Notes under the pieces: model-generated
What the model was told of the DNA's origin: nothing
Seen by the model: only the letters and a program-made list of their open reading frames with translations
Databases searched by the model: none
Shown: in pieces, positions 1-64,000 of the stretch
Numbering within the stretch: the stretch's first letter is position 1
Layout of the letters: every line of letters begins with the position of its first letter
Translations under genes and position numbers: made by a program
Assembly (NCBI GenBank): GCA_023262855.1
Contig: JALQYQ010000026.1
Span: forward strand, 1-64,000
Source: Crocinitomicaceae bacterium
GTDB taxonomy: Bacteria > Bacteroidota > Bacteroidia > Flavobacteriales_D > Crocinitomicaceae
Direction of reading: 5' to 3'
DNA: 64,000 bases

Positions 1-71
1 TCTTGCGAAAATGATGTTAAGGTTGTCGCCACGAAAACCAAAACAATATAAAAGACTCTAGTGAACTTCAT
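1..71 (-). CDS. N-terminal fragment of a secreted protein (cut by window edge)
   Basis: Reading leftward from the ATG at 69-71, an open frame of 23 codons runs to the window edge. It encodes a classical signal peptide: a basic start (MKFTR), a hydrophobic core (VFYIVLVFVATTL) and a cleavage-like end (TSFSQ) of the type common in Bacteroidota exported proteins. The mature protein lies outside the window, so no function can be assigned. No TAnnTTTG promoter is obvious in the 275-bp gap to the tspO stop codon, and I see no other gene in that gap. Confidence 0.6.
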   Translation of the reverse strand, partial: MKFTRVFYIVLVFVATTLTSFSQ

Positions 72-346
72 AGCACAATAGATTAAGAGTGGAAAATGCA
101 ACTGTTCTGAGAACTACAAATCGCACAAGAAAATAGTGAGTAGAATGCTGAAAACCGAATTAAAAAACTAAGACAACGAGTAAATTGATCGTTTTTGAGT
201 TTGGTTTCATATAATAGCACATTATTGCTCATCGCACGCAGTAGTTTCAGTCGATAAAAAATTTTACCGTTTACTATAATACGAAGAATTTAACAAACAG
301 TTGCCATTTTGCTTGTTATTATAGCTTAAATAGAATGTTATGTCGA

Positions 347-808
347 TTAATTACGAAGAAATACGTACAAATTTAATGAAAAGGCAACCATCAACCACCC
401 TAAATATGGCAGGAGAAATATACTTTCAACTGATTTAATTTTTGAAAATTTCCTATGGAAAATGATCAAAACTGTAAAAAGTGAAAGAATAAAAACACAG
501 CCCAACACCAAGGCATGATGTACAAAGAAAATTGGATTCCAACAGACATTAAAAAACCATTGTGCTAGGAATAAAACAACAGCCAATTTTAATCTTTCTT
601 TCGCTAAAGACTTAAAAACACGGGATAAATAGATGCTGTAAAGAATCATAATGGTTGTCCAAGCAAATCCAAAAACCCAGCCTGGAGGAGTCCAAGGAGC
701 TTTGTTCAACGCCATGTACCAATTATTATCAGCAGGACTTCCGCCCATTAAAAGGGCTCCCACATAGAGAGCCCCAAAATTTATCAGTAAAAAAAGTATG
801 GTTCTCAT
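347..808 (-). CDS. tspO: TspO/MBR family membrane protein
   Basis: A 153-residue integral membrane protein with about five helices and the aromatic-rich TspO pattern. It has WYMALNKAPWTPPGWVFG near residue 30, a central NVCWNPIFF segment and the late LPYLGWLMVAFSLN segment. TspO proteins bind porphyrins and cholesterol-like ligands and are linked to tetrapyrrole and stress regulation; the role here is unknown. The ATG shares one base with the stop codon of the upstream esterase gene (TAATG), which implies translational coupling. It is the last gene of an apparent four-gene unit with the FadL-like porin, SGNH lipoprotein and esterase. Confidence 0.9.
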   Translation of the reverse strand: MRTILFLLINFGALYVGALLMGGSPADNNWYMALNKAPWTPPGWVFGFAWTTIMILYSIYLSRVFKSLAKERLKLAVVLFLAQWFFNVCWNPIFFVHHALVLGCVFILSLFTVLIIFHRKFSKIKSVESIFLLPYLGWLMVAFSLNLYVFLRN

Positions 809-2130
809 TAGTTGAAAATCACGCGTTGAGAAGTAATATTTCCAATTTGATCCTTAATGATCAATAAATAGATTCCACCATTAATCCCTTTTCTTTCCAA
901 CGTAAATTCAGTTCCTTTTACTTGTTCGTTTCGAATAGTTCTTCCTGAAAAATCAACCAACTGAATCTGCATTTCTGAAGCGGTATTCCAACGAATTGTC
1001 ATTGTTTCATTTGCTGGATTTGGATAAACATTTAACCCTAAATCATCTGTTTTTTCAGAAAGTCCAGAACCTTGGCAAACATCCACAATTGGATTTCCTA
1101 AGCAATCATTAATTGGGTACAAATAAGCAGATTGAGCTCTTGCATTTTCAGGTTGTAATAGAGCATTTGGGCAACCCAATTGTCCAATCAAAAAGTCACG
1201 TACAAAATTCACCGTTGTATCCATGTAAGCCAATGCCGCAGCACCAGTTCCAGCATACGGTACATGTGGCGCACCAATGAACGTATAAAACTGATTTTCA
1301 ATGTTTACCGCACAAGCACGTTCATGCAACATACGACTTCCATCTAAATACATTAAAGCAATTCCAGGGTTTACAATTCCACGATTGTATTTTACTGTTG
1401 CATCCGATGTACCGTGCAATGAACACAAGGGAACATCGTCACCTTCTAACCAACTATAGCGTGCTAATGCACCACACAAATTGATTACTCCATGAACTGT
1501 TGTTGAATATCCCGGATTTCCACTTGAACCATCCAAACCACCCAGTGACGCTATAGCAGCTGAATTTAAATAATCACTGATTTTACATTCATCATCTAAA
1601 TAAGCCACATGTAACGCAGTTATTGCTCCTGCAGAACTTCCTCCGATGTAGATTTTTGTTGTATCAATTTTATACGTATTCGAACCTTGAGCATCTGCAT
1701 AGAAAAAACGAATTGACGCCTTCATATCTTGAACAGCGCGCACAACTGCTTTTACAGAATTCACAGAATCAATCGGGAAAAATCCAGTTCTGTAATCGAT
1801 TGATGCACAAGCGTATCCTTTCTTAGCGAATTTTTGAGATAAAGCAACAACATCTCCATCCGCCTTTGTTCCGCCTAAAAAACTTCCTCCATGCGCCCAA
1901 ATGATAAGTGGTCGAGCTTGAGCTGTATCTCCAGTTGGTTCATAAAAATCCAACTTTAATGTTGTATTTGCCCCAGAGAATGAAGTGTTCGCTCCGTAAA
2001 CAATATTACTTGTTGTCGTAATATTTGAATAAACATCCGAAGCATAACGGCCCGTAGAACAAGGGTCTTGAGCTTTTGCTCCAAAACTTGCCAAGGCAAA
2101 AAATGATAGTAGCGTAAGGGTTTTTTTCAT
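808..2130 (-). CDS. Secreted alpha/beta-hydrolase (carboxylesterase-like) with T9SS sorting domain
   Basis: A 440-residue protein with a signal peptide (residues 1-20, ending GAKAQ) and an esterase/lipase-type alpha/beta-hydrolase fold. The oxyanion-hole motif HGGSF starts at H80, and the nucleophile elbow GSSAG has S166 as the likely catalytic serine. The last ~75 residues form a T9SS type A sorting domain, with VYPNPANE at its start and a GGIYLL-type motif near the end, so the enzyme is probably exported across the outer membrane. The substrate is unknown. It lies 27 bp downstream of the SGNH lipoprotein gene and overlaps tspO by one base. Confidence 0.88.
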   Translation of the reverse strand: MKKTLTLLSFFALASFGAKAQDPCSTGRYASDVYSNITTTSNIVYGANTSFSGANTTLKLDFYEPTGDTAQARPLIIWAHGGSFLGGTKADGDVVALSQKFAKKGYACASIDYRTGFFPIDSVNSVKAVVRAVQDMKASIRFFYADAQGSNTYKIDTTKIYIGGSSAGAITALHVAYLDDECKISDYLNSAAIASLGGLDGSSGNPGYSTTVHGVINLCGALARYSWLEGDDVPLCSLHGTSDATVKYNRGIVNPGIALMYLDGSRMLHERACAVNIENQFYTFIGAPHVPYAGTGAAALAYMDTTVNFVRDFLIGQLGCPNALLQPENARAQSAYLYPINDCLGNPIVDVCQGSGLSEKTDDLGLNVYPNPANETMTIRWNTASEMQIQLVDFSGRTIRNEQVKGTEFTLERKGINGGIYLLIIKDQIGNITSQRVIFN

Positions 2131-2157
2131 AGTTAATCGTTTATTTATGACAGTAAT

Positions 2158-3471
2158 TTACGGAAAGATAATACCTCTAAACAAAGTAGCATCTACCGTT
2201 GGTATATTTGATTTGTATTTTGCATTGATTGCCTTAATAAATTCATTCGCTAAAAGCGCATTTCCACGTGGATTTAAATTCACACCATCCAACGAATAAG
2301 CACCTCCTGAAACAAATTTTGTATTCAAAGAAATTCCATTGTAAAGAATCCCAGATGTTAATGATTGATAAAACTGATCTGTTCTAACCACCGCAAGGTT
2401 CTTTTCAGCTGCTTTTGCAATGATGTAATCATTATAAAGGGCGGTATTGCTTTTAATCGCATTTACCTCATCCGTTGTTAGAATGAATTCATCTCGGAAC
2501 GGAAAAACTGAACCCATTTTATTGCATTTCACTGAATCCAATGGAACACTTAACAAGATTTTTTCACCTGGAACCATTTGTCGAACGCCGAATGTGCCTG
2601 CACTTGGATCCTCAATCACAAAGGCATTTTTTCCAACGACAAACGATAAACCAATTGGGTTGTAAATGGCATTTAAGCTCGCAGCATTGGCTTCATCCAA
2701 ATTCAAACCATCATACGGAATGGTGGTAAAATAAGGCATTTCTGTTACATCCGGCAAAGTTGAAACAATTCCTTGAGTACTAGCCGAAGTCACTTGATCT
2801 AGAATCGGTGTGTACAAGGCATGAAATTGTGAAGCCGTCAATAAACTTTCGTTTTTTCCACCTGACTTCGCATATTTCATAACCTCATCCAATCCAACAT
2901 ATAAAGAGAAAAAACTAGGTGTTGTGTTCAATGCATCTCCAAGAACCGTTGCACTTGTAGATGATGCCATGCGCTTGAAAAAGTTATTTTGACTTGAATA
3001 AGCTGGACTAAACGCATAAGCCATGTAAAAACCTGGAATTCCATAATTTCCAAAAGGCTTAGATGCATCGTACAAGGATTCTGAAAAAATAGTTGCATCC
3101 CCATTTATCGCTTTTCGCACAGGAGAAAGACTTGTTACGTTCAAACAATCTGTTTTATAATCCAATATTAAGCGCGCCAAATTATCCGAATTCACACCAA
3201 CTGAAGAAGTCGAAACCCAAGGTTGATGAAACGTTCCTCCTCCCACTAGTTCAAACTGTTGTGCTAGAATTGCACCCAATGAGTTTTCTTGGCCTTCAAG
3301 GTACAACGCGTCATCCATAAACCCACTAGTGGTTGTTCCACCAATTGCCACGAAATTTGACAAATTCAAATCACCCGCAGAATATTCTTTTACGTTTTCT
3401 TTTGGTTTACAGGCTGAAAGCATTACAAACGCTACAGAAAATAGAGTCAATTTTGTTCGATTGAATTTCAT
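2158..3471 (-). CDS. SGNH/GDSL-like outer-membrane lipoprotein, probably inactive as a hydrolase
   Basis: A 437-residue lipoprotein with lipobox LSAC (C21). It resembles the Bacteroidota SGNH/GDSL family usually encoded beside a FadL-like porin, as here with a 5-bp gap. Block I reads FVAIGGTTTSGF where relatives have GNSLTAGF-type sequence, placing T46 where the nucleophilic Ser is expected. The C-terminal block reads LDGVNLNPRGNALLANEF, so the D-x-x-H pair becomes D395-x-x-N398. Two catalytic positions therefore appear substituted. This suggests a binding protein or pseudoenzyme serving the neighbouring porin. Family assignment is from motif spacing only. Confidence 0.75.
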   Translation of the reverse strand: MKFNRTKLTLFSVAFVMLSACKPKENVKEYSAGDLNLSNFVAIGGTTTSGFMDDALYLEGQENSLGAILAQQFELVGGGTFHQPWVSTSSVGVNSDNLARLILDYKTDCLNVTSLSPVRKAINGDATIFSESLYDASKPFGNYGIPGFYMAYAFSPAYSSQNNFFKRMASSTSATVLGDALNTTPSFFSLYVGLDEVMKYAKSGGKNESLLTASQFHALYTPILDQVTSASTQGIVSTLPDVTEMPYFTTIPYDGLNLDEANAASLNAIYNPIGLSFVVGKNAFVIEDPSAGTFGVRQMVPGEKILLSVPLDSVKCNKMGSVFPFRDEFILTTDEVNAIKSNTALYNDYIIAKAAEKNLAVVRTDQFYQSLTSGILYNGISLNTKFVSGGAYSLDGVNLNPRGNALLANEFIKAINAKYKSNIPTVDATLFRGIIFP

Positions 3472-3476
3472 AGCTT

Positions 3477-4700
3477 TTAAAATTTGTAGATGATTGCTAA
3501 TCCGGGAGCAATAACGTTCGTAGTAAACGTTCCGCTTAAATTTGTTTCGAGATTGGTATCCGTTCGTTTCAAGTGTGTAAAAAAGATCGATGCATCCAAT
3601 TGGAAATGCTCACCCATTTTATAACCCAAACCAGCGGTATAATTTACGCGATTTGCGTCTGGCGTTTCCGGCGTAACGTATCCACTTTGAACAGGTGTAA
3701 TTCCATACGCTAAACCAATTCGTGCATCCCAATTTGTTGAAATTGAATAATTTGTTCCGAAACGAAAGGCAAATGTATTTTTATAATTCCGTGCAGATTT
3801 TGTGTCAACGAGGGAAGTTGTATTTTGCGCATAATCAAATGACAGGGTGTCATATGCTTTCCAACCAACATAATTCACATCGAGTGCAAAAGCCCATTTT
3901 TCATTCAGCTTATATGCCAATCCAAGTGTTGCAACTTGTGGAAGAGGCAATGCTGATGAGAAGGTTCCATTTGGAAAATTAGTTGCTAGTGAACTCGGGA
4001 CAGTAAAAGTCGCTGTTCCTTCTGCCACAGCCATGTTTACTTGAGAGCGGTATGAAACTCCAAGGTTTAATTTTTCAGTTGCTTGAACAAAAAGTCCCAC
4101 ATTGAATCCAAATCCGCTTGCTTTTCCATTCAATTCAGCATGACCATAGGTTCCATTAGCATCTTGAACAGGAATGTCTTTTTGCAGGTTCACATTTCCA
4201 GTTGAATAGACAAATCCAGCACCAAATCCAATTTTATCATTTAGTTTATAACTAATCGTTGGTTGAAAAAAGATGGATTTCAATTGCAATTTTGTCAAAG
4301 CAAAACGACCTGTCCACCCGTCTTCATATTGAATGGTACTTCCAAAGGGTGTGTAAATACCCAAACCATAGAAAAATTTACTGTTTTCATTTTTTCTGTA
4401 AACCGCATAAGCTGAAAATGGCGTTCCCATTGGTGAATTCGTGCGACCAATTGATGTTGTGTTGGCATCTTCAAAAAGTGTGTTGGCAAATGTTGGCGTA
4501 AAAGCAATATTTACACTGTTTTCTTTTAAAAAAGCAACACTTCCAGGATTAAAAAATACACTTGCGGCATCCAGGGGTAAGGCATTTCCTGCACCACCCA
4601 TACCTTGTTGTTTTTGTCCTTGAAAATTCACTTGAAAACCTTGAGAAAACAAACTGTTCGTCACAAGAAAGACAGTTCCAAGTAGTAATAATTTATGCAT
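3477..4700 (-). CDS. OmpP1/FadL/TodX-family outer-membrane transporter
   Basis: A beta-barrel porin of 407 residues from the ATG at 4698-4700. An upstream ATG at 4763 in the same frame would add 21 residues before the signal peptide and is unlikely. The signal peptide is MHKLLLLGTVFLVTNSLFSQ. The mature N-terminus GFQVNFQGQKQQGMGGAGNA matches the FadL family plug region, and the chain ends in aromatic strand residues (AIIYKF) typical of barrels. The family imports long-chain fatty acids or other hydrophobic compounds. It is the first gene of the unit with the SGNH lipoprotein, esterase and tspO, so hydrophobic-compound uptake and hydrolysis is a plausible joint role. Confidence 0.9.
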   Translation of the reverse strand: MHKLLLLGTVFLVTNSLFSQGFQVNFQGQKQQGMGGAGNALPLDAASVFFNPGSVAFLKENSVNIAFTPTFANTLFEDANTTSIGRTNSPMGTPFSAYAVYRKNENSKFFYGLGIYTPFGSTIQYEDGWTGRFALTKLQLKSIFFQPTISYKLNDKIGFGAGFVYSTGNVNLQKDIPVQDANGTYGHAELNGKASGFGFNVGLFVQATEKLNLGVSYRSQVNMAVAEGTATFTVPSSLATNFPNGTFSSALPLPQVATLGLAYKLNEKWAFALDVNYVGWKAYDTLSFDYAQNTTSLVDTKSARNYKNTFAFRFGTNYSISTNWDARIGLAYGITPVQSGYVTPETPDANRVNYTAGLGYKMGEHFQLDASIFFTHLKRTDTNLETNLSGTFTTNVIAPGLAIIYKF

Positions 4701-4809
4701 TCGGTTGACGATTAATTCGTAAATAATTGAACCTGAGATTCTAAATATAATGTAAATCCGCAATGAAATAAAATGATAAATTGTAAAATCAATAATTAAT
4801 TCAAACTAT

Positions 4810-5874
4810 TTAGTTGTTTTCCTCATTCTCTGTTCTCCAAAATTTATTACCAGGAAAAGTCATTATTGAAGAGTACTTTTCAATTTCGCTAGTAACAATA
4901 ATTGGATTGATTGCATTTTGAACTATTTTGACATCAAAAATTTCTTCAACAGAATTCGTATAATTTAATTCTCCTATGATTTTCTTGTTCACAAAATCAT
5001 AGAAAATCAAACCTGCATATTGAGAACCTTCTTTCACCTTTAAATCAGAAAAATCCTTTGATGTTTCTCTTATTTTGGATTTTCCAATTAAAGCAAGATT
5101 CCCGTAGAAAGACAAGCCTCTTACAAAACAATCAAAATTAAATTCTACCTCTAGTTCATTTGTATTCAAATCCAGAGATAATAAATTCCCTTTTCCGGAC
5201 TCCAAAAAGTACAATTTATTATTAAATATTCTCGGTGAATGTGGCATAGCTAAACCATCAACAAGAATATTGCCTTCTGGAACATTCATAAGAACTCCTG
5301 AATTCATTTTATCCTTTCTCCAACCTTGCTTCGTTGTTGTTTGACTTAATGCAGTAACATATTTAGGCAATCCTTTTTCCATAGCCATACCATTTAAATG
5401 GCAAAAATCCTCTGGCACAAGTTTATCAATAAATGGTGGTTTCCATTTCGCTCGAAAACTGAAATTTATGTCATAAACAGCAAGGCACGACAAAAGTGTA
5501 TTTACACCCCAAATAATGCCATCACCAAATTCTAGGTCATGAACATCTAAAATTCCAGTATTATAAATTGCTCGCTGTGCATAAGCAAGATCATATGTAC
5601 TTCCTTCACTTTTATTGATAACTTCTTGCGGATTTTCTTCAGATGAAAAAAAACGGATTTCATCAAGACACGCTACCGCCAACTTTTTTCCTTGAATTGC
5701 AATACCCATTGGCTTCTTCAATCCTATTGGCGTTTGGACCAATTGTTTTCCGTCTTCACTTCCAATAATAATCAATTTTCCAGCCTGATAGGTTGTTATC
5801 ATTACTGAAAATTGATTTTCAACCATAATCTCAGGAAGATTCGGTGTATAGGTGATATCGTATAAATTTTCCAT
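4810..5874 (-). CDS. TIGR03032-like (DUF4915) protein, probable beta-propeller
   Basis: A 354-residue soluble protein without a signal peptide. The early pattern ITTYQAGKLIIIG followed by KKPMGIAIQGKKLAVAC is what I recall for the TIGR03032/DUF4915 family. Later segments (CHLNGMAME, MPHSPRIFNNKLYFLESGKG) fit the same repeated-blade architecture. The molecular function of the family is not established to my knowledge. The annotated ATG sits directly against the U-tract of a terminator hairpin; M17 (MVENQFS) is an alternative start. Confidence 0.7.
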   Translation of the reverse strand: MENLYDITYTPNLPEIMVENQFSVMITTYQAGKLIIIGSEDGKQLVQTPIGLKKPMGIAIQGKKLAVACLDEIRFFSSEENPQEVINKSEGSTYDLAYAQRAIYNTGILDVHDLEFGDGIIWGVNTLLSCLAVYDINFSFRAKWKPPFIDKLVPEDFCHLNGMAMEKGLPKYVTALSQTTTKQGWRKDKMNSGVLMNVPEGNILVDGLAMPHSPRIFNNKLYFLESGKGNLLSLDLNTNELEVEFNFDCFVRGLSFYGNLALIGKSKIRETSKDFSDLKVKEGSQYAGLIFYDFVNKKIIGELNYTNSVEEIFDVKIVQNAINPIIVTSEIEKYSSIMTFPGNKFWRTENEENN

Positions 5875-5897
5875 AAAAAAAGCCTCACAAGGAGGCT
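5875..5897 (-). terminator. Rho-independent terminator after the 5.9-kb lipoprotein
   Basis: On the minus strand a 6-bp stem AGCCTC/GAGGCT (5881-5886 with 5892-5897) encloses a 5-base loop and is followed by seven T residues (5875-5881). The T-run ends at the ATG of the next gene (5872-5874), so the hairpin occupies the whole ribosome-binding region of that gene. Confidence 0.75.
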
Positions 5898-5918
5898 ACT
5901 AATTTAATATTCTATTCG

Positions 5919-6344
5919 TTATTTAGCTTCTAATTTCCAAATGTCACCATCAACAGATGTAATATCGTCATCTAACCACATTTCGTCGTTCGTTAATCGT
6001 TTAATTTCCATTAACTGAACGCTTCCATCAATGTTTAACATTATTTGTTCTTTATCAGAAGCAAAATCCCAAGATCCTGCATATGTATACGAATCTGTGT
6101 ATCCTTGATAAGAATAAGTTTGTGTTACAATCAAAGATCCACTTTTATCAAAAGACATGTTAATGGTATACTGATTACCCATAACTGTTGATCCAATAGA
6201 TTTTACATTCCATTCACCATCCACTCGAGATTTTTTTGTTCGTAGTGAAAACCCAGGTCCATCTTCGTATTTTCCACAACTAGAGACTCCTAATGTTGTG
6301 GCACCGGCAAGTGTTAGGTAGGTTAATTTTTTTAAATTTTTCAT
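5919..6344 (-). CDS. Small lipocalin-like lipoprotein
   Basis: A 141-residue protein with a lipoprotein signal peptide and lipobox VSSC near residue 23. The mature part (VDGEWNVKSIGS near the start, YTYAGSWDFASDKEQIML, a late MWLDDD segment and a WKLEAK end) resembles the Bacteroidota lipocalin-like proteins of unknown ligand. It is followed by a terminator 22 bp after its stop codon. I do not recognise a specific function. Confidence 0.72.
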   Translation of the reverse strand: MKNLKKLTYLTLAGATTLGVSSCGKYEDGPGFSLRTKKSRVDGEWNVKSIGSTVMGNQYTINMSFDKSGSLIVTQTYSYQGYTDSYTYAGSWDFASDKEQIMLNIDGSVQLMEIKRLTNDEMWLDDDITSVDGDIWKLEAK

Positions 6345-6493
6345 TGTAGGTTAAATTAAAATTTGCGACAATATATTGCATTATTTTTAAAAATCAATAG
6401 TTAAAACATCTATTTTAATATGTGAGTGTAATTTTTATTTTCCCTTCCTTTCAAAAACTTGTGCTAATTTCGAGCACGACATTTACGCAACAA

Positions 6494-8866
6494 ATGATTA
6501 TTGTAAACCGACTGAAAACAAGTTGGGCCAAGTTTGGTTCATTTCTTTTTCTACTGTTTCTTGTGCTTACCGCGCAACGCATCCTTTTTTTCTTTGTTGC
6601 TAAATCAGTCGTTTTTCACTATCAACCGATATTTTCCGATTTTATTTTTGGGACACTTTACGATTTAGGCTGGAGTTTTATAGTGCTTTTATTCGCGCAA
6701 CTACTTGATTCACTAACAATTCCCATCAAACGATTTCCGCGCCATTTTTTTAAATGGTTGGTCATTGTTCTAGCTATCTTTTTAACCTATTTCTTGGATA
6801 ATTATTTTCTTGCTTCCTCGAGTTTGTTATCCAATATGATTTTAATGTTCAGCTTTGATCAACTCATAGAGTTAATGGCGTTTGAAGACAATATCTCTTG
6901 GTTCAAAATTAGTTGGATGCTTGCCCTCCTTGCATCAATCATTGGCTTTTACAAGTGGCTATTTCATCGTCAATGGATTCAAAAAAAATCGTTTCTGTTG
7001 ATTCTAATTGTAAGCGGAATTTTAAGTGGTTTTCTTTTAACTCGTCAAGAGTTGGAAGTACCTAACGTTTACAGCACGAATAAATCGTATTATTTTATTC
7101 ATTCCTTGTACACGTATGACAAAGATTTAAGCTCAGAAAGCGATATCACTCCAGCGGAATTTAAGGATTTAGATCCATTGTTTTTGGGTAAAAAAGAATT
7201 GAATCCATTTGATTTGCTATCAAAAGAATGGAATAATACGTCTGATCTAACACCCTATTTCACTATCAACCCTTCAGGCAAAGCACCTTCTATTTGTATA
7301 ATAATTATTGAAAGTTTATCAAGCAGTTTAGTCGGCGAATATTCTGCAAAAACAGGCAAAGTCATGCCTTTTTTAGATTCACTTTCAACCAAAAGTATCT
7401 ATTTTCCAAATTGTTTAAGTACCTCACATCGCACGCACCATGTGTTACCAGCAATTCTAGCTTCCTTACCACATTCCAATGAACATACCTTTTTCCAAGA
7501 GGAAGCATATCCAGAGCATGTTGGAATGGTAACGATGACAAAATCACAGTATTATTCGAGTTATTATTGCGGATTAGATTTAAGCTTTAATCAAATGGAT
7601 CGCTTTGTTCGCTACAACAATGTTGATTACTTAAGTAATAAATACAAGGGATTAAGCAAAGAAGATAAGAACGAATACAAAGATTATTGGGGTTATCCTG
7701 ATCACATCGTTTTTAGAGAATTCTTAAAAGAAAAACGACAACGCACCTTAGCAGGTCACTATGATAGAAAATCTTCATTTGACATTTTATTGAGCCTTTC
7801 AACGCACGAGCCTTTCAATTACCCGGACAAAATAAAACACACCAAATTTGTTCAACAACAATTAAACAAAGCAGTTCCATCTAAATGGATGTCCTATCTG
7901 AAAGGAAAATCAGCAGAATTGGGAGCATTTCATTACACAGACGAAAGTTTACAACACCTTTTTGAAGAACTTAAAAAAACACCGGACTATAACAACACAA
8001 TCTTTATCATTACTGGCGATCATGGTTCAACCATTCTTTATGAAAATGCCATGAGTAAATACCATGTTCCACTTCTTATCTATTCGCCACTTCTCAAACA
8101 TCCAAAAAAAATACCATATTGGGTTTCACACCTCGATATTGCGCCGACATTAATGAATTTCCTGAGATTGAATTACAAAGTAAAAATCCCTGAACAGCAT
8201 ACATTTTTAGGAAACGAACTTTCAATGAAAAAAAGGGAAAAGCGTGCACTAATATTTAAGGGACAAAACATAATGGTTCGGGATATTTTAATCGGAAACA
8301 CCGCCTTTTTGGAAGGTCAACTTTATCATTTAACGCCTTCCCTGACACCAATCAAAATTGAAAATCCAAAGCAAGCGAAACTTCTATTGAAACAAGCAGC
8401 GTATATGCGCAAGTTTAATCATTATGTTGTCGAGCAGAATCATATCGTCACTCGCAGGACAAAAGCACCTAACAAAATGAATTCTAGAACGATACCTAAA
8501 GAAGAATTAAAAGGTGAATTTTTAGGTTTATTTGAATTATCTCCCAAACAGTTCAAAGGACATGATTTAATCATTGATGTCACTTTTTATCTTGATTCGA
8601 CCCGTTCGAAGGAACTTCCAGAATTAGCAACATGGATTAAAGTTGAGGCGAATAAAGGACAAGAAAAACCAACCATCGAAAAATTGATGTACGGTAAATA
8701 TGTACTAAATGGGAAAAATACTCCGACGAAAGCAACTGTTCATTTTTACATTTCAAAGGAAGAAATCGCAAAAATGGATAATACCCAAAAAATGATGTGT
8801 TTCTTTCACAACGTCAACAAAATAAAACTGCCATTTTCCAAAGTGAGCTGGTCTGTACAGAAATAG
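6494..8866 (+). CDS. LtaS-like membrane sulfatase/phosphatidylglycerol headgroup transferase family protein
   Basis: A 790-residue protein with about five N-terminal membrane helices followed by an extracytoplasmic alkaline-phosphatase-superfamily domain. Metal and catalytic residues seen are E273 in IIIIESLSS, T314 in SHRTHH as the expected nucleophile, and D509-H510 in ITGDHGS. Family members such as lipoteichoic acid synthase transfer headgroups. In Gram-negative bacteria the product is usually unknown, perhaps headgroup or glycan modification. After the catalytic domain there is an extra C-terminal region of about 200 residues. I chose the ATG at 6494; a GTG at 6422 would add 24 residues without a clear purpose. 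A 7-bp hairpin without a T-run follows the stop. Confidence 0.82.
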   Translation: MIIVNRLKTSWAKFGSFLFLLFLVLTAQRILFFFVAKSVVFHYQPIFSDFIFGTLYDLGWSFIVLLFAQLLDSLTIPIKRFPRHFFKWLVIVLAIFLTYFLDNYFLASSSLLSNMILMFSFDQLIELMAFEDNISWFKISWMLALLASIIGFYKWLFHRQWIQKKSFLLILIVSGILSGFLLTRQELEVPNVYSTNKSYYFIHSLYTYDKDLSSESDITPAEFKDLDPLFLGKKELNPFDLLSKEWNNTSDLTPYFTINPSGKAPSICIIIIESLSSSLVGEYSAKTGKVMPFLDSLSTKSIYFPNCLSTSHRTHHVLPAILASLPHSNEHTFFQEEAYPEHVGMVTMTKSQYYSSYYCGLDLSFNQMDRFVRYNNVDYLSNKYKGLSKEDKNEYKDYWGYPDHIVFREFLKEKRQRTLAGHYDRKSSFDILLSLSTHEPFNYPDKIKHTKFVQQQLNKAVPSKWMSYLKGKSAELGAFHYTDESLQHLFEELKKTPDYNNTIFIITGDHGSTILYENAMSKYHVPLLIYSPLLKHPKKIPYWVSHLDIAPTLMNFLRLNYKVKIPEQHTFLGNELSMKKREKRALIFKGQNIMVRDILIGNTAFLEGQLYHLTPSLTPIKIENPKQAKLLLKQAAYMRKFNHYVVEQNHIVTRRTKAPNKMNSRTIPKEELKGEFLGLFELSPKQFKGHDLIIDVTFYLDSTRSKELPELATWIKVEANKGQEKPTIEKLMYGKYVLNGKNTPTKATVHFYISKEEIAKMDNTQKMMCFFHNVNKIKLPFSKVSWSVQK

Positions 8867-8980
8867 TTCGTAGATTAAGAACGAACTTATTGTCTTAGAA
8901 ATAGTCTTGATTTAGTGATGAATTTCAATTTAAAATAATAAATTTGGTTTGGTATTACCTAATTAACAAATAGCCTAATT

Positions 8981-10015
8981 ATGATTGTAGATAAAAAAGT
9001 CCTTTCAGCAGTTAAAAAATCCTTTTCAAAATTTGACTTTACTCGTCTTGAAGAAAAATGTACGAATGAAGCTCAAACAAGAATGTACTTAATTGAACCA
9101 CTTTTAGAAATACTTGGTTACAGTCGAATCGACGAACGCGATATGTTGACTGAAATTAATGCTGGTTGGGGGCAAAAAAATGATAAAGCAGATTTAGGTC
9201 TTATTGTTAAAGGTAAAGAACCTGAAATTATCATTGAATGTAAAAAATACGGCAAAAAATTAACAGATAAGGAGGCGTCACAATTAAATGGTTATTTCAT
9301 CAATACAAAAAGTTCAAAAATTGGTGTTTTAACGAACGGTCTTGAATGGAAATTTTATACTGTTAATGAAGTAGAAAAAGAATCTAGTTTATATCAAATT
9401 CCATTTTTAGTCATTGATTTTTCTGAAATTGACGACAGCAAAATTGAATTGTTTGCTCAGTTTCATAAAAATGTTAACGATAACATAAAAACTATTGTTG
9501 AGGAAGCGCAGGATTTCTTCTTTTTGCAAGGATTCAACGACGCTTTTATTGCTGAGTTACTAGAACCATCAGATGATTTTGTTAAAGCAGTCTTTTCTCG
9601 TATGGCTGGAAAAAGAATGACTGATTCAATTAAAGATAAATTACGGAAACTAATTAATTCCAATTCAATTCAACAAGCCTTGCCTAAACTGATTGAAGAA
9701 GAATCAAAAAATGGTAACATGGTAATAACAACCGGTGAAGAATTAAAAATTTACCATTCTGTTAAAACCATTATCATCAATTCTATTAAAAAAATAGACT
9801 ATTCGCGCATTTCCTACCGCGATCAAAAGAACAGCTTTAATATTTTGGTAGACGATAATCAGCGCAAACTTATTGCAAAAGTTACCTCTTCAAAAGATAA
9901 ATACTTCATCGAACTTGCAGGAAATGGTAGTAAAATTTCCGTGGATGATTTAAGTTGTATTGTTGCCTTAAGCAAACAAATCGTTGAAATAACGAAAGGG
10001 TATTTGGCTGAATAA
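8981..10015 (+). CDS. Orphan HsdR N-terminal-like (PD-(D/E)XK) nuclease-domain protein
   Basis: A 344-residue soluble protein. Residues 20-150 match the type I restriction HSDR_N domain: NEAQTRMYLIEPLLEILGY, then D71 in KADLGL, and E86-x-K88 in IIIECKK, forming the D...E-x-K nuclease signature. A hydrophobic strand and a GVLTNG..WKFY segment follow, as in the family. The C-terminal half has no domain I recognise. No hsdM, hsdS or helicase part is adjacent, so this is not a type I system in itself. Such solitary proteins are common in bacteria and their function is uncertain. Confidence 0.78.
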   Translation: MIVDKKVLSAVKKSFSKFDFTRLEEKCTNEAQTRMYLIEPLLEILGYSRIDERDMLTEINAGWGQKNDKADLGLIVKGKEPEIIIECKKYGKKLTDKEASQLNGYFINTKSSKIGVLTNGLEWKFYTVNEVEKESSLYQIPFLVIDFSEIDDSKIELFAQFHKNVNDNIKTIVEEAQDFFFLQGFNDAFIAELLEPSDDFVKAVFSRMAGKRMTDSIKDKLRKLINSNSIQQALPKLIEEESKNGNMVITTGEELKIYHSVKTIIINSIKKIDYSRISYRDQKNSFNILVDDNQRKLIAKVTSSKDKYFIELAGNGSKISVDDLSCIVALSKQIVEITKGYLAE

Positions 10016-10023
10016 ATTATTCC

Positions 10024-11391
10024 CTACTTCCCGATACAAAACTTACTAAAGATATTCCCCAACAAATCATCGGTTGAAATGTCGCCTGTGATGGTGCCCA
10101 AATCGTACATTGCTTGACGAATATCCATGGCTACAAAATCGGCGGAAATGTTGTTGTCTAAATCGAATTTTGCTTTTTCAAGTGAAACAGCGGTGCGCAC
10201 TAATGCGTCGTAGTGACGAATGTTTGATACGATTGTATCGTTCGCTAAATTGAAATCCCCTGTTACCAATTCGACCAATTTCGAACGCAAGGTTTCCATA
10301 CCTATTCCTTCTTTGGCAGAGATAGAAATGTAATCTTTTTCGCAAGATTCAATTTTTTCTTGAGAAATATCTTGCTTATTTGCTAGAACAAGCACTTTTT
10401 TATCTGGAAATTCTATTTCGATTTCGCTAGCCCAGTTGGCCACTTCTGACAAACTCAAAGGCAAAGAAGCATCTGCTAAACACAAGACAACTTGCGCTTG
10501 TTTGATCTTCTCTTTCGAACGTTCAATTCCCAAAGCTTCAATTTCTTCTGCTCCTTCACGAATTCCGGCTGTATCGATTAAACGGAATAAAATTCCTTCA
10601 ATGTTCAAGGTTTCTTCAATGACATCGCGTGTTGTTCCGGCTATGTTACTTACAATTGCACGATCTTCTCCCAACAACTGATTCAGCAAGGTACTTTTTC
10701 CAGTATTCGGAGCGCCGACAATTGCAACTGGAACACCGTTCTTAATTGCATTTCCCAATTCAAATGATTTCGCCAAACGTTGGATGTAGTTTAATACGTC
10801 TGTTACCAATTGCTTCAATTCTTTTCGGTCGGCAAATTCAACATCTTCCTCTGCAAAATCAAGTTCCAATTCAACCAAAGAAGCAAAGTGAATTAACTTT
10901 TCTCGCAATTCCTTCAGCTCATTGGAAAAACCACCGCGCAATTGTTTAAGAGCGATATCGTGTGCACTTTTCGATTGCGATGCGATTAAATCTGCCACCG
11001 CTTCCGCTTGCGATAAATCCAATTTTCCATTCATGAACGCACGCATTGTATATTCACCTGGTTCTGCCAAGCGACATCCTTTTTGCAATAGTGCTTGAAT
11101 GATTTGTTGTTGAATGTAAGGAGAAGCATGACAGGCAATTTCAGCACTTTCTTCACCTGTGAAACTTTTTCCTTCTGCAAAAACAGTAATTAAGACCTCA
11201 TCAATCAGTTCATTCTTTTCATTTCTAATAAATCCAAAATGAGCGGTATGAGAAGTTTTATCGCTTAGGTCTTTTGAAAAAATGGCAGAAACGATTTCCA
11301 AGGATTTACTTCCTGAAACACGAATCATTGCGATGGCTCCTACTCCATTCGGAGTTGCTAATGCACAAATTGTATCGTTTGAATGTATCAT
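10024..11391 (-). CDS. mnmE: tRNA uridine-5-carboxymethylaminomethyl modification GTPase MnmE
   Basis: A 455-residue protein of normal family length. The N-terminal tetrahydrofolate-binding domain starts IHSNDTICALATPNGVGAIA. An inserted G domain carries the P-loop GAPNTGKS (226-233), DTAG (273-276) and NKQD, and the C-terminus FCIGK holds the conserved catalytic Cys (C452). With MnmG, encoded 20 kb away in this window, it modifies U34 of tRNAs. It is convergent with the HsdR_N gene, with an 8-bp gap. A promoter core lies only 7 bases upstream of the ATG, so the transcript is likely leaderless. Confidence 0.97.
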   Translation of the reverse strand: MIHSNDTICALATPNGVGAIAMIRVSGSKSLEIVSAIFSKDLSDKTSHTAHFGFIRNEKNELIDEVLITVFAEGKSFTGEESAEIACHASPYIQQQIIQALLQKGCRLAEPGEYTMRAFMNGKLDLSQAEAVADLIASQSKSAHDIALKQLRGGFSNELKELREKLIHFASLVELELDFAEEDVEFADRKELKQLVTDVLNYIQRLAKSFELGNAIKNGVPVAIVGAPNTGKSTLLNQLLGEDRAIVSNIAGTTRDVIEETLNIEGILFRLIDTAGIREGAEEIEALGIERSKEKIKQAQVVLCLADASLPLSLSEVANWASEIEIEFPDKKVLVLANKQDISQEKIESCEKDYISISAKEGIGMETLRSKLVELVTGDFNLANDTIVSNIRHYDALVRTAVSLEKAKFDLDNNISADFVAMDIRQAMYDLGTITGDISTDDLLGNIFSKFCIGK

Positions 11392-11398
11392 TGAAGCA

Positions 11399-11406
11399 CA
11401 AAGATA
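11399..11406 (-). promoter_or_regulatory. TAnnTTTG promoter core of mnmE
   Basis: Minus-strand TATCTTTG matches the Bacteroidota -7 element. Only seven bases separate its final G from the mnmE ATG, which predicts transcription starting at or next to the start codon. Confidence 0.6.
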
Positions 11407-11525
11407 AACATTAGTTGTATCACTTCAGATTCATTCGAGCTAATCGTTTCTTCACATCTTGTTAATAGTAGCTTTAAATACAAGTCTGAAAATAGTGGTT
11501 CATTTGCGCAACTAAAAATCACAAA

Positions 11526-11837
11526 ATGAAAAAGCTACTTTTCTTAATTACATTGGTTGCACTCACATCGTGTAATGTTTTAAAAGAATTCGATACAACA
11601 GGATTTACCATTCAAGGTAACACCGTTTCTTATAACAATGTTCCAATGGCGGAATTAGAAGGTTTAGAATTTGCTTACGACAACCGTAAATTGGTAAAAG
11701 AATTAACCTTTAAAGTATTGGAAACAGCAGACAACAACAAGATCAACAACTTAATTGCCTTTCTGCATGAAAAGCATCCAGAATATGAAATTGAGGTTGA
11801 GATTCCGTTCGAGCACATTGAAAAATATAAAAACTAA
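11526..11837 (+). CDS. Small lipoprotein of unknown function
   Basis: A 103-residue protein with a lipoprotein signal peptide (MKKLLFLITLVALTSC; acylated C16). The mature part starts NVLKEFDTTGF, continues with a segment that reads as a short beta-rich stretch, then helix-like residues up to the end EHIEKYKN. It is convergent with the minus-strand porin at 11881. I do not recognise a family. Confidence 0.65.
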   Translation: MKKLLFLITLVALTSCNVLKEFDTTGFTIQGNTVSYNNVPMAELEGLEFAYDNRKLVKELTFKVLETADNNKINNLIAFLHEKHPEYEIEVEIPFEHIEKYKN

Positions 11838-11862
11838 AAAAGGCCAGCAAACACTGACCTTC
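11835..11862 (-). terminator. Terminator of the 11.9-kb porin gene
   Basis: In minus-strand RNA an 8-bp stem, AAGGUCAG with CUGGCCUU (11854-11861 with 11840-11847, one G-U pair), is followed by a run of U. It lies between convergent genes and best serves the minus-strand porin. Confidence 0.7.
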
Positions 11863-11880
11863 TTATTTCTAAAGTTTAAC

Positions 11881-13086
11881 TTATATTCCCATTTCTATTT
11901 GGAAAACACCTCCAAATTGTCCTGTTTGAGAATTGTTTTTTAAATCTTTCGTAAGATTATAAAGGACATTTGCTTGTAATTTTAGACGATGACCATAAAG
12001 GTATTTTGTTAAGCCTAGGTGCAATTGCTCTTGTCTTTTTTCGTTTACAGATGTGTAAATAGGATGGTGATAAATATTCTTATTTGGGGCAATGTAAGAG
12101 AAACGCACGGCCACTTCATAGTTGTTTTTAAAGCAATAACTAAGTTGTGTGTTTAAACCGTGACCAGTATAGACAGTTCTATATTTTCCTGAATTTTCAG
12201 TAATTGGGTTATCAGCAAAACGATTCGTGTATTCTTGTAAAAATGCGAACCCTTTATATTTAAATAAGGCATCGGCATGAATATTTTGAACATCAACTGG
12301 CGCATGTAAATCACTTCCCAAAGTTCCACCAGTTCGCATTGAATTGACATTATAATTGTAGCCAGCAGCAAGCACTAACTTTGGTGTTTTTTCTCTTTCC
12401 AAATCACCTTCCCAATCTTCATTGTCTCCAGTGAATTTTCCGAATGGTAAAACTTCAACACGTCCTGTATAGTTTAATCCTTTATCCGACTTAGAAGAGT
12501 TTCTTCCTTCTCCCGAAGTAATGGCTCCTTTTAAGCGGAAATAGGCTTGATCGTAGGATAGAAAAAGTCCAAAATCGCGGTCTATCGTAAATGTAGAATT
12601 AACAATCGATCGATCAACAAATTGTAAATTCCCTGAAGATGTAACACGTTGGCGATTACCTGGTAATTTCGTTTGTCCAATTCCAACTTTTAATCCTTTG
12701 ATTGGTTCATAGTATGCAATTGCATCACGCACAATATTTGGGCTCGTATTTATGGTTGAACCATTTGTTGATTCCCAATCCATGTCACCTCTTGAAAAAG
12801 ACAATTGAATATAGTAAGTGAATTTTGGGTTATACACAAATCCACGCATGCCTAAACGTAGTCTTCGAACTCTAAATTCAAAACTTTCTGGTGTAAAATC
12901 CTCCAATGATTTGGACATATAACCCATTCTATTTTGCATTCTAAATTGAAAACGCATACTAAACAAACTATCCTTTTGTACTAATTCAATTCCTTTTTGC
13001 TTTTTTGTAATAACGGTAATCGGATTTTGAGTCAATCCAGTTTTATAAAAGGTAAACAACATACCAACAAGTAAAACTTTTTTCAT
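11881..13086 (-). CDS. OprO/OprP-like phosphate-selective porin
   Basis: A 401-residue outer-membrane barrel protein with a signal peptide ending near LTQ. Features of the phosphate-selective porin O/P family are visible: FEFRVRRLRLGMRGFVY early, then YYIQLSFSRGD, RDAIAYYEPIKGLKVGIGQ and the barrel-like end GVFQIEMGI. It lies 100 bp downstream of a second porin of the same family and in the same locus as a PiT transporter, so anion/phosphate uptake is a reasonable inference. A terminator separates it from the upstream porin. Confidence 0.8.
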   Translation of the reverse strand: MKKVLLVGMLFTFYKTGLTQNPITVITKKQKGIELVQKDSLFSMRFQFRMQNRMGYMSKSLEDFTPESFEFRVRRLRLGMRGFVYNPKFTYYIQLSFSRGDMDWESTNGSTINTSPNIVRDAIAYYEPIKGLKVGIGQTKLPGNRQRVTSSGNLQFVDRSIVNSTFTIDRDFGLFLSYDQAYFRLKGAITSGEGRNSSKSDKGLNYTGRVEVLPFGKFTGDNEDWEGDLEREKTPKLVLAAGYNYNVNSMRTGGTLGSDLHAPVDVQNIHADALFKYKGFAFLQEYTNRFADNPITENSGKYRTVYTGHGLNTQLSYCFKNNYEVAVRFSYIAPNKNIYHHPIYTSVNEKRQEQLHLGLTKYLYGHRLKLQANVLYNLTKDLKNNSQTGQFGGVFQIEMGI

Positions 13087-13135
13087 GATTTCTACTGTTT
13101 TTTATATTTATTTAGACTAATTCTACTTTATACTG

Positions 13136-13160
13136 CAAAAATTATGGGGCTTTCACCCCA
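13136..13160 (-). terminator. Terminator of the 13.2-kb porin gene
   Basis: Minus-strand stem TGGGG/CCCCA (13156-13160 with 13145-13149) with a 6-base loop is followed by TAATTTTTG. It lies 27 bp past the porin stop codon. Confidence 0.65.
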
Positions 13161-13186
13161 CAACTTTCTTTTGTTAACTTTTTCTA

Positions 13187-14512
13187 TTAAAAACGGTATT
13201 GTACTCTGAACGTCAATACGTCATCTTTCAAATCAGTTGTATAACCAGTTAATGCTTTCGCGTTTTCATTTGTTACCATGTTGTAGTAAACCATGAATTT
13301 CACATTATCAGTCATGTAGTAGTTATAACCAACACCAAGCATTGTATATTTTAACTCTGCTTTAGTCATCCCATTTGTACCAACCAAATCAGCACCTGAA
13401 ACTTTTGTATTAGGATCGTACCATTCGTATTTCAATGCTAACTCATGTTTTGTTTTTCCAATTCGTTGGATTAAGTATGCATAACCACCATTGAAATTGC
13501 GCACAACGGCATCTGGTTTTGTTGGCAAAGAACTTGGACTTTTATTTTCATCGATTGTACCTGATTGTGTACCTGTGATGTATTCACCACGAATCGATGT
13601 TGTTCCTAATTTGGATTTTACGCTAAATTGAATGTCTCCTCCGTAATAAATACGCGGTGCTTTTCCACCTTTAAACGTCGTATTTGTTGTGTCAGAAAGT
13701 TGCCAAGCAACAACACCCATCGAATCAGTTGCTAAAGTCGAATACACTTTGTTGCTTTGGTAAACAACACCACCATTGTAATGAGAAACACCAAGTCCTA
13801 ATATAACTTTATCCTCTTTCCAACTTTTCTTATAATGTGCTCTACCGATGAAATCTTTGTAGCTATCAAAATCAACAACTCCAGCTCCATTTAAACTTGT
13901 CGTTCCAGGAACAGCAATTCCAGTTCCATTGTACAAACCTGCATCTACTTTCAAACCGTATAATTTTTTTCCTTTTACTGGTTGGAAAGTAATCATTGCG
14001 CCTAAGTCACGCTCATTTGGCAATAATACTTGCGTAAAACGTGCACGTTCTGGAGTTTCACGATCCTGAGATGATTGTTGAATTTCAAACCCATAAGGAC
14101 GGTTCATAATACCAGCAGTTAATGAAAATGATTTTGTCCAAGGATCAGTAACTTTTGCATAAAAGTCAACAACGTTCACACCTCTTTCAGTTGCATTTAC
14201 TTGTAATACGTATTGTCCTATTCCTTTTGTGTACGTAAATTTAATACGTCCACGACGAATCATAAAACGATTGTTTGAATTGGCTAAGAAATCTCCACCG
14301 TCAAATGTTTTAGCACCTTTTGTTTCTGTCCATTGGTATTGAGCTTGAATCCAACCTCCAATTTTCAAGTTTTTAAGTGCATCAACATCAGCTGTTAATG
14401 AGTTCAAAGATTTTTTCAATGAATCTACCGTTGCCGTTTGATTTTGTCCAAACGCTGTCAAAGTAAAGGTCATTAAAGCTAAGCTAGCAAATGAGCGTAC
14501 AATCGTTTTCAT
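13187..14512 (-). CDS. OprO/OprP-like phosphate-selective porin, divergent from the PiT operon
   Basis: A 441-residue porin with signal peptide (cut near AFGQ), a short coiled-coil-like segment (VDSLKKSLNSLTADVDALKNLK) typical of trimeric OprP-like porins, then barrel strands. Family features are IGGWIQAQYQW, RFMIRRGRIKFTYTKGIG, AGIMNRPYGFEIQQSSQDRE and the terminal DDVLTFRVQYRF. It is transcribed divergently from the DUF47-PiT genes across a 364-bp gap and has its own TACCTTTG promoter core, so induction under phosphate limitation is likely. Confidence 0.85.
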   Translation of the reverse strand: MKTIVRSFASLALMTFTLTAFGQNQTATVDSLKKSLNSLTADVDALKNLKIGGWIQAQYQWTETKGAKTFDGGDFLANSNNRFMIRRGRIKFTYTKGIGQYVLQVNATERGVNVVDFYAKVTDPWTKSFSLTAGIMNRPYGFEIQQSSQDRETPERARFTQVLLPNERDLGAMITFQPVKGKKLYGLKVDAGLYNGTGIAVPGTTSLNGAGVVDFDSYKDFIGRAHYKKSWKEDKVILGLGVSHYNGGVVYQSNKVYSTLATDSMGVVAWQLSDTTNTTFKGGKAPRIYYGGDIQFSVKSKLGTTSIRGEYITGTQSGTIDENKSPSSLPTKPDAVVRNFNGGYAYLIQRIGKTKHELALKYEWYDPNTKVSGADLVGTNGMTKAELKYTMLGVGYNYYMTDNVKFMVYYNMVTNENAKALTGYTTDLKDDVLTFRVQYRF

Positions 14513-14534
14513 TTTTTTGTTTTAAAATTTTGGC

Positions 14535-14542
14535 CAAAGGTA
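14535..14542 (-). promoter_or_regulatory. TAnnTTTG promoter core of the 13.2-kb porin
   Basis: Minus-strand TACCTTTG lies 22 bases upstream of the porin ATG, a usual distance in this window. Confidence 0.6.
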
Positions 14543-14794
14543 TAGGATTAACATTGGCTTAATATTGCGTTTTAGTTGATTTAAAAGTTTCTTAATTTTC
14601 ATAACATTTTGGTAACATGTCTAATTTTTGTGTAAAAAACTTAACTAACTGTTTTTCAATGTTTTTTAATTTTAGGTGGTTTCTTTTATTGTAAATTCGA
14701 TTAATACTCACTTAACATTAAGCGATTTACAATTACCTATCTTATTGATTTACAATAGTATTACAAAATCAACTTTCCCAAAATGAGACGTAAG

Positions 14795-14822
14795 GTTAAC
14801 TTTACGTTAACAAACGTTCACA
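14795..14822 (+). promoter_or_regulatory. Pho-box-like direct repeats upstream of the PiT operon
   Basis: Three related hexamers, TTAACT (14796), TTAACA (14807) and TTCACA (14817), are spaced 11 and 10 bp apart on one face of the helix. They end about 27 bp before the TACATTTG core. The pattern resembles the TT(A/T/C)ACA repeats bound by Bacillus PhoP; use of that consensus in Bacteroidota is an inference. Confidence 0.4.
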
Positions 14823-14848
14823 CATTGAATTGAAAAGAGATATTAAAA

Positions 14849-14856
14849 TACATTTG
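14849..14856 (+). promoter_or_regulatory. TAnnTTTG promoter core of the DUF47-PiT operon
   Basis: TACATTTG lies 20 bases before the DUF47 ATG. A TTG at 14825 sits 21 bp upstream as a possible -33 element, next to the Pho-box-like repeats. Confidence 0.65.
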
Positions 14857-14876
14857 CCAAAAAAAATTATACGATT

Positions 14877-15524
14877 ATGGCATCAGGTATTTTAAAATTC
14901 TTTTTACCGAAAGACAGAGTGTTTTACACTTTATTTGAAAACGCTAGTAGCAATTTGGAATTGTTAGCAAAAAAATTAGTTGCGTTGGTTAATGAATCAG
15001 ACTTCAACAAACGTGCAGTACTAATTAAAGAGATGGAAGATTTGGAGCACCAAAACGACCAGTTAACACATGAAATTTTCGTTGAATTAGGAAGAAATTT
15101 TATTACTCCTTTCGACCGTGAGGATATTCACAGTTTAGCAACAGCATTGGATGATATCGCTGATACAATTTATGCTTCTGCTAAAAAAATCAACTTCTAC
15201 AAAATAGAGCCAACAACAGATTCAGGAATTCAAAAATCTGCAGACGCTATTCAATTAGCTGTATTAGCTGTAAATAGTGCAGTTGTTGAGTTGAGAAACT
15301 TGAAAAACACACAAAAAATTGTTGAGTGTATCATTAAAATCAACAGTGCTGAAAACAGTGCAGATGACTTATTCGATTTAAGCATCGAGAAATTATTTGA
15401 TTCTGATGTTGATGCAAAAGAATTAATCAAAAAACGTGAATTATACATGGTTCTTGAAACTGTTACTGACAAATGTGAAGACGCTGGTAACGTAATCGAA
15501 TCAATCGTTGTAAAATACGCTTAA
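14877..15524 (+). CDS. DUF47 family PhoU-like accessory protein of the PiT transporter
   Basis: A 215-residue all-helical cytoplasmic protein of the DUF47 (Pit accessory, YkaA-like) family. It has MEDLEHQNDQLTHEIFVELGRNFITPFDREDIHSLA segments (here split over residues 55-88) and a late EDAGNVIE metal-binding-like motif, both diagnostic. Members are PhoU homologues that sit beside PiT carriers and are thought to modulate phosphate import. The PiT gene follows after 28 bp, so the two are almost certainly co-transcribed. Confidence 0.92.
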   Translation: MASGILKFFLPKDRVFYTLFENASSNLELLAKKLVALVNESDFNKRAVLIKEMEDLEHQNDQLTHEIFVELGRNFITPFDREDIHSLATALDDIADTIYASAKKINFYKIEPTTDSGIQKSADAIQLAVLAVNSAVVELRNLKNTQKIVECIIKINSAENSADDLFDLSIEKLFDSDVDAKELIKKRELYMVLETVTDKCEDAGNVIESIVVKYA

Positions 15525-15552
15525 TTGCAATCATTCATTTAAATCTGTAACT

Positions 15553-17160
15553 ATGTTTACATTATTAATAGTCGTAATTGCCATCGCCTTGATTTTTGAC
15601 TTGGTGAATGGTTTCCACGATGCTGCAAACTCCATTGCAACGGTTGTGTCGACGAAAGTATTAACACCTTTCCAAGCAGTTGTTTGGGCAGCAGCTTTTA
15701 ACATTGTTGCTTTCTGGGTGTTTGATATGAGCGTTGGTAATACTGTAGCAAAAACAGTTCACGCAGATGCAATCGACCTTTGGGTTATCCTTGCTGGTTT
15801 ATTGGCAGCAACTGCATGGAACTTGTTTACGTGGTGGTTAGGTATTCCTTCTTCTTCTTCACATACGTTGATCGGAGGTTTTGCTGGAGCTGCTGTAGCA
15901 CACGGTGGATTTGATGTTATCGCTACTGGCGAAATCGTTAAAGTGGTTCTTTTCATTTTCTTGGCTCCAGTGATTGGTGGTGTAATTGCATTTGTAATTG
16001 CACTCGTAACCATGAGTCGTCAATTCTTCCTAAAATTCTTACTTGTTTTGGGTGGAACAGCTGGAATTTATTTCTTGATGGCTTACATGGTTGAATTCAT
16101 GGACATGAAGAAAGAAATGATGTGGATCACCATGGGTATGATGGCGATTTTTATCTTGGCTTATATGTATTACATGTTGGTACATGGAAAACGTCAAACT
16201 GCCATGAAGGAATCTAACATGTACAAACGACTTCAATTGTTGTCTTCTGCGGCATTTTCTTTAGGTCATGGTGGTGCAGATTCACAAAAAGTTATGGGAA
16301 TTATCTGTGCTGCATTGATGGTGTATGGAAACATGCAACGCGATGTACATCAAGAAGATAAAATCAACCCAAATTTTAAAATTTCTGAGGTGATGCAAAT
16401 TGAGCATCATGATGAGGAAGGCCATATGAAGAAGTTCAAACCTGAATATGGTACAATAGAAGGTATTACGTTCTATGCAGATGGAGATGATATCATCGAT
16501 ATAGAAACACAGAAAGTAATTTTCCATGAGGAAAAATTGAATGATAAGTATCCAAACGCAGCTAAATTCAAAGACTTCAAACAAGCAGATGAAGCTTTAG
16601 AAAAATTACACATTTTTACCAAAGGTGATTCAATTTTCGATGCCTCAAACAAGGAGTTAATATTTGTAAAAAACACTTTGAACGAATCTTATTCGAAAGA
16701 TGGAATGTTTATCAATTATGTTGCTGCAGCAAAGAATGATGACGGTGAAGCAATCAAGGAATTGAAAGAAGGTCACAAAATCAAAACAAAAGTAAACTCA
16801 GAAACGATGCCATTCTGGATTTCCTTTGGATGTTATTTGATGATCGGAATTGGTACATTATTCGGAGGTTGGAAAATTGTTAAAACAATGGGTACAAAAA
16901 TCACGAAAGTGACGCCATTAGAAGGTGTTTGTGCTGAAACAGCTGGTGCTTTAACATTGTTTACTGTATCTCAAATGGGGATTCCAGTATCAACAACACA
17001 CACAATTACTGGTTCTATTATCGGTGTTGGTGCAACGAAACGTTTAAGTGCCGTTCGTTGGGGTGTTACTATCAACTTACTTTGGGCATGGGTTCTTACC
17101 ATTCCGGTTAGTGGATTGTTAGCAGCATTGTTCTACTACGGAATTTTGTTATTCAAATAA
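15553..17160 (+). CDS. Low-affinity inorganic phosphate transporter, PiT family
   Basis: A 535-residue inner-membrane carrier. Both PiT signature repeats are present: GFHDAANSIATVVSTKVLTP near residue 20, and CAETAGALTLFTVSQMGIPV with STTHT near residue 460. The two membrane halves are separated by a hydrophilic cytoplasmic loop (about residues 270-420). That loop holds two similar 30-residue units, 305-334 and 352-381, sharing the pattern F-x-x-GD-x-I-x-D and a late LN-x-x-Y/S. It couples phosphate import to cations. The operon with DUF47 ends in a strong terminator. Confidence 0.95.
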   Translation: MFTLLIVVIAIALIFDLVNGFHDAANSIATVVSTKVLTPFQAVVWAAAFNIVAFWVFDMSVGNTVAKTVHADAIDLWVILAGLLAATAWNLFTWWLGIPSSSSHTLIGGFAGAAVAHGGFDVIATGEIVKVVLFIFLAPVIGGVIAFVIALVTMSRQFFLKFLLVLGGTAGIYFLMAYMVEFMDMKKEMMWITMGMMAIFILAYMYYMLVHGKRQTAMKESNMYKRLQLLSSAAFSLGHGGADSQKVMGIICAALMVYGNMQRDVHQEDKINPNFKISEVMQIEHHDEEGHMKKFKPEYGTIEGITFYADGDDIIDIETQKVIFHEEKLNDKYPNAAKFKDFKQADEALEKLHIFTKGDSIFDASNKELIFVKNTLNESYSKDGMFINYVAAAKNDDGEAIKELKEGHKIKTKVNSETMPFWISFGCYLMIGIGTLFGGWKIVKTMGTKITKVTPLEGVCAETAGALTLFTVSQMGIPVSTTHTITGSIIGVGATKRLSAVRWGVTINLLWAWVLTIPVSGLLAALFYYGILLFK

Positions 17161-17183
17161 ATACGAATACAATACGATAATCA

Positions 17184-17208
17184 AGGGAGCTTCACGGCTC
17201 CCTTTTTT
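17184..17208 (+). terminator. Terminator of the DUF47-PiT operon
   Basis: GGGAGC/GCTCCC stem (17185-17190 with 17197-17202), 6-base loop, then TTTTTT. Confidence 0.85.
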
Positions 17209-17272
17209 GTTTTCTTAACCTACATCAATTTACATAAACGATTGCTTTTGTATTTTTACCTACACAAAATAA

Positions 17273-18409
17273 ATGAGTATGAAAGATCAACTTCAACGAC
17301 GAACATTTCTTCAACGATTTTCATTAGGTCTATCTTCGCTGATAGCACTTCCTCTATTTAGTCAATCAACTTCAACAAAAAATACTATGGCAGCAAAAAG
17401 CAACATTCTTCGTATACGTGCACTTGGTTTTCAATGGGAAACTTCAGATCCGTTTCTTTTTTGTGTTCATCATGAAGACAAGTATCCAAAAGGAAATGAG
17501 AAAATGGGACCTGTTACTTCTTTAGATGGACGTTACCTCGGACAAGATTTTATCGTAAAGGACGGTTTCCGCATGTATCATGGAATGGAAGTTCCTGGTT
17601 TTCCTGGACATCCACACCGTGGTTTCGAAACCATTACTGTTGTTCGTGAAGGATTGGTAGATCATGCTGATTCAACCGGAGCAGCAGGTCGTTACGGAAA
17701 TGGAGATGTACAATGGATGACAGCTGGAAAAGGTGTTCAACATTCAGAAATGTTTCCTTTATTGCACACGGATAAAGAAAACCCAATGGAATTGTTTCAA
17801 ATTTGGTTGAATCTTCCAGCGAAAAGTAAAATGGTTGAACCACATTTTAAAATGATTTGGAATGAAGATGTTCCGCGTTTCACCGATACAGATGTAAACG
17901 GTAAAGCAATTGAAATAGAGGTCTTGGTCGGAAAATTGGGAACGCACGTCGCTTCTACCCCACCACCAAACTCTTGGGCTGCTGATGATAAAAATGCCGT
18001 GGCGATTTACAACATTCAATTGGAACCAAATGCAGAATGGACTTTACCTGCAAGCGTTGAAGGAATTAACCGAACAATTTATTATTACGAAGGAACGGGC
18101 TTAACTGCTGACACCGTTGAAATTCCTCATTACCATGCCGCTGAAGTAAATCCAACTTTGCCAATTGTATTGAAAAATGGTGCTGAACGTTCAAAAGTAT
18201 TGGTGCTTCAAGGTCGACCAATTAACGAACCAGTTGTACAACACGGGCCATTTGTAATGAATACCAAAGCGGAGATTTATCAAGCCTTTCAAGATTACCA
18301 AAACACGCAATTTGGCGGTTGGCCTTGGCCAAAAACTGATCAGGTTCACGCACGTGAATTAGGTCGTTTTGCCAAACATTCAGATGGTAGAGAAGAAATT
18401 AAAAGTTAA
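17273..18409 (+). CDS. Pirin-family cupin protein with a Tat-like signal peptide
   Basis: A 378-residue pirin family protein. The metal site is visible as FPGHPHRGFETIT (about residues 110-122), and the second part of the first cupin carries GDVQWMTAGKGVQHSEM. A second cupin domain follows. Unusually, the N-terminus reads QRRTFLQRFSLGLSSLIALPLFSQ, which fits a twin-arginine (RR-x-FL) export signal followed by a hydrophobic core; most pirins are cytoplasmic. An internal ATG at 17387 (MAAKSNIL) would give a leaderless form. It is convergent with the next gene, with stop codons overlapping by 4 bp. Confidence 0.88.
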   Translation: MSMKDQLQRRTFLQRFSLGLSSLIALPLFSQSTSTKNTMAAKSNILRIRALGFQWETSDPFLFCVHHEDKYPKGNEKMGPVTSLDGRYLGQDFIVKDGFRMYHGMEVPGFPGHPHRGFETITVVREGLVDHADSTGAAGRYGNGDVQWMTAGKGVQHSEMFPLLHTDKENPMELFQIWLNLPAKSKMVEPHFKMIWNEDVPRFTDTDVNGKAIEIEVLVGKLGTHVASTPPPNSWAADDKNAVAIYNIQLEPNAEWTLPASVEGINRTIYYYEGTGLTADTVEIPHYHAAEVNPTLPIVLKNGAERSKVLVLQGRPINEPVVQHGPFVMNTKAEIYQAFQDYQNTQFGGWPWPKTDQVHARELGRFAKHSDGREEIKS

Positions 18410-18786
18410 TTGTCCAAAATATCGGATTCAATATTCGGACGTTCTTTTAAGGGTTTTCTGTAAAAAATAATTGCATGAACGATTATGCCAATTACAAAAT
18501 AGGCAGGCACAACTAATAAAATTTCTTTTTCACCGCTATACACTAAAATTACCATAAGCGTGAGTCCAGCCAGTAATAGATGTAATAATTGCAAATACAA
18601 GAAATTGGTCATCTTTCTTGCTGCCAAACTATAGATAATCAAGTAAGGTAAAGACGTTAATCCGGACAAAATGATAAAAATTGGAAGTAAGCGTATTTCT
18701 ACATGGTTTCCAGTAAAAAAAATACAAAGCAAACTTCCTAGCAATACTGTAATAGCCCATGCCAAAACTGTTTCTCCAATTTTCAT
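18406..18786 (-). CDS. Four-helix membrane protein of unknown function
   Basis: A 126-residue hydrophobic protein with about four membrane helices (near residues 8-25, 32-50, 63-82 and 89-108) and a charged C-terminal tail. No motif is recognised. Its ATG overlaps the tadA stop by 4 bp (ATGA), so it is translationally coupled to tadA. Its stop overlaps the convergent pirin stop. Confidence 0.68.
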   Translation of the reverse strand: MKIGETVLAWAITVLLGSLLCIFFTGNHVEIRLLPIFIILSGLTSLPYLIIYSLAARKMTNFLYLQLLHLLLAGLTLMVILVYSGEKEILLVVPAYFVIGIIVHAIIFYRKPLKERPNIESDILDN

Positions 18787-19229
18787 TTTCGTTTATTTTG
18801 AAAAAATTGCAACATAATTTCGGAACATTCTTTTTCTAAAACACCATTCACAACCAATGTTTTTGGATGATATAAGTCATTCTTGAAGCGTCCCGCTCCT
18901 CGCTTTTCATCCCGTGTACCAAACACAACTTTATCAACTTGCGACCAGTACAATGCCCCTGCGCACATAACGCACGGTTCGACTGTAACGTATAATGTGC
19001 ATCCTTTTAAATATTTTCCTCCCAAAAATTCTGCAGCAGCTGTGATAGCTTGAATTTCAGCATGGGCTGTTACATCATTCAGATGTTCCGTGAAATTGTG
19101 CGAACGTGCAATGATTTGATTGTTTGCCACAACAATTGCTCCAACCGGAACCTCATCTTGTTCATAAGCTTTGTATGCTTCTTGAAGCGCTTGCTTCATG
19201 AAATATTCGTCATTGTAGGGTGTTATCAC
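18783..19229 (-). CDS. tadA: tRNA-specific adenosine deaminase TadA
   Basis: A 148-residue zinc deaminase. H56-A-E58 and P85-C86-x-x-C89 form the catalytic zinc site of the cytidine/tRNA-adenosine deaminase fold, and the GTRDEKRGAGRFKNDL region is typical of TadA, which makes inosine at the wobble position of tRNA-Arg. M11 is an alternative start. It precedes the small membrane protein gene with a 4-bp overlap. Confidence 0.92.
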   Translation of the reverse strand: MITPYNDEYFMKQALQEAYKAYEQDEVPVGAIVVANNQIIARSHNFTEHLNDVTAHAEIQAITAAAEFLGGKYLKGCTLYVTVEPCVMCAGALYWSQVDKVVFGTRDEKRGAGRFKNDLYHPKTLVVNGVLEKECSEIMLQFFQNKRK

Positions 19230-19358
19230 ACGAGTGCTTTTTAATATTTTACTCTAAATTAACGCTATTTTATAGGTTTCAAACAGATTTAACCATTAAG
19301 TCTTGATAATTCCTTTTTCATTGTCAAATCCCTGCGGTTTAAAATCATAAATTTGACT

Positions 19359-20258
19359 ATGAACACAACAATTCCATACTTAGAAAAAGGTGATTTAATT
19401 TATATCGCTGCACCCGCTAAAGCAATTGAGCCGATTCACGTTGATTATGCAAAAAACTTTTTTGAAGAACAGGGTTTTAAGGTATTGATTGGCGAACATT
19501 GTTTGGGCCAACACCACTATTTTTCCGGCACTGATGCAGAACGTTTAGCTGATTTCCAATATGGAATTGATCATCCTGATGTGAAAGCGATTGTTTGCGC
19601 ACGCGGAGGTTATGGTTGTGTTCGTATCGTAGACTCCATTCAATGGGCTGCACAATTACGTCACCCAAAATGGATTGTTGGTTTTAGTGATGTCACCGTT
19701 TTTCATCAACGCATGCAGCGTTTTGAATTACCAAGTATTCACGCTTCAATGGTCTTGAATTTTAAAGATAACAGTCAAGAAGCCCTTCAAACGATGCTTG
19801 ACGCCATGACTGGAAAGTTAACAACCATGAGTTGTGAAGCAACTTTAGCCAATAAAATTGGAGTAGCTGAAGGAAAATTGGTCGGTGGAAATTTGAGTAT
19901 TTTATACAGTTTATTGGGAACAAATGACCAAATCGATTATTCCAACACCATTCTTTTCATCGAAGATTTAGCAGAACATTTATACCATTTAGATCGCATG
20001 TTATATGCTTTTTCTAAAGCAGGAATCTTCGACAAAATCAAAGGATTAATCGTTGGCGGAATGACAGACATGGAAGATACAGCTGTACCTTTTGGTAAGA
20101 CAGTAGAAGAAATTATTTGTGAGCACTTCACGTATCGTCAAATTCCAATCGCCTTCAATTTCCCAGCTGGACATATTGATGACAATCGCGCTTTAACATT
20201 AGGTACGAACTGTAAATTAGAAGTAAGCACCAACGGAACGCTGCTCACTTACCTCTAA
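19359..20258 (+). CDS. LD-carboxypeptidase (peptidase S66 family)
   Basis: A 299-residue protein from the ATG at 19359; an in-frame TTG six bases earlier is less likely. S66 family features are CARGGYGCVRIVD, then GFSDVTVFH holding the expected nucleophilic Ser, the EDLAEHLYHLDRML segment, and the late FPAGHIDDNRAL with the catalytic His. These enzymes trim the terminal D-Ala of tetrapeptides during murein recycling. No signal peptide is present, consistent with cytoplasmic LdcA-type enzymes. Confidence 0.92.
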   Translation: MNTTIPYLEKGDLIYIAAPAKAIEPIHVDYAKNFFEEQGFKVLIGEHCLGQHHYFSGTDAERLADFQYGIDHPDVKAIVCARGGYGCVRIVDSIQWAAQLRHPKWIVGFSDVTVFHQRMQRFELPSIHASMVLNFKDNSQEALQTMLDAMTGKLTTMSCEATLANKIGVAEGKLVGGNLSILYSLLGTNDQIDYSNTILFIEDLAEHLYHLDRMLYAFSKAGIFDKIKGLIVGGMTDMEDTAVPFGKTVEEIICEHFTYRQIPIAFNFPAGHIDDNRALTLGTNCKLEVSTNGTLLTYL

Positions 20259-20301
20259 AATCAATGTGAGACAAGTTACATTCAACACCAACTATTGACA
20301 A

Positions 20302-20309
20302 TAACTTTG
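20302..20309 (+). promoter_or_regulatory. TAnnTTTG promoter core of the small membrane peptide
   Basis: TAACTTTG lies 15 bases before the ATG of the 30-codon ORF. The same octamer and near-identical spacing occur before the ferritin and GH3 genes. Confidence 0.6.
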
Positions 20310-20324
20310 TAAAAACAATTGGAT

Positions 20325-20417
20325 ATGAAAACAACTTATGTCATCGTAATCGCTGTAATTTTAGCGCACTTTGCAATTGGAATCTATTTCCTTATTAAAA
20401 AGCTAGGTAAGAAATAA
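20325..20417 (+). CDS. 30-residue single-helix membrane peptide
   Basis: A short ORF of 30 codons encoding MKTTYVIVIAVILAHFAIG followed by IYFLIKKLGKK. It reads as one membrane helix with a positively charged C-terminus, which predicts the C-terminus inside. It has its own TAACTTTG promoter core 15 bases upstream and ends one base before the convergent T9SS gene. It belongs to no family I know. The evidence is promoter, composition and position only. Confidence 0.5.
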   Translation: MKTTYVIVIAVILAHFAIGIYFLIKKLGKK

Positions 20418-20418
20418 T

Positions 20419-20781
20419 TTAGAGAACGATGAATTTTTTCATGCTTCGTTGTTCTTGATAAACAATCGAGCAAACAAAAGAACCTTGCGGTAAGTCAGTT
20501 AATTCTACTTTTCCACTTTCGCCTATTTCCCAAGTTCCAACATAGGTTCCTTCAAGACTATAAACAGTCACTTTTGTTCCATTCTTTCCCTCCACGAACA
20601 AGTTTCCTTGTGACGGATTCGGATAAACGGCCACATCATAGGTCATCAATTGGCGAGTTTCAGACACTTTTTCAATTGAGTTTGGAGAGGACTCAATTTC
20701 AGTTCCTTTTAAATGATTTTGTTCTTGTGCAAAATAAGCGTTGCTCATTGCGATGCACATGCTTAAGACGATTGCTTTCAT
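20419..20781 (-). CDS. Minimal T9SS-sorted protein with almost no cargo
   Basis: A 120-residue protein from the ATG at 20779-20781; an upstream in-frame ATG at 20805 precedes the hydrophobic signal and is unlikely. It has a signal peptide (MKAIVLSMCIAMSNAYFAQ), a polar linker of roughly 30 residues, and then a complete T9SS type A C-terminal domain (VYPNPSQGNLFVEG to the end MKKFIVL). There is no room for an enzymatic domain. It may be a surface-anchored peptide or the remnant of a larger protein. Confidence 0.8.
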   Translation of the reverse strand: MKAIVLSMCIAMSNAYFAQEQNHLKGTEIESSPNSIEKVSETRQLMTYDVAVYPNPSQGNLFVEGKNGTKVTVYSLEGTYVGTWEIGESGKVELTDLPQGSFVCSIVYQEQRSMKKFIVL

Positions 20782-20910
20782 TGTTTCTAGTTTCCCATAA
20801 AACAACTTGTTAGAAAAACGTTACATAATACCCATAAAATAAGAATAATTAACAGTTATGTAAAATCAGTCTAAATAAGAACCAAACCTCGATTGCTTTG
20901 TTCTAACCAT

Positions 20911-20918
20911 TAAATTTG
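20911..20918 (+). promoter_or_regulatory. TAnnTTTG promoter core of sdhCAB
   Basis: TAAATTTG lies 23 bases before the sdhC ATG. Confidence 0.55.
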
Positions 20919-20941
20919 TAACCGTTAACAAAAATTATACT

Positions 20942-21607
20942 ATGAGTAATTCTACATTTCTAAAGTCTTCCATTGCAAAGAAAGTTGCGATGGCACTTTC
21001 GGGACTTTTTTTGATTTCATTCTTATCCCTCCATTTTTTCATCAATTTTATGTCAGTGTTTAGTGCTGATGTTTTTAATTCGATGTCTCACTTCATGGGG
21101 TATAATCCTGTAATTCAATTCTTAATGCAACCAATTTTAATTGTGGGTGTGATTTTCCACTTTGTAATGGGTTTTGTATTAGAAATGAAAAACAGAAACG
21201 CGCGTACAGTTGCTTATGTGAAATACAATGGAGCAGCAAATGCCTCATGGGCTTCAAGAAACATGATTATTTCAGGATTGGTTGTTTTGGCATTCTTAGG
21301 ATTACACATGTATGATTTTTGGGCACATGAAGTTGTCTATAAGTATGTTGAATCAAACACAGTTGATAGCACGCGTTATTACAGTGAGTTAGTAGAAAAA
21401 TTTGAAAGTCCGGTTCGTACAGGATTGTATTCGTTGGCTTTTGTTTTACTTGCTTTGCACTTATGGCACGGCTTCAACTCTTCGTTTCAATCAGTTGGAT
21501 TTAACAACAAATTCTCGAAAAAACTACATAAATTAGGATATGGATTTGCAATTATAGTTCCACTTGGATTTATTTTCATTGCATTGTTTCATCATTTCAA
21601 TAATTAA
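20942..21607 (+). CDS. sdhC: Succinate dehydrogenase cytochrome b subunit
   Basis: A 221-residue membrane protein with five helices, of the single-subunit di-heme class B type. Candidate heme ligands are the helix histidines in SLHFFINF, FHFVMGF, GLHMYDFWAH and ALHLWHGF. It anchors the SdhAB dimer and passes electrons to menaquinone. It is the first gene of sdhCAB, and sdhA follows after 85 bp. Confidence 0.95.
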   Translation: MSNSTFLKSSIAKKVAMALSGLFLISFLSLHFFINFMSVFSADVFNSMSHFMGYNPVIQFLMQPILIVGVIFHFVMGFVLEMKNRNARTVAYVKYNGAANASWASRNMIISGLVVLAFLGLHMYDFWAHEVVYKYVESNTVDSTRYYSELVEKFESPVRTGLYSLAFVLLALHLWHGFNSSFQSVGFNNKFSKKLHKLGYGFAIIVPLGFIFIALFHHFNN

Positions 21608-21692
21608 TATTTCTAAAAATGAATTGAGCATAACTTAATTGAATTCTTAAGAAATGCGCTTTACATCTTGACGATTAAATACAGATCAAAAT

Positions 21693-23702
21693 ATGAAATT
21701 AGATTCTAAAATACCAGAAGGTCACATTTCACAGAAATGGACAGACTATAAAGATCATTTAAAACTTGTTGCACCTAACAACCGTCCAAAAATCGACATT
21801 ATTGTTGTTGGAACAGGATTGGCTGGAGCATCTGCCGCTGCATCACTTGGAGAAATGGGATACAATGTAAAAGCATTCTGTTTCCAAGATTCACCTCGTC
21901 GTGCTCACTCTATTGCTGCACAAGGTGGTATCAATGCTGCGAAAAATTACCAAAATGACGGTGACTCAATTTTCCGTTTATTTTACGATACAATAAAAGG
22001 TGGTGACTACCGTGCGCGTGAAGCAAACGTGCATCGTTTAGCGGAAGTTTCTGGAAACATCATCGACCAATGTGTTGCTCAGGGAGTTCCTTTTGCACGT
22101 GAATATGGTGGTTTGTTGGATAACCGTTCATTCGGTGGAACACAAGTTCAACGTACATTCTACGCGGCTGGACAAACTGGTCAACAATTGTTGTTAGGAG
22201 CTTATTCAGCTTTATCTCGTCAAATTGGTTTAGGACGTGTGAAAATGTACAACCGTCACGAAATGTTGGACATTGTAAAAGTAGATGGTAAAGCTCGAGG
22301 AATTATCGCTCGTAACTTGGTCACAGGTGAACTTGAGCGTCATTCAGCACATGCTGTGATTATTGCTTCAGGGGGTTACGGAAACGTATACTTCTTATCA
22401 ACAAATGCAATGGGATCTAATGTAACTGCAGCTTGGAAAGTTCACAAAAAAGGAGCCTTCTTCGCAAATCCTTGTTACGTACAAATTCACCCAACATGTA
22501 TTCCAGTTCACGGAACAAACCAATCGAAATTGACATTGATGTCAGAATCATTGCGTAACTCGGGACGTATCTGGGTACCAAAGAAAAAAGAAGATGCTGA
22601 AGCAATCAGAGCGGGTAAATTGAAACCAACTCAAATTGCTGAAGAAGATAGAGATTATTACTTAGAAAGAAGATACCCTGCGTTTGGTAACTTGGTTCCA
22701 CGTGACGTTGCTTCGCGTGCTGCTAAAGAGCGTTGTGATGCTGGTTTCGGAATCGAAGCAAATGACACAAACGAAGGAGTTTACTTAGATTTCTCTTCTG
22801 AAATTAAAGCAAAAGGAAAACAAGCTGCTTATGCTGCTGGTGACCACAATCCTTCGGAAGCAAAAATCATTGAATTGGGTAAAAAATGGGTTGAAAGTAA
22901 ATACGGAAACTTGTTCCAGATGTATGAAAAAATTACAGATGAGAACCCGTATGAAACACCGATGAAAATTTATCCTGCGGTTCACTACACAATGGGTGGA
23001 GTTTGGGTTGATTACAACTTACAATCAACAATTCCTGGTTGTTTCGTTGCAGGAGAGGCAAACTTCTCAGACCACGGAGCGAACCGTTTAGGGGCATCTG
23101 CATTGATGCAAGGATTGGCGGATGGTTACTTTGTTTTACCATATACAGTATCAGATTATTTAGCAGATGATATTCGTACAGGAACAATTTCAACAGATTT
23201 ACCAGAATTCGTTGAAGCTGAAAACAGCGTTAAATCTTTAATTGATAAATTCTTAAACAATAACGGAACAAAATCAGTCGATCACTTCCACAAACGTTTA
23301 GGATTAATCATGTGGAACAAAGTTGGAATGGGTCGTAACGAACAAGGCTTGAAAGAAGCAATTGAAGAAATTGCGGCACTTCGTGAAGAGTTTTACAAAG
23401 ATGTATTTGTTCCAGGTGATGCAAATGAATTAAATCCAGAATTAGAGAAAGCGCTTCGTGTAGCTGACTTTATGGAATTAGGACAATTAATGGCGAAAGA
23501 TGCATTACAACGCAAAGAATCGTGTGGGGGTCACTTCCGTGAAGAATACCAAGATGCAGAAGGAGAAACATTGAGAGATGATGAAAACTTCAAATTCGTT
23601 GGTGCTTGGGAATACAAAGGTGAAGACATTAATCAGTCTGAATTGCACAAAGAAGCGTTGAACTACGAGTTCATTAAAATCGCTGCACGTAACTACAAAT
23701 AA
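21693..23702 (+). CDS. sdhA: Succinate dehydrogenase/fumarate reductase flavoprotein subunit
   Basis: A 669-residue FAD protein. The dinucleotide-binding motif [17 protein letters not shown] is near residue 40, and the FAD-attachment segment reads [16 protein letters not shown], with the His residue of that segment a candidate for covalent flavin linkage. The catalytic region includes HPTCIP and VPRDVASRA, and the substrate/cap region DHGANRLG follows. It oxidises succinate to fumarate in the TCA cycle. sdhB follows after 29 bp. Confidence 0.97.
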
Positions 23703-23731
23703 TTAGAGCTGAACATTTAAAAACATTTGAT

Positions 23732-24493
23732 ATGGCATCAAAAACAATCAATATCAACCTTAAAATCTGGCGTCAAAAAAATGCCAATGCAAAAGGTAGT
23801 ATGGAAACATACAAATTGGACAACGTTTCAACTGATAGTTCATTCCTTGAAATGTTGGATCAATTGAACGAACAATTAGTAAACGAACGTAAAGAACCAA
23901 TTGCTTTCGACCACGATTGTCGTGAAGGAATTTGTGGAATGTGTTCATTGTACATCAACGGTGAGGCTCACGGACCAGATCGCGCTGTAACGACTTGTCA
24001 GTTACACATGCGTAAATTCAAAGATGGTGAGACAATTTACATCGAGCCTTGGAGAGCAAAAGCATTCCCTGTAATCAAAGATTTAGTTGTTGATAGAAGT
24101 GCATTTGACCGTATCCAACAAGCTGGTGGATTCGTTTCAGTGAATACATCAGGTAGAACAATGGATGCTAATGCAATTCCTATTGCAAAAGTTGATGCTG
24201 ACAAAGCATTCGAAGCAGCAACTTGTATCGGATGTGGAGCGTGTGTTGCAACGTGTAAAAACTCTTCTGCAATGTTATTCGTTTCAGCAAAAGTTTCTCA
24301 GTTGGCCTTGTTACCACAAGGAAAAGTTGAAGCAACTCAGCGTGTATTGAACATGGTAAAACAAATGGACGAAGAAGGATTTGGGAACTGTACAAACACA
24401 GGTGCTTGTGAAGTTGAGTGTCCAAAAGAAATTTCATTGGAGAACATTGCACGTATGAATCGTGAATATCTAAAAGCTTCTTTGAAGTCTTAA
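23732..24493 (+). CDS. sdhB: Succinate dehydrogenase iron-sulfur subunit
   Basis: A 253-residue protein with the three cluster motifs in order: 2Fe-2S (CREGICGMC plus a later Cys in TTCQLH), 4Fe-4S ([11 protein letters not shown]), and the 3Fe-4S set ([15 protein letters not shown]). It relays electrons from the FAD of SdhA to cytochrome b. It closes the sdhCAB operon and is followed by a terminator. Confidence 0.97.
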
Positions 24494-24516
24494 CACAAAA
24501 TAATTCACCTATTTTA

Positions 24517-24549
24517 AAACCGTTCGACATGTGTTGGATGGTTTTTTTT
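24517..24549 (+). terminator. Terminator of sdhCAB
   Basis: A long stem starting AAACC (24517) and closing GGTTT (24540-24544), with several G-U pairs, is followed by a T-run to 24549. Confidence 0.7.
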
Positions 24550-24643
24550 ATGGATAAACCAACGCTAAACAATAATTATTCGTTTCCAAGGATATACAAT
24601 TATGAATTTTGTATTATTTTTAGTGCAAATTAATTTTAAGCTT

Positions 24644-26428
24644 ATGAAAAAATTATTACTTGGAGTAGTTGCTTCCTTCTTTGCTTTAGAAGTAGTAGCT
24701 CAAGTTGTAGTTGCAGGTATTTCGCCAGCTTCAATACAACGCAATTTTGATTATGGCACACAAGCCAATGAAGGTGGATGGCCAGGAGAAACAGATGATG
24801 GAACATGGGCAATGGCCTTAGATTTCAACGTTGATGGTACACATATTCAAGGAGAATTGGTATTGGTAAACGATGGAACAGCTGGAACAAATGCTACTTA
24901 CGGAAATCTTTTATCTGAAGAAGGATGTAATCCATCACCAGCTGGTGCTTATGCTGGAAAAATTGCGGTTATTCGTCGTAATACATGTAACTTCTCATTA
25001 AAAATGTTGTACGCTCAACAAGCAGGTGCTATTGGTGTAATTATCGTTAATAGAGAAGATGCTTCGATCGGTATGACTGCTGGTACTGACGGTGTAAACG
25101 TAACAATTCCTGGTGTAATTATTAGTAAAACTGATGGTAACCAATTGATTGCAGAAATGCAAAATGGTCCAGTTGTTATGTTCATTGGTAACAAATTTGG
25201 TATCAACACAAACGACGTTGGATCTGATCCAGCAAGTATTATCATTGCACCTCAAGCGTCAACTCCTGCTATGTTAGCTCAAAGCGGTGGTGAATTTAAC
25301 TTCACGCCTGGAATTCAATTAGTAAATTACGGAACTGCAACACAAACAGGAGTTACTGTAACTGCCACAGTTGCTGCACCAGGTAACCCAACAGCTTACA
25401 CTAGTACAGTTGGTCCTTTAACAATGGCTTACAAAGATACAGTTGGTATTTTCGCTGGTAACCCAGAATCATTCTCTTTGTTTGCATTACCAACTTATCC
25501 AGCTGGTGAGTACACATTGACATATACAGTTTCTTTAGGTTCTAACACTGACGAAGGTCCTGGAGATAACGTATTCTCTTCTAAATTCTACATCACTGAT
25601 GACATGTATTCGTATGCTAAATACAATGCAGTTGACGGAGAGCCTGTAGTTAACTCTTACCCAAAAAACCACACTTCAACTTACAAATCTTGTATTCGTT
25701 TCACGAATGCTAACGCAAGTCGTGCTGGAGTTTTAGGATTGTACACAGCTGTTAAAGTTGATACATCTTTATACGATTTACAAGCACAAGAAATCAACTT
25801 GTATGCTTATGAGTGGAATGATGCTGCAACAACTTTCAGTGCAACACCAACTTATGATTCTTATGTAGAAGTTGCTTTCGGTCAATTCTACCCACCTGCA
25901 TCATACGTTAATGGTGATGAAGTATTGGTTAACTTCGAAACTCCATTCATCATGGTAGACAACCAAAACTACTTGTTCTGTGTTGAAACTCAAACTGTTG
26001 AGCCAGCATTCGGATACGATGGTTCATTGAACTACAACGCTAACCAATCAATTATCGATACTGTTATTTTCCCAATCAACATCGATAACACAACTTGGTA
26101 TTCAGGTGGTTGGAACGGTAACCCAGCACCATCAATTGGTTTAAGATTGTTCCCAGCTGCTGAGTTAGGAATCATGGAAAACAATACAGTTTCTGGAACT
26201 GCTTATCCTAACCCAACAAATGATAACGTAACTGTTAACTTGAACGAAAAAGAAAACGGTACTATCATTGTTACTGATCTTACAGGAAAAGTTGTTTTCA
26301 ACAACGCACTTTCTTTAATGAATGGTCAAGCAACTGTTAACATGAGTAATCTACAATCAGGTATGTACATTTTCAATGTAACACTTGACAACGGTAAAAC
26401 ATCTCAATTTAACGTTGTTAAAAAATAA
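24644..26428 (+). CDS. PA-domain secreted protein with T9SS sorting domain
   Basis: A 594-residue protein from the ATG at 24644 (signal peptide MKKLLLGVVASFFALEVVAQ); an in-frame ATG at 24602 would add a second hydrophobic stretch and is less likely. Residues ~65-190 form a protease-associated (PA) domain (NLLSEEGCNPSPAGAYAGKI, IRRNTCNF, AGAIGVIIVN). A region of beta-sandwich character follows, and the C-terminus is a T9SS type A domain (AYPNPTNDNVTVNLNE to FNVVKK). No protease active site is visible, so it may be a binding or adhesive surface protein. Codon use is markedly uniform, consistent with high expression. Confidence 0.85.
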   Translation: MKKLLLGVVASFFALEVVAQVVVAGISPASIQRNFDYGTQANEGGWPGETDDGTWAMALDFNVDGTHIQGELVLVNDGTAGTNATYGNLLSEEGCNPSPAGAYAGKIAVIRRNTCNFSLKMLYAQQAGAIGVIIVNREDASIGMTAGTDGVNVTIPGVIISKTDGNQLIAEMQNGPVVMFIGNKFGINTNDVGSDPASIIIAPQASTPAMLAQSGGEFNFTPGIQLVNYGTATQTGVTVTATVAAPGNPTAYTSTVGPLTMAYKDTVGIFAGNPESFSLFALPTYPAGEYTLTYTVSLGSNTDEGPGDNVFSSKFYITDDMYSYAKYNAVDGEPVVNSYPKNHTSTYKSCIRFTNANASRAGVLGLYTAVKVDTSLYDLQAQEINLYAYEWNDAATTFSATPTYDSYVEVAFGQFYPPASYVNGDEVLVNFETPFIMVDNQNYLFCVETQTVEPAFGYDGSLNYNANQSIIDTVIFPINIDNTTWYSGGWNGNPAPSIGLRLFPAAELGIMENNTVSGTAYPNPTNDNVTVNLNEKENGTIIVTDLTGKVVFNNALSLMNGQATVNMSNLQSGMYIFNVTLDNGKTSQFNVVKK

Positions 26429-26447
26429 TTATCTTAATTGATAAGGA

Positions 26448-26475
26448 AAAGCCCTGCACATGCGGGGCTTTTTTT
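26448..26475 (+). terminator. Terminator of the PA-domain protein
   Basis: AAAGCCC pairs with GGGGCTTT around a loop of about nine bases and is followed by seven T residues. Confidence 0.85.
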
Positions 26476-26578
26476 ATGTCCTTATGTTTTGGAATAGGAT
26501 TCAATAAACTAACATCATAACAATTCTTTATGTAATGACTCAATGGTTTAGTTCAATTGCAAGGAAGAGTTTTTAGCT

Positions 26579-26594
26579 TTTTTCACGTGAAACC
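26579..26594. promoter_or_regulatory. parS-like palindrome (14 of 16)
   Basis: The intergenic sequence centred on CACGTG at 26584-26589 contains the perfect palindrome TTTCACGTGAAA. It differs from the parS consensus TGTTnCACGTGAAACA at two outer positions. Confidence 0.4.
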
Positions 26595-26604
26595 TTTAAC
26601 CATA

Positions 26605-26638
26605 AAAAAATGCTGATCCTTTCGAGACCAGCATTTTT
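26605..26638 (-). terminator. Terminator of the beta-barrel protein gene
   Basis: ATGCTGGTC/GATCAGCAT stem in minus-strand RNA with a 7-base loop and a run of T on the minus strand. A T-run on the plus side makes it partly bidirectional. Confidence 0.8.
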
Positions 26639-26664
26639 CTTTCTTGCTTATGTTTACTACTTAC

Positions 26665-27483
26665 CTAAAAGTTTAATGATAATCCAAACGTTAAAGGATA
26701 TACTTCAGTTGTTTTTGCTGTATCAAACAATGGTAACAAACTGTAGCTTGCGAATGCGCCCCAAGAACCATAACCCAAACGAACAGTTCCATCTAATTTG
26801 AATGAATTTAATCCGTAAGTACCTTTTTGAATTTGCTCAAATTGTTTTCCATCAAATTCACCTACTCGTTTCACACGAGAAGCAATTCTGACACCACCTA
26901 CAACACCAGCTGCTAAATAAAAGCTTTTATCTTCATCCGCATTTGTACAGAATTCCAACAATACAGGAACCGTTAAATAAGCCGCTCTAAGCTTGTTTTT
27001 TGAATAAGTGCTAACTGTATCAATTGTTGCGAATAAAGTGTCTCCTGTGGCTTGTAAAAGGTAATTATCTTTAAATGCAACCTGCGTAAAACTAAAGCCT
27101 AAACCAGTTGTTACTCCAAAGTATTGTTTGGCAATTGCAAATTTGTGTTCCATAAGGTTTAAATTCCACGTCATTGAACGCGCCGGATCGTTTTTCCAAT
27201 AAGGATAATTGTCAAAATTCGTATTCATATCCTTGTTCATCAACAAACTGAATCCCATGTCCACACCGGCCCAATGTGCTTCAAATTTTTCTTTTTCCTC
27301 TTCGTCTGGAATTGCGTCAAGTGTGTCAAGGTCTGCTTCATCCATCTCTTCATCGCCGCTGTGATCAATTAAAATGATTTCCATTTTACCCATGTTCACA
27401 CGTGTTGTATCAGGATTTCCTTCTTCTTGTCCGAACAAGGTTGTGCTCAGTAAGAAAATTGATGTGTAAATTATTGTTTTCAT
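26665..27483 (-). CDS. Outer-membrane beta-barrel protein with an acidic N-terminal linker
   Basis: A 272-residue protein with signal peptide (MKTIIYTSIFLLSTTLFGQ), an acidic periplasmic stretch rich in Asp/Glu (about residues 38-70, HSGDEEMDEADLD and IPDEEEKEKFEAH), then an eight-stranded-type barrel of the outer membrane protein beta-barrel (PorT-like) family, ending FGLSLNF. Such barrels are often partners of sigma/anti-sigma or surface-export genes, but no such neighbour is present. A 10-bp inverted repeat lies in its upstream region. Confidence 0.72.
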   Translation of the reverse strand: MKTIIYTSIFLLSTTLFGQEEGNPDTTRVNMGKMEIILIDHSGDEEMDEADLDTLDAIPDEEEKEKFEAHWAGVDMGFSLLMNKDMNTNFDNYPYWKNDPARSMTWNLNLMEHKFAIAKQYFGVTTGLGFSFTQVAFKDNYLLQATGDTLFATIDTVSTYSKNKLRAAYLTVPVLLEFCTNADEDKSFYLAAGVVGGVRIASRVKRVGEFDGKQFEQIQKGTYGLNSFKLDGTVRLGYGSWGAFASYSLLPLFDTAKTTEVYPLTFGLSLNF

Positions 27484-27493
27484 AACTTTTGAT

Positions 27494-27549
27494 TTTAAGT
27501 TGTTTTAATGCGTTTTATCCTTTTTTTGAGGTAAGACCCACAACTTAAA
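27494..27549. repeat. 10-bp inverted repeat upstream of the beta-barrel gene
   Basis: TTTAAGTTGT (27494-27503) and ACAACTTAAA (27540-27549) are perfect inverted copies 36 bp apart in the 106-bp gap between the barrel gene and the Hsp15 gene. A regulator-binding role is possible but unproven. Confidence 0.4.
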
Positions 27550-27589
27550 TAAAAGTTACAGCAGAATGTGAAAAAAATATAAATTTTGG

Positions 27590-27967
27590 CTATTCCCAAT
27601 CTTCCAGGAAGTCGTCAATTTCTCTACGGTCCTTTTTAGAAGGCTTTCCGCTGCCGTTTTGACGATATACTTGTTGAACCAATTGATAGGTTTTGAATTT
27701 CTCAATTTCTTCAAGAGGTGTAATATCAATTAAATAATCTGCAACCAATTTTGCTCCAACCCGCTTATCGAGTAATTGTAAAACTTTAAATGAAAAGGTC
27801 GCTGTGTTTTTCGAAATGCTAATTACATCTCCAACTTTTGGTTCTTTAGCTGGTTTTGTTTGCTGACCATTCACTTTGATTCTTCCTTTCGCTAATTCCT
27901 CAGATGCTTGTGAACGTGTTTTTGCTAAACGAACCGACCAAATATATTTATCCCATCTCAAGCTCAT
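27590..27967 (-). CDS. S4-domain RNA-binding protein, Hsp15-like
   Basis: A 125-residue basic protein from the ATG at 27965-27967. It starts with MSLRWDKYIWSVRLAKTRSQ and the S4 core LAKGRIKVNGQQTKPAKEPKVGD, as in Hsp15 (HslR), which binds stalled 50S subunits carrying nascent chains. An ATG at 28018 would extend it into the upstream gene by 17 non-family residues. The start overlaps the end of the YjbR-like gene by 20 bp, which suggests coupled translation. Confidence 0.85.
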   Translation of the reverse strand: MSLRWDKYIWSVRLAKTRSQASEELAKGRIKVNGQQTKPAKEPKVGDVISISKNTATFSFKVLQLLDKRVGAKLVADYLIDITPLEEIEKFKTYQLVQQVYRQNGSGKPSKKDRREIDDFLEDWE

Positions 27968-28301
27968 TTCTAACTTTTTTAGGTAGAGAGTTATAAATAA
28001 TTGAATATGAATGGTCAATCAATTCAAGAATTAAATCTTCTGGAACGTCTTCAACAACAGATACCGTATTCCAATGGGTTTTATTCATGTGCCAACCTGG
28101 CTGAATTCCCATATAGCGTTCGCGCAATTCAACAGACTTTTCAGGATCTGCCTTCAGATTTATTCCCGTAAAATCATCAATATCACTCAAAGCGAACATT
28201 TTTCCACCAACTTTCAATACGTGGGTTGTGGCATCAAAAGGAAAGCCTTCTGTAACAAAAGGCTTTCTTAAACAATATTCTCGGTAAAATTCAAATGTCA
28301 T
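27948..28301 (-). CDS. MmcQ/YjbR family protein
   Basis: A 117-residue protein with the family pattern: RKPFVTEGFPFDATTHVLKVGGKMFAL at the start (split across residues 12-38), NLKADPEKSVELRERY in the middle, and MNKTHWNTVSV near the C-terminal part, where the domain folds like a CyaY-type alpha/beta sandwich. These are called DNA-binding, though the function is poorly defined. It lies 5 bp downstream of the desaturase gene and overlaps the Hsp15 gene. Confidence 0.88.
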   Translation of the reverse strand: MTFEFYREYCLRKPFVTEGFPFDATTHVLKVGGKMFALSDIDDFTGINLKADPEKSVELRERYMGIQPGWHMNKTHWNTVSVVEDVPEDLILELIDHSYSIIYNSLPKKVRNELEMG

Positions 28302-28306
28302 TGCTA

Positions 28307-29413
28307 TTAATGCATTGCTGGAGCATTGTCAAAATTACCCAATTGGTAAAGCATTTTCGTATGATCTGACAAGGCTTGACCAAACGTACGATACGAATGA
28401 TAAGGCAAATTATATTCTTCCGCTGTTTTTTTGACAATTTTAGAAATAGAACTGTAGTGAATGTGACAAATATTTGGAAATAAATGGTGCTCAACTTGAT
28501 AATTCAAACCACCTACATACCACGAAAACAATTTTGCTCCTGGTGCAAAATTCGCGGTATTGTACAATTGACTTACTGCCCAATCCGCATCGATATTTCC
28601 AGAATCATCTGGCATTGGATAATCTGATGTTGGAACAACATGAGCCGGTTGGAAAATAATTCCAAGGATAAAACCTGCTATGAATTGCATAACTAAAAAG
28701 CCTAAAATTGTAAAGTACCATGGCATTGGCGTAAGCCACATCGGTAATCCGAAAATCATTCCAGCATATAAAATTTTCGACACAACAATACGCACCATAA
28801 GGTTTGTGTACGTTAGTTTTTGAGTACCAATTAAACCCATTCGTTTGTATCGTGCAGCTTGCTTGTAATCTTTTGTAACAAACCACATCAAGGTCATCAT
28901 TCCATATAGAAAATAGGCATAGATGTGCTGATATTTGTGTAGAACTCTTCTTTTTTCATGTGGAGTAAAGCGCATTACTGGACCAGGATTGATATCTTCA
29001 TCAAAGCCTGTAACATTCGTATACGTATGATGTAAGATGTTGTGTTGAATTCTCCAGTTGACATCACATCCGCCTAAAAAATACAAAATTGACCCAACCA
29101 AAGTGTTGACTCCTTCTTTATTTGAATAAGCACCATGATTTGCATCATGCATAACAGAAAGACCAATACCAGCCATTCCAAACCCCATCAAAAGCCACAT
29201 TCCGAAAAACAACCATGTATTTGAAACGACAGTTAACATTAAAATGAAAGGAACAAAATAAAGCAAGAACATAAAAACCGTCTTGAAAACCATTTTCGAA
29301 TTTGCATAACGCGTTATATTTCGTTCTTTGAAGTACTCATTCACGCGTTGGCGCAGTACTTTGTAAAATTCTTCGTTGTGGTTTCTGGCGAATTTTATGT
29401 CTGAAAAATTCAT
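28307..29413 (-). CDS. Membrane fatty-acid desaturase
   Basis: A 368-residue integral membrane di-iron enzyme with the three histidine boxes: HDANH (about residue 90), HNILHH (about residue 125) and QVEHH with LFPNICH following (about residue 305). The QVEHH form of the third box is typical of front-end and linoleoyl-CoA-type desaturases. It introduces a double bond into membrane acyl chains, likely for cold adaptation. It has a TAAGTTTG promoter core and is the first gene of a unit with YjbR and Hsp15. Confidence 0.92.
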   Translation of the reverse strand: MNFSDIKFARNHNEEFYKVLRQRVNEYFKERNITRYANSKMVFKTVFMFLLYFVPFILMLTVVSNTWLFFGMWLLMGFGMAGIGLSVMHDANHGAYSNKEGVNTLVGSILYFLGGCDVNWRIQHNILHHTYTNVTGFDEDINPGPVMRFTPHEKRRVLHKYQHIYAYFLYGMMTLMWFVTKDYKQAARYKRMGLIGTQKLTYTNLMVRIVVSKILYAGMIFGLPMWLTPMPWYFTILGFLVMQFIAGFILGIIFQPAHVVPTSDYPMPDDSGNIDADWAVSQLYNTANFAPGAKLFSWYVGGLNYQVEHHLFPNICHIHYSSISKIVKKTAEEYNLPYHSYRTFGQALSDHTKMLYQLGNFDNAPAMH

Positions 29414-29435
29414 AGATCTAACATTTTTATTTTTT

Positions 29436-29443
29436 CAAACTTA
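29436..29443 (-). promoter_or_regulatory. TAnnTTTG promoter core of the desaturase unit
   Basis: Minus-strand TAAGTTTG lies 22 bases before the desaturase ATG. Confidence 0.55.
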
Positions 29444-29538
29444 ACAAAATTTTAACGATTTTTTACATTTTAACGCATTATCAACCTTATGTTGTCGTTA
29501 ACTTCATTTTACAAATCCAATCAAAACATTTTAATCTA

Positions 29539-29546
29539 TACTTTTG
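29539..29546 (+). promoter_or_regulatory. TAnnTTTG promoter core of ispG
   Basis: TACTTTTG lies 40 bases before the ispG ATG. Confidence 0.5.
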
Positions 29547-29586
29547 TTTACCAAGTAAAGAACATAATATTTCAGACTAACTTCCT

Positions 29587-31524
29587 ATGGTAGAAGCAAA
29601 TAAGAATTTAAACTATTGCGTAAATCAATTTAAAAGAGAACGATTAACAACCGTTGAGGTTTCAATCGGATCCTTAAAATTGGGTGCAACAAATCCCATT
29701 CGTGTTCAATCGATGACCACTACAGACACCATGAACACAGATCTATCTGTTGCTCAATCAATTAGAATGATTGACGCCGGCTGTGAGTTGGTTCGATTAA
29801 CAGCACCCAGTAAAAATGAAGCTGAAAACCTTAAGGAAATTAAGTCTAAGCTAGTTGAAAAAGGCTACTCTACGCCCTTAGTTGCTGACATCCATTTTAC
29901 ACCAAATGCAGCAGAAATTGCAGCAAAAGTAGTAGAAAAAGTACGTGTTAACCCGGGAAATTATGCGGACAAAAAGAAATTCGAAGAAATCGATTTCACC
30001 GAAGAAAGCTATCAATTGGAATTAAAGCGAATTGAGGAAAAATTCACACCATTAATTCACATTTGCAAAGAAAATAACACCGCCATGCGAATTGGAACCA
30101 ATCACGGTTCTCTTTCTGATCGAATTTTGAGTAAATACGGTGACACTCCTGAAGGAATGGTCGAATCAGCAATGGAATTCATCCGCATTTGCGAAAAAAA
30201 TGATTTTTACAACTTAGTGATTTCAATGAAAGCAAGTAATACTTTGGTGATGGTTCAAGCCTACCGATTACTTGCAGCAACAATGTTGCAAAACGGACGT
30301 TGTTACCCTTTACACCTCGGTGTAACCGAAGCGGGGGATGGGGAAGATGGTAGAATTAAATCAGCTGTTGGAATTGGCGCACTTTTAGAAGATGGACTTG
30401 GAGATACCATTCGCGTTTCTTTGACAGAAGAACCTGAGTTTGAAATGCCTGTTGCACGAAAACTAATTGAAAAATTTCACGGAAATAAATCTAATTTCGA
30501 ATTACCTGAAATTGAAATCCAACGTCCTTATTCTCCCTTTCACTATGAACGCAGACATGCAACAGAAATACACAACATCGGTGGTAAACATGTTCCTGTT
30601 GTCATAGCTGACTTTTCTCAAAAAACCAACATAACCCCAGCTAATTTTTATGGATTTGGATACAATTATTCTGTTCAATTAGACAAATGGAATCTACAAG
30701 ATCAAGCTGCAGATTATGTATTCATCGGTGAAAATGAGTTAACCTTTGAAGTTCCTGGAACACTCGGGGTAATATGCACTTTTGAAAATTGGAAAAAGGA
30801 CTATTCCAACAAGCAAGGCTTTTATCCGCTTGTTACCTTGAATGAAATAGATCAAGTTTCAAGCAAGCAAGTATGTTTTGTTAGTATTGATCCAAGTAAA
30901 CAAAACGATTACACACAATTGCTGAATCACACCAATGCAATCGTTTTACTAAGTACAGAATATTCAAACAAAACACAGTTATATCGTTATATTTATTTCA
31001 TTTTTGCGAATTTATCTATAAATAACCCTGTAATATTCAATATTAAAGATGATTCTAAAGATCCAGAAAGTTATCAATTGAACGTTTCTAGTTCAGCCGG
31101 ATCTCTTTTCATTGATGGTTTTGGAGATGGAATCATGTTGGTAGGAGAGCAACCTCAAACATTGATTAATTCAACTGCGTTCGGTATTCTTCAAGCAACT
31201 CGAACACGCATTTCAAAAACCGAATATATATCATGTCCATCATGCGGTAGAACACTCTTTGATCTACAAGAAACGACAGCTAAAATTCGCAAAGAAACGT
31301 CCCATTTAAAAGGAATTAAAATTGGAATCATGGGATGTATTGTAAATGGCCCTGGTGAAATGGCAGATGCAGATTACGGATATGTTGGAACCGGACCTGG
31401 AAAAATAAACCTTTACAAAGAAAAAATGGTCATCAAAAAGAATGTGCCAGAAGATGAAGCTGTACATGAACTTATAGAACTAATTAAAGAAAATGGAGAT
31501 TGGATATCACCAAAAGAAGCATAA
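29587..31524 (+). CDS. ispG: 4-hydroxy-3-methylbut-2-en-1-yl diphosphate synthase, long form
   Basis: A 645-residue enzyme of the MEP isoprenoid pathway, well above the ~370 residues of E. coli IspG. The N-terminal TIM barrel (VSIGSLKLGATNPIRVQSMTT, RVNPGNY) is followed by the inserted domain (about residues 300-530) found in Bacteroidota, Chlamydia and plants, then the 4Fe-4S domain. Cluster ligands are C550 and C553 in CPSCGRT, C584 in GCIVNGPGE, and probably E591. It is monocistronic between a promoter and a perfect terminator. Confidence 0.96.
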   Translation: MVEANKNLNYCVNQFKRERLTTVEVSIGSLKLGATNPIRVQSMTTTDTMNTDLSVAQSIRMIDAGCELVRLTAPSKNEAENLKEIKSKLVEKGYSTPLVADIHFTPNAAEIAAKVVEKVRVNPGNYADKKKFEEIDFTEESYQLELKRIEEKFTPLIHICKENNTAMRIGTNHGSLSDRILSKYGDTPEGMVESAMEFIRICEKNDFYNLVISMKASNTLVMVQAYRLLAATMLQNGRCYPLHLGVTEAGDGEDGRIKSAVGIGALLEDGLGDTIRVSLTEEPEFEMPVARKLIEKFHGNKSNFELPEIEIQRPYSPFHYERRHATEIHNIGGKHVPVVIADFSQKTNITPANFYGFGYNYSVQLDKWNLQDQAADYVFIGENELTFEVPGTLGVICTFENWKKDYSNKQGFYPLVTLNEIDQVSSKQVCFVSIDPSKQNDYTQLLNHTNAIVLLSTEYSNKTQLYRYIYFIFANLSINNPVIFNIKDDSKDPESYQLNVSSSAGSLFIDGFGDGIMLVGEQPQTLINSTAFGILQATRTRISKTEYISCPSCGRTLFDLQETTAKIRKETSHLKGIKIGIMGCIVNGPGEMADADYGYVGTGPGKINLYKEKMVIKKNVPEDEAVHELIELIKENGDWISPKEA

Positions 31525-31558
31525 AAAAAGGTCCGAAATTAAGTTTCGGACCTTTTTT
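31524..31558. terminator. Bidirectional terminator between ispG and mnmG
   Basis: AAAAAAGGTCCGAAA pairs perfectly with TTTCGGACCTTTTTT around a 5-base loop. It can stop transcription from both convergent genes. Confidence 0.9.
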
Positions 31559-31567
31559 ATTTCAATA

Positions 31568-31583
31568 CGTTCCACGTGGAACT
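31568..31583. promoter_or_regulatory. parS-like palindrome (13 of 16)
   Basis: GTTCCACGTGGAAC (31569-31582) is a perfect 14-bp palindrome lying between the ispG/mnmG terminator and the mnmG stop codon. It resembles the two exact parS matches at the other end of mnmG. Confidence 0.5.
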
Positions 31584-31590
31584 ATTCGTA

Positions 31591-33462
31591 TTATCTTCCT
31601 AAATGAATCAATAAAACAGTAATATCACTTGGCGAAACACCACTCACACGCGCAGCTTGACCAATAGTTACAGGGCGAATAGTAGATAATTTCTCTTTTG
31701 CCTCCGAACTCAAACTCTTTAAAGCTCTGTAATCAATGGAATCGGGAATCTTAACTTCTTCCATGCGTCCCATTTTCTTCGCTTGTTCTTCCTCACGTTC
31801 AATATAACCTTCATATTTTAACTGAATCTCAGCCTGAGAAACAACATCCGGATGCATAGCGTTTAACTCAGAAGCAAGTTCGTTAATTTCAACCGACATC
31901 TGTAACACATCATTCATATCAATTTGTGGACGCGTAATTAAACTACTCAACTTAACCTGTTGAGTTATTTCAGAACTTTCTTTAGCAATTAATATAGGAT
32001 TCGCCATTGACGGCGTTACCCCAATTGTTTTTAACGAACGTTTAAATTGATCCGTTCCTGCTACTTTTTTATTTACGCGCTCCAACATTTCATCATCCGC
32101 CAAACCAATTTCATGTCCTATTGGTGTTAAACGAACATCTGCATTATCTTGTCTCAATAAAATTCTATACTCAGCTCGACTCGTAAACATACGATACGGT
32201 TCTTTCGTACCCTTTGTAATCAAGTCATCTATTAACACTCCAATGTAAGCATCGCTCCGATTCAGAATAATTGGCGACAATTCCTTCACTTTGCGATGTG
32301 CATTTATTCCAGCCATCAAACCTTGACAAGCTGCCTCTTCATAACCAGTCGTCCCATTGATTTGTCCTGCGAAGTACAAACCAGAAATTACTTTTGTTTC
32401 CAAGGTATGTTTTAACTGAGTAGGGGGGAAGTAGTCATATTCGATTGCATATCCCGGTCGAAACATTTTCGCGTTTTCAAATCCAGGAATTGTTCGCATT
32501 GCTTTCAATTGAACATCTTCTGGCAACGAAGTACTAAAACCATTCACATAAATCTCAACCGTATTCCAACCTTCAGGTTCAACAAAAATTTGATGACGGT
32601 CCCGATCAGCAAAACGATTAATCTTATCTTCAATGCTCGGACAATATCTAGGGCCAGTACTTTTAATTGCCCCATTAAACATAGGAGAACGATCAAAACC
32701 AGTTCTCAATAAATCATGCGTATCCTCATTCGTATACGTAATGTGACAAGCATGCTGTTTTTGCAAAGCAAGAGTATCACCAAAACTAAACTTTGATGGA
32801 TTTGAATCACCTTCTTGAATTTCCATTTTCGTGTAATCCAACGAACGACCATCAACACGAGGCGGTGTTCCAGTTTTCATTCTTCCCGCTTCAAAACCCA
32901 GACGAATTAAATCTTCTGTAATTCCAGTTGAAGCTCTTTCAGCAGCACGTCCACCACCAAACTGTTTTTCACCCAAATGAATTAAACCATTCAAAAACGT
33001 TCCATTTGTCAAAACAACAGCTTTCGAAAACACATCAATCCCAAGAGATGTTTTCACACCACGAATTGTATCACCCTCAACAATCAACCCTGTGCACATG
33101 TCTTGCCAAAAATCAACATTTGGATTTCTTTCTAGCAACAGTCTCCACTCCTCAGCAAACAACATTCTGTCATTCTGAGTTCTCGGCGACCACATCGCAG
33201 GACCTTTTGAAAGATTCAACATTCGAAACTGAATTGCACTTCGATCACTCACAATTCCAGAACCACCACCCAACGCATCAATTTCACGAACAATTTGACC
33301 TTTTGCAACACCACCCATTGCGGGATTACAACTCATTTGAGCAATTGTATTCATGTTCATTGTAATCAACAACACACTACTCCCCATTCGAGCAGCAGCA
33401 TTTGCCGCTTCACAACCCGCATGTCCACCCCCAACAACTATAACATCATACTCTTTTAACAT
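31591..33462 (-). CDS. mnmG: tRNA uridine-5-carboxymethylaminomethyl modification enzyme MnmG
   Basis: A 623-residue FAD enzyme of normal length. It starts with the dinucleotide-binding motif [19 protein letters not shown] and continues with [24 protein letters not shown] and the family signature [12 protein letters not shown]. The C-terminal tRNA-binding domain includes [13 protein letters not shown]. It partners MnmE. It is the last gene of the DUF4175-ATPase-ybeY-mnmG run and is bracketed by parS-like sites, as gidA loci near chromosome origins often are. Confidence 0.97.
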
Positions 33463-33469
33463 AACTCAA

Positions 33470-33485
33470 TGTTTCACGTGGAACA
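33470..33485. promoter_or_regulatory. parS site, exact consensus match
   Basis: TGTTTCACGTGGAACA reads TGTTCCACGTGAAACA on the other strand, matching the parS (ParB/Spo0J) consensus TGTTnCACGTGAAACA at every defined position. It lies 7 bp upstream of the mnmG start codon. Confidence 0.85.
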
Positions 33486-33507
33486 AAATTACAACCATTC
33501 AATTAGA

Positions 33508-33933
33508 TTATGTTTCACGTGGAACATATTTCTGAAGATAAAAATCCTCCTTTGAACGCATTTCTTTTTCATCAGCATCAGACTTATCCTTGTATCCACA
33601 TAAATGTAAAACTCCATGCACACACACACGCTTTAACTCTGAATCATAACTAGTGTTTAATTCAATCGAATTATCCACAACACGATCAATGGAAATAAAC
33701 AAATCACCACTTACAACACCATCTTCACAATAATCAAACGTGATAATGTCTGTATAATAATCATGTTGTAAAAAATCAATATTCATTTTAAGCAATGCTT
33801 CATCCGAACAAAAAATCAAATTGATGTCACCAAGTTCAAAACCCTCCGACAACACAACTTGCTCCAACCATAAAGCAAAATGTTCCGAGTCAAGACCCGG
33901 AACATCCACATTTTCTAACGAAAATTCTATCAT
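33508..33933 (-). CDS. ybeY: Endoribonuclease YbeY (16S rRNA maturation)
   Basis: A 141-residue metalloprotein of the UPF0054 family. The zinc motif reads HGVLHLCGYKDK, holding two His of the usual H-x3-H-x5-H pattern; the third position is Asp/Lys here, as I recall for other Bacteroidota members. It acts in 16S rRNA 3'-end processing and ribosome quality control. The last codons (VPRET-stop) lie inside the second parS site. The gene adjoins the ATPase gene without a gap. Confidence 0.9.
   Translation of the reverse strand: MIEFSLENVDVPGLDSEHFALWLEQVVLSEGFELGDINLIFCSDEALLKMNIDFLQHDYYTDIITFDYCEDGVVSGDLFISIDRVVDNSIELNTSYDSELKRVCVHGVLHLCGYKDKSDADEKEMRSKEDFYLQKYVPRET
33511..33526. promoter_or_regulatory. 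parS site overlapping the 3' end of ybeY, exact consensus match
   Basis: A second copy of TGTTTCACGTGGAACA, 41 bp from the first (start to start). Its bases encode the last residues of YbeY, so the site and the coding end share sequence. Confidence 0.85.
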
Positions 33934-34347
33934 CTATTTCGTAAAATAAATATTCACACTCGTACCTGCGTCTTCATAAACCACTTCATCTGCCAGGTTT
34001 TTCATCAAAAAAATACCTCGCCCGTTTTCTTTTAAAATGTTTTCTGGAGCAGTAGGATCAGGTAGGTGATCAAAATCAAATCCCCTTCCTTGATCTTTAA
34101 CATTAAAACAGAACTCAGAAGGATTGTCTCCTACAGAAACTTTTACTTCAGTTGTAATCACTTTACCATTACCATGTTCAATTGCGTTGTTAACAGCCTC
34201 TGTAACGGCAATCAACACATTTCCATAGAAGTCTTCATTTACCCCGAGCTGGTTACAAACTCTGTCAACAAGTATTTCAACTTGAGAAACAGACTCAAAA
34301 TCCGACGGGATGGATAGGGTATCAATAATTGTAAATCCTTCTTTCAT
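33934..34347 (-). CDS. RsbW-like ATP-binding regulatory protein
   Basis: A 137-residue GHKL-fold ATPase of the anti-sigma/serine-kinase (HATPase_c_2) type. The N box is EAVNNAIEHGNGK, G1 is KDQGRGFDF and G2 is NGRGIFLMKNLADEV. Relatives phosphorylate or sequester anti-sigma-factor antagonists. No STAS partner lies beside it. It sits between ybeY (no gap) and the DUF4175 gene (24 bp), an arrangement I believe is conserved in Flavobacteriales. Confidence 0.85.
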   Translation of the reverse strand: MKEGFTIIDTLSIPSDFESVSQVEILVDRVCNQLGVNEDFYGNVLIAVTEAVNNAIEHGNGKVITTEVKVSVGDNPSEFCFNVKDQGRGFDFDHLPDPTAPENILKENGRGIFLMKNLADEVVYEDAGTSVNIYFTK

Positions 34348-34371
34348 ATCAACTTATCATAGTTAAATTAA

Positions 34372-37300
34372 CTACAAACTCTGATTGAAATATTCGTTCG
34401 CTTTATCCTTGTAATACTTTCTATAAACAGGGTCAACCGTACGTAACAATTCAATTTGATTGAGTTTTTGCTTGTTATACTCATCAAAGCGAATTTTGTT
34501 ACCATAATTTTCATTTTTTCCTGATGTCGATTCCCTTTTCTCTTCAAAACCACGTTCCATCAAAGCTTTTTCGCTCTCCAATAACCGTGTCAAAATATCC
34601 TTTTGACGTTTCACTAAGTCCTTTGAAAAATTCTTGTTGATCAAATCTTTTTCCTGTTCTTCTAACTCCTTTATTAATGGATTCAATTGGTTGCCTTTCC
34701 CTTTTCCATCTTTGTTCATTTCATTACGCATCTGCTCCAAGCGTTGACGTATTGCAGTCTGTTCGGCTGCCATTTTTGCAATTTCTTTATTTCCTAAACC
34801 TGGCATTCCCATACCTCCTTGACCAGTTTGACCCGGCTTCTGTCCAGGTTGATCTCCCGGTTTTTCTCCACCCGGATTAGGACCTTTTTCCATCTGCTGC
34901 AATTGCTTTTTCAACATCTGCTTCATGTCTCCTGGATTCATCGAAGAACCCGGTTTAGGCTTACCTTTACCACCAGGTTTATTACAACTACCGGAACCTT
35001 CCATTTTGCTTTTCATTTCATTCTGCATGCTCTGAAGACTCTCATTTAATAACAAAGCTAAATTGTTATACGCCGTCATAACAGATTGCTGTCTTAATCC
35101 TAACTCACGTTTGCGATGTTCATCAATGTCTTCCAAAGCAAGAGAATGATTCTCTTTTATAACTGCCAATTCCTTATCTACAAACGAAGCAATTTTTGGT
35201 TGACGTTTAGCTAAAGCAAGTAGACTATCACGAATAATTTTGGTGTCATCAACAATCGTTCTTTGTTTACGCCCATATCGACGATAAGCCGGGTCTGAAT
35301 CATTTATTCTCGAGAAACGAAGCATCAAATCCTCCTGATCAAAACTCAAAGCCATAAGACTTTCTAGAATGTTTCTCAAACTATTAATATCTTCTTCTTC
35401 CTGCTGTTTGTTTGCTTCTTTCTGCTGACTATCCAACTTCTCTGCTAACTGTTCCATTTCCTCAGCTGCATTCTTTTGGCTTTCTCCAGCCTTTTTAGAT
35501 TTACCTGAATCCAAACTTTCCTTTGAATCATATAAATCCTGTTGAATATTCTCTTGGTCTTCTTTCGTGTCACCAATATTCATAGGTTTCTCTAAAGACT
35601 TATTCAATTCATTCATTTCGTTTAAATCCTTTTTCAAGTCTTCAAACTTCTTGTTTATTTCTTCTTGCTTCTTTAGACCTTCTTCTTTACTTAATGCTTG
35701 CTTTTCTATCTGATCTTTTAGATCTTTTTGCTCCTTTGCAAGCGCTTTTAACTCCTTTTCAATGTCATCTATCTTCTCATTCACTTGAAGTCGTTTAAGC
35801 ATCTCTAAAGAACGATCTAACTGTTTATTCATGTCCTCGGATGATTGCTCAACTTCATCAAGTTTATCTTTCATTTCTTCCTTGTTGTTCTTTTCAAGCA
35901 ACTTCTCTAACTGATCCAGTAAATCACGCAATTCATCATCCATTAACTCTTCTAAAAGCTTCTCGATCATATCTTGTTTTTCCATCAACTCCTTATCCAT
36001 TTCAGATAGTTGATTTTTCTCCTGAGTACTTTGCTCCATCATTTGTTGCATGTTCTCAAGTGACTCCAAAATACTTTTTTGTTCCTCTTTGAGTTGATTA
36101 ATTTGATTCGCTTTGTTCCAATCGTTTTTCTTGCTGTTCAGAACATCTTTTTTCAACTTGTCTACATCCTTTTGGAACTCCTTAGTACGCTTCAATAAAT
36201 CCGTTAAATCATCATTCACCTTTGTTTGATCTTCTTCGCGCTTCTCATTCAATTCCTCTAAAGACGGCAATTTATAGGTATAAACTTGACTTCTCGTTGT
36301 TTTAGATCCATTCACACCATCATTATCAGCAACAACAAAATAATACTCAATACGATCATTCAATTTCACATTTTCACGTCGGAAATCTACTCCAAAATCG
36401 AACGTTTGGCTTGTACCAATCACACGCTGAACAGACATGCGCTCCTCACGTTTGTTACCGTTTTCTGAAATAATAGTATAAACGAAATTTAAACTATTCA
36501 AGCCATAATCATCCGAAACTTGACCTTTGAAATAACGCACACCTTCAGAAACCGTATCGTTTATTTCCTCAACTTGAATAGCCGGATAAGCATCTTTTAT
36601 CACACTTATTCCGTAAGAAACAGAATCAATTTTTGACGAATAGCGATTACCCAAAATCAATCCAAGCTTTGAACTTTGGAGCAATTTTTTTGAAAATTTT
36701 AATCCTTCAGTAGTATAATGTTTCTTAGAACCATTAAATAAAACATCGATAAAACGTGTGTTCTTTGCTACTAAACTCCATTCTATCTCTGTACCTTCCG
36801 GCACCGTCAAATCACCAGAATTAGAAATGATTTCATCGGTTTTACCTAAATATTTAGGATATACCAAACGAGCTTCAAATTTTCCTACAGTTGCTTTTCC
36901 AAAGACTCTCATTTCGTACAAATCGCTCACAAATTCATTCGCTTCAAAGCTAAATGTTCCTGATTTCTTTGGTTTTTTAATAACTCCAGAGAACGAGTTT
37001 TTACCCGTTTTCTTCATCAAAAACTTTCCGTTCTCACTGATTAGATAAACCTGTTCAGGCAACTCTTTACCTTTCAAAACAACTTCAACAGGTAAATCAT
37101 CACCTTCTTCAACTACAAATTTTCCATCAGAAAGAATAAATTCAAACGGTGCTTCTTCTTTGTATTCTTTTGAATAGTTAATCACACGTTCAGTACTATC
37201 GGTGAACCAATTTGGTGCGGCAACCGCTATTGCAATGAAAACTAAAAAGACAGGAAGAAGATATTTAACATATCGACGATTGCTCCTAAAATCAATTGCT

Positions 37301-37740
37301 GAACTAAAAGGAACAACGCTTAATGTGTTAGAACGCTGAGCAACACTAGCTCTTAATAACTCAATATTTCCTTCATTGTTCGTTAACGCATCATTCAATT
37401 GTAAAGTATTTTTTAAACGATCAGAAACAGTTGGAAAAAAAGTACCAATGATTTCAGAAGCTTGATAACGGTTAATTCGCTTACCAAAGGAATACAACTT
37501 CATTAAAGGAATAATCAAAAATTTTCCAAGAATGAAGAGGTTCACACCAATAAATGTGAAAAATAGAATAGCTCTTGTTATGCTCCCAAAACGACCAAAG
37601 TACTCGAGTGTCGTAGTAATTAAAAATGAAACCAAGAGAACACCCACAAAAAGAAGTGCTCCTTTTATCATTTGATTCTTGTAATACTTGCGTATAAAAG
37701 CATCAATTTGTTCCAATAAACGATCAAAAGAATTCACCAT
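34372..37740 (-). CDS. DUF4175-type large membrane protein with long coiled coil
   Basis: A 1122-residue protein with two N-terminal membrane helices (about residues 25-45 and 55-75) and probably a third near 160-180, an extracytoplasmic region with beta-sandwich character, then a highly charged Glu/Lys/Gln coiled coil (about residues 490-790). A Gly/Pro/Lys/Met low-complexity stretch (about 925-985) and a conserved C-terminal tail ending NEYFNQSL follow. This matches Bacteroidota DUF4175 proteins, whose function I do not know; an envelope scaffold role is an inference. It is the first gene of the operon that ends with mnmG. Confidence 0.8.
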   Translation of the reverse strand: MVNSFDRLLEQIDAFIRKYYKNQMIKGALLFVGVLLVSFLITTTLEYFGRFGSITRAILFFTFIGVNLFILGKFLIIPLMKLYSFGKRINRYQASEIIGTFFPTVSDRLKNTLQLNDALTNNEGNIELLRASVAQRSNTLSVVPFSSAIDFRSNRRYVKYLLPVFLVFIAIAVAAPNWFTDSTERVINYSKEYKEEAPFEFILSDGKFVVEEGDDLPVEVVLKGKELPEQVYLISENGKFLMKKTGKNSFSGVIKKPKKSGTFSFEANEFVSDLYEMRVFGKATVGKFEARLVYPKYLGKTDEIISNSGDLTVPEGTEIEWSLVAKNTRFIDVLFNGSKKHYTTEGLKFSKKLLQSSKLGLILGNRYSSKIDSVSYGISVIKDAYPAIQVEEINDTVSEGVRYFKGQVSDDYGLNSLNFVYTIISENGNKREERMSVQRVIGTSQTFDFGVDFRRENVKLNDRIEYYFVVADNDGVNGSKTTRSQVYTYKLPSLEELNEKREEDQTKVNDDLTDLLKRTKEFQKDVDKLKKDVLNSKKNDWNKANQINQLKEEQKSILESLENMQQMMEQSTQEKNQLSEMDKELMEKQDMIEKLLEELMDDELRDLLDQLEKLLEKNNKEEMKDKLDEVEQSSEDMNKQLDRSLEMLKRLQVNEKIDDIEKELKALAKEQKDLKDQIEKQALSKEEGLKKQEEINKKFEDLKKDLNEMNELNKSLEKPMNIGDTKEDQENIQQDLYDSKESLDSGKSKKAGESQKNAAEEMEQLAEKLDSQQKEANKQQEEEDINSLRNILESLMALSFDQEDLMLRFSRINDSDPAYRRYGRKQRTIVDDTKIIRDSLLALAKRQPKIASFVDKELAVIKENHSLALEDIDEHRKRELGLRQQSVMTAYNNLALLLNESLQSMQNEMKSKMEGSGSCNKPGGKGKPKPGSSMNPGDMKQMLKKQLQQMEKGPNPGGEKPGDQPGQKPGQTGQGGMGMPGLGNKEIAKMAAEQTAIRQRLEQMRNEMNKDGKGKGNQLNPLIKELEEQEKDLINKNFSKDLVKRQKDILTRLLESEKALMERGFEEKRESTSGKNENYGNKIRFDEYNKQKLNQIELLRTVDPVYRKYYKDKANEYFNQSL

Positions 37741-37899
37741 AATTTAGCTTGTGTATTGCTTAACCTACTAAAGTAAAACATATCTATCAAAACGCGTAAT
37801 TATTAGAGTTATTTAACGATAAAATCTTACTTTCTGAGTGTTCAATTCTATGCGAAGGATAAAAAATCAGAATCAGATTTTCAATACTTTAATTCTACT

Positions 37900-37907
37900 T
37901 ATCTTTG
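37900..37907 (+). promoter_or_regulatory. TAnnTTTG promoter core of gltX-folB
   Basis: TATCTTTG lies 16 bases before the gltX ATG. Confidence 0.6.
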
Positions 37908-37923
37908 CAGCAAAATTCAAACA

Positions 37924-39453
37924 ATGTCTGATAAACCAGTAAGAGTAAGATTTGCTCCATCGCCAACAGGACCATTACATATGGGAGGAGTGCGTACAGC
38001 GTTATACAATTATCTTTTTGCAAAGAAAAACAACGGTACATTTTTAATTCGTATTGAAGATACCGATCAAACTCGTTTTGTTCCAGGAGCTCAAGATTAT
38101 ATCATGGATGCGCTTAAATGGTGCGGAATCATGCCAACAGAAGGCCCAGGATTAGGAGGAGAATACGGTCCATACGTGCAATCTGAACGTAAAGCAATGT
38201 ATCAACCTTACGCTGAACAATTGGTGAAAGAAGACAAAGCATACTACGCATTTGATACTGCAGAAGAATTAGAAACTATGCGCGAACGTGCAAAGCAAAT
38301 GGGTATGCCTAATTGGCAATATAACCATGTTACACGTACATCTTTAAAGAATTCTTTAACACTTCCACAAGATCAAGTGGAAGAATTACTTGCAAATAAT
38401 ACACCTTATGTCATTCGAATGAAAATGCCTCGAAATAGAGACATTCGCTTCGAAGATATGATCAGAGGATGGGTTACAGTAAATACAAACAACCTAGACG
38501 ACAAAGTTTTATTCAAAAGTGACGGAATGCCTACTTATCACTTGGCAAATATCGTTGATGATCATTTAATGAAAATTAGTCATGTTATTCGCGGAGAAGA
38601 ATGGTTACCTTCAGCTCCGTTACATGTGATGTTGTACGAAGCGTTCGGCTGGGATTGTCCACAATTTGCACATCTACCATTGTTATTAAGACCAGACGGT
38701 AACGGTAAATTATCTAAAAGAGATGGAGATCGTTTAGGTTTTCCAGTATTCCCGACAGACTGGACTACGGCTGAAGGTGAATTATACTCCGGTTACAGAG
38801 AAAAAGGTTATCATCCACAAGCATTCATAAACATGTTGGCTTTCTTAGGATGGAATCCAGGAACACATCAAGAAATTTTCTCGTTAGAAGAATTGTGTGA
38901 AGCATTTACATTGGATCGCGTTTCTAAGGCAGGAGCAAAATTCGACCCAGACAAAACAAAATGGTTTCAACAACAATATTTACGTTCAACTCCAAATGAG
39001 GAACTAGCGGCTCAACTTTCAGAAGTTCTTGAAAACAAATACGATGTTTCACGTTTAACAACGGTTTGCCATTTGATGAAAGAACGTGCAACGTTTATTC
39101 AAGACATTGCAACTGAAGGAGCTTATCTTTTGGAACGACCAACTTCATACGACGAACAGACAGTTTCTAAAAAATGGAAAGAGGAAACTGGTGCCTTGAT
39201 GATGGAATGGAAAACTAATTTAGAAGCGCTTTCAACATTTGATCATGATTCTGTAGAAAATGCCTTTAAATCTTTCTTGGAAGCAAAAGGAATGGGAATT
39301 GGTGCAGTTTTGCCAAATTTTCGACTTTTAATCACCGGAACAGGAATGGGCCCAAGTATGTTCGAAATAGCTGCTTTCTTAGGAAAAGAAGAATGCTTAG
39401 AACGTATGAATCAAGGACTTACAAAAATTGAAGCGCTTAAAAAACAAGCATGA
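37924..39453 (+). CDS. gltX: Glutamyl-tRNA synthetase
   Basis: A 509-residue class I synthetase. The HIGH-type motif lies in RFAPSPTGPLHMGGVRTALY at the N-terminus, and the KMSKS-type motif is KLSKRDGDRLG. It charges tRNA-Glu. The folB start overlaps its stop by 4 bp (ATGA). Confidence 0.97.
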   Translation: MSDKPVRVRFAPSPTGPLHMGGVRTALYNYLFAKKNNGTFLIRIEDTDQTRFVPGAQDYIMDALKWCGIMPTEGPGLGGEYGPYVQSERKAMYQPYAEQLVKEDKAYYAFDTAEELETMRERAKQMGMPNWQYNHVTRTSLKNSLTLPQDQVEELLANNTPYVIRMKMPRNRDIRFEDMIRGWVTVNTNNLDDKVLFKSDGMPTYHLANIVDDHLMKISHVIRGEEWLPSAPLHVMLYEAFGWDCPQFAHLPLLLRPDGNGKLSKRDGDRLGFPVFPTDWTTAEGELYSGYREKGYHPQAFINMLAFLGWNPGTHQEIFSLEELCEAFTLDRVSKAGAKFDPDKTKWFQQQYLRSTPNEELAAQLSEVLENKYDVSRLTTVCHLMKERATFIQDIATEGAYLLERPTSYDEQTVSKKWKEETGALMMEWKTNLEALSTFDHDSVENAFKSFLEAKGMGIGAVLPNFRLLITGTGMGPSMFEIAAFLGKEECLERMNQGLTKIEALKKQA

Positions 39454-39803
39454 AACACACAATTGAAGTCAACGGAATAAAAATTTACGCATTTCACGGT
39501 TGCTTGCCAGAAGAAGGAGAAATTGGCGGCCATTACAGTGTTGATGTTATGTTAAATACAAACTTCACTGAAGCAGCACAAACCGATGATTTAAAAAAAA
39601 CAGTTGACTACGTTATTGTGAACAAAATTGTTTGTGAAGAAATGGCCATTCGCTCAAAATTAATTGAGCATGTTGGACAACGCATCATCGATCGTTTGAA
39701 AAATGAAATTGATTCAATTGATTTTATAAAATTGAAAGTGACCAAAATTTGTCCACCAATAAACGGTGATGTTGACAATGTTGCAATTATAATAGAGGAA
39801 TAA
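39450..39803 (+). CDS. folB: Dihydroneopterin aldolase
   Basis: A 117-residue FolB-type enzyme of folate synthesis. It has IEVNGIKIYAFHGCLPEEGEIGGHY near the start (read in two pieces, residues 3-27), with Tyr and Glu residues of the active site, TVDYVIVNKIV, and the late VTKICPPI segment. It cleaves dihydroneopterin to 6-hydroxymethyl-dihydropterin. It is translationally coupled to gltX and followed by a strong terminator. Confidence 0.93.
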   Translation: MKHTIEVNGIKIYAFHGCLPEEGEIGGHYSVDVMLNTNFTEAAQTDDLKKTVDYVIVNKIVCEEMAIRSKLIEHVGQRIIDRLKNEIDSIDFIKLKVTKICPPINGDVDNVAIIIEE

Positions 39804-39833
39804 AAAAAGGGGAAATTAATTTTTCCCCTTTTT
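39803..39833. terminator. Bidirectional terminator between folB and the T9SS protein
   Basis: AAAAAGGGGAAA pairs with TTTCCCC plus a T-run. The A- and T-tracts on both sides allow termination from either direction. Confidence 0.85.
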
Positions 39834-39836
39834 CAT

Positions 39837-41399
39837 TTATAACTTGGTAATCTTTGAATTTATAAAAACTCCACTATTTTCTTCATCACTTATTTGCAAC
39901 AAGTACATTCCCGGATTTAATGTTCTTAAATCTAATACGTATTCATTTTGATGTTCTTCAACAAGTGTTAGCATGAATACTTCCTTACCATTCAAATCAC
40001 GTATTTTGATTACTGGTCGGCGAACATTCTTTTTATCAATCTTCACCACAATTTGATTCTCAAAAGGATTCGGAAAAACATCAACTTCTGGTTCTTCGCA
40101 AGCAACATAAATAACATCTGTCTGTTCAGATCTACCATCAAAATCCACTTGTCTTAATCGAAAATAAGAACCTTTTTCACTAGAAACACGAACAGAATAA
40201 TCAATTTCATCTGTACTCGTACCTGCTCCATCCACTGTTGCAACTGTTTCAAAATCAACACCATTCAAACTTTGATCTAGAAGAAAATAATCATTATTAT
40301 GTTCACTTTCTGTGGTCCAGTTTAATTCGCTAATATTATCAGAACAACTGCCATAAAAACGCGTCATTTCAATAGGTAAAGTGGCGCAAACCGAAGAATT
40401 TAAAGTAATTGATTTTGTTGCAACACAACCTCTATTATTTTGACCAGTAACAGTGAAGGTTCCTCCTGCAGCTGTTAGACCAGAAACGGTTGTGTTCTGA
40501 GATGATGGAGAAGTTATTGTACCAGCAGTACCTGTCCATGAATATGTTGGAGCACCGGGTTGAGCGCCAGCAGCTACACCAGGATAGCTCGCAGGAACAC
40601 CCCAAGGTGAAGTACTTGGCGGAAAAGGTGAAGTTACAGAAGTTGTTAATAAAAGTGGATTCGTCCCACAATTTGGTGTAATCGTCAAGACTGGTGTATA
40701 AGCCCTAATATTTGAGATTATAATGTACTGAAGTGCTGGATCTGTGATTGTTGTATTATTATAATCTTTATTACCTGAAGCATAATCTATCACAATACGA
40801 CTGATCATTTTTGTACTTGAATAAATTGTAAAATAATCTAAATAACAATCATCATAACTACATCCTATTACTTTAATACCACTTCCCGAGGTAGCTACTG
40901 GAACATAACCAGCAGGATTACCAGCGCAAGATCCCGAACCATTGTTTGTTACCATTGCGGTTGTTAATGGAATAGCTACGTTGTTTTGATCAAAAGCAGT
41001 AATCGTTACATCATCCCTAAAGCTAGCATTTGCTCCATTTAAATCAGCTATAGTAAATGTTAAAGGTCCACAAACCGCAGGCGAAAAACTAGCTTCAAGA
41101 GAAACAACTGATGTTGTATTCGGACGATTAGTAGCTAAGAATAAACCCGTAAATGAACCACAAGATCCTGGAGCGTACGTTGCATAGTTCGGAGAATTAG
41201 CTCCTGTCAAATTAAACCAACCTGGAGTTCCTGTAGAAGTAACCTTCGCTGTCATTGTTGTTCCATTCTGAGTATTCGTAAATGCATAACCATTTGTTGT
41301 CCAAGTTTGTCCAGCAGAATAGCCTGAAAAAGTAAATGTAGATTGAGCACTTATTAAATTAGAAACTATTAATAAGGTAAATAATAGAGCGGTTTTCAT
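39837..41399 (-). CDS. Secreted T9SS-sorted protein of unknown function
   Basis: A 520-residue protein with signal peptide (cut near LISAQ). Residues ~20-240 form a Cys-containing beta-rich domain that I do not recognise. A second beta-sandwich (about 245-340, TPNCGTNPLLLTTSV to VTGQNNRGCVATKSITLNS) resembles PKD/Ig-like modules. A spacer with SELNWTTESEHNNDYFLLDQS follows, as in many Bacteroidota surface proteins, and then the T9SS domain from VFPNPFENQIVV to the end. It is probably a surface adhesin-like or structural protein. Confidence 0.82.
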   Translation of the reverse strand: MKTALLFTLLIVSNLISAQSTFTFSGYSAGQTWTTNGYAFTNTQNGTTMTAKVTSTGTPGWFNLTGANSPNYATYAPGSCGSFTGLFLATNRPNTTSVVSLEASFSPAVCGPLTFTIADLNGANASFRDDVTITAFDQNNVAIPLTTAMVTNNGSGSCAGNPAGYVPVATSGSGIKVIGCSYDDCYLDYFTIYSSTKMISRIVIDYASGNKDYNNTTITDPALQYIIISNIRAYTPVLTITPNCGTNPLLLTTSVTSPFPPSTSPWGVPASYPGVAAGAQPGAPTYSWTGTAGTITSPSSQNTTVSGLTAAGGTFTVTGQNNRGCVATKSITLNSSVCATLPIEMTRFYGSCSDNISELNWTTESEHNNDYFLLDQSLNGVDFETVATVDGAGTSTDEIDYSVRVSSEKGSYFRLRQVDFDGRSEQTDVIYVACEEPEVDVFPNPFENQIVVKIDKKNVRRPVIKIRDLNGKEVFMLTLVEEHQNEYVLDLRTLNPGMYLLQISDEENSGVFINSKITKL

Positions 41400-41459
41400 A
41401 CTAACATTTTATGTTTAACACTTTTAAGTAGTGCAACATATATTTGTTATGGTTACTTG

Positions 41460-41467
41460 CAAAAGTA
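41460..41467 (-). promoter_or_regulatory. TAnnTTTG promoter core of the 39.8-kb T9SS protein
   Basis: Minus-strand TACTTTTG lies about 60 bases upstream of the ATG. Confidence 0.45.
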
Positions 41468-41573
41468 AAACAGAGTGTGTTCAAATATAGATGTGCTGGC
41501 CCCTCAAAATGAAACACTTGTTTATAAAAATGAATTTCCTGAAAAACTAAAGAGGTATTTCTAATTTTTTGTT

Positions 41574-41581
41574 TACTTTTG
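41574..41581 (+). promoter_or_regulatory. TAnnTTTG promoter core of tRNA-Cys
   Basis: TACTTTTG ends 29 bases before the first base of the mature tRNA. Confidence 0.5.
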
Positions 41582-41610
41582 CAATCCTTGATTGAATAAA
41601 TCAAGTAGTT

Positions 41611-41681
41611 GGTCTCGTGGCCGAGCGGCTAGGCACCGGTCTGCAAAACCGTCTACTCCGGTTCGAATCCGGACGAGACCT
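41611..41681 (+). tRNA. tRNA-Cys (GCA)
   Basis: A 71-nt cloverleaf. The acceptor stem is GGTCTCG/CGAGACC with discriminator T, the D stem GCC/GGC, and the anticodon loop CTGCAAA (anticodon GCA). The T arm is TCCGG/CCGGA with loop TTCGAAT. CCA is not encoded. The outermost pair of the anticodon stem (27-43) is a C-U mismatch; the other four pairs are intact. Confidence 0.95.
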
Positions 41682-41687
41682 CAGATA

Positions 41688-41722
41688 AAATCCTTCAGCA
41701 ATCTTGTTGAAGGATTTTTTTT
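41688..41722 (+). terminator. Terminator after tRNA-Cys
   Basis: AATCCTTCA/TGAAGGATT stem (41689-41697 with 41708-41716), 10-base loop, then a T-run. It starts 7 bases after the tRNA and lies before the 41.7-kb membrane gene. Confidence 0.85.
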
Positions 41723-41738
41723 AACTTAAACTCAACGC

Positions 41739-42440
41739 ATGTTATTTGGTCAAGACTACGAAAAAATCAGTATAACAATAGGAAATTATCACATCCTCGA
41801 ACCCAACGTTTTTATTACGGATGCAATAATGGCTGGAGTTAGTCTTTTACTTTCATTCTATGTACTTAAAATGAAAAGTAAATCTGAATTCGCACACTAT
41901 TGGTTTCTCTTCTTTTTTGTCTATGGAATTGGTTCTTTTGCAGGTGGTTTAGGTCATGCACTTTTCTATTATTTTGGTGTGCCCGGAAAGTTCTTTACAT
42001 GGATTTTAGGAATCATTTCTATCTATTTCATTGAACGCGCTATGATTGCTGTAATCAAAGAAGAACGTTTGTATTCTTTGTTAAAAAGATTGGCTTTTAG
42101 CAAACTTTTATTTGTTTTTGCGGTTTTCTCCTTAGTTTGTATCACCCAACCTATTGTAGAAAAACCCTCAATCGGCTTTTTACCCGTTGCCATCAATACA
42201 ATTATTGGCGTTATTTTATCTGCAGGAATATTGGGATTTCGCTTTTCGAAACGTATTCACACCGATTTTAAATACTTCTATTATGGTGTATTAATCATGG
42301 TTCCAAGTGCTGTTATTTTCTTAGCTAAAATTAACCCACATCCTTGGTTCGATAAAAACGATTTAAGCCATGTTTTATTGACAATCGGTATTATTTATTT
42401 CTACGTTGGAATAGAAAAAACACGAGAGTTAGTTCGTTAA
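41739..42440 (+). CDS. Multi-pass membrane protein of unknown function
   Basis: A 233-residue protein with six to seven predicted helices. Polar residues within the membrane part include SFAGGLGH (about residue 67) and a late NDLSH segment (about residue 208) with buried His, plus Glu/Arg in IERAMIAV. The histidine positions recall the CREST/ceramidase-like hydrolases, but the match is too weak to assign. It starts 17 bp after the tRNA terminator, with no clear promoter of its own. Confidence 0.65.
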   Translation: MLFGQDYEKISITIGNYHILEPNVFITDAIMAGVSLLLSFYVLKMKSKSEFAHYWFLFFFVYGIGSFAGGLGHALFYYFGVPGKFFTWILGIISIYFIERAMIAVIKEERLYSLLKRLAFSKLLFVFAVFSLVCITQPIVEKPSIGFLPVAINTIIGVILSAGILGFRFSKRIHTDFKYFYYGVLIMVPSAVIFLAKINPHPWFDKNDLSHVLLTIGIIYFYVGIEKTRELVR

Positions 42441-42442
42441 TA

Positions 42443-43324
42443 TTAACGTTCTGTGGTAATGCTTAACGACTGAGATTTAGAAATCATTTTACCTTCTGCA
42501 TCTTTGGCAGTCAAGTAGTATAAATAATTTCCATCCTTCACTTTTTCATTTGAAAGATTCATCCCATCCCATTTGAAATTAGGATCCGTTGCTTGATAAA
42601 CTGGTTTACCATTCATATCCAATACAACAAGACTAAAGTCCGTCAATCCGGTGCTTTTGATTTCAAAATAATCATTTGCTCCATCGTTGTTTGGTGTGAA
42701 TACATTTGGTAATTCTAAATCAACCTTTTCAATTTCAGGAAGAGGTGTTGAATTTGAGAAATTATCAACGCTTTCAGTTGAATGATCTACTTGACTACCT
42801 ATATTTTCTTGTTTTGGCTCCTCAACTGATTCAGGTAAATTTGTTTCCGCCAATTGAATAGTAGGAATAGGTAATTCTTTGTTCTCTATAAGTAAATCAA
42901 TAAAGTCTTCAGTAGTTGGTAATACAAAATCAGAAAAGGAAGGCACAAAAGATTGATTTAACAAACTACCATTATCCATATTCGATTTTCTCTGAATCTT
43001 TTCATTCGTTGTATTTGCAGAAGTTACAACCTTGTTATCTTTCGAAATAGTTTTGTCTGCAGTAACCTTTGTATCATTTTTATCAGCTTGTTGGTGCTCA
43101 TAATTCCATGCAAAATATCCAAAGCCACCTAGTGCTGCAGCAACAGAAACACCAATAATTGTTTTTGTGAAGAGTGAAACACCTGTAGAAACAGTTGTAA
43201 CTGTCGTTGTTGCACCAATTTGAGAAGCAATATTCGACCAAAGTTCAGGGCGCACCGAAGATTCAAAGTTGCCCAACTTTTCACTAAACAAATCCTTTAT
43301 TTTGTCGTTATGTTCCACTTTCAA
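42443..43324 (-). CDS. Anti-sigma-factor-like membrane protein with a gliding-motility-type C-terminal domain
   Basis: A 293-residue protein with a short cytoplasmic N-terminus (ending PELWSNIASQIG), one membrane helix (about residues 49-69), a low-complexity periplasmic linker, and a C-terminal domain (about 205-293). That domain starts LPNVFTPNNDGANDYF and contains WDGMNLSNEKVKDGNYLYYL, the signature of the gliding-motility-associated/CHU_C type. It overlaps the ECF sigma gene by 4 bp, which suggests an anti-sigma function. An anti-sigma-like protein with this export-type domain is notable. There is no cleavable signal peptide. Confidence 0.75.
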   Translation of the reverse strand: MKVEHNDKIKDLFSEKLGNFESSVRPELWSNIASQIGATTTVTTVSTGVSLFTKTIIGVSVAAALGGFGYFAWNYEHQQADKNDTKVTADKTISKDNKVVTSANTTNEKIQRKSNMDNGSLLNQSFVPSFSDFVLPTTEDFIDLLIENKELPIPTIQLAETNLPESVEEPKQENIGSQVDHSTESVDNFSNSTPLPEIEKVDLELPNVFTPNNDGANDYFEIKSTGLTDFSLVVLDMNGKPVYQATDPNFKWDGMNLSNEKVKDGNYLYYLTAKDAEGKMISKSQSLSITTER

Positions 43325-43845
43325 TTCTTTTCTAAGCGTTCTCTTAAATAAGCTCTTGCTCTTGAATACTGAGATTTCGATGTGTTTTCACTAATACCTA
43401 ATGTATCAGCAATTTCACTGTGCGAATAACCTTCTATGGCAAACATGTTGAAAACAACCTTGTAACCATCCGGCATTGCTTGAACCATTTTCATTAAATC
43501 TTCAGCCATCATATTTTCAACAATGAAATCATTGTTTTCAATCTTATAGCCTACATCATCAATGTTCGTATCGCCCAATTGTTTATTGTTCTTACGAATT
43601 TGATCCAATGCTGTATTTACCATGATTCGTCGTATCCATCCTTCCAAAGAACCTTCACTTTTAAAGTCCTTTAATTTTACGAATACCTTTACAAAACCAT
43701 CTTGTAACACATCCTCAGCTTGCTCTTCATTTTTAGCATAGCGCAAACAGACACTAAACATTTTCCGAGCAAATTTGTCAAACAACAAGCGCTGCGCACG
43801 GGGATTCCCATTAACACATTCTATTATCAATGTTGCATCATCCAT
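43321..43845 (-). CDS. RNA polymerase ECF sigma factor
   Basis: A 174-residue sigma-70 family protein: region 2 (CLRYAKNEEQAEDVLQDGFVKVF, about residues 33-55) and region 4 (about 115-165, DGYKVVFNMFAIEGYSHSEIAD and the helix-turn-helix LGISENTSKSQYSRAR). It directs a regulon with its membrane partner encoded just downstream. A promoter core lies 86 bases upstream, so the 5' leader is fairly long. Confidence 0.92.
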   Translation of the reverse strand: MDDATLIIECVNGNPRAQRLLFDKFARKMFSVCLRYAKNEEQAEDVLQDGFVKVFVKLKDFKSEGSLEGWIRRIMVNTALDQIRKNNKQLGDTNIDDVGYKIENNDFIVENMMAEDLMKMVQAMPDGYKVVFNMFAIEGYSHSEIADTLGISENTSKSQYSRARAYLRERLEKN

Positions 43846-43931
43846 AAGCGCTTAAAACCAAAGACAGTTATTTTTCAAAAAAGGTTGCATTTCAGCTAAA
43901 GTTACTTCAAAAAAGCATTATTTTCGCTTTC

Positions 43932-43939
43932 CAAAGATA
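43932..43939 (-). promoter_or_regulatory. TAnnTTTG promoter core of the sigma factor operon
   Basis: Minus-strand TATCTTTG lies 86 bases before the sigma ATG and only 8 bp from the divergent TlpA gene start, so the two transcripts could influence one another. Confidence 0.45.
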
Positions 43940-43946
43940 AACGTAC

Positions 43947-45191
43947 ATGCTTAAAATACTCAGCTGTGGTTGGTTTTTACTAATTTCAGTATCGCTCTAT
44001 AGTCAGAAATCAGCGCTTCCAAAGTTAAAAACAGGCAGTTGGACAGGTAATTTGCAATTAGCAGAAAACGTAATGCTTCCATTTAAGTTTGTTATTTCTA
44101 AATCTGGAAACGGTTACTCATATTCTGTTTTCAATGAACAAGAAGAAATTATTCTAACAAATCCAAGTTTCAAAAAGGATACTCTCACGATTGAATTTCC
44201 TACGTTCAATTCTAAATTGGTTTTAAAACCAAGTAAAAAAAAGCAATTAACAGGCTATTGGCAAAACTTAAACAAAGGAGTTAATTATAAAATTCCTTGT
44301 ACGATCAAAGAGGGTTACAACCACCGTTTTGAAAACATGAAGTTATATGTTAGTAATACATATTTACCAAGTGATTTCGATGGAAAATGGGAAAGTACTT
44401 TTGAGCCAAATACAGAGGATGCTTACAAAGCTGTTGGCTTATTCAAACAAAATTCAACAGCAATAAGCGGAACATTTCTGACAGAAACAGGCGATTATCG
44501 TTACTTAGATGGAACCGTTGTGGAAGATAGTTTGTTTTTATCTTGTTTTGATGGTTCTCACGCATTCTTATTCACGGGTAAATTGACCAATGATAAAATT
44601 GATGGTAAATTTTACAGTGGTAAACATTGGCAAACTGATTGGATTGCAACGCGAAATGATTTATTTGAATTAACACACCCAGATTCATTGACACATGTTG
44701 TAAATTCAGATCCATTCACTATTCAACTGAAAGATTTAAAAGGTCAAGATTTTTCATTCCCAAATGAACAATACAAAGGAAAAGTAACAATCATTCAAAT
44801 CATGGGAACTTGGTGTCCGAATTGTATGGACGAAACACGTTATTTTAAAGATTTATATGCGCGTTACCATAACCAAGGATTAGAAATTATTTCTGTTGGA
44901 TATGAAGTTGGAAATACGTTTGAAGAATATGCAGCCAAAATTAGTACCTTAAAAACACGCTTAAATCTGGATTATACCTTATTAGTTGGTGGTTCAGCAA
45001 ATAAAGGTCTTGCTTCTGAACAATTTAAAATGTTGAATCAAATTATTTCGTTTCCAACAGCAATTTTTATTGGAAAAGATGGAACCATCAAGAAAGTGCA
45101 CACAGGATTCAATGGACCAGGAACAGGCCAATATTATACAGACTACGTAAAAGAAACAGAAGCCTTTATTCAGGAATTATTGAAACAGTAA
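43947..45191 (+). CDS. TlpA-like thioredoxin-fold protein
   Basis: A 414-residue exported protein with signal peptide (cut near LYSQK). The N-terminal half (about residues 20-250) is beta-rich, with repeated SGNGYSYSVFNEQEE- and GKWESTFEPNTE-type segments. The C-terminal half is a TlpA/AlkA-like thioredoxin domain with the redox motif W289-C290-P-N-C293 and the usual FPTAIFIGKDGTI segment. It probably acts in periplasmic disulfide reduction or heme-protein maturation. Confidence 0.87.
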   Translation: MLKILSCGWFLLISVSLYSQKSALPKLKTGSWTGNLQLAENVMLPFKFVISKSGNGYSYSVFNEQEEIILTNPSFKKDTLTIEFPTFNSKLVLKPSKKKQLTGYWQNLNKGVNYKIPCTIKEGYNHRFENMKLYVSNTYLPSDFDGKWESTFEPNTEDAYKAVGLFKQNSTAISGTFLTETGDYRYLDGTVVEDSLFLSCFDGSHAFLFTGKLTNDKIDGKFYSGKHWQTDWIATRNDLFELTHPDSLTHVVNSDPFTIQLKDLKGQDFSFPNEQYKGKVTIIQIMGTWCPNCMDETRYFKDLYARYHNQGLEIISVGYEVGNTFEEYAAKISTLKTRLNLDYTLLVGGSANKGLASEQFKMLNQIISFPTAIFIGKDGTIKKVHTGFNGPGTGQYYTDYVKETEAFIQELLKQ

Positions 45192-45195
45192 TTGC

Positions 45196-45636
45196 TTAGC
45201 AACAAGCAATTTTGTTGACACGGTTCTGGTGTCTTCCGCCTTCAAAAGCTGTCGATAAAAACACATCCACCATTTCAAGACCTTCTTCTTCGGAAATAAA
45301 ACGAGCAGGTAATGCAATAATATTTGCATCGTTGTGCTGACGCGCTAATTCAGCAATTTCTTTTTTCCAACACAAAGCAGAACGAATGCCTTGGTGTTTA
45401 TTTGCTGTCATGTTTATTCCATTTCCAGAACCACAGATTACAATTCCCAACATGTTTTCGTTTTCTTCCACCATTGATGCTACTGGATGCGCATAATCCG
45501 GATAATCGATGCTTTCTTCAGAATAACAACCGAAGTCTTTTACTTCATATCCTTTTGCCTCTAAATGTGCTTTTACTCGTTCTTTTAATTGAAATCCTGC
45601 GTGATCTGCTCCGATTGGAATAATAACTTTGCTCAT
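45196..45636 (-). CDS. rpiB: Ribose-5-phosphate isomerase B
   Basis: A 146-residue RpiB/LacAB family enzyme. GADHAGFQLKERVK is at the start, the catalytic Cys68 lies in VICGSGNGINMTANK, and ALCWKKEIAELARQHNDANIIALPAR follows in the C-terminal half (read from residue 86). It interconverts ribose- and ribulose-5-phosphate. Its TACCTTTG core is 16 bases upstream. It is convergent with the TlpA-like gene, with a 4-bp gap. Confidence 0.94.
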   Translation of the reverse strand: MSKVIIPIGADHAGFQLKERVKAHLEAKGYEVKDFGCYSEESIDYPDYAHPVASMVEENENMLGIVICGSGNGINMTANKHQGIRSALCWKKEIAELARQHNDANIIALPARFISEEEGLEMVDVFLSTAFEGGRHQNRVNKIACC

Positions 45637-46339
45637 ATCGTTAATTTGAAAACAAAGGTAAACTATATGAACAATTGATTCAAGTTTTAAACATTGAAGA
45701 AATCAACCGTTTTATAAACAACCATTTTTAAAGGAATTACTAAATCAACTTTTACACACAAACTACATAGACAATTGTTAATTGACGTGTATAAGTTGTA
45801 AAACTATTTACTTGTTTAATCCAATTAAATTTCCAAACCAGATAGTTTTTGAATTATGCAAGGAAAGTTTAAGTGATTTGTTGTTTTTCTTTCATTATAG
45901 TTAGACACAATTTTAATCTTCAGTTCATTATTTAGTTATACACAATTTACCTTATTCACAACATTGTTAATATCTAGCTAATCGATTAAAAACAAAGGAT
46001 TAAAACCAGATTGGTTGTGTTGATAAGCATCACTAAAAATGTAATAAGTTAAAATAGCAATGAAAATCAAGAAGATTTTCTAACATATTAACACAACTAA
46101 TAAAAAGGAATAAATAATCTTTTAAAAAAATTTCTTTAATTATTCTTTTATCTCCTTCTTGTAATCGGCCAAATTTGATTTTTAGAAATAATAAACTAGC
46201 TTTAATGGAGGGCGCGGTGGCTGTTTTAAGTAAATTACTAGTAATCAAGTGTGAACGTTTTTTATTACATCAAGAATTCGCATCTTTACAAAGTTAAAGT
46301 AAACGACAAGAAACAAGGAAGGGTTTTCTTTCTTTTATC
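45637..46339. other. Candidate replication origin: gene-free AT-rich region with DnaA-box matches
   Basis: This is the longest gene-free stretch in the window (703 bp). Plus-strand 9-mers TTTTACACA (45750-45758), TTATACACA (45936-45944) and TTATTCACA (45952-45960) match the relaxed DnaA box TTWTnCACA, and CGTGTATAA (45786-45794) is one base off in the other orientation. Very AT-rich sequence follows (46081-46200), as in an unwinding element. Apart from the rpiB promoter at its left edge I see no ORF, RNA or repeat. dnaA is not adjacent. The origin call is an inference. Confidence 0.4.
45653..45660 (-). promoter_or_regulatory. TAnnTTTG promoter core of rpiB
   Basis: Minus-strand TACCTTTG lies 16 bases before the rpiB ATG. 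Confidence 0.6.
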
Positions 46340-48718
46340 ATGATAAATATCAACAACATATTACATTTTTCAAATTCCTCTAAAAAGGAGTTCAAACCGT
46401 ATTATGAAAAAGAAAATGATTTCAATCGCTTGGCTCTATTGTATGGAATTGCAGGAATGATTATTAGTCCAATCTTTTGTTTTTTAATTTATAAAACAGC
46501 TGTTCCTGTTATCTATTTTCAAATTGGTTTATCCTTTACCCTTTTATTTCCAGTTTACATTTTACTTTGTTATTTCATTAAATCGCTCAATAATAAATTA
46601 ATTTACTTTTTTGTTGTTCATTTTTTCATAGTTACTTACTTAGCTTTTATTTCCAACTTAGACAGTAATTTTGAGTTAATTCATACCTTTTGTTTTTATG
46701 CGTTATTTACGGTTATTCTGTTCGTAATTCAGCGTTTATATCCAGCAATTCTTTACAATTTCTTCGTTTTATCATTGTTGATTTATGCTTACAAGCATGT
46801 GAAAAATCCTGATATTCCTGTATTGGGAACAATGGGCATATTTTCAGTTATTTCGCTTTGTTCGGTATTGGTCCTTGTATCACGTAAACGGTTGATCACA
46901 AGCGTTGAAGATTATTCAGAATACTTAAGTACGATCGTAAATAATCCTGGAATTGGATATGTCTTATTGAAATTCTCCAGTACGAAAGAACAAGTAATTG
47001 ATTTCAACAATGAATCTTACCGCTTATTGAATTGTAAGAAAGAGCAATTACCAGAAATTCTTTTCGCGCATTTTTCAGCAGAAGAGCAACAGCAAATGTT
47101 CAATTTAAAAATTGGAAACGAGTTCGTTAAAACGGTCAATTTAGATGTAACTGGAAAAACACGTTTTTTAGAATTGGACGTCACGATTTTACCACTTAAA
47201 AGTGGAATGTATTGGTTGTTGAGAATTGTTGATGTTACGTTGAAAAATGCTGAAAAAGAAGCACTAGAGCGCAACCGACAAAGTTTTAAATCAATCCTCG
47301 AAAACACACCTGAAGGAATTCTAATTATTCACCAAAATGAATTGTTGTATACCAACAAAGGAATGCACGGAATCATTGAGCGCGAGGTTACAACGATAGA
47401 TGATTTATTCTTACCGATTGATCAACAGCAGTTTTTAACGATTTTAGAAGAACAGCGTAAACAAAAAACAATTTATCAGCAGCAGCTCCGCTTAAAAACA
47501 GCTTCAAAAAATGAACTTACGGTTGATGTTACCTTGGTTTCAACCTTGTTTGAGGACAAAGAATCGACCCTTGTGATTATTAAAGATATTTCGCTTCAAC
47601 ATCAGCTTTCACGCGAAATGTTACGTGCCGAAATAGCTGAAGAAACGAATAAGAAACTGGCAACTGAAATCAAGGAGCGTATTCGAACGGAAAAACTTCT
47701 ACAAGAACAATTTTTAAGAAGCAATGCGATTTTTGATAGCTCGTCGAATACTTTATTGTTGACGTTGGACACCGATTTCAAAATTTCTTCGTTCAACACC
47801 CATTGTCAAAATTACTTTTCCTATTTGATTGACAAAAAGATGGAAGTAAATGATTCTTTCAATTACTTTTTTAATCAAGTGTACGACGCCAAACAAGTGC
47901 GCTATTTCCGTTTTATCTTAAACGCTGTTAAAAAGGGAGAATCAAAACAAATGGAATCGTATTTTCTTTCCAAAGGAAGTGTGAGATGGATTGAATTGTT
48001 CATTAACCCAATTGTAGATATTGAAGGACAAGTAACCGAAATTTCATTGGTTGGTCACGACATTACAGAGAAAAAACTTTCTGAAAAAGAAATTGTAGAA
48101 TCATTGAAAGAGAAAGAGGTTTTGCTAAAAGAAATCCATCACCGAGTTAAAAACAACTTACAGGTAATTTCGAGTATTTTAAACCTTCAAAGTTCGTTTG
48201 TGAAGGATGAAAAAACGCTTGAAATATTGGATGAAAGCCGGAACCGCATTCGTTCAATGGCCATCATTCACGAAAATTTATACCGAACAACGAATTTTTC
48301 TTCCATTGATTTTACGAGTTACTTGCAAAACTTATGTACCAATTTGATTTCATCATACCATGTTTATTCTGGAATAGTTGAATTCAAGGATGAAATGGAA
48401 AAAATTGATTTGGTGTTGGATCAAGCGATACCTTGTGGCTTGTTGGTAAATGAATTAATAACCAACTCCATTAAATATGCTTTTCCAAGTAAACAAGAGG
48501 GACAAATCACCGTCGGTTTGGAGGAAAAAGATGAAACAATTTATTTGCGAATTGAAGATAATGGAATCGGTTTACCAAAAGATTTCGACATGATGAAAAC
48601 CGACACTCTTGGTTTACAACTTGTTTCAACATTGGTTGAACAATTGGATGGAGAAATTACGGTTCGCAATCACCAAGGAACGAAATATTTGATTACATTT
48701 GGGAAAGTCAAACTCTAA
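46340..48718 (+). CDS. Multi-PAS sensor histidine kinase (HisKA_2 type)
   Basis: A 792-residue kinase with five to six N-terminal membrane helices (about residues 28-178), then PAS-like modules (about 195-300, 315-420 and 465-580). The HisKA_2 dimerisation domain has KEIHHRVKNNLQVISSILNL (phosphoacceptor His 600/601), and a HATPase domain follows with NELITNSIKYAFP, DNGIGLP and TLGLQLV motifs. The second gene of the pair, a response regulator, follows after 8 bp. The signal sensed is unknown. Confidence 0.93.
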   Translation: MININNILHFSNSSKKEFKPYYEKENDFNRLALLYGIAGMIISPIFCFLIYKTAVPVIYFQIGLSFTLLFPVYILLCYFIKSLNNKLIYFFVVHFFIVTYLAFISNLDSNFELIHTFCFYALFTVILFVIQRLYPAILYNFFVLSLLIYAYKHVKNPDIPVLGTMGIFSVISLCSVLVLVSRKRLITSVEDYSEYLSTIVNNPGIGYVLLKFSSTKEQVIDFNNESYRLLNCKKEQLPEILFAHFSAEEQQQMFNLKIGNEFVKTVNLDVTGKTRFLELDVTILPLKSGMYWLLRIVDVTLKNAEKEALERNRQSFKSILENTPEGILIIHQNELLYTNKGMHGIIEREVTTIDDLFLPIDQQQFLTILEEQRKQKTIYQQQLRLKTASKNELTVDVTLVSTLFEDKESTLVIIKDISLQHQLSREMLRAEIAEETNKKLATEIKERIRTEKLLQEQFLRSNAIFDSSSNTLLLTLDTDFKISSFNTHCQNYFSYLIDKKMEVNDSFNYFFNQVYDAKQVRYFRFILNAVKKGESKQMESYFLSKGSVRWIELFINPIVDIEGQVTEISLVGHDITEKKLSEKEIVESLKEKEVLLKEIHHRVKNNLQVISSILNLQSSFVKDEKTLEILDESRNRIRSMAIIHENLYRTTNFSSIDFTSYLQNLCTNLISSYHVYSGIVEFKDEMEKIDLVLDQAIPCGLLVNELITNSIKYAFPSKQEGQITVGLEEKDETIYLRIEDNGIGLPKDFDMMKTDTLGLQLVSTLVEQLDGEITVRNHQGTKYLITFGKVKL

Positions 48719-48726
48719 ATAGCTCT

Positions 48727-49482
48727 ATGTCAAAAACCAATATTCTTGTGGTAGAGGACGAGTCAATCGTTTCAAAAGACATTCAACATAGCTTGAATAA
48801 ATTAGGCTACAATGTTGTGGGAGCAGCATCAACTGGTGAAAAAGCATTGGAACTAGCGCGTAGCGAACGTCCAGACATCGTTTTGATGGACATCATGCTG
48901 AAAGGAGATATGAATGGAATTGAAACAGCAGAAATCATTCGAACTGAATTAGCTGTGCCAGTCGTTTTCTTAACAGCCTATGCAGATGAGTCGACTTTAT
49001 CAAAAGCAAAAGTCACAGAACCATACGGTTACATTATAAAACCATTTAAAGAAATCGATTTACATACATCGATCGAAATGGCAATTTATAAGCACGGAAA
49101 AGAACAAGAAATTATTCGTGAACGTGATTTGTTGTATTCAATCGTTGAAAACAAGGAAGCTTCTGCTGATTTCATTTTTGTGAAGTCAAATAGCAAATTA
49201 GTGAAGCTGAAAACAATCGATATTTTCTACATTGAAGCCTTGAAAGATTACGTTGTGATCCATACAGCAGATACGCGTTATACGATTCATTCAACAATGA
49301 AAGACATTGAAAACAAAATGGGAACAGCGGAGTTTATTCGTGTCCACCGTTCCTTTATTGTTCGTCTCGATAAAATTGCTTCAATTGAATTTCCAAACCT
49401 GACATTGGAACACGATAAGAAAGTAATTCCAATCGGAGGTTCTTACCGTGATGATTTGAATAATCGCATCAAAATGGTGTAA
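48727..49482 (+). CDS. LytTR-family response regulator
   Basis: A 251-residue two-domain regulator. The receiver domain holds the acidic pair VEDE near the start, the phosphoacceptor D55 in VLMDIML, and the conserved T and K in FLTAYAD and YIIKPF. The C-terminal half is a LytTR DNA-binding domain (IFYIEALKDYVVIHT, EFIRVHRSFIVRLDKI). It is the partner of the kinase directly upstream. The gene ends in a hairpin (GGTGTA/TACACC) shared with the convergent SiaC-like gene. Confidence 0.93.
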   Translation: MSKTNILVVEDESIVSKDIQHSLNKLGYNVVGAASTGEKALELARSERPDIVLMDIMLKGDMNGIETAEIIRTELAVPVVFLTAYADESTLSKAKVTEPYGYIIKPFKEIDLHTSIEMAIYKHGKEQEIIRERDLLYSIVENKEASADFIFVKSNSKLVKLKTIDIFYIEALKDYVVIHTADTRYTIHSTMKDIENKMGTAEFIRVHRSFIVRLDKIASIEFPNLTLEHDKKVIPIGGSYRDDLNNRIKMV

Positions 49483-49490
49483 TATACACC

Positions 49491-49889
49491 CTACGCAACA
49501 AATTTCTGAGTCGTTACTTTGTGTTGAATTGAAATCGTCAATTTCGTCACGTTTTCAAACAATTCAATCAGTTCTAATTGATCTTCGTCTTCATCGTAAC
49601 ACGCCCAATTTATTTCAAGTGCTAAGCCTTTCTTTTGAAGAAAACGTGTCATTTTTAACAAACACATCAAGCGTGATGAAGTTTGTGTGTTAAAATATTC
49701 TAAATCGATGTTGAGTACGGTTTTTTCTTTTGGATTTCTAAGGTAACCCATGTACCAAATAAACAATCCATCCCAAAAGTGATCTTTTTCGAAAAAAATC
49801 GACTTTCCCGTTAAACTCATTTCGCCAGTGGTTCCATTAAAATCAATCTTTGGTGTTAGGTTGGTGCCGTTAATTCTAAATGTTCTCAT
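49491..49889 (-). CDS. SiaC-like (DUF1987) regulatory phosphoprotein
   Basis: A 132-residue protein from the ATG at 49887-49889, chosen because the family starts near there and a TATGTTTG promoter core lies 19 bases upstream; an ATG at 49979 would add 30 unrelated residues. The pattern GEMSLTGKSIFFEKD and IDLEYFNTQTSSRLMCLL fits SiaC/DUF1987, a protein controlled by reversible phosphorylation, with T68 and its neighbours as candidate phosphosites. The kinase and phosphatase partners SiaB and SiaA are not encoded nearby. Confidence 0.8.
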   Translation of the reverse strand: MRTFRINGTNLTPKIDFNGTTGEMSLTGKSIFFEKDHFWDGLFIWYMGYLRNPKEKTVLNIDLEYFNTQTSSRLMCLLKMTRFLQKKGLALEINWACYDEDEDQLELIELFENVTKLTISIQHKVTTQKFVA

Positions 49890-49908
49890 ACCTCCATAAT
49901 TGATGAAG

Positions 49909-49916
49909 CAAACATA
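49909..49916 (-). promoter_or_regulatory. TAnnTTTG promoter core of the SiaC-like gene
   Basis: Minus-strand TATGTTTG supports the start codon at 49889 and excludes the longer reading. Confidence 0.6.
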
Positions 49917-50025
49917 CAGTGCTTTTTTCGCCACAAAAACAAAAACATCCAACAAGAACTTAAAATAGGAAGTTCGCACTAAGTAAGGATACGTTAAAAC
50001 ACGTAAAACAACCTCGAAAAGGAGG

Positions 50026-50053
50026 AAAAAGGTATTAGTTTGTAACCCTTTTT
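50026..50053 (-). terminator. Weak terminator after rnr
   Basis: AAAAAGG/CCTTTTT arms (50047-50053 with 50026-50032) overlap the rnr stop codon; the stem is AT-rich with only two G-C pairs. Confidence 0.45.
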
Positions 50054-52187
50054 AATCCACCACCAACTCTAAATCGATCTGGCGTTTGCGTGGATGAACT
50101 TCATAAATGCGGACACGAACCTTGTCTCCAAAGTTGTATTCTTTCTTCGTTTTCCCACCAATGATGCGGTATTTTTCGGCATCGAAATAGAAGCGATCAC
50201 CAGGAATCTCATTCATTGGAACCATGCCTTCGCAATAGTTTTCGTCCATTTTCACAAACAAACCAAACTCCGCAATTCCAGAAACAGTTCCTGTGAATTC
50301 TTCACCGATGTGATCTTGTACAAACAAGGTTTGGAAGTATTTAGTCGATTCACGTTCTGCCTCAACAGCTTTACGTTCCATGCGTGAAATACGTTTACAC
50401 ACATCGTCCAATTCTTTTCCGTAACGGTGTTTTTTATGCGTTAATTCTTCTTGTAAAATGCGGTGAACAACTAAATCTGCATAGCGACGAATTGGAGACG
50501 TAAAATGCGTGTAGAAATCAAATGCTAAACCGTAGTGACCAATGTTCGTTGTTTCATACGTTGCTTTTGCCATGGAACGAATCGCCATGGTTTGAATCAA
50601 TGAATACTCATTTTTTAAACGAATATCATCCAACAAACGATTAATACTTCCAGCAATTTGATCGGGTGTAGTGAAGTCTAATTTATATCCAAATTTATCG
50701 ATAAAGACATTGAACAACGCAATTTTCGCAACATCTGGTTTATCATGCACTCGGAAAACAAAAGGAACAGGATCTCTTCCTTTTTTCGGTTCAGCAACAA
50801 ACATCGCCACTTTTTTGTTCGCCAATAACATGAACTCTTCAATCAACTTGTGTGCGTCTTTTGATGTCTTAATAATCACTTCTGATGGGTGACCAGTTTC
50901 ATCCAATTTGAAACGCATTTCTTCTGATTCAATACTCAACGCTCCGTGTTTTAAGCGCGCTTTTCGCAAAATTTTAGCGATTTTATCGAGAATAAGAATT
51001 TCTTCTTTGAAATCTCCATCTTTTCCTTCAATGATTTCTTGCGCTTCTTCATAGCTAAAACGACGATCTGAATGGATCACAGTTTTTCCAAACCATTGGT
51101 TGTACACCTTTCCGTTTTCATCCATTTCAAAGACGGCAGAGAAACTAAATTTGTCTTCATTCGGACGCAAAGAACACGCCATGTTCGATAATTGTTCTGG
51201 CAACATGGGAACAACGCGATCAACAAGGTAAACAGAATTTGAACGCTTCAATGCTTCTTTATCCATTGCACTTCCAGGTCGCACGTAATAACTTACATCG
51301 GCAATGTGAACACCAATTTCAATGTTTCCATTTTCCAAACGTTTAAACGACAAAGCATCATCAAAATCGCGTGCATCAACAGGGTCAATTGTGAAGGTTG
51401 TTATATTTCTAAAGTCGCGACGTGTTTTCACTTCTTCAGGATCTAAATCCAATCCAATAACTTCTGCTTCGGCTAAAACTTCTTGCGGGAATTTGTAATC
51501 GATTCCTTGGTTGCATAAAATGCTAATCATTTCAACATCGTTTGAACCAGGTTTACCTAAAACCTCAACAACTTCACCGTATGGATTTTTAGAAGATTTT
51601 GGCCAAACCGTTATTTTCACCAAGGCTTTGTCACCTTGTTTTGCGCCGTTTAATTTTTCTTTTGCAATGTAAATATCTGTTCCAGCTTTCGCATTATCAG
51701 GTACCAAAAACGCAAATTTTTCATGCATTTCAATGGTTCCAACGAATTGCGTTCGCTCACGATTCAATACGTCAATCACTTCACCTTCATTACGCGATTG
51801 ACCTCGTTTGAAAATGTGAACACGCACACGATCACCGTTTAAAGCTTGTCCAACATTTTGCGGCGCAATGTAAATATCTGCTTGTTCATCGTCTGTAATC
51901 ACAAATCCAGCACCACGCGCCGTCAACTCGATGTTTCCTTCAACCGAACTGCGCGATACGCCTTTTGTGTAAACACCATGTGAAGCACGTTGCAATAAAT
52001 TTTGCTTTACCAAATCCTCCAAAATGTCATAAACCAATTTACGAAGCGCATTTTCACGCACATCAATCAATGCACACACTTGTTTGTGAGAAAGCACACT
52101 TTCTGGATTTTTATCAAACACTTTGCGAACCACATGCGCGAGGCTGTGCTTCATTTTAGAGGATTTATTTTGCTTCTTTTTTGACAT
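50052..52187 (-). CDS. rnr: Ribonuclease R
   Basis: A 711-residue exoribonuclease of the RNase II/R family from the ATG at 52185-52187. An upstream ATG at 52271 would add 28 non-family residues. Order: lysine-rich N-terminus, winged-helix domain (LAHVVRKVFDKNPESVLSH), two cold-shock domains, the RNB catalytic domain (FTIDPVDARDFDDALSF with the metal-binding Asp set, and HFTSPIRRYADLVVHR), and a C-terminal S1 domain (GEEFTGTVSGIAEFGLFVKM). It degrades structured RNA 3' to 5'. A TAACTTCG box sits 5 bases before the ATG. Confidence 0.96.
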   Translation of the reverse strand: MSKKKQNKSSKMKHSLAHVVRKVFDKNPESVLSHKQVCALIDVRENALRKLVYDILEDLVKQNLLQRASHGVYTKGVSRSSVEGNIELTARGAGFVITDDEQADIYIAPQNVGQALNGDRVRVHIFKRGQSRNEGEVIDVLNRERTQFVGTIEMHEKFAFLVPDNAKAGTDIYIAKEKLNGAKQGDKALVKITVWPKSSKNPYGEVVEVLGKPGSNDVEMISILCNQGIDYKFPQEVLAEAEVIGLDLDPEEVKTRRDFRNITTFTIDPVDARDFDDALSFKRLENGNIEIGVHIADVSYYVRPGSAMDKEALKRSNSVYLVDRVVPMLPEQLSNMACSLRPNEDKFSFSAVFEMDENGKVYNQWFGKTVIHSDRRFSYEEAQEIIEGKDGDFKEEILILDKIAKILRKARLKHGALSIESEEMRFKLDETGHPSEVIIKTSKDAHKLIEEFMLLANKKVAMFVAEPKKGRDPVPFVFRVHDKPDVAKIALFNVFIDKFGYKLDFTTPDQIAGSINRLLDDIRLKNEYSLIQTMAIRSMAKATYETTNIGHYGLAFDFYTHFTSPIRRYADLVVHRILQEELTHKKHRYGKELDDVCKRISRMERKAVEAERESTKYFQTLFVQDHIGEEFTGTVSGIAEFGLFVKMDENYCEGMVPMNEIPGDRFYFDAEKYRIIGGKTKKEYNFGDKVRVRIYEVHPRKRQIDLELVVD

Positions 52188-52293
52188 ATATGCGAAGTTA
52201 GTGGTATTTTGTATGCGAAACACGGGAAAAAACACATATTCAAAACGATTGAAAGATTCTTCCCGATTCATAGGACAATAAAAGGAAGAATGA

Positions 52294-52301
52294 TAACTTT
52301 G
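52294..52301 (+). promoter_or_regulatory. TAnnTTTG promoter core of the ferritin operon
   Basis: TAACTTTG lies 16 bases before the ferritin ATG. Confidence 0.6.
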
Positions 52302-52317
52302 TAAAAAACACCTAATT

Positions 52318-52842
52318 ATGAATACACGCGTTGAACAAGCATTGAATGATCAAATCGAAAAAGAAGCATCTTCTTCTCAATTTTATTTAGCAATGGCCTC
52401 TTGGGCTGAAAACAATGGAATGAATGGTACAGCGAAGTTCATGTACCAGCATTCAGACGAGGAGCGTTTTCACATGTTGAAATTGGTGAAATTTGTCAAT
52501 GAGCGTGGAGGAAAAGCGGTTATTCCAGCGATTTCAATGCCACCAAAAGAATTCAACGATTTGACAAATGTATTTGAATTGTTGTTGAACCATGAAATTA
52601 TGGTAACTGAAAGCATCAATAATTTGGTGGATATTTGTTTACAAGAAAAAGATTACACAACACATAACTTTATTCAATGGTATGTTTCTGAGCAATTGGA
52701 AGAAGAAGCATTGGCTCGTACAGTGTTGGATAAACTAAAATTAATTGGTGGCGATAAAGGTGGAATGTACATGTTTGACCGCGACCTAGAAAATTCAGCA
52801 ATTGCGGCAGCTCCAGCGAATGGAGGAACAGGTGCAATGTAA
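52318..52842 (+). CDS. ftnA: Non-heme ferritin
   Basis: A 174-residue ferritin with the expected four-helix bundle. Ferroxidase ligands seen are E16, E49 and H52, with later Glu residues in NHEIMVTESI and EQLEEEA. It stores iron as a 24-mer. The receptor-cyclase gene follows after 29 bp with no terminator, so the two may be co-transcribed. Confidence 0.95.
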   Translation: MNTRVEQALNDQIEKEASSSQFYLAMASWAENNGMNGTAKFMYQHSDEERFHMLKLVKFVNERGGKAVIPAISMPPKEFNDLTNVFELLLNHEIMVTESINNLVDICLQEKDYTTHNFIQWYVSEQLEEEALARTVLDKLKLIGGDKGGMYMFDRDLENSAIAAAPANGGTGAM

Positions 52843-52871
52843 ACAACTCAATCATCTAAAATACTACGATA

Positions 52872-55800
52872 ATGAAACTAGTTTTAAGTGGTTTGCTGTC
52901 ACTTTGTGTGTTGACTGTTTTTAGTCAAACAGCTTACCGCTTTCAAAACTATTCGATCAATGATGGACTTTCCCAAAGTTCGGTTACAAGCATTATTCAA
53001 GACAACAATCACGCATTGTGGATTGGTACCCAAGATGGACTGAATCGTTTTGATGGCCGAACATTTGAAATTTTCACATCAGACGATACCAAAGGACTGG
53101 AAAGTGAATACATCAAATGTTCAGTAAAAACCAAAGACGGAAAACTGTGGTTTGGTACAACAAATGGTTTAACCCTTTTTAATCCAAGCACTGAAACCTT
53201 TAAAACGTATTCGCAAGATCAAAAAACAGCCTTACAAATCGAGAGTATCACTTTGGATCAATCCGAAATATTGTGGATAGGAACGAGTGGTAAAGGGTTG
53301 CTTAGTTTCAATCGAACAACAGAAAAATTCAAAGATAATTCGGCCTTAATTCCAACGAAGAAAATTCAATCCGTTTTTTGCACGAATGAAGGAAGGTTAT
53401 TTGTAAATACGGAAGACAAAGGTTTGTTTTTGGTGAATGAGTCGCGTACATCGGCGTCAAAAATTGAAATTAAAAGTAAAAACGAGAACCCGGTTATTAT
53501 TCAACGAATCGTTCAAATGTCGCATTACAGTGTGCTTTTTGGAACGAATCAAGGTGTTTTTGAATATGACTTAAATTTGAACAAAACTCAACCGAAATTT
53601 CCAAATTTGGATAAGGAATTCGGCTACATGGGAATTTCTGATATTTATTTATCCGATAACAATACTTGGTTTTTAGGTTCCACCAATAAAGGCTTGTTCA
53701 CGATTACAAACAGTGGAGCAATCTTTAACAGCACGCAAGATATCTTTCAGAAAAATGCCCTTTTGTTTAATGACATCAATTCCTTGTTTGTCGATGAATC
53801 AGGAACTTTTTGGGTGGGAACAGATCGTGGTTTGGCAAGTTTCAACCCTAACAATCAAGGATTTTTAGGTGTTGGACCGAGTGGAAACCTTGAAAAAGGA
53901 ATTCCTTCCTCGAATGTGTGGTCGTTTGCTGAAGATCAAAAGGCAAATTATGTCTTTGTTGGAACCGATCTTGGAATTTCTCGATTCAACAGAAAAACTG
54001 GAAAATTCGAACAATTTTACCGCGATAATTCTCAGTCAATAACAGGAGAAAGCGCCGAAACAGCTGTATTATCCATGATTGTTATTTCTGAAAATCATGT
54101 TTTAGTTGGATGCGTCGACGGTTTGTTTGATTTAACCATCACAGGTAAAAATCAATATACATTCAAGCGCATAAATTTTCTGAGTGATGAAGACGCAATC
54201 AAACATGTGCGTATCTATTCAATGGTGCATTGGAAGGATGAAAAATACTTCTTGGGAACGAAGGCTGGAGCGGTTTTAGTTGATTTAAAAGCAAAAAAAG
54301 CACAAGCTTTTGAACACAGTTTTAAGCAAGCTGCAACAACAATTACTGCTGGTATTTGCCGCAATGTGTATAAGGACAAATACGATCGTATTTGGTTCGC
54401 AACAAGCACAGGGGAAATGAATCAGCTGGTTGACAAAAATGGTGTTTTATCAATCGTTCCTTACAAATACAATTCTATTTTATTAAAAAATTCAAAGGAC
54501 TATATCACATCAATTTTACAAACAAGTAAACACGAGTTTTGGTTTGGTACCTTGGGTTCGGGATTGATGTACTGGAATGAGGCAACCAAAAAAGTAAAAG
54601 TTTACACTAAAAAAGATGGGCTTCCAAATAACGTTGTTTATTGCGTAATTCAAGATCAGAGCAAAAACCTATGGATGAGTACCAACAAAGGAATTTGTTG
54701 TTTTAATCCAACAACTAAGCTGGTTACCAATTATACAGAAACAGATGGTTTAATGAGCAATGAGTTTAATCTTGGAGCTTACATGTTTTCACATACAGGT
54801 GAATTGTTCTTTGGAGGAATTTACGGTTACAACTTCTTTAATCCACGTAAAATGGGATTAAACAAAACGGATGTAAGCGTAAAAATCACAAAATTTAAGT
54901 TTGACAAAGGTTGGCTACATCCAAATGAATCAGGCTCTCCATTTGTTCGACCAATTTCTGAAACAGACAACATTACACTTAGCTATCGTCAACGAAGTTT
55001 TACGATTCGATTTCAACCTTCCGATTTGAGTAACCCTGAATTGTTGAACTACAAATATATTCTTGAAGGCTCTGATGAAGGAGAAATTTTAATTGGAAAT
55101 AGCAACGAAATTCACTTCAATGCACTTTCACCAGGTCATTATACCTTAAAGATTTATGCGAGAATCGGTGATGGTCCTTGGGGTAACACACCAGCGGTTT
55201 TAGAAATTCACATTAAATCTCCTTTCTGGGGAACTTGGTGGTTCTGGTTGATTGTTGCCGTTATTTTGGCAATCGCAGTTCGCATATTTATTCGTTCAAA
55301 AATTGAATCAGGACGAAGAGAGCAAGTGCGTCTGGAAATGAAAATCACCGAAAGAACACGTGAAATTCGTGCACAAAATGTGAAGATTGAAAATCAACGA
55401 AAATTATTAGAAGAAGAAAAAAACAAGGTTGTAGAACAACAACGCTTATTGCAAATTGAGAAAGATAAAACGGAGAAATTACTGCGAAATGTAATGCCTG
55501 AATCTACCGCGGAAGAGTTGAAGAAAACGGGGACAGCAAGTGCACGCGCATACAAAACTGTTTCGGTTCTTTTCACCGACTTTGTTGGTTTTACAAAAAT
55601 CGCTGAACACATGAGCCCAACTGAATTGGTAAGTAAGCTCGATGTGTATTTTAGAAAGTTTGATGAGATAATTGTAAACAACAACCTCGAAAAAATTAAA
55701 ACGATTGGTGATGCCTACATGTGTGCTGGAGGAGTTCCTGTGCGAAATAATACCAATCCGATTGATACATGTCTTGCAGCCTTGCAGATTCAAGATTACA

Positions 55801-56777
55801 TGCGTAAGCACAAAAATGAGGCAATCATCAACCATACTGATTATTGGGAATTGCGTTTAGGTATCAATACGGGTGAAGTTACCGCGGGTGTTATTGGTAG
55901 TGAACGATTAGCGTTTGACGTTTGGGGAGCAACAGTGAATCATGCACAGCGCATGGAAATGTTGGGCGAACCAGGTAAAGTTACAATCACTGGAAGCACG
56001 TTTAAGCACATTGAACCTTATTTTGAATGCGTGTTCAGAGGAAAAGCCCAAACGAAAAGTCGTGGCTTGTTGGACATGTATACTGTGGAGCGCATTAAAC
56101 CTGAATTATCTGTTGATGGGGAAGGTGTTTATCCAAATGATCGTTTCCACCAAATTGTAAATTTGCATCATTATAGTTCGATCAATTACTACAAGGCAGA
56201 ACGTCACATAATAAAAGTTCTGGAAAAAGGATTGTCTGATAAATTACATTATCACAGTATTGAGCATACAAAAGATGTTGTAAAAGCAGTTGAGCGTTTA
56301 GCATTAATGGAAGGAGTAACGGATGAAGGATTGTTCCTGTTAAAGTCTGCAGCAACCTATCACGATGCTGGATTTGTTGAACAATACGAAAAAAATGAAC
56401 CAATTGGTGCGCGTTTAGCGGAAGAAATCCTACCAAAATATGGTTATACAGAACAACACATTGAGAAGATTAAGGAGTTGATTTATGTGACCCAAATTCC
56501 ACACAAACCGAAAAACAACTTAGAAGAAATTATTTGTGATGCTGATTTAGATTACTTGGGCCGAGATGATTTTCACGAAATAGCAGACCGTTTGAGAAGA
56601 GAACTTCGTGAACATGGTAAGATTGATTCAGATCGCAAATGGGATGAGTTACAAGTAAGTTTTTTAACCGCACACAGATACTTTACTGAAACAGCAATTC
56701 GTACACGTAAAGACAAGAAATTGAAGAATCTTGAAGAGATTAAATTACGTTTAGAGAAAGACGATTACAAGGATTAA
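52872..56777 (+). CDS. Propeller-receptor adenylate cyclase fused to an HD phosphohydrolase domain
   Basis: A 1301-residue protein. Order: signal peptide (1-19); two-component-regulator propeller repeats (about 25-680, units such as LWIGTQDGLNRFD); Y_Y_Y domain (about 700-780); one membrane helix (about 788-808); coiled coil (about 820-880); class III cyclase; HD domain (about 1110-1290). The cyclase has both metal Asp (D903, D947), the adenine-selecting pair K943 and D1016, and transition-state N1023 and R1027, so adenylate cyclase activity is predicted. The HD set is H1128/H1132, H1164-D1165 and D1223/D1225. A periplasmic ligand would thus control cyclic-nucleotide synthesis, and perhaps turnover, in one chain. 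Confidence 0.9.
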   Translation: MKLVLSGLLSLCVLTVFSQTAYRFQNYSINDGLSQSSVTSIIQDNNHALWIGTQDGLNRFDGRTFEIFTSDDTKGLESEYIKCSVKTKDGKLWFGTTNGLTLFNPSTETFKTYSQDQKTALQIESITLDQSEILWIGTSGKGLLSFNRTTEKFKDNSALIPTKKIQSVFCTNEGRLFVNTEDKGLFLVNESRTSASKIEIKSKNENPVIIQRIVQMSHYSVLFGTNQGVFEYDLNLNKTQPKFPNLDKEFGYMGISDIYLSDNNTWFLGSTNKGLFTITNSGAIFNSTQDIFQKNALLFNDINSLFVDESGTFWVGTDRGLASFNPNNQGFLGVGPSGNLEKGIPSSNVWSFAEDQKANYVFVGTDLGISRFNRKTGKFEQFYRDNSQSITGESAETAVLSMIVISENHVLVGCVDGLFDLTITGKNQYTFKRINFLSDEDAIKHVRIYSMVHWKDEKYFLGTKAGAVLVDLKAKKAQAFEHSFKQAATTITAGICRNVYKDKYDRIWFATSTGEMNQLVDKNGVLSIVPYKYNSILLKNSKDYITSILQTSKHEFWFGTLGSGLMYWNEATKKVKVYTKKDGLPNNVVYCVIQDQSKNLWMSTNKGICCFNPTTKLVTNYTETDGLMSNEFNLGAYMFSHTGELFFGGIYGYNFFNPRKMGLNKTDVSVKITKFKFDKGWLHPNESGSPFVRPISETDNITLSYRQRSFTIRFQPSDLSNPELLNYKYILEGSDEGEILIGNSNEIHFNALSPGHYTLKIYARIGDGPWGNTPAVLEIHIKSPFWGTWWFWLIVAVILAIAVRIFIRSKIESGRREQVRLEMKITERTREIRAQNVKIENQRKLLEEEKNKVVEQQRLLQIEKDKTEKLLRNVMPESTAEELKKTGTASARAYKTVSVLFTDFVGFTKIAEHMSPTELVSKLDVYFRKFDEIIVNNNLEKIKTIGDAYMCAGGVPVRNNTNPIDTCLAALQIQDYMRKHKNEAIINHTDYWELRLGINTGEVTAGVIGSERLAFDVWGATVNHAQRMEMLGEPGKVTITGSTFKHIEPYFECVFRGKAQTKSRGLLDMYTVERIKPELSVDGEGVYPNDRFHQIVNLHHYSSINYYKAERHIIKVLEKGLSDKLHYHSIEHTKDVVKAVERLALMEGVTDEGLFLLKSAATYHDAGFVEQYEKNEPIGARLAEEILPKYGYTEQHIEKIKELIYVTQIPHKPKNNLEEIICDADLDYLGRDDFHEIADRLRRELREHGKIDSDRKWDELQVSFLTAHRYFTETAIRTRKDKKLKNLEEIKLRLEKDDYKD

Positions 56778-56799
56778 AATTCTGAAATGCAATCCATAA

Positions 56800-56836
56800 A
56801 AAAACCCAGCATCTGTGAAGAGCTGGGTTTTCTTTT
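56800..56836. terminator. Bidirectional terminator between the receptor cyclase and the stress protein
   Basis: AACCCAGC/GCTGGGTT arms (56803-56810 with 56822-56829) with an 11-base loop, T-rich on the plus side and A-rich before it, serve both convergent genes. Confidence 0.8.
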
Positions 56837-56848
56837 GTTTATTTATTA

Positions 56849-57673
56849 TTAACTAAATAAAATACTTTGTCCGTATGGATTTAAGTCAACAGGATTTACA
56901 ACCAATGCTGGAATTTTCGCATCATTTGTGATGATGTATTGCTCATAATTAGCAGTAATTGTTCCTAAGAAATTACTTCTGTTCAAATTCATGATTGCAA
57001 TTAAATCCGCATCGATGTTCACAGCATGTTTCACAACTTCTTTGTCAAATCCACTTGATGGAGCTAATGTTGCAGTAACTTCAATTCCACGATCAGAGAA
57101 GAATTTTTTCGCAAATTGAATATTCGCTTGAACTTGGTGACGTAAAAACTCATCTGTTTCATCTGGAGTAATTACATGCACACGAGATTTAAAGTAGGTA
57201 GCTAAATTTGCAACAATCGCCAATTTTTGCTTTGTCTCTTTATGTAAATCCATTGGTACAACGATATCGTCGTATCCACTTTCTTTAATTCCTTTTTCTT
57301 GAACGATAATGAAAGGAACACTTGAACTTGTAATTACTTTTAACGCATGACTACCTGTTATGTGTTGCCATCCGTGTGCGCCGTGCGTTCCCATGAAAAT
57401 TAATTCTGCATGGTGTTCAGCAGCAAATTCACCAATATCTTCAAAAATGCTTCCCATTCTTACAGAAGGTACTAAATCTACTCCTGAACTACTGTAATTA
57501 GCAAGAATAGTCGTTAATTTTTCTTCCGCTTCTTTGATGCTTTTTTCTTTTGAAACTACGTGTAAAACAAACACTTGAGCATTCAATGGTTTTGCAGTAG
57601 CAATAGCGTGTTCCAACGCGATATCCGCAACTGGCGTGAAATCGTGGGGTACAATAAAGTTTTTTCTGTTCAT
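56849..57673 (-). CDS. Tandem universal stress protein
   Basis: A 274-residue cytoplasmic protein with two Usp domains. The first (1-145) starts NFIVPHDFTPVADIALEHAI and ends with the G-T-H-G-A-H-G-W and S-H-A-L-K-V motif of ATP-binding Usp proteins. The second (about 150-274) is less conserved at the nucleotide loop. Function is general stress; the ligand is unknown. A TACATTTG core lies 34 bases upstream. Confidence 0.88.
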   Translation of the reverse strand: MNRKNFIVPHDFTPVADIALEHAIATAKPLNAQVFVLHVVSKEKSIKEAEEKLTTILANYSSSGVDLVPSVRMGSIFEDIGEFAAEHHAELIFMGTHGAHGWQHITGSHALKVITSSSVPFIIVQEKGIKESGYDDIVVPMDLHKETKQKLAIVANLATYFKSRVHVITPDETDEFLRHQVQANIQFAKKFFSDRGIEVTATLAPSSGFDKEVVKHAVNIDADLIAIMNLNRSNFLGTITANYEQYIITNDAKIPALVVNPVDLNPYGQSILFS

Positions 57674-57707
57674 AGAGAGGATGTTTCTGGTATTTAAGTT
57701 CCTTTTG

Positions 57708-57715
57708 CAAATGTA
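57708..57715 (-). promoter_or_regulatory. TAnnTTTG promoter core of the stress protein gene
   Basis: Minus-strand TACATTTG lies 34 bases before the ATG. Confidence 0.5.
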
Positions 57716-57871
57716 ATAATAAAGATTTTTTTTGAATTCATTTCGTAATTTCTTTTTTAAGCGAATTTTTATTTGATTCTGAAGCGATTAGTTTTTTCAA
57801 TGAATCCAAGGATTGAAAAAAATTATGTTCAACCAAGTTTTTGAAGGATGTTATCGTACTAATGAAAAATG

Positions 57872-57879
57872 TAACTTTG
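57872..57879 (+). promoter_or_regulatory. TAnnTTTG promoter core of the GH3 gene
   Basis: TAACTTTG lies 16 bases before the ATG at 57896, which favours that start over the TTG at 57890. Confidence 0.6.
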
Positions 57880-57895
57880 TAGCAAAGTCTTGACA

Positions 57896-59419
57896 ATGCC
57901 TATAATTGGAAAATTATTAAAAAAAACCACTGAAATATCGTACAAACGCAATTTCAACAAGGGAAAAGAATACGCCAATCAATTAAAAACATTGGAGAAA
58001 ATCGTTGATAAAGCTAAATCGACAGCTTTTGGACAACACCATAATTTTCCTGAGATTATCAATCAAGACGATGTTGCTGAGGCTTACCAAAAAGTGGTTC
58101 CAATTACAGATTACGAAGAATTTTACCAAGATTGGTTGAAAGAATCAATTGCTGGTGTAAAAGATCATACGTGGCCGGGACGAATAAAACATTATGCACT
58201 TTCTTCAGGAACAACAGGTTCGCCAAGTAAACGTATTCCGGTAACAGATGAAATGATTCGTTCATTCCAAAAAACGTCCATGCGTCAGATTTCAACCTTG
58301 CATGAATTGGATTTGCCAGACACCTTTTTTTCAGCAAGTATTTTAGCTGTCGGAGGAAGTGCGAAATTGACGAAAAAAGAAACGCATATCGAAGGTGATT
58401 TAAGTGGAATTTTAAAGAAATACACATCTTTTGTTGTGAATCCATTTACCAAACCTGGAAATAAAATCGCCAAAATCAAAGATTGGAACAAGAAAATGGA
58501 ACAAATGGTTGAAAAAGCACCAGATTGGAACATTGGAATTGTTGCTGGCGTGCCGAGTTGGTGTTTAATGCTAATGGAGCGCATCATTGAACGGTATAAG
58601 TTAAATTCAATTCATGATATCTGGCCAAACTTTCAGGTGTATGTGCACGGTGGTGTTTTCATGCAGCCCTACATTCCACGTTTGGAGAAGGTAATTGGAA
58701 AAAAGGTACATCTTTTAGATACTTATTTGGCAAGTGAAGGTTATTTTGCGTACCAAACATCTCCCGAAAGAGAAGGAATGCAATTGTTGTTAAACAGTGG
58801 CATTTTTTACGAATTTGTTCCTTTTAATTCTGATTTCTTCGATGAAAATGGAACAGTGAAAGATAAATTCGAAGCATTTACGCTTAGCCAAGTTACAGAA
58901 GGAGTTGATTATGCCATGGTTATTTCAACGAATGCTGGGCTTTGGCGCTATATGATTGGTGATTTGGTGCGTTTTGTCAATGTGGAAGAACGCGAAGTGA
59001 AAATTGTTGGGCGTATCAAACAATTCATGAGTTTGGTGGGAGAACATCTTTCTTTGGACAATTTGAATTGTGCGGTTCAACATGCGAGTGAAACGGAAAA
59101 CATTCCAATTCCTGAATTTTGTTTGTATGCAGACACAGATAACCAACGACACGTATGGTTTATCGGAACAAATGATTCAATCTCAGACGATCGCATTAAA
59201 ACGGTGATTGATGATGAATTAAAACGCATCAATGATGATTATGCCGGGGTGCGCAAATACAGTTTGAATGATCCTGTTTTTAAAGTGGTTCCTGTAAATA
59301 CATTTTATGAATTTCTTGCGTCAATCGGAAAAGCGGGATCACAAAACAAAATGCCTCGTGTGATGAATCAGCAACAAACGAAACAGTGGAATTTATTTCT
59401 TAAGAAGAAAGGTCTGTAA
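57896..59419 (+). CDS. GH3-family acyl-adenylate-forming enzyme
   Basis: A 507-residue protein of the GH3/auxin-conjugating-type ANL superfamily. The ATP-binding loop is ALSSGTTGSPSKRIPV (about residue 103), with YLASEGYFAYQTSP later and LWRYMIGDLVRF near residue 350. Bacterial members are thought to ligate an acyl acid to an amino acid; the substrate is unknown. The 3' end overlaps the convergent transporter gene by 20 bp. Confidence 0.9.
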   Translation: MPIIGKLLKKTTEISYKRNFNKGKEYANQLKTLEKIVDKAKSTAFGQHHNFPEIINQDDVAEAYQKVVPITDYEEFYQDWLKESIAGVKDHTWPGRIKHYALSSGTTGSPSKRIPVTDEMIRSFQKTSMRQISTLHELDLPDTFFSASILAVGGSAKLTKKETHIEGDLSGILKKYTSFVVNPFTKPGNKIAKIKDWNKKMEQMVEKAPDWNIGIVAGVPSWCLMLMERIIERYKLNSIHDIWPNFQVYVHGGVFMQPYIPRLEKVIGKKVHLLDTYLASEGYFAYQTSPEREGMQLLLNSGIFYEFVPFNSDFFDENGTVKDKFEAFTLSQVTEGVDYAMVISTNAGLWRYMIGDLVRFVNVEEREVKIVGRIKQFMSLVGEHLSLDNLNCAVQHASETENIPIPEFCLYADTDNQRHVWFIGTNDSISDDRIKTVIDDELKRINDDYAGVRKYSLNDPVFKVVPVNTFYEFLASIGKAGSQNKMPRVMNQQQTKQWNLFLKKKGL

Positions 59420-60314
59420 GCGTTTTATTCGCTTTTGATTTCAGGTAATATTTAATTACAGCGTTTGCAATTACGACAACTACGATAACTGCCGAACCAA
59501 TGTAAAAATGGCTGCCAAGCATCTTGTCTTCGTGCAAAACAGCAATCGCTAATAATATCGTATAAACCGGTTCCAGGTTGATACTGAGTGAAACGGTAAA
59601 TGCACCAAGGCGTTTCACAACTTCAATTGTAGCCAGAAAAGCAAAGGAAGTACACATGATTCCAAGGAATAATAGCCACGCAAAATCGCTTAATGTCATC
59701 TGAAATAATTCTTGTGTAAATGTTCCCTGAAAAATCAAAACGATACTTAAAAATCCAAGAGCCGAAATCATTTCGTAAAAGGTGATTTGATAGGATGGCG
59801 TGTCTTGTGCTAATTTTGCGTTAAACACAGAAAACAGTGCAGCAAATAGGGCTGAAAAAAGGCCATAAATCAAGGCTTCTTTGTCATTTGCATCAAAATC
59901 ACTTGATACAAAGTAGATTCCGTAAATAACCAAGGTTCCCAATAAAAACTCAATCCACGAAAATTTGCGTTTCATGATAATTGGTTCTAGCCAAGTAACG
60001 TGCAAAGTTGCGGTTGATAAACACAAAATTCCCAAAGAAGCCGTTGAAAGTTGAATGGATTTGTAAAATGTCATCCAATGCAACACAACGAAAAGTCCCA
60101 CACCTGCAATTTTTAAAAATGAGGAGAAATTTGGAAGTTTAACTGATTTACGCATGAACGCAAGAGCAATACCAAGTGCAACAAGTGCAATTAAAACGCG
60201 ATGCCAAACGAGGTAATACGCATCTAAATGAATGAGCTTTCCGAGAATTCCCGTAAAACCCCACATGAATATGATGACATGTAGTAAAATATGATACTTA
60301 TACTTGGATAGCAT
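59400..60314 (-). CDS. DMT-superfamily (EamA-type) transporter
   Basis: A 304-residue membrane protein with ten helices in two EamA repeats (IIFMWGFTGILGKLI at the start, CTSFAFLATIEVVKRLGAF in the second half). I took the ATG at 60312-60314: the longer reading from 60350 would run through the upstream terminator. Substrates in this family are mostly unknown small metabolites. A terminator lies just 13 bp before the chosen start. Confidence 0.88.
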   Translation of the reverse strand: MLSKYKYHILLHVIIFMWGFTGILGKLIHLDAYYLVWHRVLIALVALGIALAFMRKSVKLPNFSSFLKIAGVGLFVVLHWMTFYKSIQLSTASLGILCLSTATLHVTWLEPIIMKRKFSWIEFLLGTLVIYGIYFVSSDFDANDKEALIYGLFSALFAALFSVFNAKLAQDTPSYQITFYEMISALGFLSIVLIFQGTFTQELFQMTLSDFAWLLFLGIMCTSFAFLATIEVVKRLGAFTVSLSINLEPVYTILLAIAVLHEDKMLGSHFYIGSAVIVVVVIANAVIKYYLKSKANKTLTDLSS

Positions 60315-60326
60315 TGGGGCGAAATT

Positions 60327-60361
60327 AAAAAAAGCGATTGATACACTCAACCGCTTTTTTT
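60327..60361 (-). terminator. Terminator of the 60.4-kb lipoprotein
   Basis: Minus-strand AAAAGCGGTTGA/TCAATCGCTTTT stem with one G-U pair, 5-base loop and a strong T-run. The T-run ends 12 bp before the transporter start codon. Confidence 0.85.
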
Positions 60362-60372
60362 AATTAATCCAA

Positions 60373-60948
60373 TTATTTTTTTCCGCTTATGCGTTTTAAT
60401 CGATACGGATCTTTTAAAGGAATGTCACTTTTAAAGTATGCATCCAGTTTTTTGTCATCAATAGTAACTGAATAGCTAACATCTCCTGGCTCTTCGCCCT
60501 CAACAACTTCAGGAATCACTTCTTCTACGTTTGAAAAATACGGTTCTAATTGTTCTTTTGTTGTTCCCTGATTCGCATACATTGGATACAAAAGAATGTC
60601 TTTTCCGCTATAAGCAACTTTAAACACCGTGAAATAATGCTGTTCACCCATTGATAAATAAGTTGTTTTTCCGATGGTTGAAACGTACAATGAATCTCCA
60701 ATGACTGTGGTCGTTTCTCCCTCAACATTTTTGAATGACATTTCATTTTTAGTAAACGTTACATAAGTTTTCGCTTCATCTCCACCCATAAGAGCAGCAA
60801 AATCTTCTGGGTAAACTACTTCAAATTCACCAATCATCTTTTTAGGAAAGCTTGAAACTTTAGTACCAGGTAAGTTTTTAGATGAAACACCTGTGCAAGA
60901 ACTATTTAAAAGTAATAATCCAGCAAATAATAAAAAATAATACTTCAT
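60373..60948 (-). CDS. Lipoprotein of unknown function
   Basis: A 191-residue protein with a lipoprotein signal peptide (lipobox SSC, C18). The mature part has an FPKKMIGEFEVVYPEDFAAL segment and beta-strand-like stretches, then an acidic loop (VVEGEEPGD). I do not recognise a family. It follows the Lys/Glu-rich protein gene after a terminator. Confidence 0.65.
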   Translation of the reverse strand: MKYYFLLFAGLLLLNSSCTGVSSKNLPGTKVSSFPKKMIGEFEVVYPEDFAALMGGDEAKTYVTFTKNEMSFKNVEGETTTVIGDSLYVSTIGKTTYLSMGEQHYFTVFKVAYSGKDILLYPMYANQGTTKEQLEPYFSNVEEVIPEVVEGEEPGDVSYSVTIDDKKLDAYFKSDIPLKDPYRLKRISGKK

Positions 60949-60956
60949 AAGAGTGT

Positions 60957-60986
60957 AAAATAAAAGCGGTCATTTCAACCGCTTTT
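60957..60986 (-). terminator. Terminator of the Lys/Glu helix protein
   Basis: Minus-strand AAAAGCGGT/ACCGCTTTT stem with a 7-base loop and a TTTTATTTTA tract. The tract ends 8 bp before the next ATG. Confidence 0.75.
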
Positions 60987-60993
60987 GTAAATA

Positions 60994-62328
60994 TTAGTTG
61001 GCTTTTTTCAACGCTTTTTTACGTTTATCATCCAATTTTTCTTGTTTTTCGTCCAGCTTTTTGTTTTTCTCGTCCAGCTTTTCTTGTGCTTCTTTTAATT
61101 TATCGAGCTTCTTTCCTTTTTTGATTTTATCATCCAATTTTTTCTGCTCTTTTTTCAGTTCGCTGCGTTCTTCATCCAAGGATTTTTGTTCCTCATCAAA
61201 CTTGGCCATTTTTTCTTTTAATGCCTCAGCAGCAGCTTTTTGTTCAGCCGCTTCTTTTGCTTCTTTCTCAGCTTCTTTCGCTTCTTTCTCAGCTTCTTTC
61301 TCTTTCTTTTCGGCTTCTTTTGCTTCTTTCTCAGCCTCTTTTTTAGCTTCTTCCTCTTTTTCAGCTTTCTTTTCTTCTTCTTTTAAAGCCTCTTTTTCTT
61401 TCTCAGCTTTTTCTTTTGCCGCTTTTTCTTTATCCTCAGCAGATTCTTTTGCTTCTTTTGCTTTTTGTTCAGCCTCTTTCGCTTTCTTTTCTGCTTCTGA
61501 TGCTTGTTTTTGCTGTTCTTTTTGTTTTTCAGCCGCTTCAGCTTTCGCTTTTTCTTCGGCAGCTTTTGCGTCTACCAATGTTCCGCTTTGTAGTGCTTTT
61601 TCACGCTCAGCAGCTTCTGCCGCTCGTTGTTTAGCTTCTTCTTCACGACGCTTGGTGTCTTCAGCTAACTTCGTAGCGTTAGCATCTTTTATTTTTTGTG
61701 CTTCTTCTAGCTCTTTCTGATTAGACGTTTTTTGCTTATCAACTTCAGCCTGTTTCAATTCAGCAGCTTTGCGTTTTTCTTCAGCAATGCGTTGAGCTTC
61801 TTCTTTCTCTTTGCGCATTTGTTCAGCAGATTTTACAGCTTCTTCTTTTTCAGCAACATGTTGCTCTGCTTCTTTTTCATAAGAAGTTGCTTTCTCTTCT
61901 GATTTAACTGTTTTCTCTTCAATTTTTGTCACCTTTTCTTGCGACTCAGAAGTGATTTCTTCCGCTGATTCAGCTTTGCTTTTTAAGATAAACGTGTAAG
62001 CTTTACCATTTTCCAAGACGACTTCAGGAAATTTTTGCGTTTTATACAATGAATGACTTACTTCAATTTGAGCCAATTGTTTGGCGTATGAAGGTATTGC
62101 AATTGTAGCAACGCCTAATTCATTGGTAGATCCAGCGCCGATTGATAATGTTCCTGAGGTAATGCGAACCAAGGCTCCTTTTACAGGTTTACCAGCACTC
62201 GATACATTTATTGTGATCGTTATTGCTTCTTTTTCACTTTTTTCAATTACGACTGTGGTTTCAGTATAAGATGCGAAAACTGTTGATGAGCACAAAAGCA
62301 AGCTTGCGAATATAAAACTCTTCTTCAT
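60994..62328 (-). CDS. Exported Lys/Glu/Ala-rich helix protein with a carboxypeptidase-regulatory-like domain
   Basis: A 444-residue protein with signal peptide (cut near TVFAS), an N-terminal beta-sandwich of carboxypeptidase-D-regulatory/Ig type (about residues 25-115, VSSAGKPVKGALVRI, NELGVATIAIPSYAKQ), then about 320 residues of charged repeats dominated by Lys, Glu and Ala (for example KEAKEAEKKEKEAEKEAKEA). The last 60 residues form heptads such as KLDEKNKKLDEKQEKLDDK. This reads as a long rigid helix or coiled coil, perhaps spanning the periplasm. It is compositionally unlike its neighbours. Confidence 0.78.
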   Translation of the reverse strand: MKKSFIFASLLLCSSTVFASYTETTVVIEKSEKEAITITINVSSAGKPVKGALVRITSGTLSIGAGSTNELGVATIAIPSYAKQLAQIEVSHSLYKTQKFPEVVLENGKAYTFILKSKAESAEEITSESQEKVTKIEEKTVKSEEKATSYEKEAEQHVAEKEEAVKSAEQMRKEKEEAQRIAEEKRKAAELKQAEVDKQKTSNQKELEEAQKIKDANATKLAEDTKRREEEAKQRAAEAAEREKALQSGTLVDAKAAEEKAKAEAAEKQKEQQKQASEAEKKAKEAEQKAKEAKESAEDKEKAAKEKAEKEKEALKEEEKKAEKEEEAKKEAEKEAKEAEKKEKEAEKEAKEAEKEAKEAAEQKAAAEALKEKMAKFDEEQKSLDEERSELKKEQKKLDDKIKKGKKLDKLKEAQEKLDEKNKKLDEKQEKLDDKRKKALKKAN

Positions 62329-62419
62329 GTTTAATTTATTTGAATATAAATATACGATTATTGTGTTTTGACTGACAGTTTTACAAAAACAATTCCAAAA
62401 AAACCGTTAATTTTAGGGC

Positions 62420-63538
62420 ATGCAATTCAAACACGTTATTGGTCAGCACGAACTGAAGAAACACTTAATTGAAGAGGTGAAGCACGAGAAAGTGAGTCAC
62501 GCTCAATTGTTTCTTGGTAACGCTGGTTATGGTGGATTGCCTTTGGCTTTATCCTTTGTTCAGTACTTGTTTTGTGAGCACAAAGGTGAGACAGATTCGT
62601 GTGGAACGTGTCCATCTTGTCACAAAGTCCAAGAATTACAGCATCCCGATTTGCATTTTTCTTTTCCCGTTGTTTTGGCAATCAACAAAAAATCAGATGC
62701 GTTTATAAAAGATTGGCGTGAACAGATCAAAGAACAACCTTATTTTAGTGGGAATGATTGGTTGAGAAGAATTGATGTCAAAGAACGCAAACCGGTAATA
62801 GGAACAGAAGAAAGTCAAGAAATCATCAAAAAATTGAGCCTTAAATCGTATGAAGGTGGATTTAAAGTGATGATTATTTGGATGGCAGAAGAAATGAATG
62901 CCACGTGTGCAAATAAATTGTTGAAGATACTTGAAGAACCACCAAAAAACACCTTGTTTATTTTGTTGTGTGAATCGCAAGATAAATTGCTTCAAACGAT
63001 TATTTCTCGTACACAAATTCTTAAAATTCCACGCATTTCTTCGGATGATTTAACGAGCTATTTGAAGCAAACGGCGAATGTTTCGGCATCTGCAATAGAA
63101 AGTGTTGTTGGTCGAGTAGAAGGTGATCTTATTGCTGCGAATGAATTGTTAGGCTCGTCTTCTGAACAAGATGAAAATCGTGAACTATTCATTCAGTTGA
63201 TGCGCGTCTGTTACAAAAAAGACGTGATTCCAATGTTGGATTGGGCGGAAGAGATTGCATCCACCAGTAAAGAACGACAAAAAATCTTCGTGAATTATGC
63301 CTTACACATGTTCAGACAAAGCATGTTGCGCAATTATACGGAGCACCAACTCACAAAAGTTTCAACGGAAGAAGATCAATTTTTGAAAAACTTTGCACGG
63401 TTTATTACAGGTAAAAATGTCTTTGATTTCATGGAAACATTTAACGATGCTCACTATCACATTGAACGAAATGCCAACACAAAAATCCTGTTTACAAATT
63501 TGTGTTTTAAGGTGATGCGTTATATTCACTTTGCATAG
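62420..63538 (+). CDS. holB: DNA polymerase III delta-prime subunit
   Basis: A 372-residue clamp-loader subunit. The degenerate ATP loop GNAGYGGLPLALS lacks the usual GK(S/T), as is normal for delta-prime. A zinc module follows (CEHKGETDSCGTCPSCHKV), then the arginine-finger-type SRTQILKIPRI segment. A poor promoter-like TAATTTTA lies 4 bases before the ATG. ricT follows after 76 bp, the same pairing as holB-yaaT in Bacillus. Confidence 0.93.
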   Translation: MQFKHVIGQHELKKHLIEEVKHEKVSHAQLFLGNAGYGGLPLALSFVQYLFCEHKGETDSCGTCPSCHKVQELQHPDLHFSFPVVLAINKKSDAFIKDWREQIKEQPYFSGNDWLRRIDVKERKPVIGTEESQEIIKKLSLKSYEGGFKVMIIWMAEEMNATCANKLLKILEEPPKNTLFILLCESQDKLLQTIISRTQILKIPRISSDDLTSYLKQTANVSASAIESVVGRVEGDLIAANELLGSSSEQDENRELFIQLMRVCYKKDVIPMLDWAEEIASTSKERQKIFVNYALHMFRQSMLRNYTEHQLTKVSTEEDQFLKNFARFITGKNVFDFMETFNDAHYHIERNANTKILFTNLCFKVMRYIHFA

Positions 63539-63614
63539 TTGGTAATTCTATTTTCATTCACGCAAAACTTTCTGTGATTTATTTCCTATTTTTACACAAC
63601 TAATAAAAAGAATT

Positions 63615-64000
63615 ATGGGCTGTTCAAATTGCAGTAGTGGAGGAGGAACTCCACGTGGTTGTAAGAATAATGGCACTTGTAGTTCTGGCGGTTGTAATAA
63701 ACTTGAGGTGTATGATTGGTTAGCAAATATTGCCTTGCCAACTGGTCAAACAGCCTACGATATAGTAGAAATTCGATTTAAAAATAGTCGAAAAAGTTTC
63801 TTTAGAAACTCTAAAAGTTTAAGTCTTCAAGTCGGCGATGTAGTTGTTGTTGAAGCGAGTCCAGGTTACGATGTTGGAGTTGTATCTGTGACGGGAGAAC
63901 TAGCCAGAATACAAGTGAAAAAGAAAGCTGCCGGTTTTAAACCGATGGAAGCGAAGAAAATCATGCGTATTGCGAATCAAGAAGACATTGACAAGTGGAT
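63615..64000 (+). CDS. ricT: RicT/YaaT-type PSP1 domain protein, N-terminal part (cut by window edge)
   Basis: An open frame of 128 codons runs from the ATG at 63615 to the window end. The N-terminal 30 residues hold five Cys (3, 6, 16, 22, 27), a Cys-rich head typical of Bacteroidota members and a possible metal or Fe-S site. The PSP1 region then begins (VYDWLANIALPTGQTAYDIV, VEIRFKNSRKSFFRN, VVVVEASPGYDVG). In Bacillus RicT belongs to the RicAFT complex that influences RNA processing. It lies downstream of holB as in Bacillus. The C-terminus is not in the window. Confidence 0.88.
   Translation, partial: MGCSNCSSGGGTPRGCKNNGTCSSGGCNKLEVYDWLANIALPTGQTAYDIVEIRFKNSRKSFFRNSKSLSLQVGDVVVVEASPGYDVGVVSVTGELARIQVKKKAAGFKPMEAKKIMRIANQEDIDKW

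Follow-up and report, generated by a model that had tools for sequence, protein, structure and literature searches.

In GGDEF-EAL and GGDEF/HD-GYP proteins, the synthase and the hydrolase of a messenger are combined in one chain under a sensor. A eukaryotic arrangement of related logic is CAPE (combined adenylyl cyclase with PDE), which joins a class III cyclase and a class I-type phosphodiesterase (PDE) in a single polypeptide of Marchantia and other streptophytes (PMC5159850, PMC8115329). The latter article assigns class I PDEs to vertebrates and diverse eukaryotes, and class III PDEs to bacteria (PMC8115329). Here we describe a bacterial chain encoded in the window, that is, the whole stretch of 64,000 nucleotides of Crocinitomicaceae DNA that was analyzed. 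With moderate confidence, we read it as a receptor adenylate cyclase to which a cyclic-nucleotide (cAMP) phosphodiesterase is fused on the same chain.

Anatomy and setting of the receptor chain

Positions 52872-56777 of the forward strand form one ORF of 1301 aa with an ATG start. The gene, its domains and its neighbors are as follows:

50052..52271 (-), gene that we take to be RNase R-like; conserved upstream neighbor, used as a synteny marker only
52318..52842 (+), ferritin gene (PF00210, E 1.3e-39), 29 bp upstream of the receptor ORF
52872..52928 (+), signal peptide, residues about 1-19 (N-terminus hydrophobic in a hydropathy plot; putative cleavage site judged visually)
52929..54971 (+), periplasmic Reg_prop propeller, residues about 20-700 (PF07494, E 7e-28)
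55029..55217 (+), Y_Y_Y domain, residues 720-782 (PF07495, E 1.8e-12)
55233..55301 (+), single transmembrane helix, residues about 788-810 (hydropathy maximum 2.4)
55302..55511 (+), signaling coiled coil, residues about 811-880 (a 62-residue single helix in the AlphaFold2 model)
55542..56090 (+), class III cyclase domain, residues 891-1073 (PF00211, E 6e-44; D903, K943, D947, D1016, N1023, R1027)
56115..56774 (+), HD phosphohydrolase domain, residues 1082-1301 (homology, conservation and predicted structure; key residues Y1127, H1128, H1132, H1164, D1165, E1176, T1207, D1223, D1225, Q1261 and F1264)
56849..57673 (-), gene that we take to be UspA-like; conserved downstream neighbor, used as a synteny marker only

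The sequence-only reading of this DNA had proposed a signal peptide, propeller, Y_Y_Y domain and one membrane helix, and Pfam and hydropathy analyses recovered the same layout, with a single pronounced hydrophobic stretch around residues 788-810. Among solved structures, the propeller matched the Reg_prop sensors 4a2l (E 1e-87) and 3v9f (E 5e-63), and a Pfam scan of all 1301 residues reported no histidine kinase or regulator match. The part from the coiled coil through the cyclase to the HD was modeled by AlphaFold2 with a pLDDT of 90.5 and a pTM of 0.79. Comparison with 71 homologues showed the HD to be the most conserved part of the chain, followed by the cyclase (mean identities of 73.0% and 70.0%, vs 41.5% for the propeller).

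Class III cyclases are characterized by two metal-binding Asp residues, a substrate-binding Lys/Asp pair and a transition-state Asn/Arg pair. The cyclase domain scored 150 bits against Guanylate_cyc (PF00211; cut-off 21.9), and all six of its catalytic residues occupy the canonical places and the positions named in the sequence-only reading, which had called the cyclase complete; its motifs align with those of mammalian AC9/AC5, consistent with the above roles. The K943/D1016 pair is of the adenine type. Among 109 cyclase domains compared, R1027 is replaced in six, D1016 by Glu in three and D903 by Asn in two, and hence cyclase activity may be low, or the substrate a different one, in some of the relatives.

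The same-strand ferritin gene is as close as had been pointed out from the sequence, and it is probably co-transcribed with the receptor gene. It lies directly upstream of the receptor gene in 38 of 75 deduplicated loci, a pattern of conserved synteny with joint loss that may hint at the iron- or stress-linked input put forward in the sequence-only reading. A scan of our collection with the closer alignment set A2, in which the 80 loci used are the best of 513 and so represent the nearer forms, found the Reg_prop-cyclase-HD architecture to be recurrent in Crocinitomicaceae and other Flavobacteriales, and it is thus conserved within an order rather than a one-off. Cultured species with an orthologue include Brumimicrobium salinarum (L155) and B. 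aurantiacum (L160). It had been anticipated that the architecture might turn out to be common and already characterized: it is indeed common within Flavobacteriales, and our literature search found no description of it.

The HD domain and its relatives

The H...HD...D set that had been reported as intact is present in an all-helical domain, as seen in the alignment and the AlphaFold2 model (pLDDT 93.5 for the HD), which places the domain in the HD superfamily. All 86 aligned relatives share H1128, H1132, H1164-D1165, E1176, D1223 and D1225; when the set is enlarged to 209 HD sequences, a single deviating sequence is seen at each of H1132, H1164, E1176 and D1225. A resemblance to the Pycsar-type HD had earlier been noted only as a loose likeness; by sequence search, the domain proved to be homologous to its counterpart in HD-PycTM proteins (E 1e-34 to 1e-18; 2557 ORFs searched), PycTM being a cell-killing effector of the phage-defense (Pycsar) family. 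The general profiles PF01966 and PF00233 gave no reported match to the full protein or its HD, though a paralogue in the same genome matches PF01966 at E 2e-6, and an NCBIfam search with the HD returned no family at E 0.1. A PHROGs search recovered generic phosphohydrolases (E 2e-10).

Structural comparison points towards PDEs. The 50 VIA-align rows listed for the HD model score between Z 16.7 and 17.9, with about 200 of the 220 residues aligned (top row Z 17.9, rmsd 2.8 over 198 residues), and 48 are titled as PDEs. Being very numerous in the PDB, PDEs fill this list, so that the Z of non-PDE HD families lies outside it. The two remaining rows, 5vp0 and 5vp1, have incomplete titles and are presumably PDE2A. 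In a Foldseek search the top match, and the sole one under E 0.001, was the generic HD hydrolase 2pq7; ranks 2-17 were PDE4/PDE5, and the ADP-bound YpgQ was close to the PDEs with a TM-score of 0.59. The HD is thus predicted to have the fold of the class I PDE catalytic domain, and such a fold alone shows no function. At the sequence level, profile A1 found generic HD hydrolases as its best PDB matches (2pq7, E 3e-10; YedJ, E 4e-7), and searches against solved PDEs gave nothing significant (best E 0.019, 0.064 and 0.24). Class I PDEs carry the signature HDx2Hx4N and an invariant purine-binding Gln in a QxxF motif. The former is not present in the HD, where the local sequence is HDAGF, and Q1261-V-S-F1264 sits in a C-terminal helix. 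None of 296 Bacteroidota genomes passed the PF00233 cut-off; of the 33 weak matches listed for these genomes, at least 14, including the two best, are members of the present HD family.

The distribution of this family was followed in three samples, treated as the same 395 genomes since their handles coincide. A strong HD match was found in 127 Bacteroidota genomes, and in 125 of them it is accompanied by a class III cyclase or PycTM; PF00211 occurs in 30 of the 32 genomes with a strong HD and without PycTM, vs 205 of 395 overall. HD-PycTM fusions, defined by a PycTM frame of 370 aa or more, were counted in at least 85 genomes, leaving out the family-f35 genomes G101, G177, G363, G379 and G394, whose HD match is weak or absent; among the matches listed, the PF00211 cyclase is absent from 33 of 85 genomes. 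In a collection of 209 HD sequences that is biased towards cyclase fusions, 114 have a cyclase on the same chain, and fusion also extends to cyclases that carry TPR or kinase-GAF parts. Stand-alone HD genes also lie downstream of cyclase genes at two loci (L270, L271). At 20 solo-HD or HD-PycTM loci (L113-L132) a single-sequence search found no cyclase gene, nor an HD at L129; so searched, these loci count against a general operon link between HD and cyclase.

A quick-method tree of the HD, with the outgroup L006 on a very long branch, separates a cyclase branch with Gln1261 in 57 of 58 members from a remainder, including the PycTM-linked members, with Gln1261 in none of 59. Cyclase-fused HDs have Gln at 1261, Tyr at 1228 and mostly Asn at 1175, and in HD-PycTM proteins the prevailing residues are Asn (1261), His (1228) and His (1175). 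When Gln1261/Tyr1228 was compared with the partner, supported branches offered one independent pair, in which neither residue differs; the difference therefore represents a single split of the tree and not a repeated event.

Proposed function of the fused HD domain

The reading that we prefer is that the HD, given its modeled fold, probably destroys the cAMP messenger on the very chain that makes it. A periplasmic ligand on the Reg_prop/Y_Y_Y ectodomain would alter the packing of a putative homodimer, and the signal would then run through the single transmembrane helix and the coiled coil and reach the cyclase domains, whose pairing would allow ATP to be converted to cAMP. The HD, predicted to resemble class I PDEs in fold and to depend on metal for hydrolysis, would break down cAMP locally, and the net output would be set by whichever of the two activities the sensor favors. 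Likely readers of the cAMP are the CRP/FNR-type proteins of the genome, which has five matches to the cNMP-binding PF00027, four of them above the cut-off. The earlier idea of a self-limiting signal gains support from the predicted likeness of the HD to cyclic-nucleotide PDEs, and from the HD being as conserved as the cyclase.

An unlikely alternative is that the HD has little or no catalytic activity and serves as a receiver, binding the cyclic nucleotide and exerting allosteric feedback on the cyclase; in HD-PycTM proteins it would act as a ligand sensor opening the membrane effector. A sensor module would be expected to occur with an output domain, here PycTM, and not with cyclases alone, and the HD-PycTM genomes devoid of a PF00211 cyclase would have no such product to be removed. 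Pure sensors, however, often lose their metal ligands; those of the HD are invariant in the 86 relatives and, among the 209 sequences, deviate once at each of three positions (H1132, H1164 and D1225), and the stand-alone genes beside cyclase genes resemble enzymes. We assign a slightly lower probability to hydrolysis of another nucleotide, be it (p)ppGpp, an NTP/dNTP or a cyclic dinucleotide, by which the chain would couple cAMP synthesis to the removal of a second signal. The generic hydrolases heading the profile A1 matches, the score of YpgQ and the same cyclase-less HD-PycTM genomes favor it, but the PDEs in the listed structural rows and the linkage of nearly all strong-HD genomes to cyclases or PycTM argue against it. 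That the chain itself is a Pycsar-type anti-phage cyclase is very improbable and was rejected: the PADLOC PycC profile matches its cyclase (E 2e-12) and the HDs are homologous, but the PycC match spans the general cyclase fold and was discarded as evidence, the adenine pair is intact whereas the L274 and L275 cyclases, in a run with PycTM and HD, have Gln for the Lys and keep the Asp, no PycTM/PycTIR effector gene adjoins the receptor gene, and many relatives keep the ferritin, RNase R and UspA genes as neighbors, unlike a mobile defense setting.

Returning to the phosphodiesterase reading, we tentatively extend it to the entire family, which might form an unrecognized, two-armed group of bacterial hydrolases that resemble PDEs and act on cyclic mononucleotides. 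One arm, for adenine (Gln1261/Tyr1228), would act in or beside adenylate cyclases; the other (1261 mostly Asn, Ser or Thr, 1228 His), in or beside PycTM effectors, would degrade the activating cyclic nucleotide as a built-in off switch for Pycsar-type signaling.

Comparison with known systems

If these readings hold, Bacteroidota would possess a candidate cyclic-mononucleotide hydrolase and possibly a Pycsar-type off switch, the latter comparable to the ring nucleases of type III CRISPR systems. The chain shares a homologous HD with the HD-PycTM proteins found in Bacteroidota (PF18967, which takes its name from the Pycsar effector), but in these proteins effector helices replace the cyclase. 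The Reg_prop hybrid two-component sensors (4a2l) have the Reg_prop, Y_Y_Y and transmembrane parts in common with it, whereas its output is a cyclase and HD without a histidine kinase. GGDEF-EAL and GGDEF/HD-GYP proteins differ in their cyclic di-GMP chemistry and in using another synthase family. CAPE likewise carries a cyclase and a PDE-like domain on one chain, but it is eukaryotic, with a true class I PDE at the N-terminus and the cyclase at the C-terminus; the bacterial chain has the reversed order, an HD that is not PF00233 and an attached Reg_prop ectodomain. It would be a bacterial counterpart to the plant CAPE and a receptor able both to make and to destroy cAMP on one chain.

A conserved receptor with cyclase and HD domains

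The window protein is a conserved receptor, encoded by a single ORF:

52872-56777, + strand: receptor ORF, 1301 residues

Pfam profiles recognize Reg_prop repeats, Y_Y_Y (residues 720-782) and Guanylate_cyc (891-1073) in it, and solved Reg_prop sensors match its ectodomain (4a2l, E 1e-87). Beyond the signal peptide, hydropathy reveals a single strong hydrophobic segment at about 788-810, with a coiled coil on its C-terminal side. The six cyclase residues named by the sequence-only reading were all found at the claimed positions and can be aligned with mammalian adenylyl cyclase motifs. These positions are mostly retained across the 109 cyclase domains compared, the exceptions being R1027 in six, D1016 replaced by Glu in three and D903 by Asn in two, with one further gap arising from a cut frame. 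Pfam makes no call for the C-terminal HD (1082-1301) in the window sequence, and calls the HD of a same-genome paralogue at E 2e-6. The HD metal-ligand set does not vary in 86 of 86 aligned relatives; a larger set of 209 HD sequences holds one exception each at H1132, H1164, E1176 and D1225.

The paralogue (L003:1033-2730, on G000:C13 of the window's own genome) is a receiver-cyclase-HD protein of 565 aa, flanked by what we presume to be ispH and cobalamin adenosyltransferase genes. By eye, the phospho-acceptor Asp of its receiver is apparently replaced by Asn, and the domain may be a pseudo-receiver. A third class III cyclase encoded in this genome (L001:1489-2520, 343 aa) joins a receiver-type domain to a cyclase, and adjoins a gene that we take to be UspA-like (L001:2755-3537); the window receptor, too, has a UspA-like neighbour.

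The 60 genomes searched, among them the source of the window, yielded 35 with a frame of 1261-1377 aa spanning cyclase and HD, interrupted by a stop in one. A scan of named genomes, restricted to the best 80 of 513 loci, recovered propeller-cyclase-HD in 60 (52 complete, 8 cut), cyclase-HD with no propeller detected in 15, and HD only in five. The 60 are a lower bound, because two of the 15 (L211 and L213) carry Reg_prop or Y_Y_Y by Pfam. Among the named hosts are Brumimicrobium salinarum, B. aurantiacum and Fluviicola, as well as many MAGs assigned to Crocinitomicaceae or Flavobacteriales. Some cyclase-HD proteins bear extra parts, namely TPR in L201 and kinase, AAA and GAF domains in L279. 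Mean identity to the window across 71 homologues is highest for the HD (73.0%), followed by the cyclase (70.0%), Y_Y_Y (52.6%) and the propeller (41.5%), and the HD is therefore not vestigial. Among the open-licence papers listed, titles, abstract openings and passages contain no description of the receptor, the HD family or HD-PycTM fusions, and the portions of PMC12072042, PMC1183210 and PMC9293780 consulted contain nothing on the window receptor. According to a passage of PMC1183210, the four Bacteroidetes genomes sequenced by 2005 were without adenylate cyclases.

Two arms of the HD family and the link to Pycsar

The likeness to Pycsar-type HD domains, a loose one in the sequence-only reading, was borne out: in a single-sequence search of the window HD against 2557 ORFs of the fetched loci, HDs joined to the PycTM membrane domain match at E 1e-34 to 1e-18. 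Within its own genome, the cyclase paralogue aside, the window HD has a single match, a distant HD protein (E 1e-4). PycTM is described in the part of PMC11224242 consulted as an effector of Pycsar defence activated by cyclic pyrimidines.

In a cross-tabulation of 395 Bacteroidota genomes for HD, PycTM and the class III cyclase profile PF00211, 127 had a strong HD match (E 1.7e-44 or better), the remaining 34 matches (E 6e-19 or worse) being excluded. PF00211 or PycTM is present in 125 of the 127, and PF00211 in 30 of the 32 with a strong HD and no PycTM (205 of 395 overall). Counting against the link, 33 of 85 genomes with an HD-PycTM fusion have no PF00211 cyclase, and association between fusion and cyclase is not significant (p 0.066). 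All these counts ignore shared ancestry.

Two positions distinguish the fusion types among the 209 HD sequences. At residue 1261, 111 of 114 cyclase-fused HDs have Gln and 37 of 43 PycTM-fused HDs have Asn; at residue 1228, all 114 of the former have Tyr and 42 of the 43 latter His. In a quick tree of 118 rows, one branch (support 97, 58 rows) contains all 35 retained cyclase-fused HDs; Gln1261 occurs in 57 and Tyr1228 in all 58 of its rows, and Gln1261 in 0 of 59 outside it, L006 being excluded from the residue count. Since the residue difference amounts to a single split in the tree, it is a correlation between clades and not repeated evolution. Cyclases encoded near cyclase-arm HDs (seven compared) have Lys with Thr in five, the combination of class IIIb cyclases, and Lys with Asp in two; near HDs outside this arm (L261, L274, L275), Gln or His replaces the Lys.

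Of 40 loci hand-picked for HD genes that are unfused or have unusual fusions, 13 show a separate cyclase gene and four a separate PycTM gene; a less sensitive search of an earlier set found no cyclase gene near solo HD or HD-PycTM genes in 20 loci. Cyclase genes precede the HD in L270 (two) and L271 (one). Two other loci have a divergent cyclase, PycTM and HD in one same-strand run:

L274:5024-8355: cyclase, PycTM and stand-alone HD
L275:2277-5603: cyclase, PycTM and stand-alone HD

PF00211 matches the N-terminal part of the cyclase (E 3e-10 in L274), which in L274 also has FlgO-like and TPR parts. Both cyclases have Gln at the substrate-Lys position of adenylate cyclases and retain the Asp. 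Each run would constitute a Pycsar-like operon with an HD hydrolase added. Elsewhere, HD proteins of about 486 aa are encoded next to a cyclase gene in L286 (4153-5610) and L284 (3879-5339); the former combines, by Pfam scan, HD with a YitT-type membrane protein with DUF2179, and its neighbour is a receiver-cyclase. In L248-L250, L255, L258, L259, L265, L266 and L269, the gene after a stand-alone HD gene encodes 164-168 aa; that of L255, the one scanned, is a histidine phosphatase (PF00300).

Ferritin and the sensor

In 38 of 75 loci the receptor gene is immediately preceded by a ferritin gene in the same orientation, within 61 bp in 35 of them; the set required a frame of at least 450 aa and at least 700 bp upstream, and was deduplicated on the initial 150 residues matching the HD, others being dropped. 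In three congeners the receptor still sits between RNase R and UspA, with ferritin and the entire sensor gone and the TM segment, coiled coil, cyclase and HD intact:

L089:7379-8932: sensorless receptor
L090:8131-9684: sensorless receptor
L091:7934-9505: sensorless receptor

As ferritin and sensor are contiguous, both were probably lost in one deletion. The ferritin profile PF00210 finds nothing in two of these congeners' genomes (G006, G016) and only another copy elsewhere in the third (G025); it is also without matches in G017 and the incomplete G001, where the 60-genome search found no receptor. The joint loss fits a shared function, and linkage alone predicts the same. The sensorless forms offer a natural test of constitutive output.

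Relationship to cyclic nucleotide phosphodiesterases

A model of the HD built on a 48-relative alignment (mean pLDDT 93.5, pTM 0.88) has as its top Foldseek match, and the sole one below E 0.001, the generic HD hydrolase 2pq7 (E 2.7e-4); next come the catalytic domains of human PDE5 and PDE4 (E 2e-3 and up). In a second structural comparison the 50 rows listed are PDEs of class I, acting on cyclic nucleotides (PDE10A, 7A, 2A, 5A, 6C and RhoPDE), at Z 16.7-17.9 over about 200 residues. Titles name 48 of these as PDEs and the other two, 5vp0 and 5vp1, are presumably PDE2A; the PDB contains a great many PDEs, and the rows listed give no Z for other HD families. Against PDB sequences, family profile A1 has generic HD hydrolases at the top (2pq7, E 3e-10), with PDEs from E 0.019; profile A3 finds 2pq7 at E 6.5e-4, and PDEs make up 16 of its 20 listed matches, at a non-significant E 0.24-0.76.

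The sequence motifs of the HD, namely YHxxxHxxDV, HD, T, ADL and QVxF, are similar to those of PDEs, the YHxxxHxxDV likeness being visible in the alignment from the A3 search. The class I PDE profile PF00233 gave no match above cut-off in 296 Bacteroidota genomes. By coordinates, at least 14 of the 33 weak matches listed, including the top two, belong to this HD family, and such matches are confined to roughly the first quarter of the profile. Two phage phosphohydrolase families match the window HD (56115-56774), phrog_16069 at E 2e-10 and phrog_19425 at E 2e-9; a cyclic-nucleotide hydrolase carried by a phage could act as an anti-Pycsar protein.

The working scheme is probably as follows, its catalytic and regulatory steps being predicted: ligand bound outside the cell would rearrange a receptor dimer, the class III domains would make cAMP, the HD would hydrolyse it locally, and CRP-type proteins would read the net level. 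The cNMP-binding profile of such proteins, PF00027, matches five places in the genome, four above cut-off.

Judged from sequence and model, the HD looks like a class I PDE yet falls outside that family as defined: fold and motifs are similar, whereas HDx2Hx4N, the signature of class I PDEs, is absent from the window HD sequence, as is a PF00233 match. The plant CAPE proteins described in PMC5159850 and PMC8115329 show that one chain can combine a class III cyclase with a PDE. The window receptor would resemble CAPE in placing cyclase and hydrolase on one polypeptide, the HD being the predicted hydrolase here.
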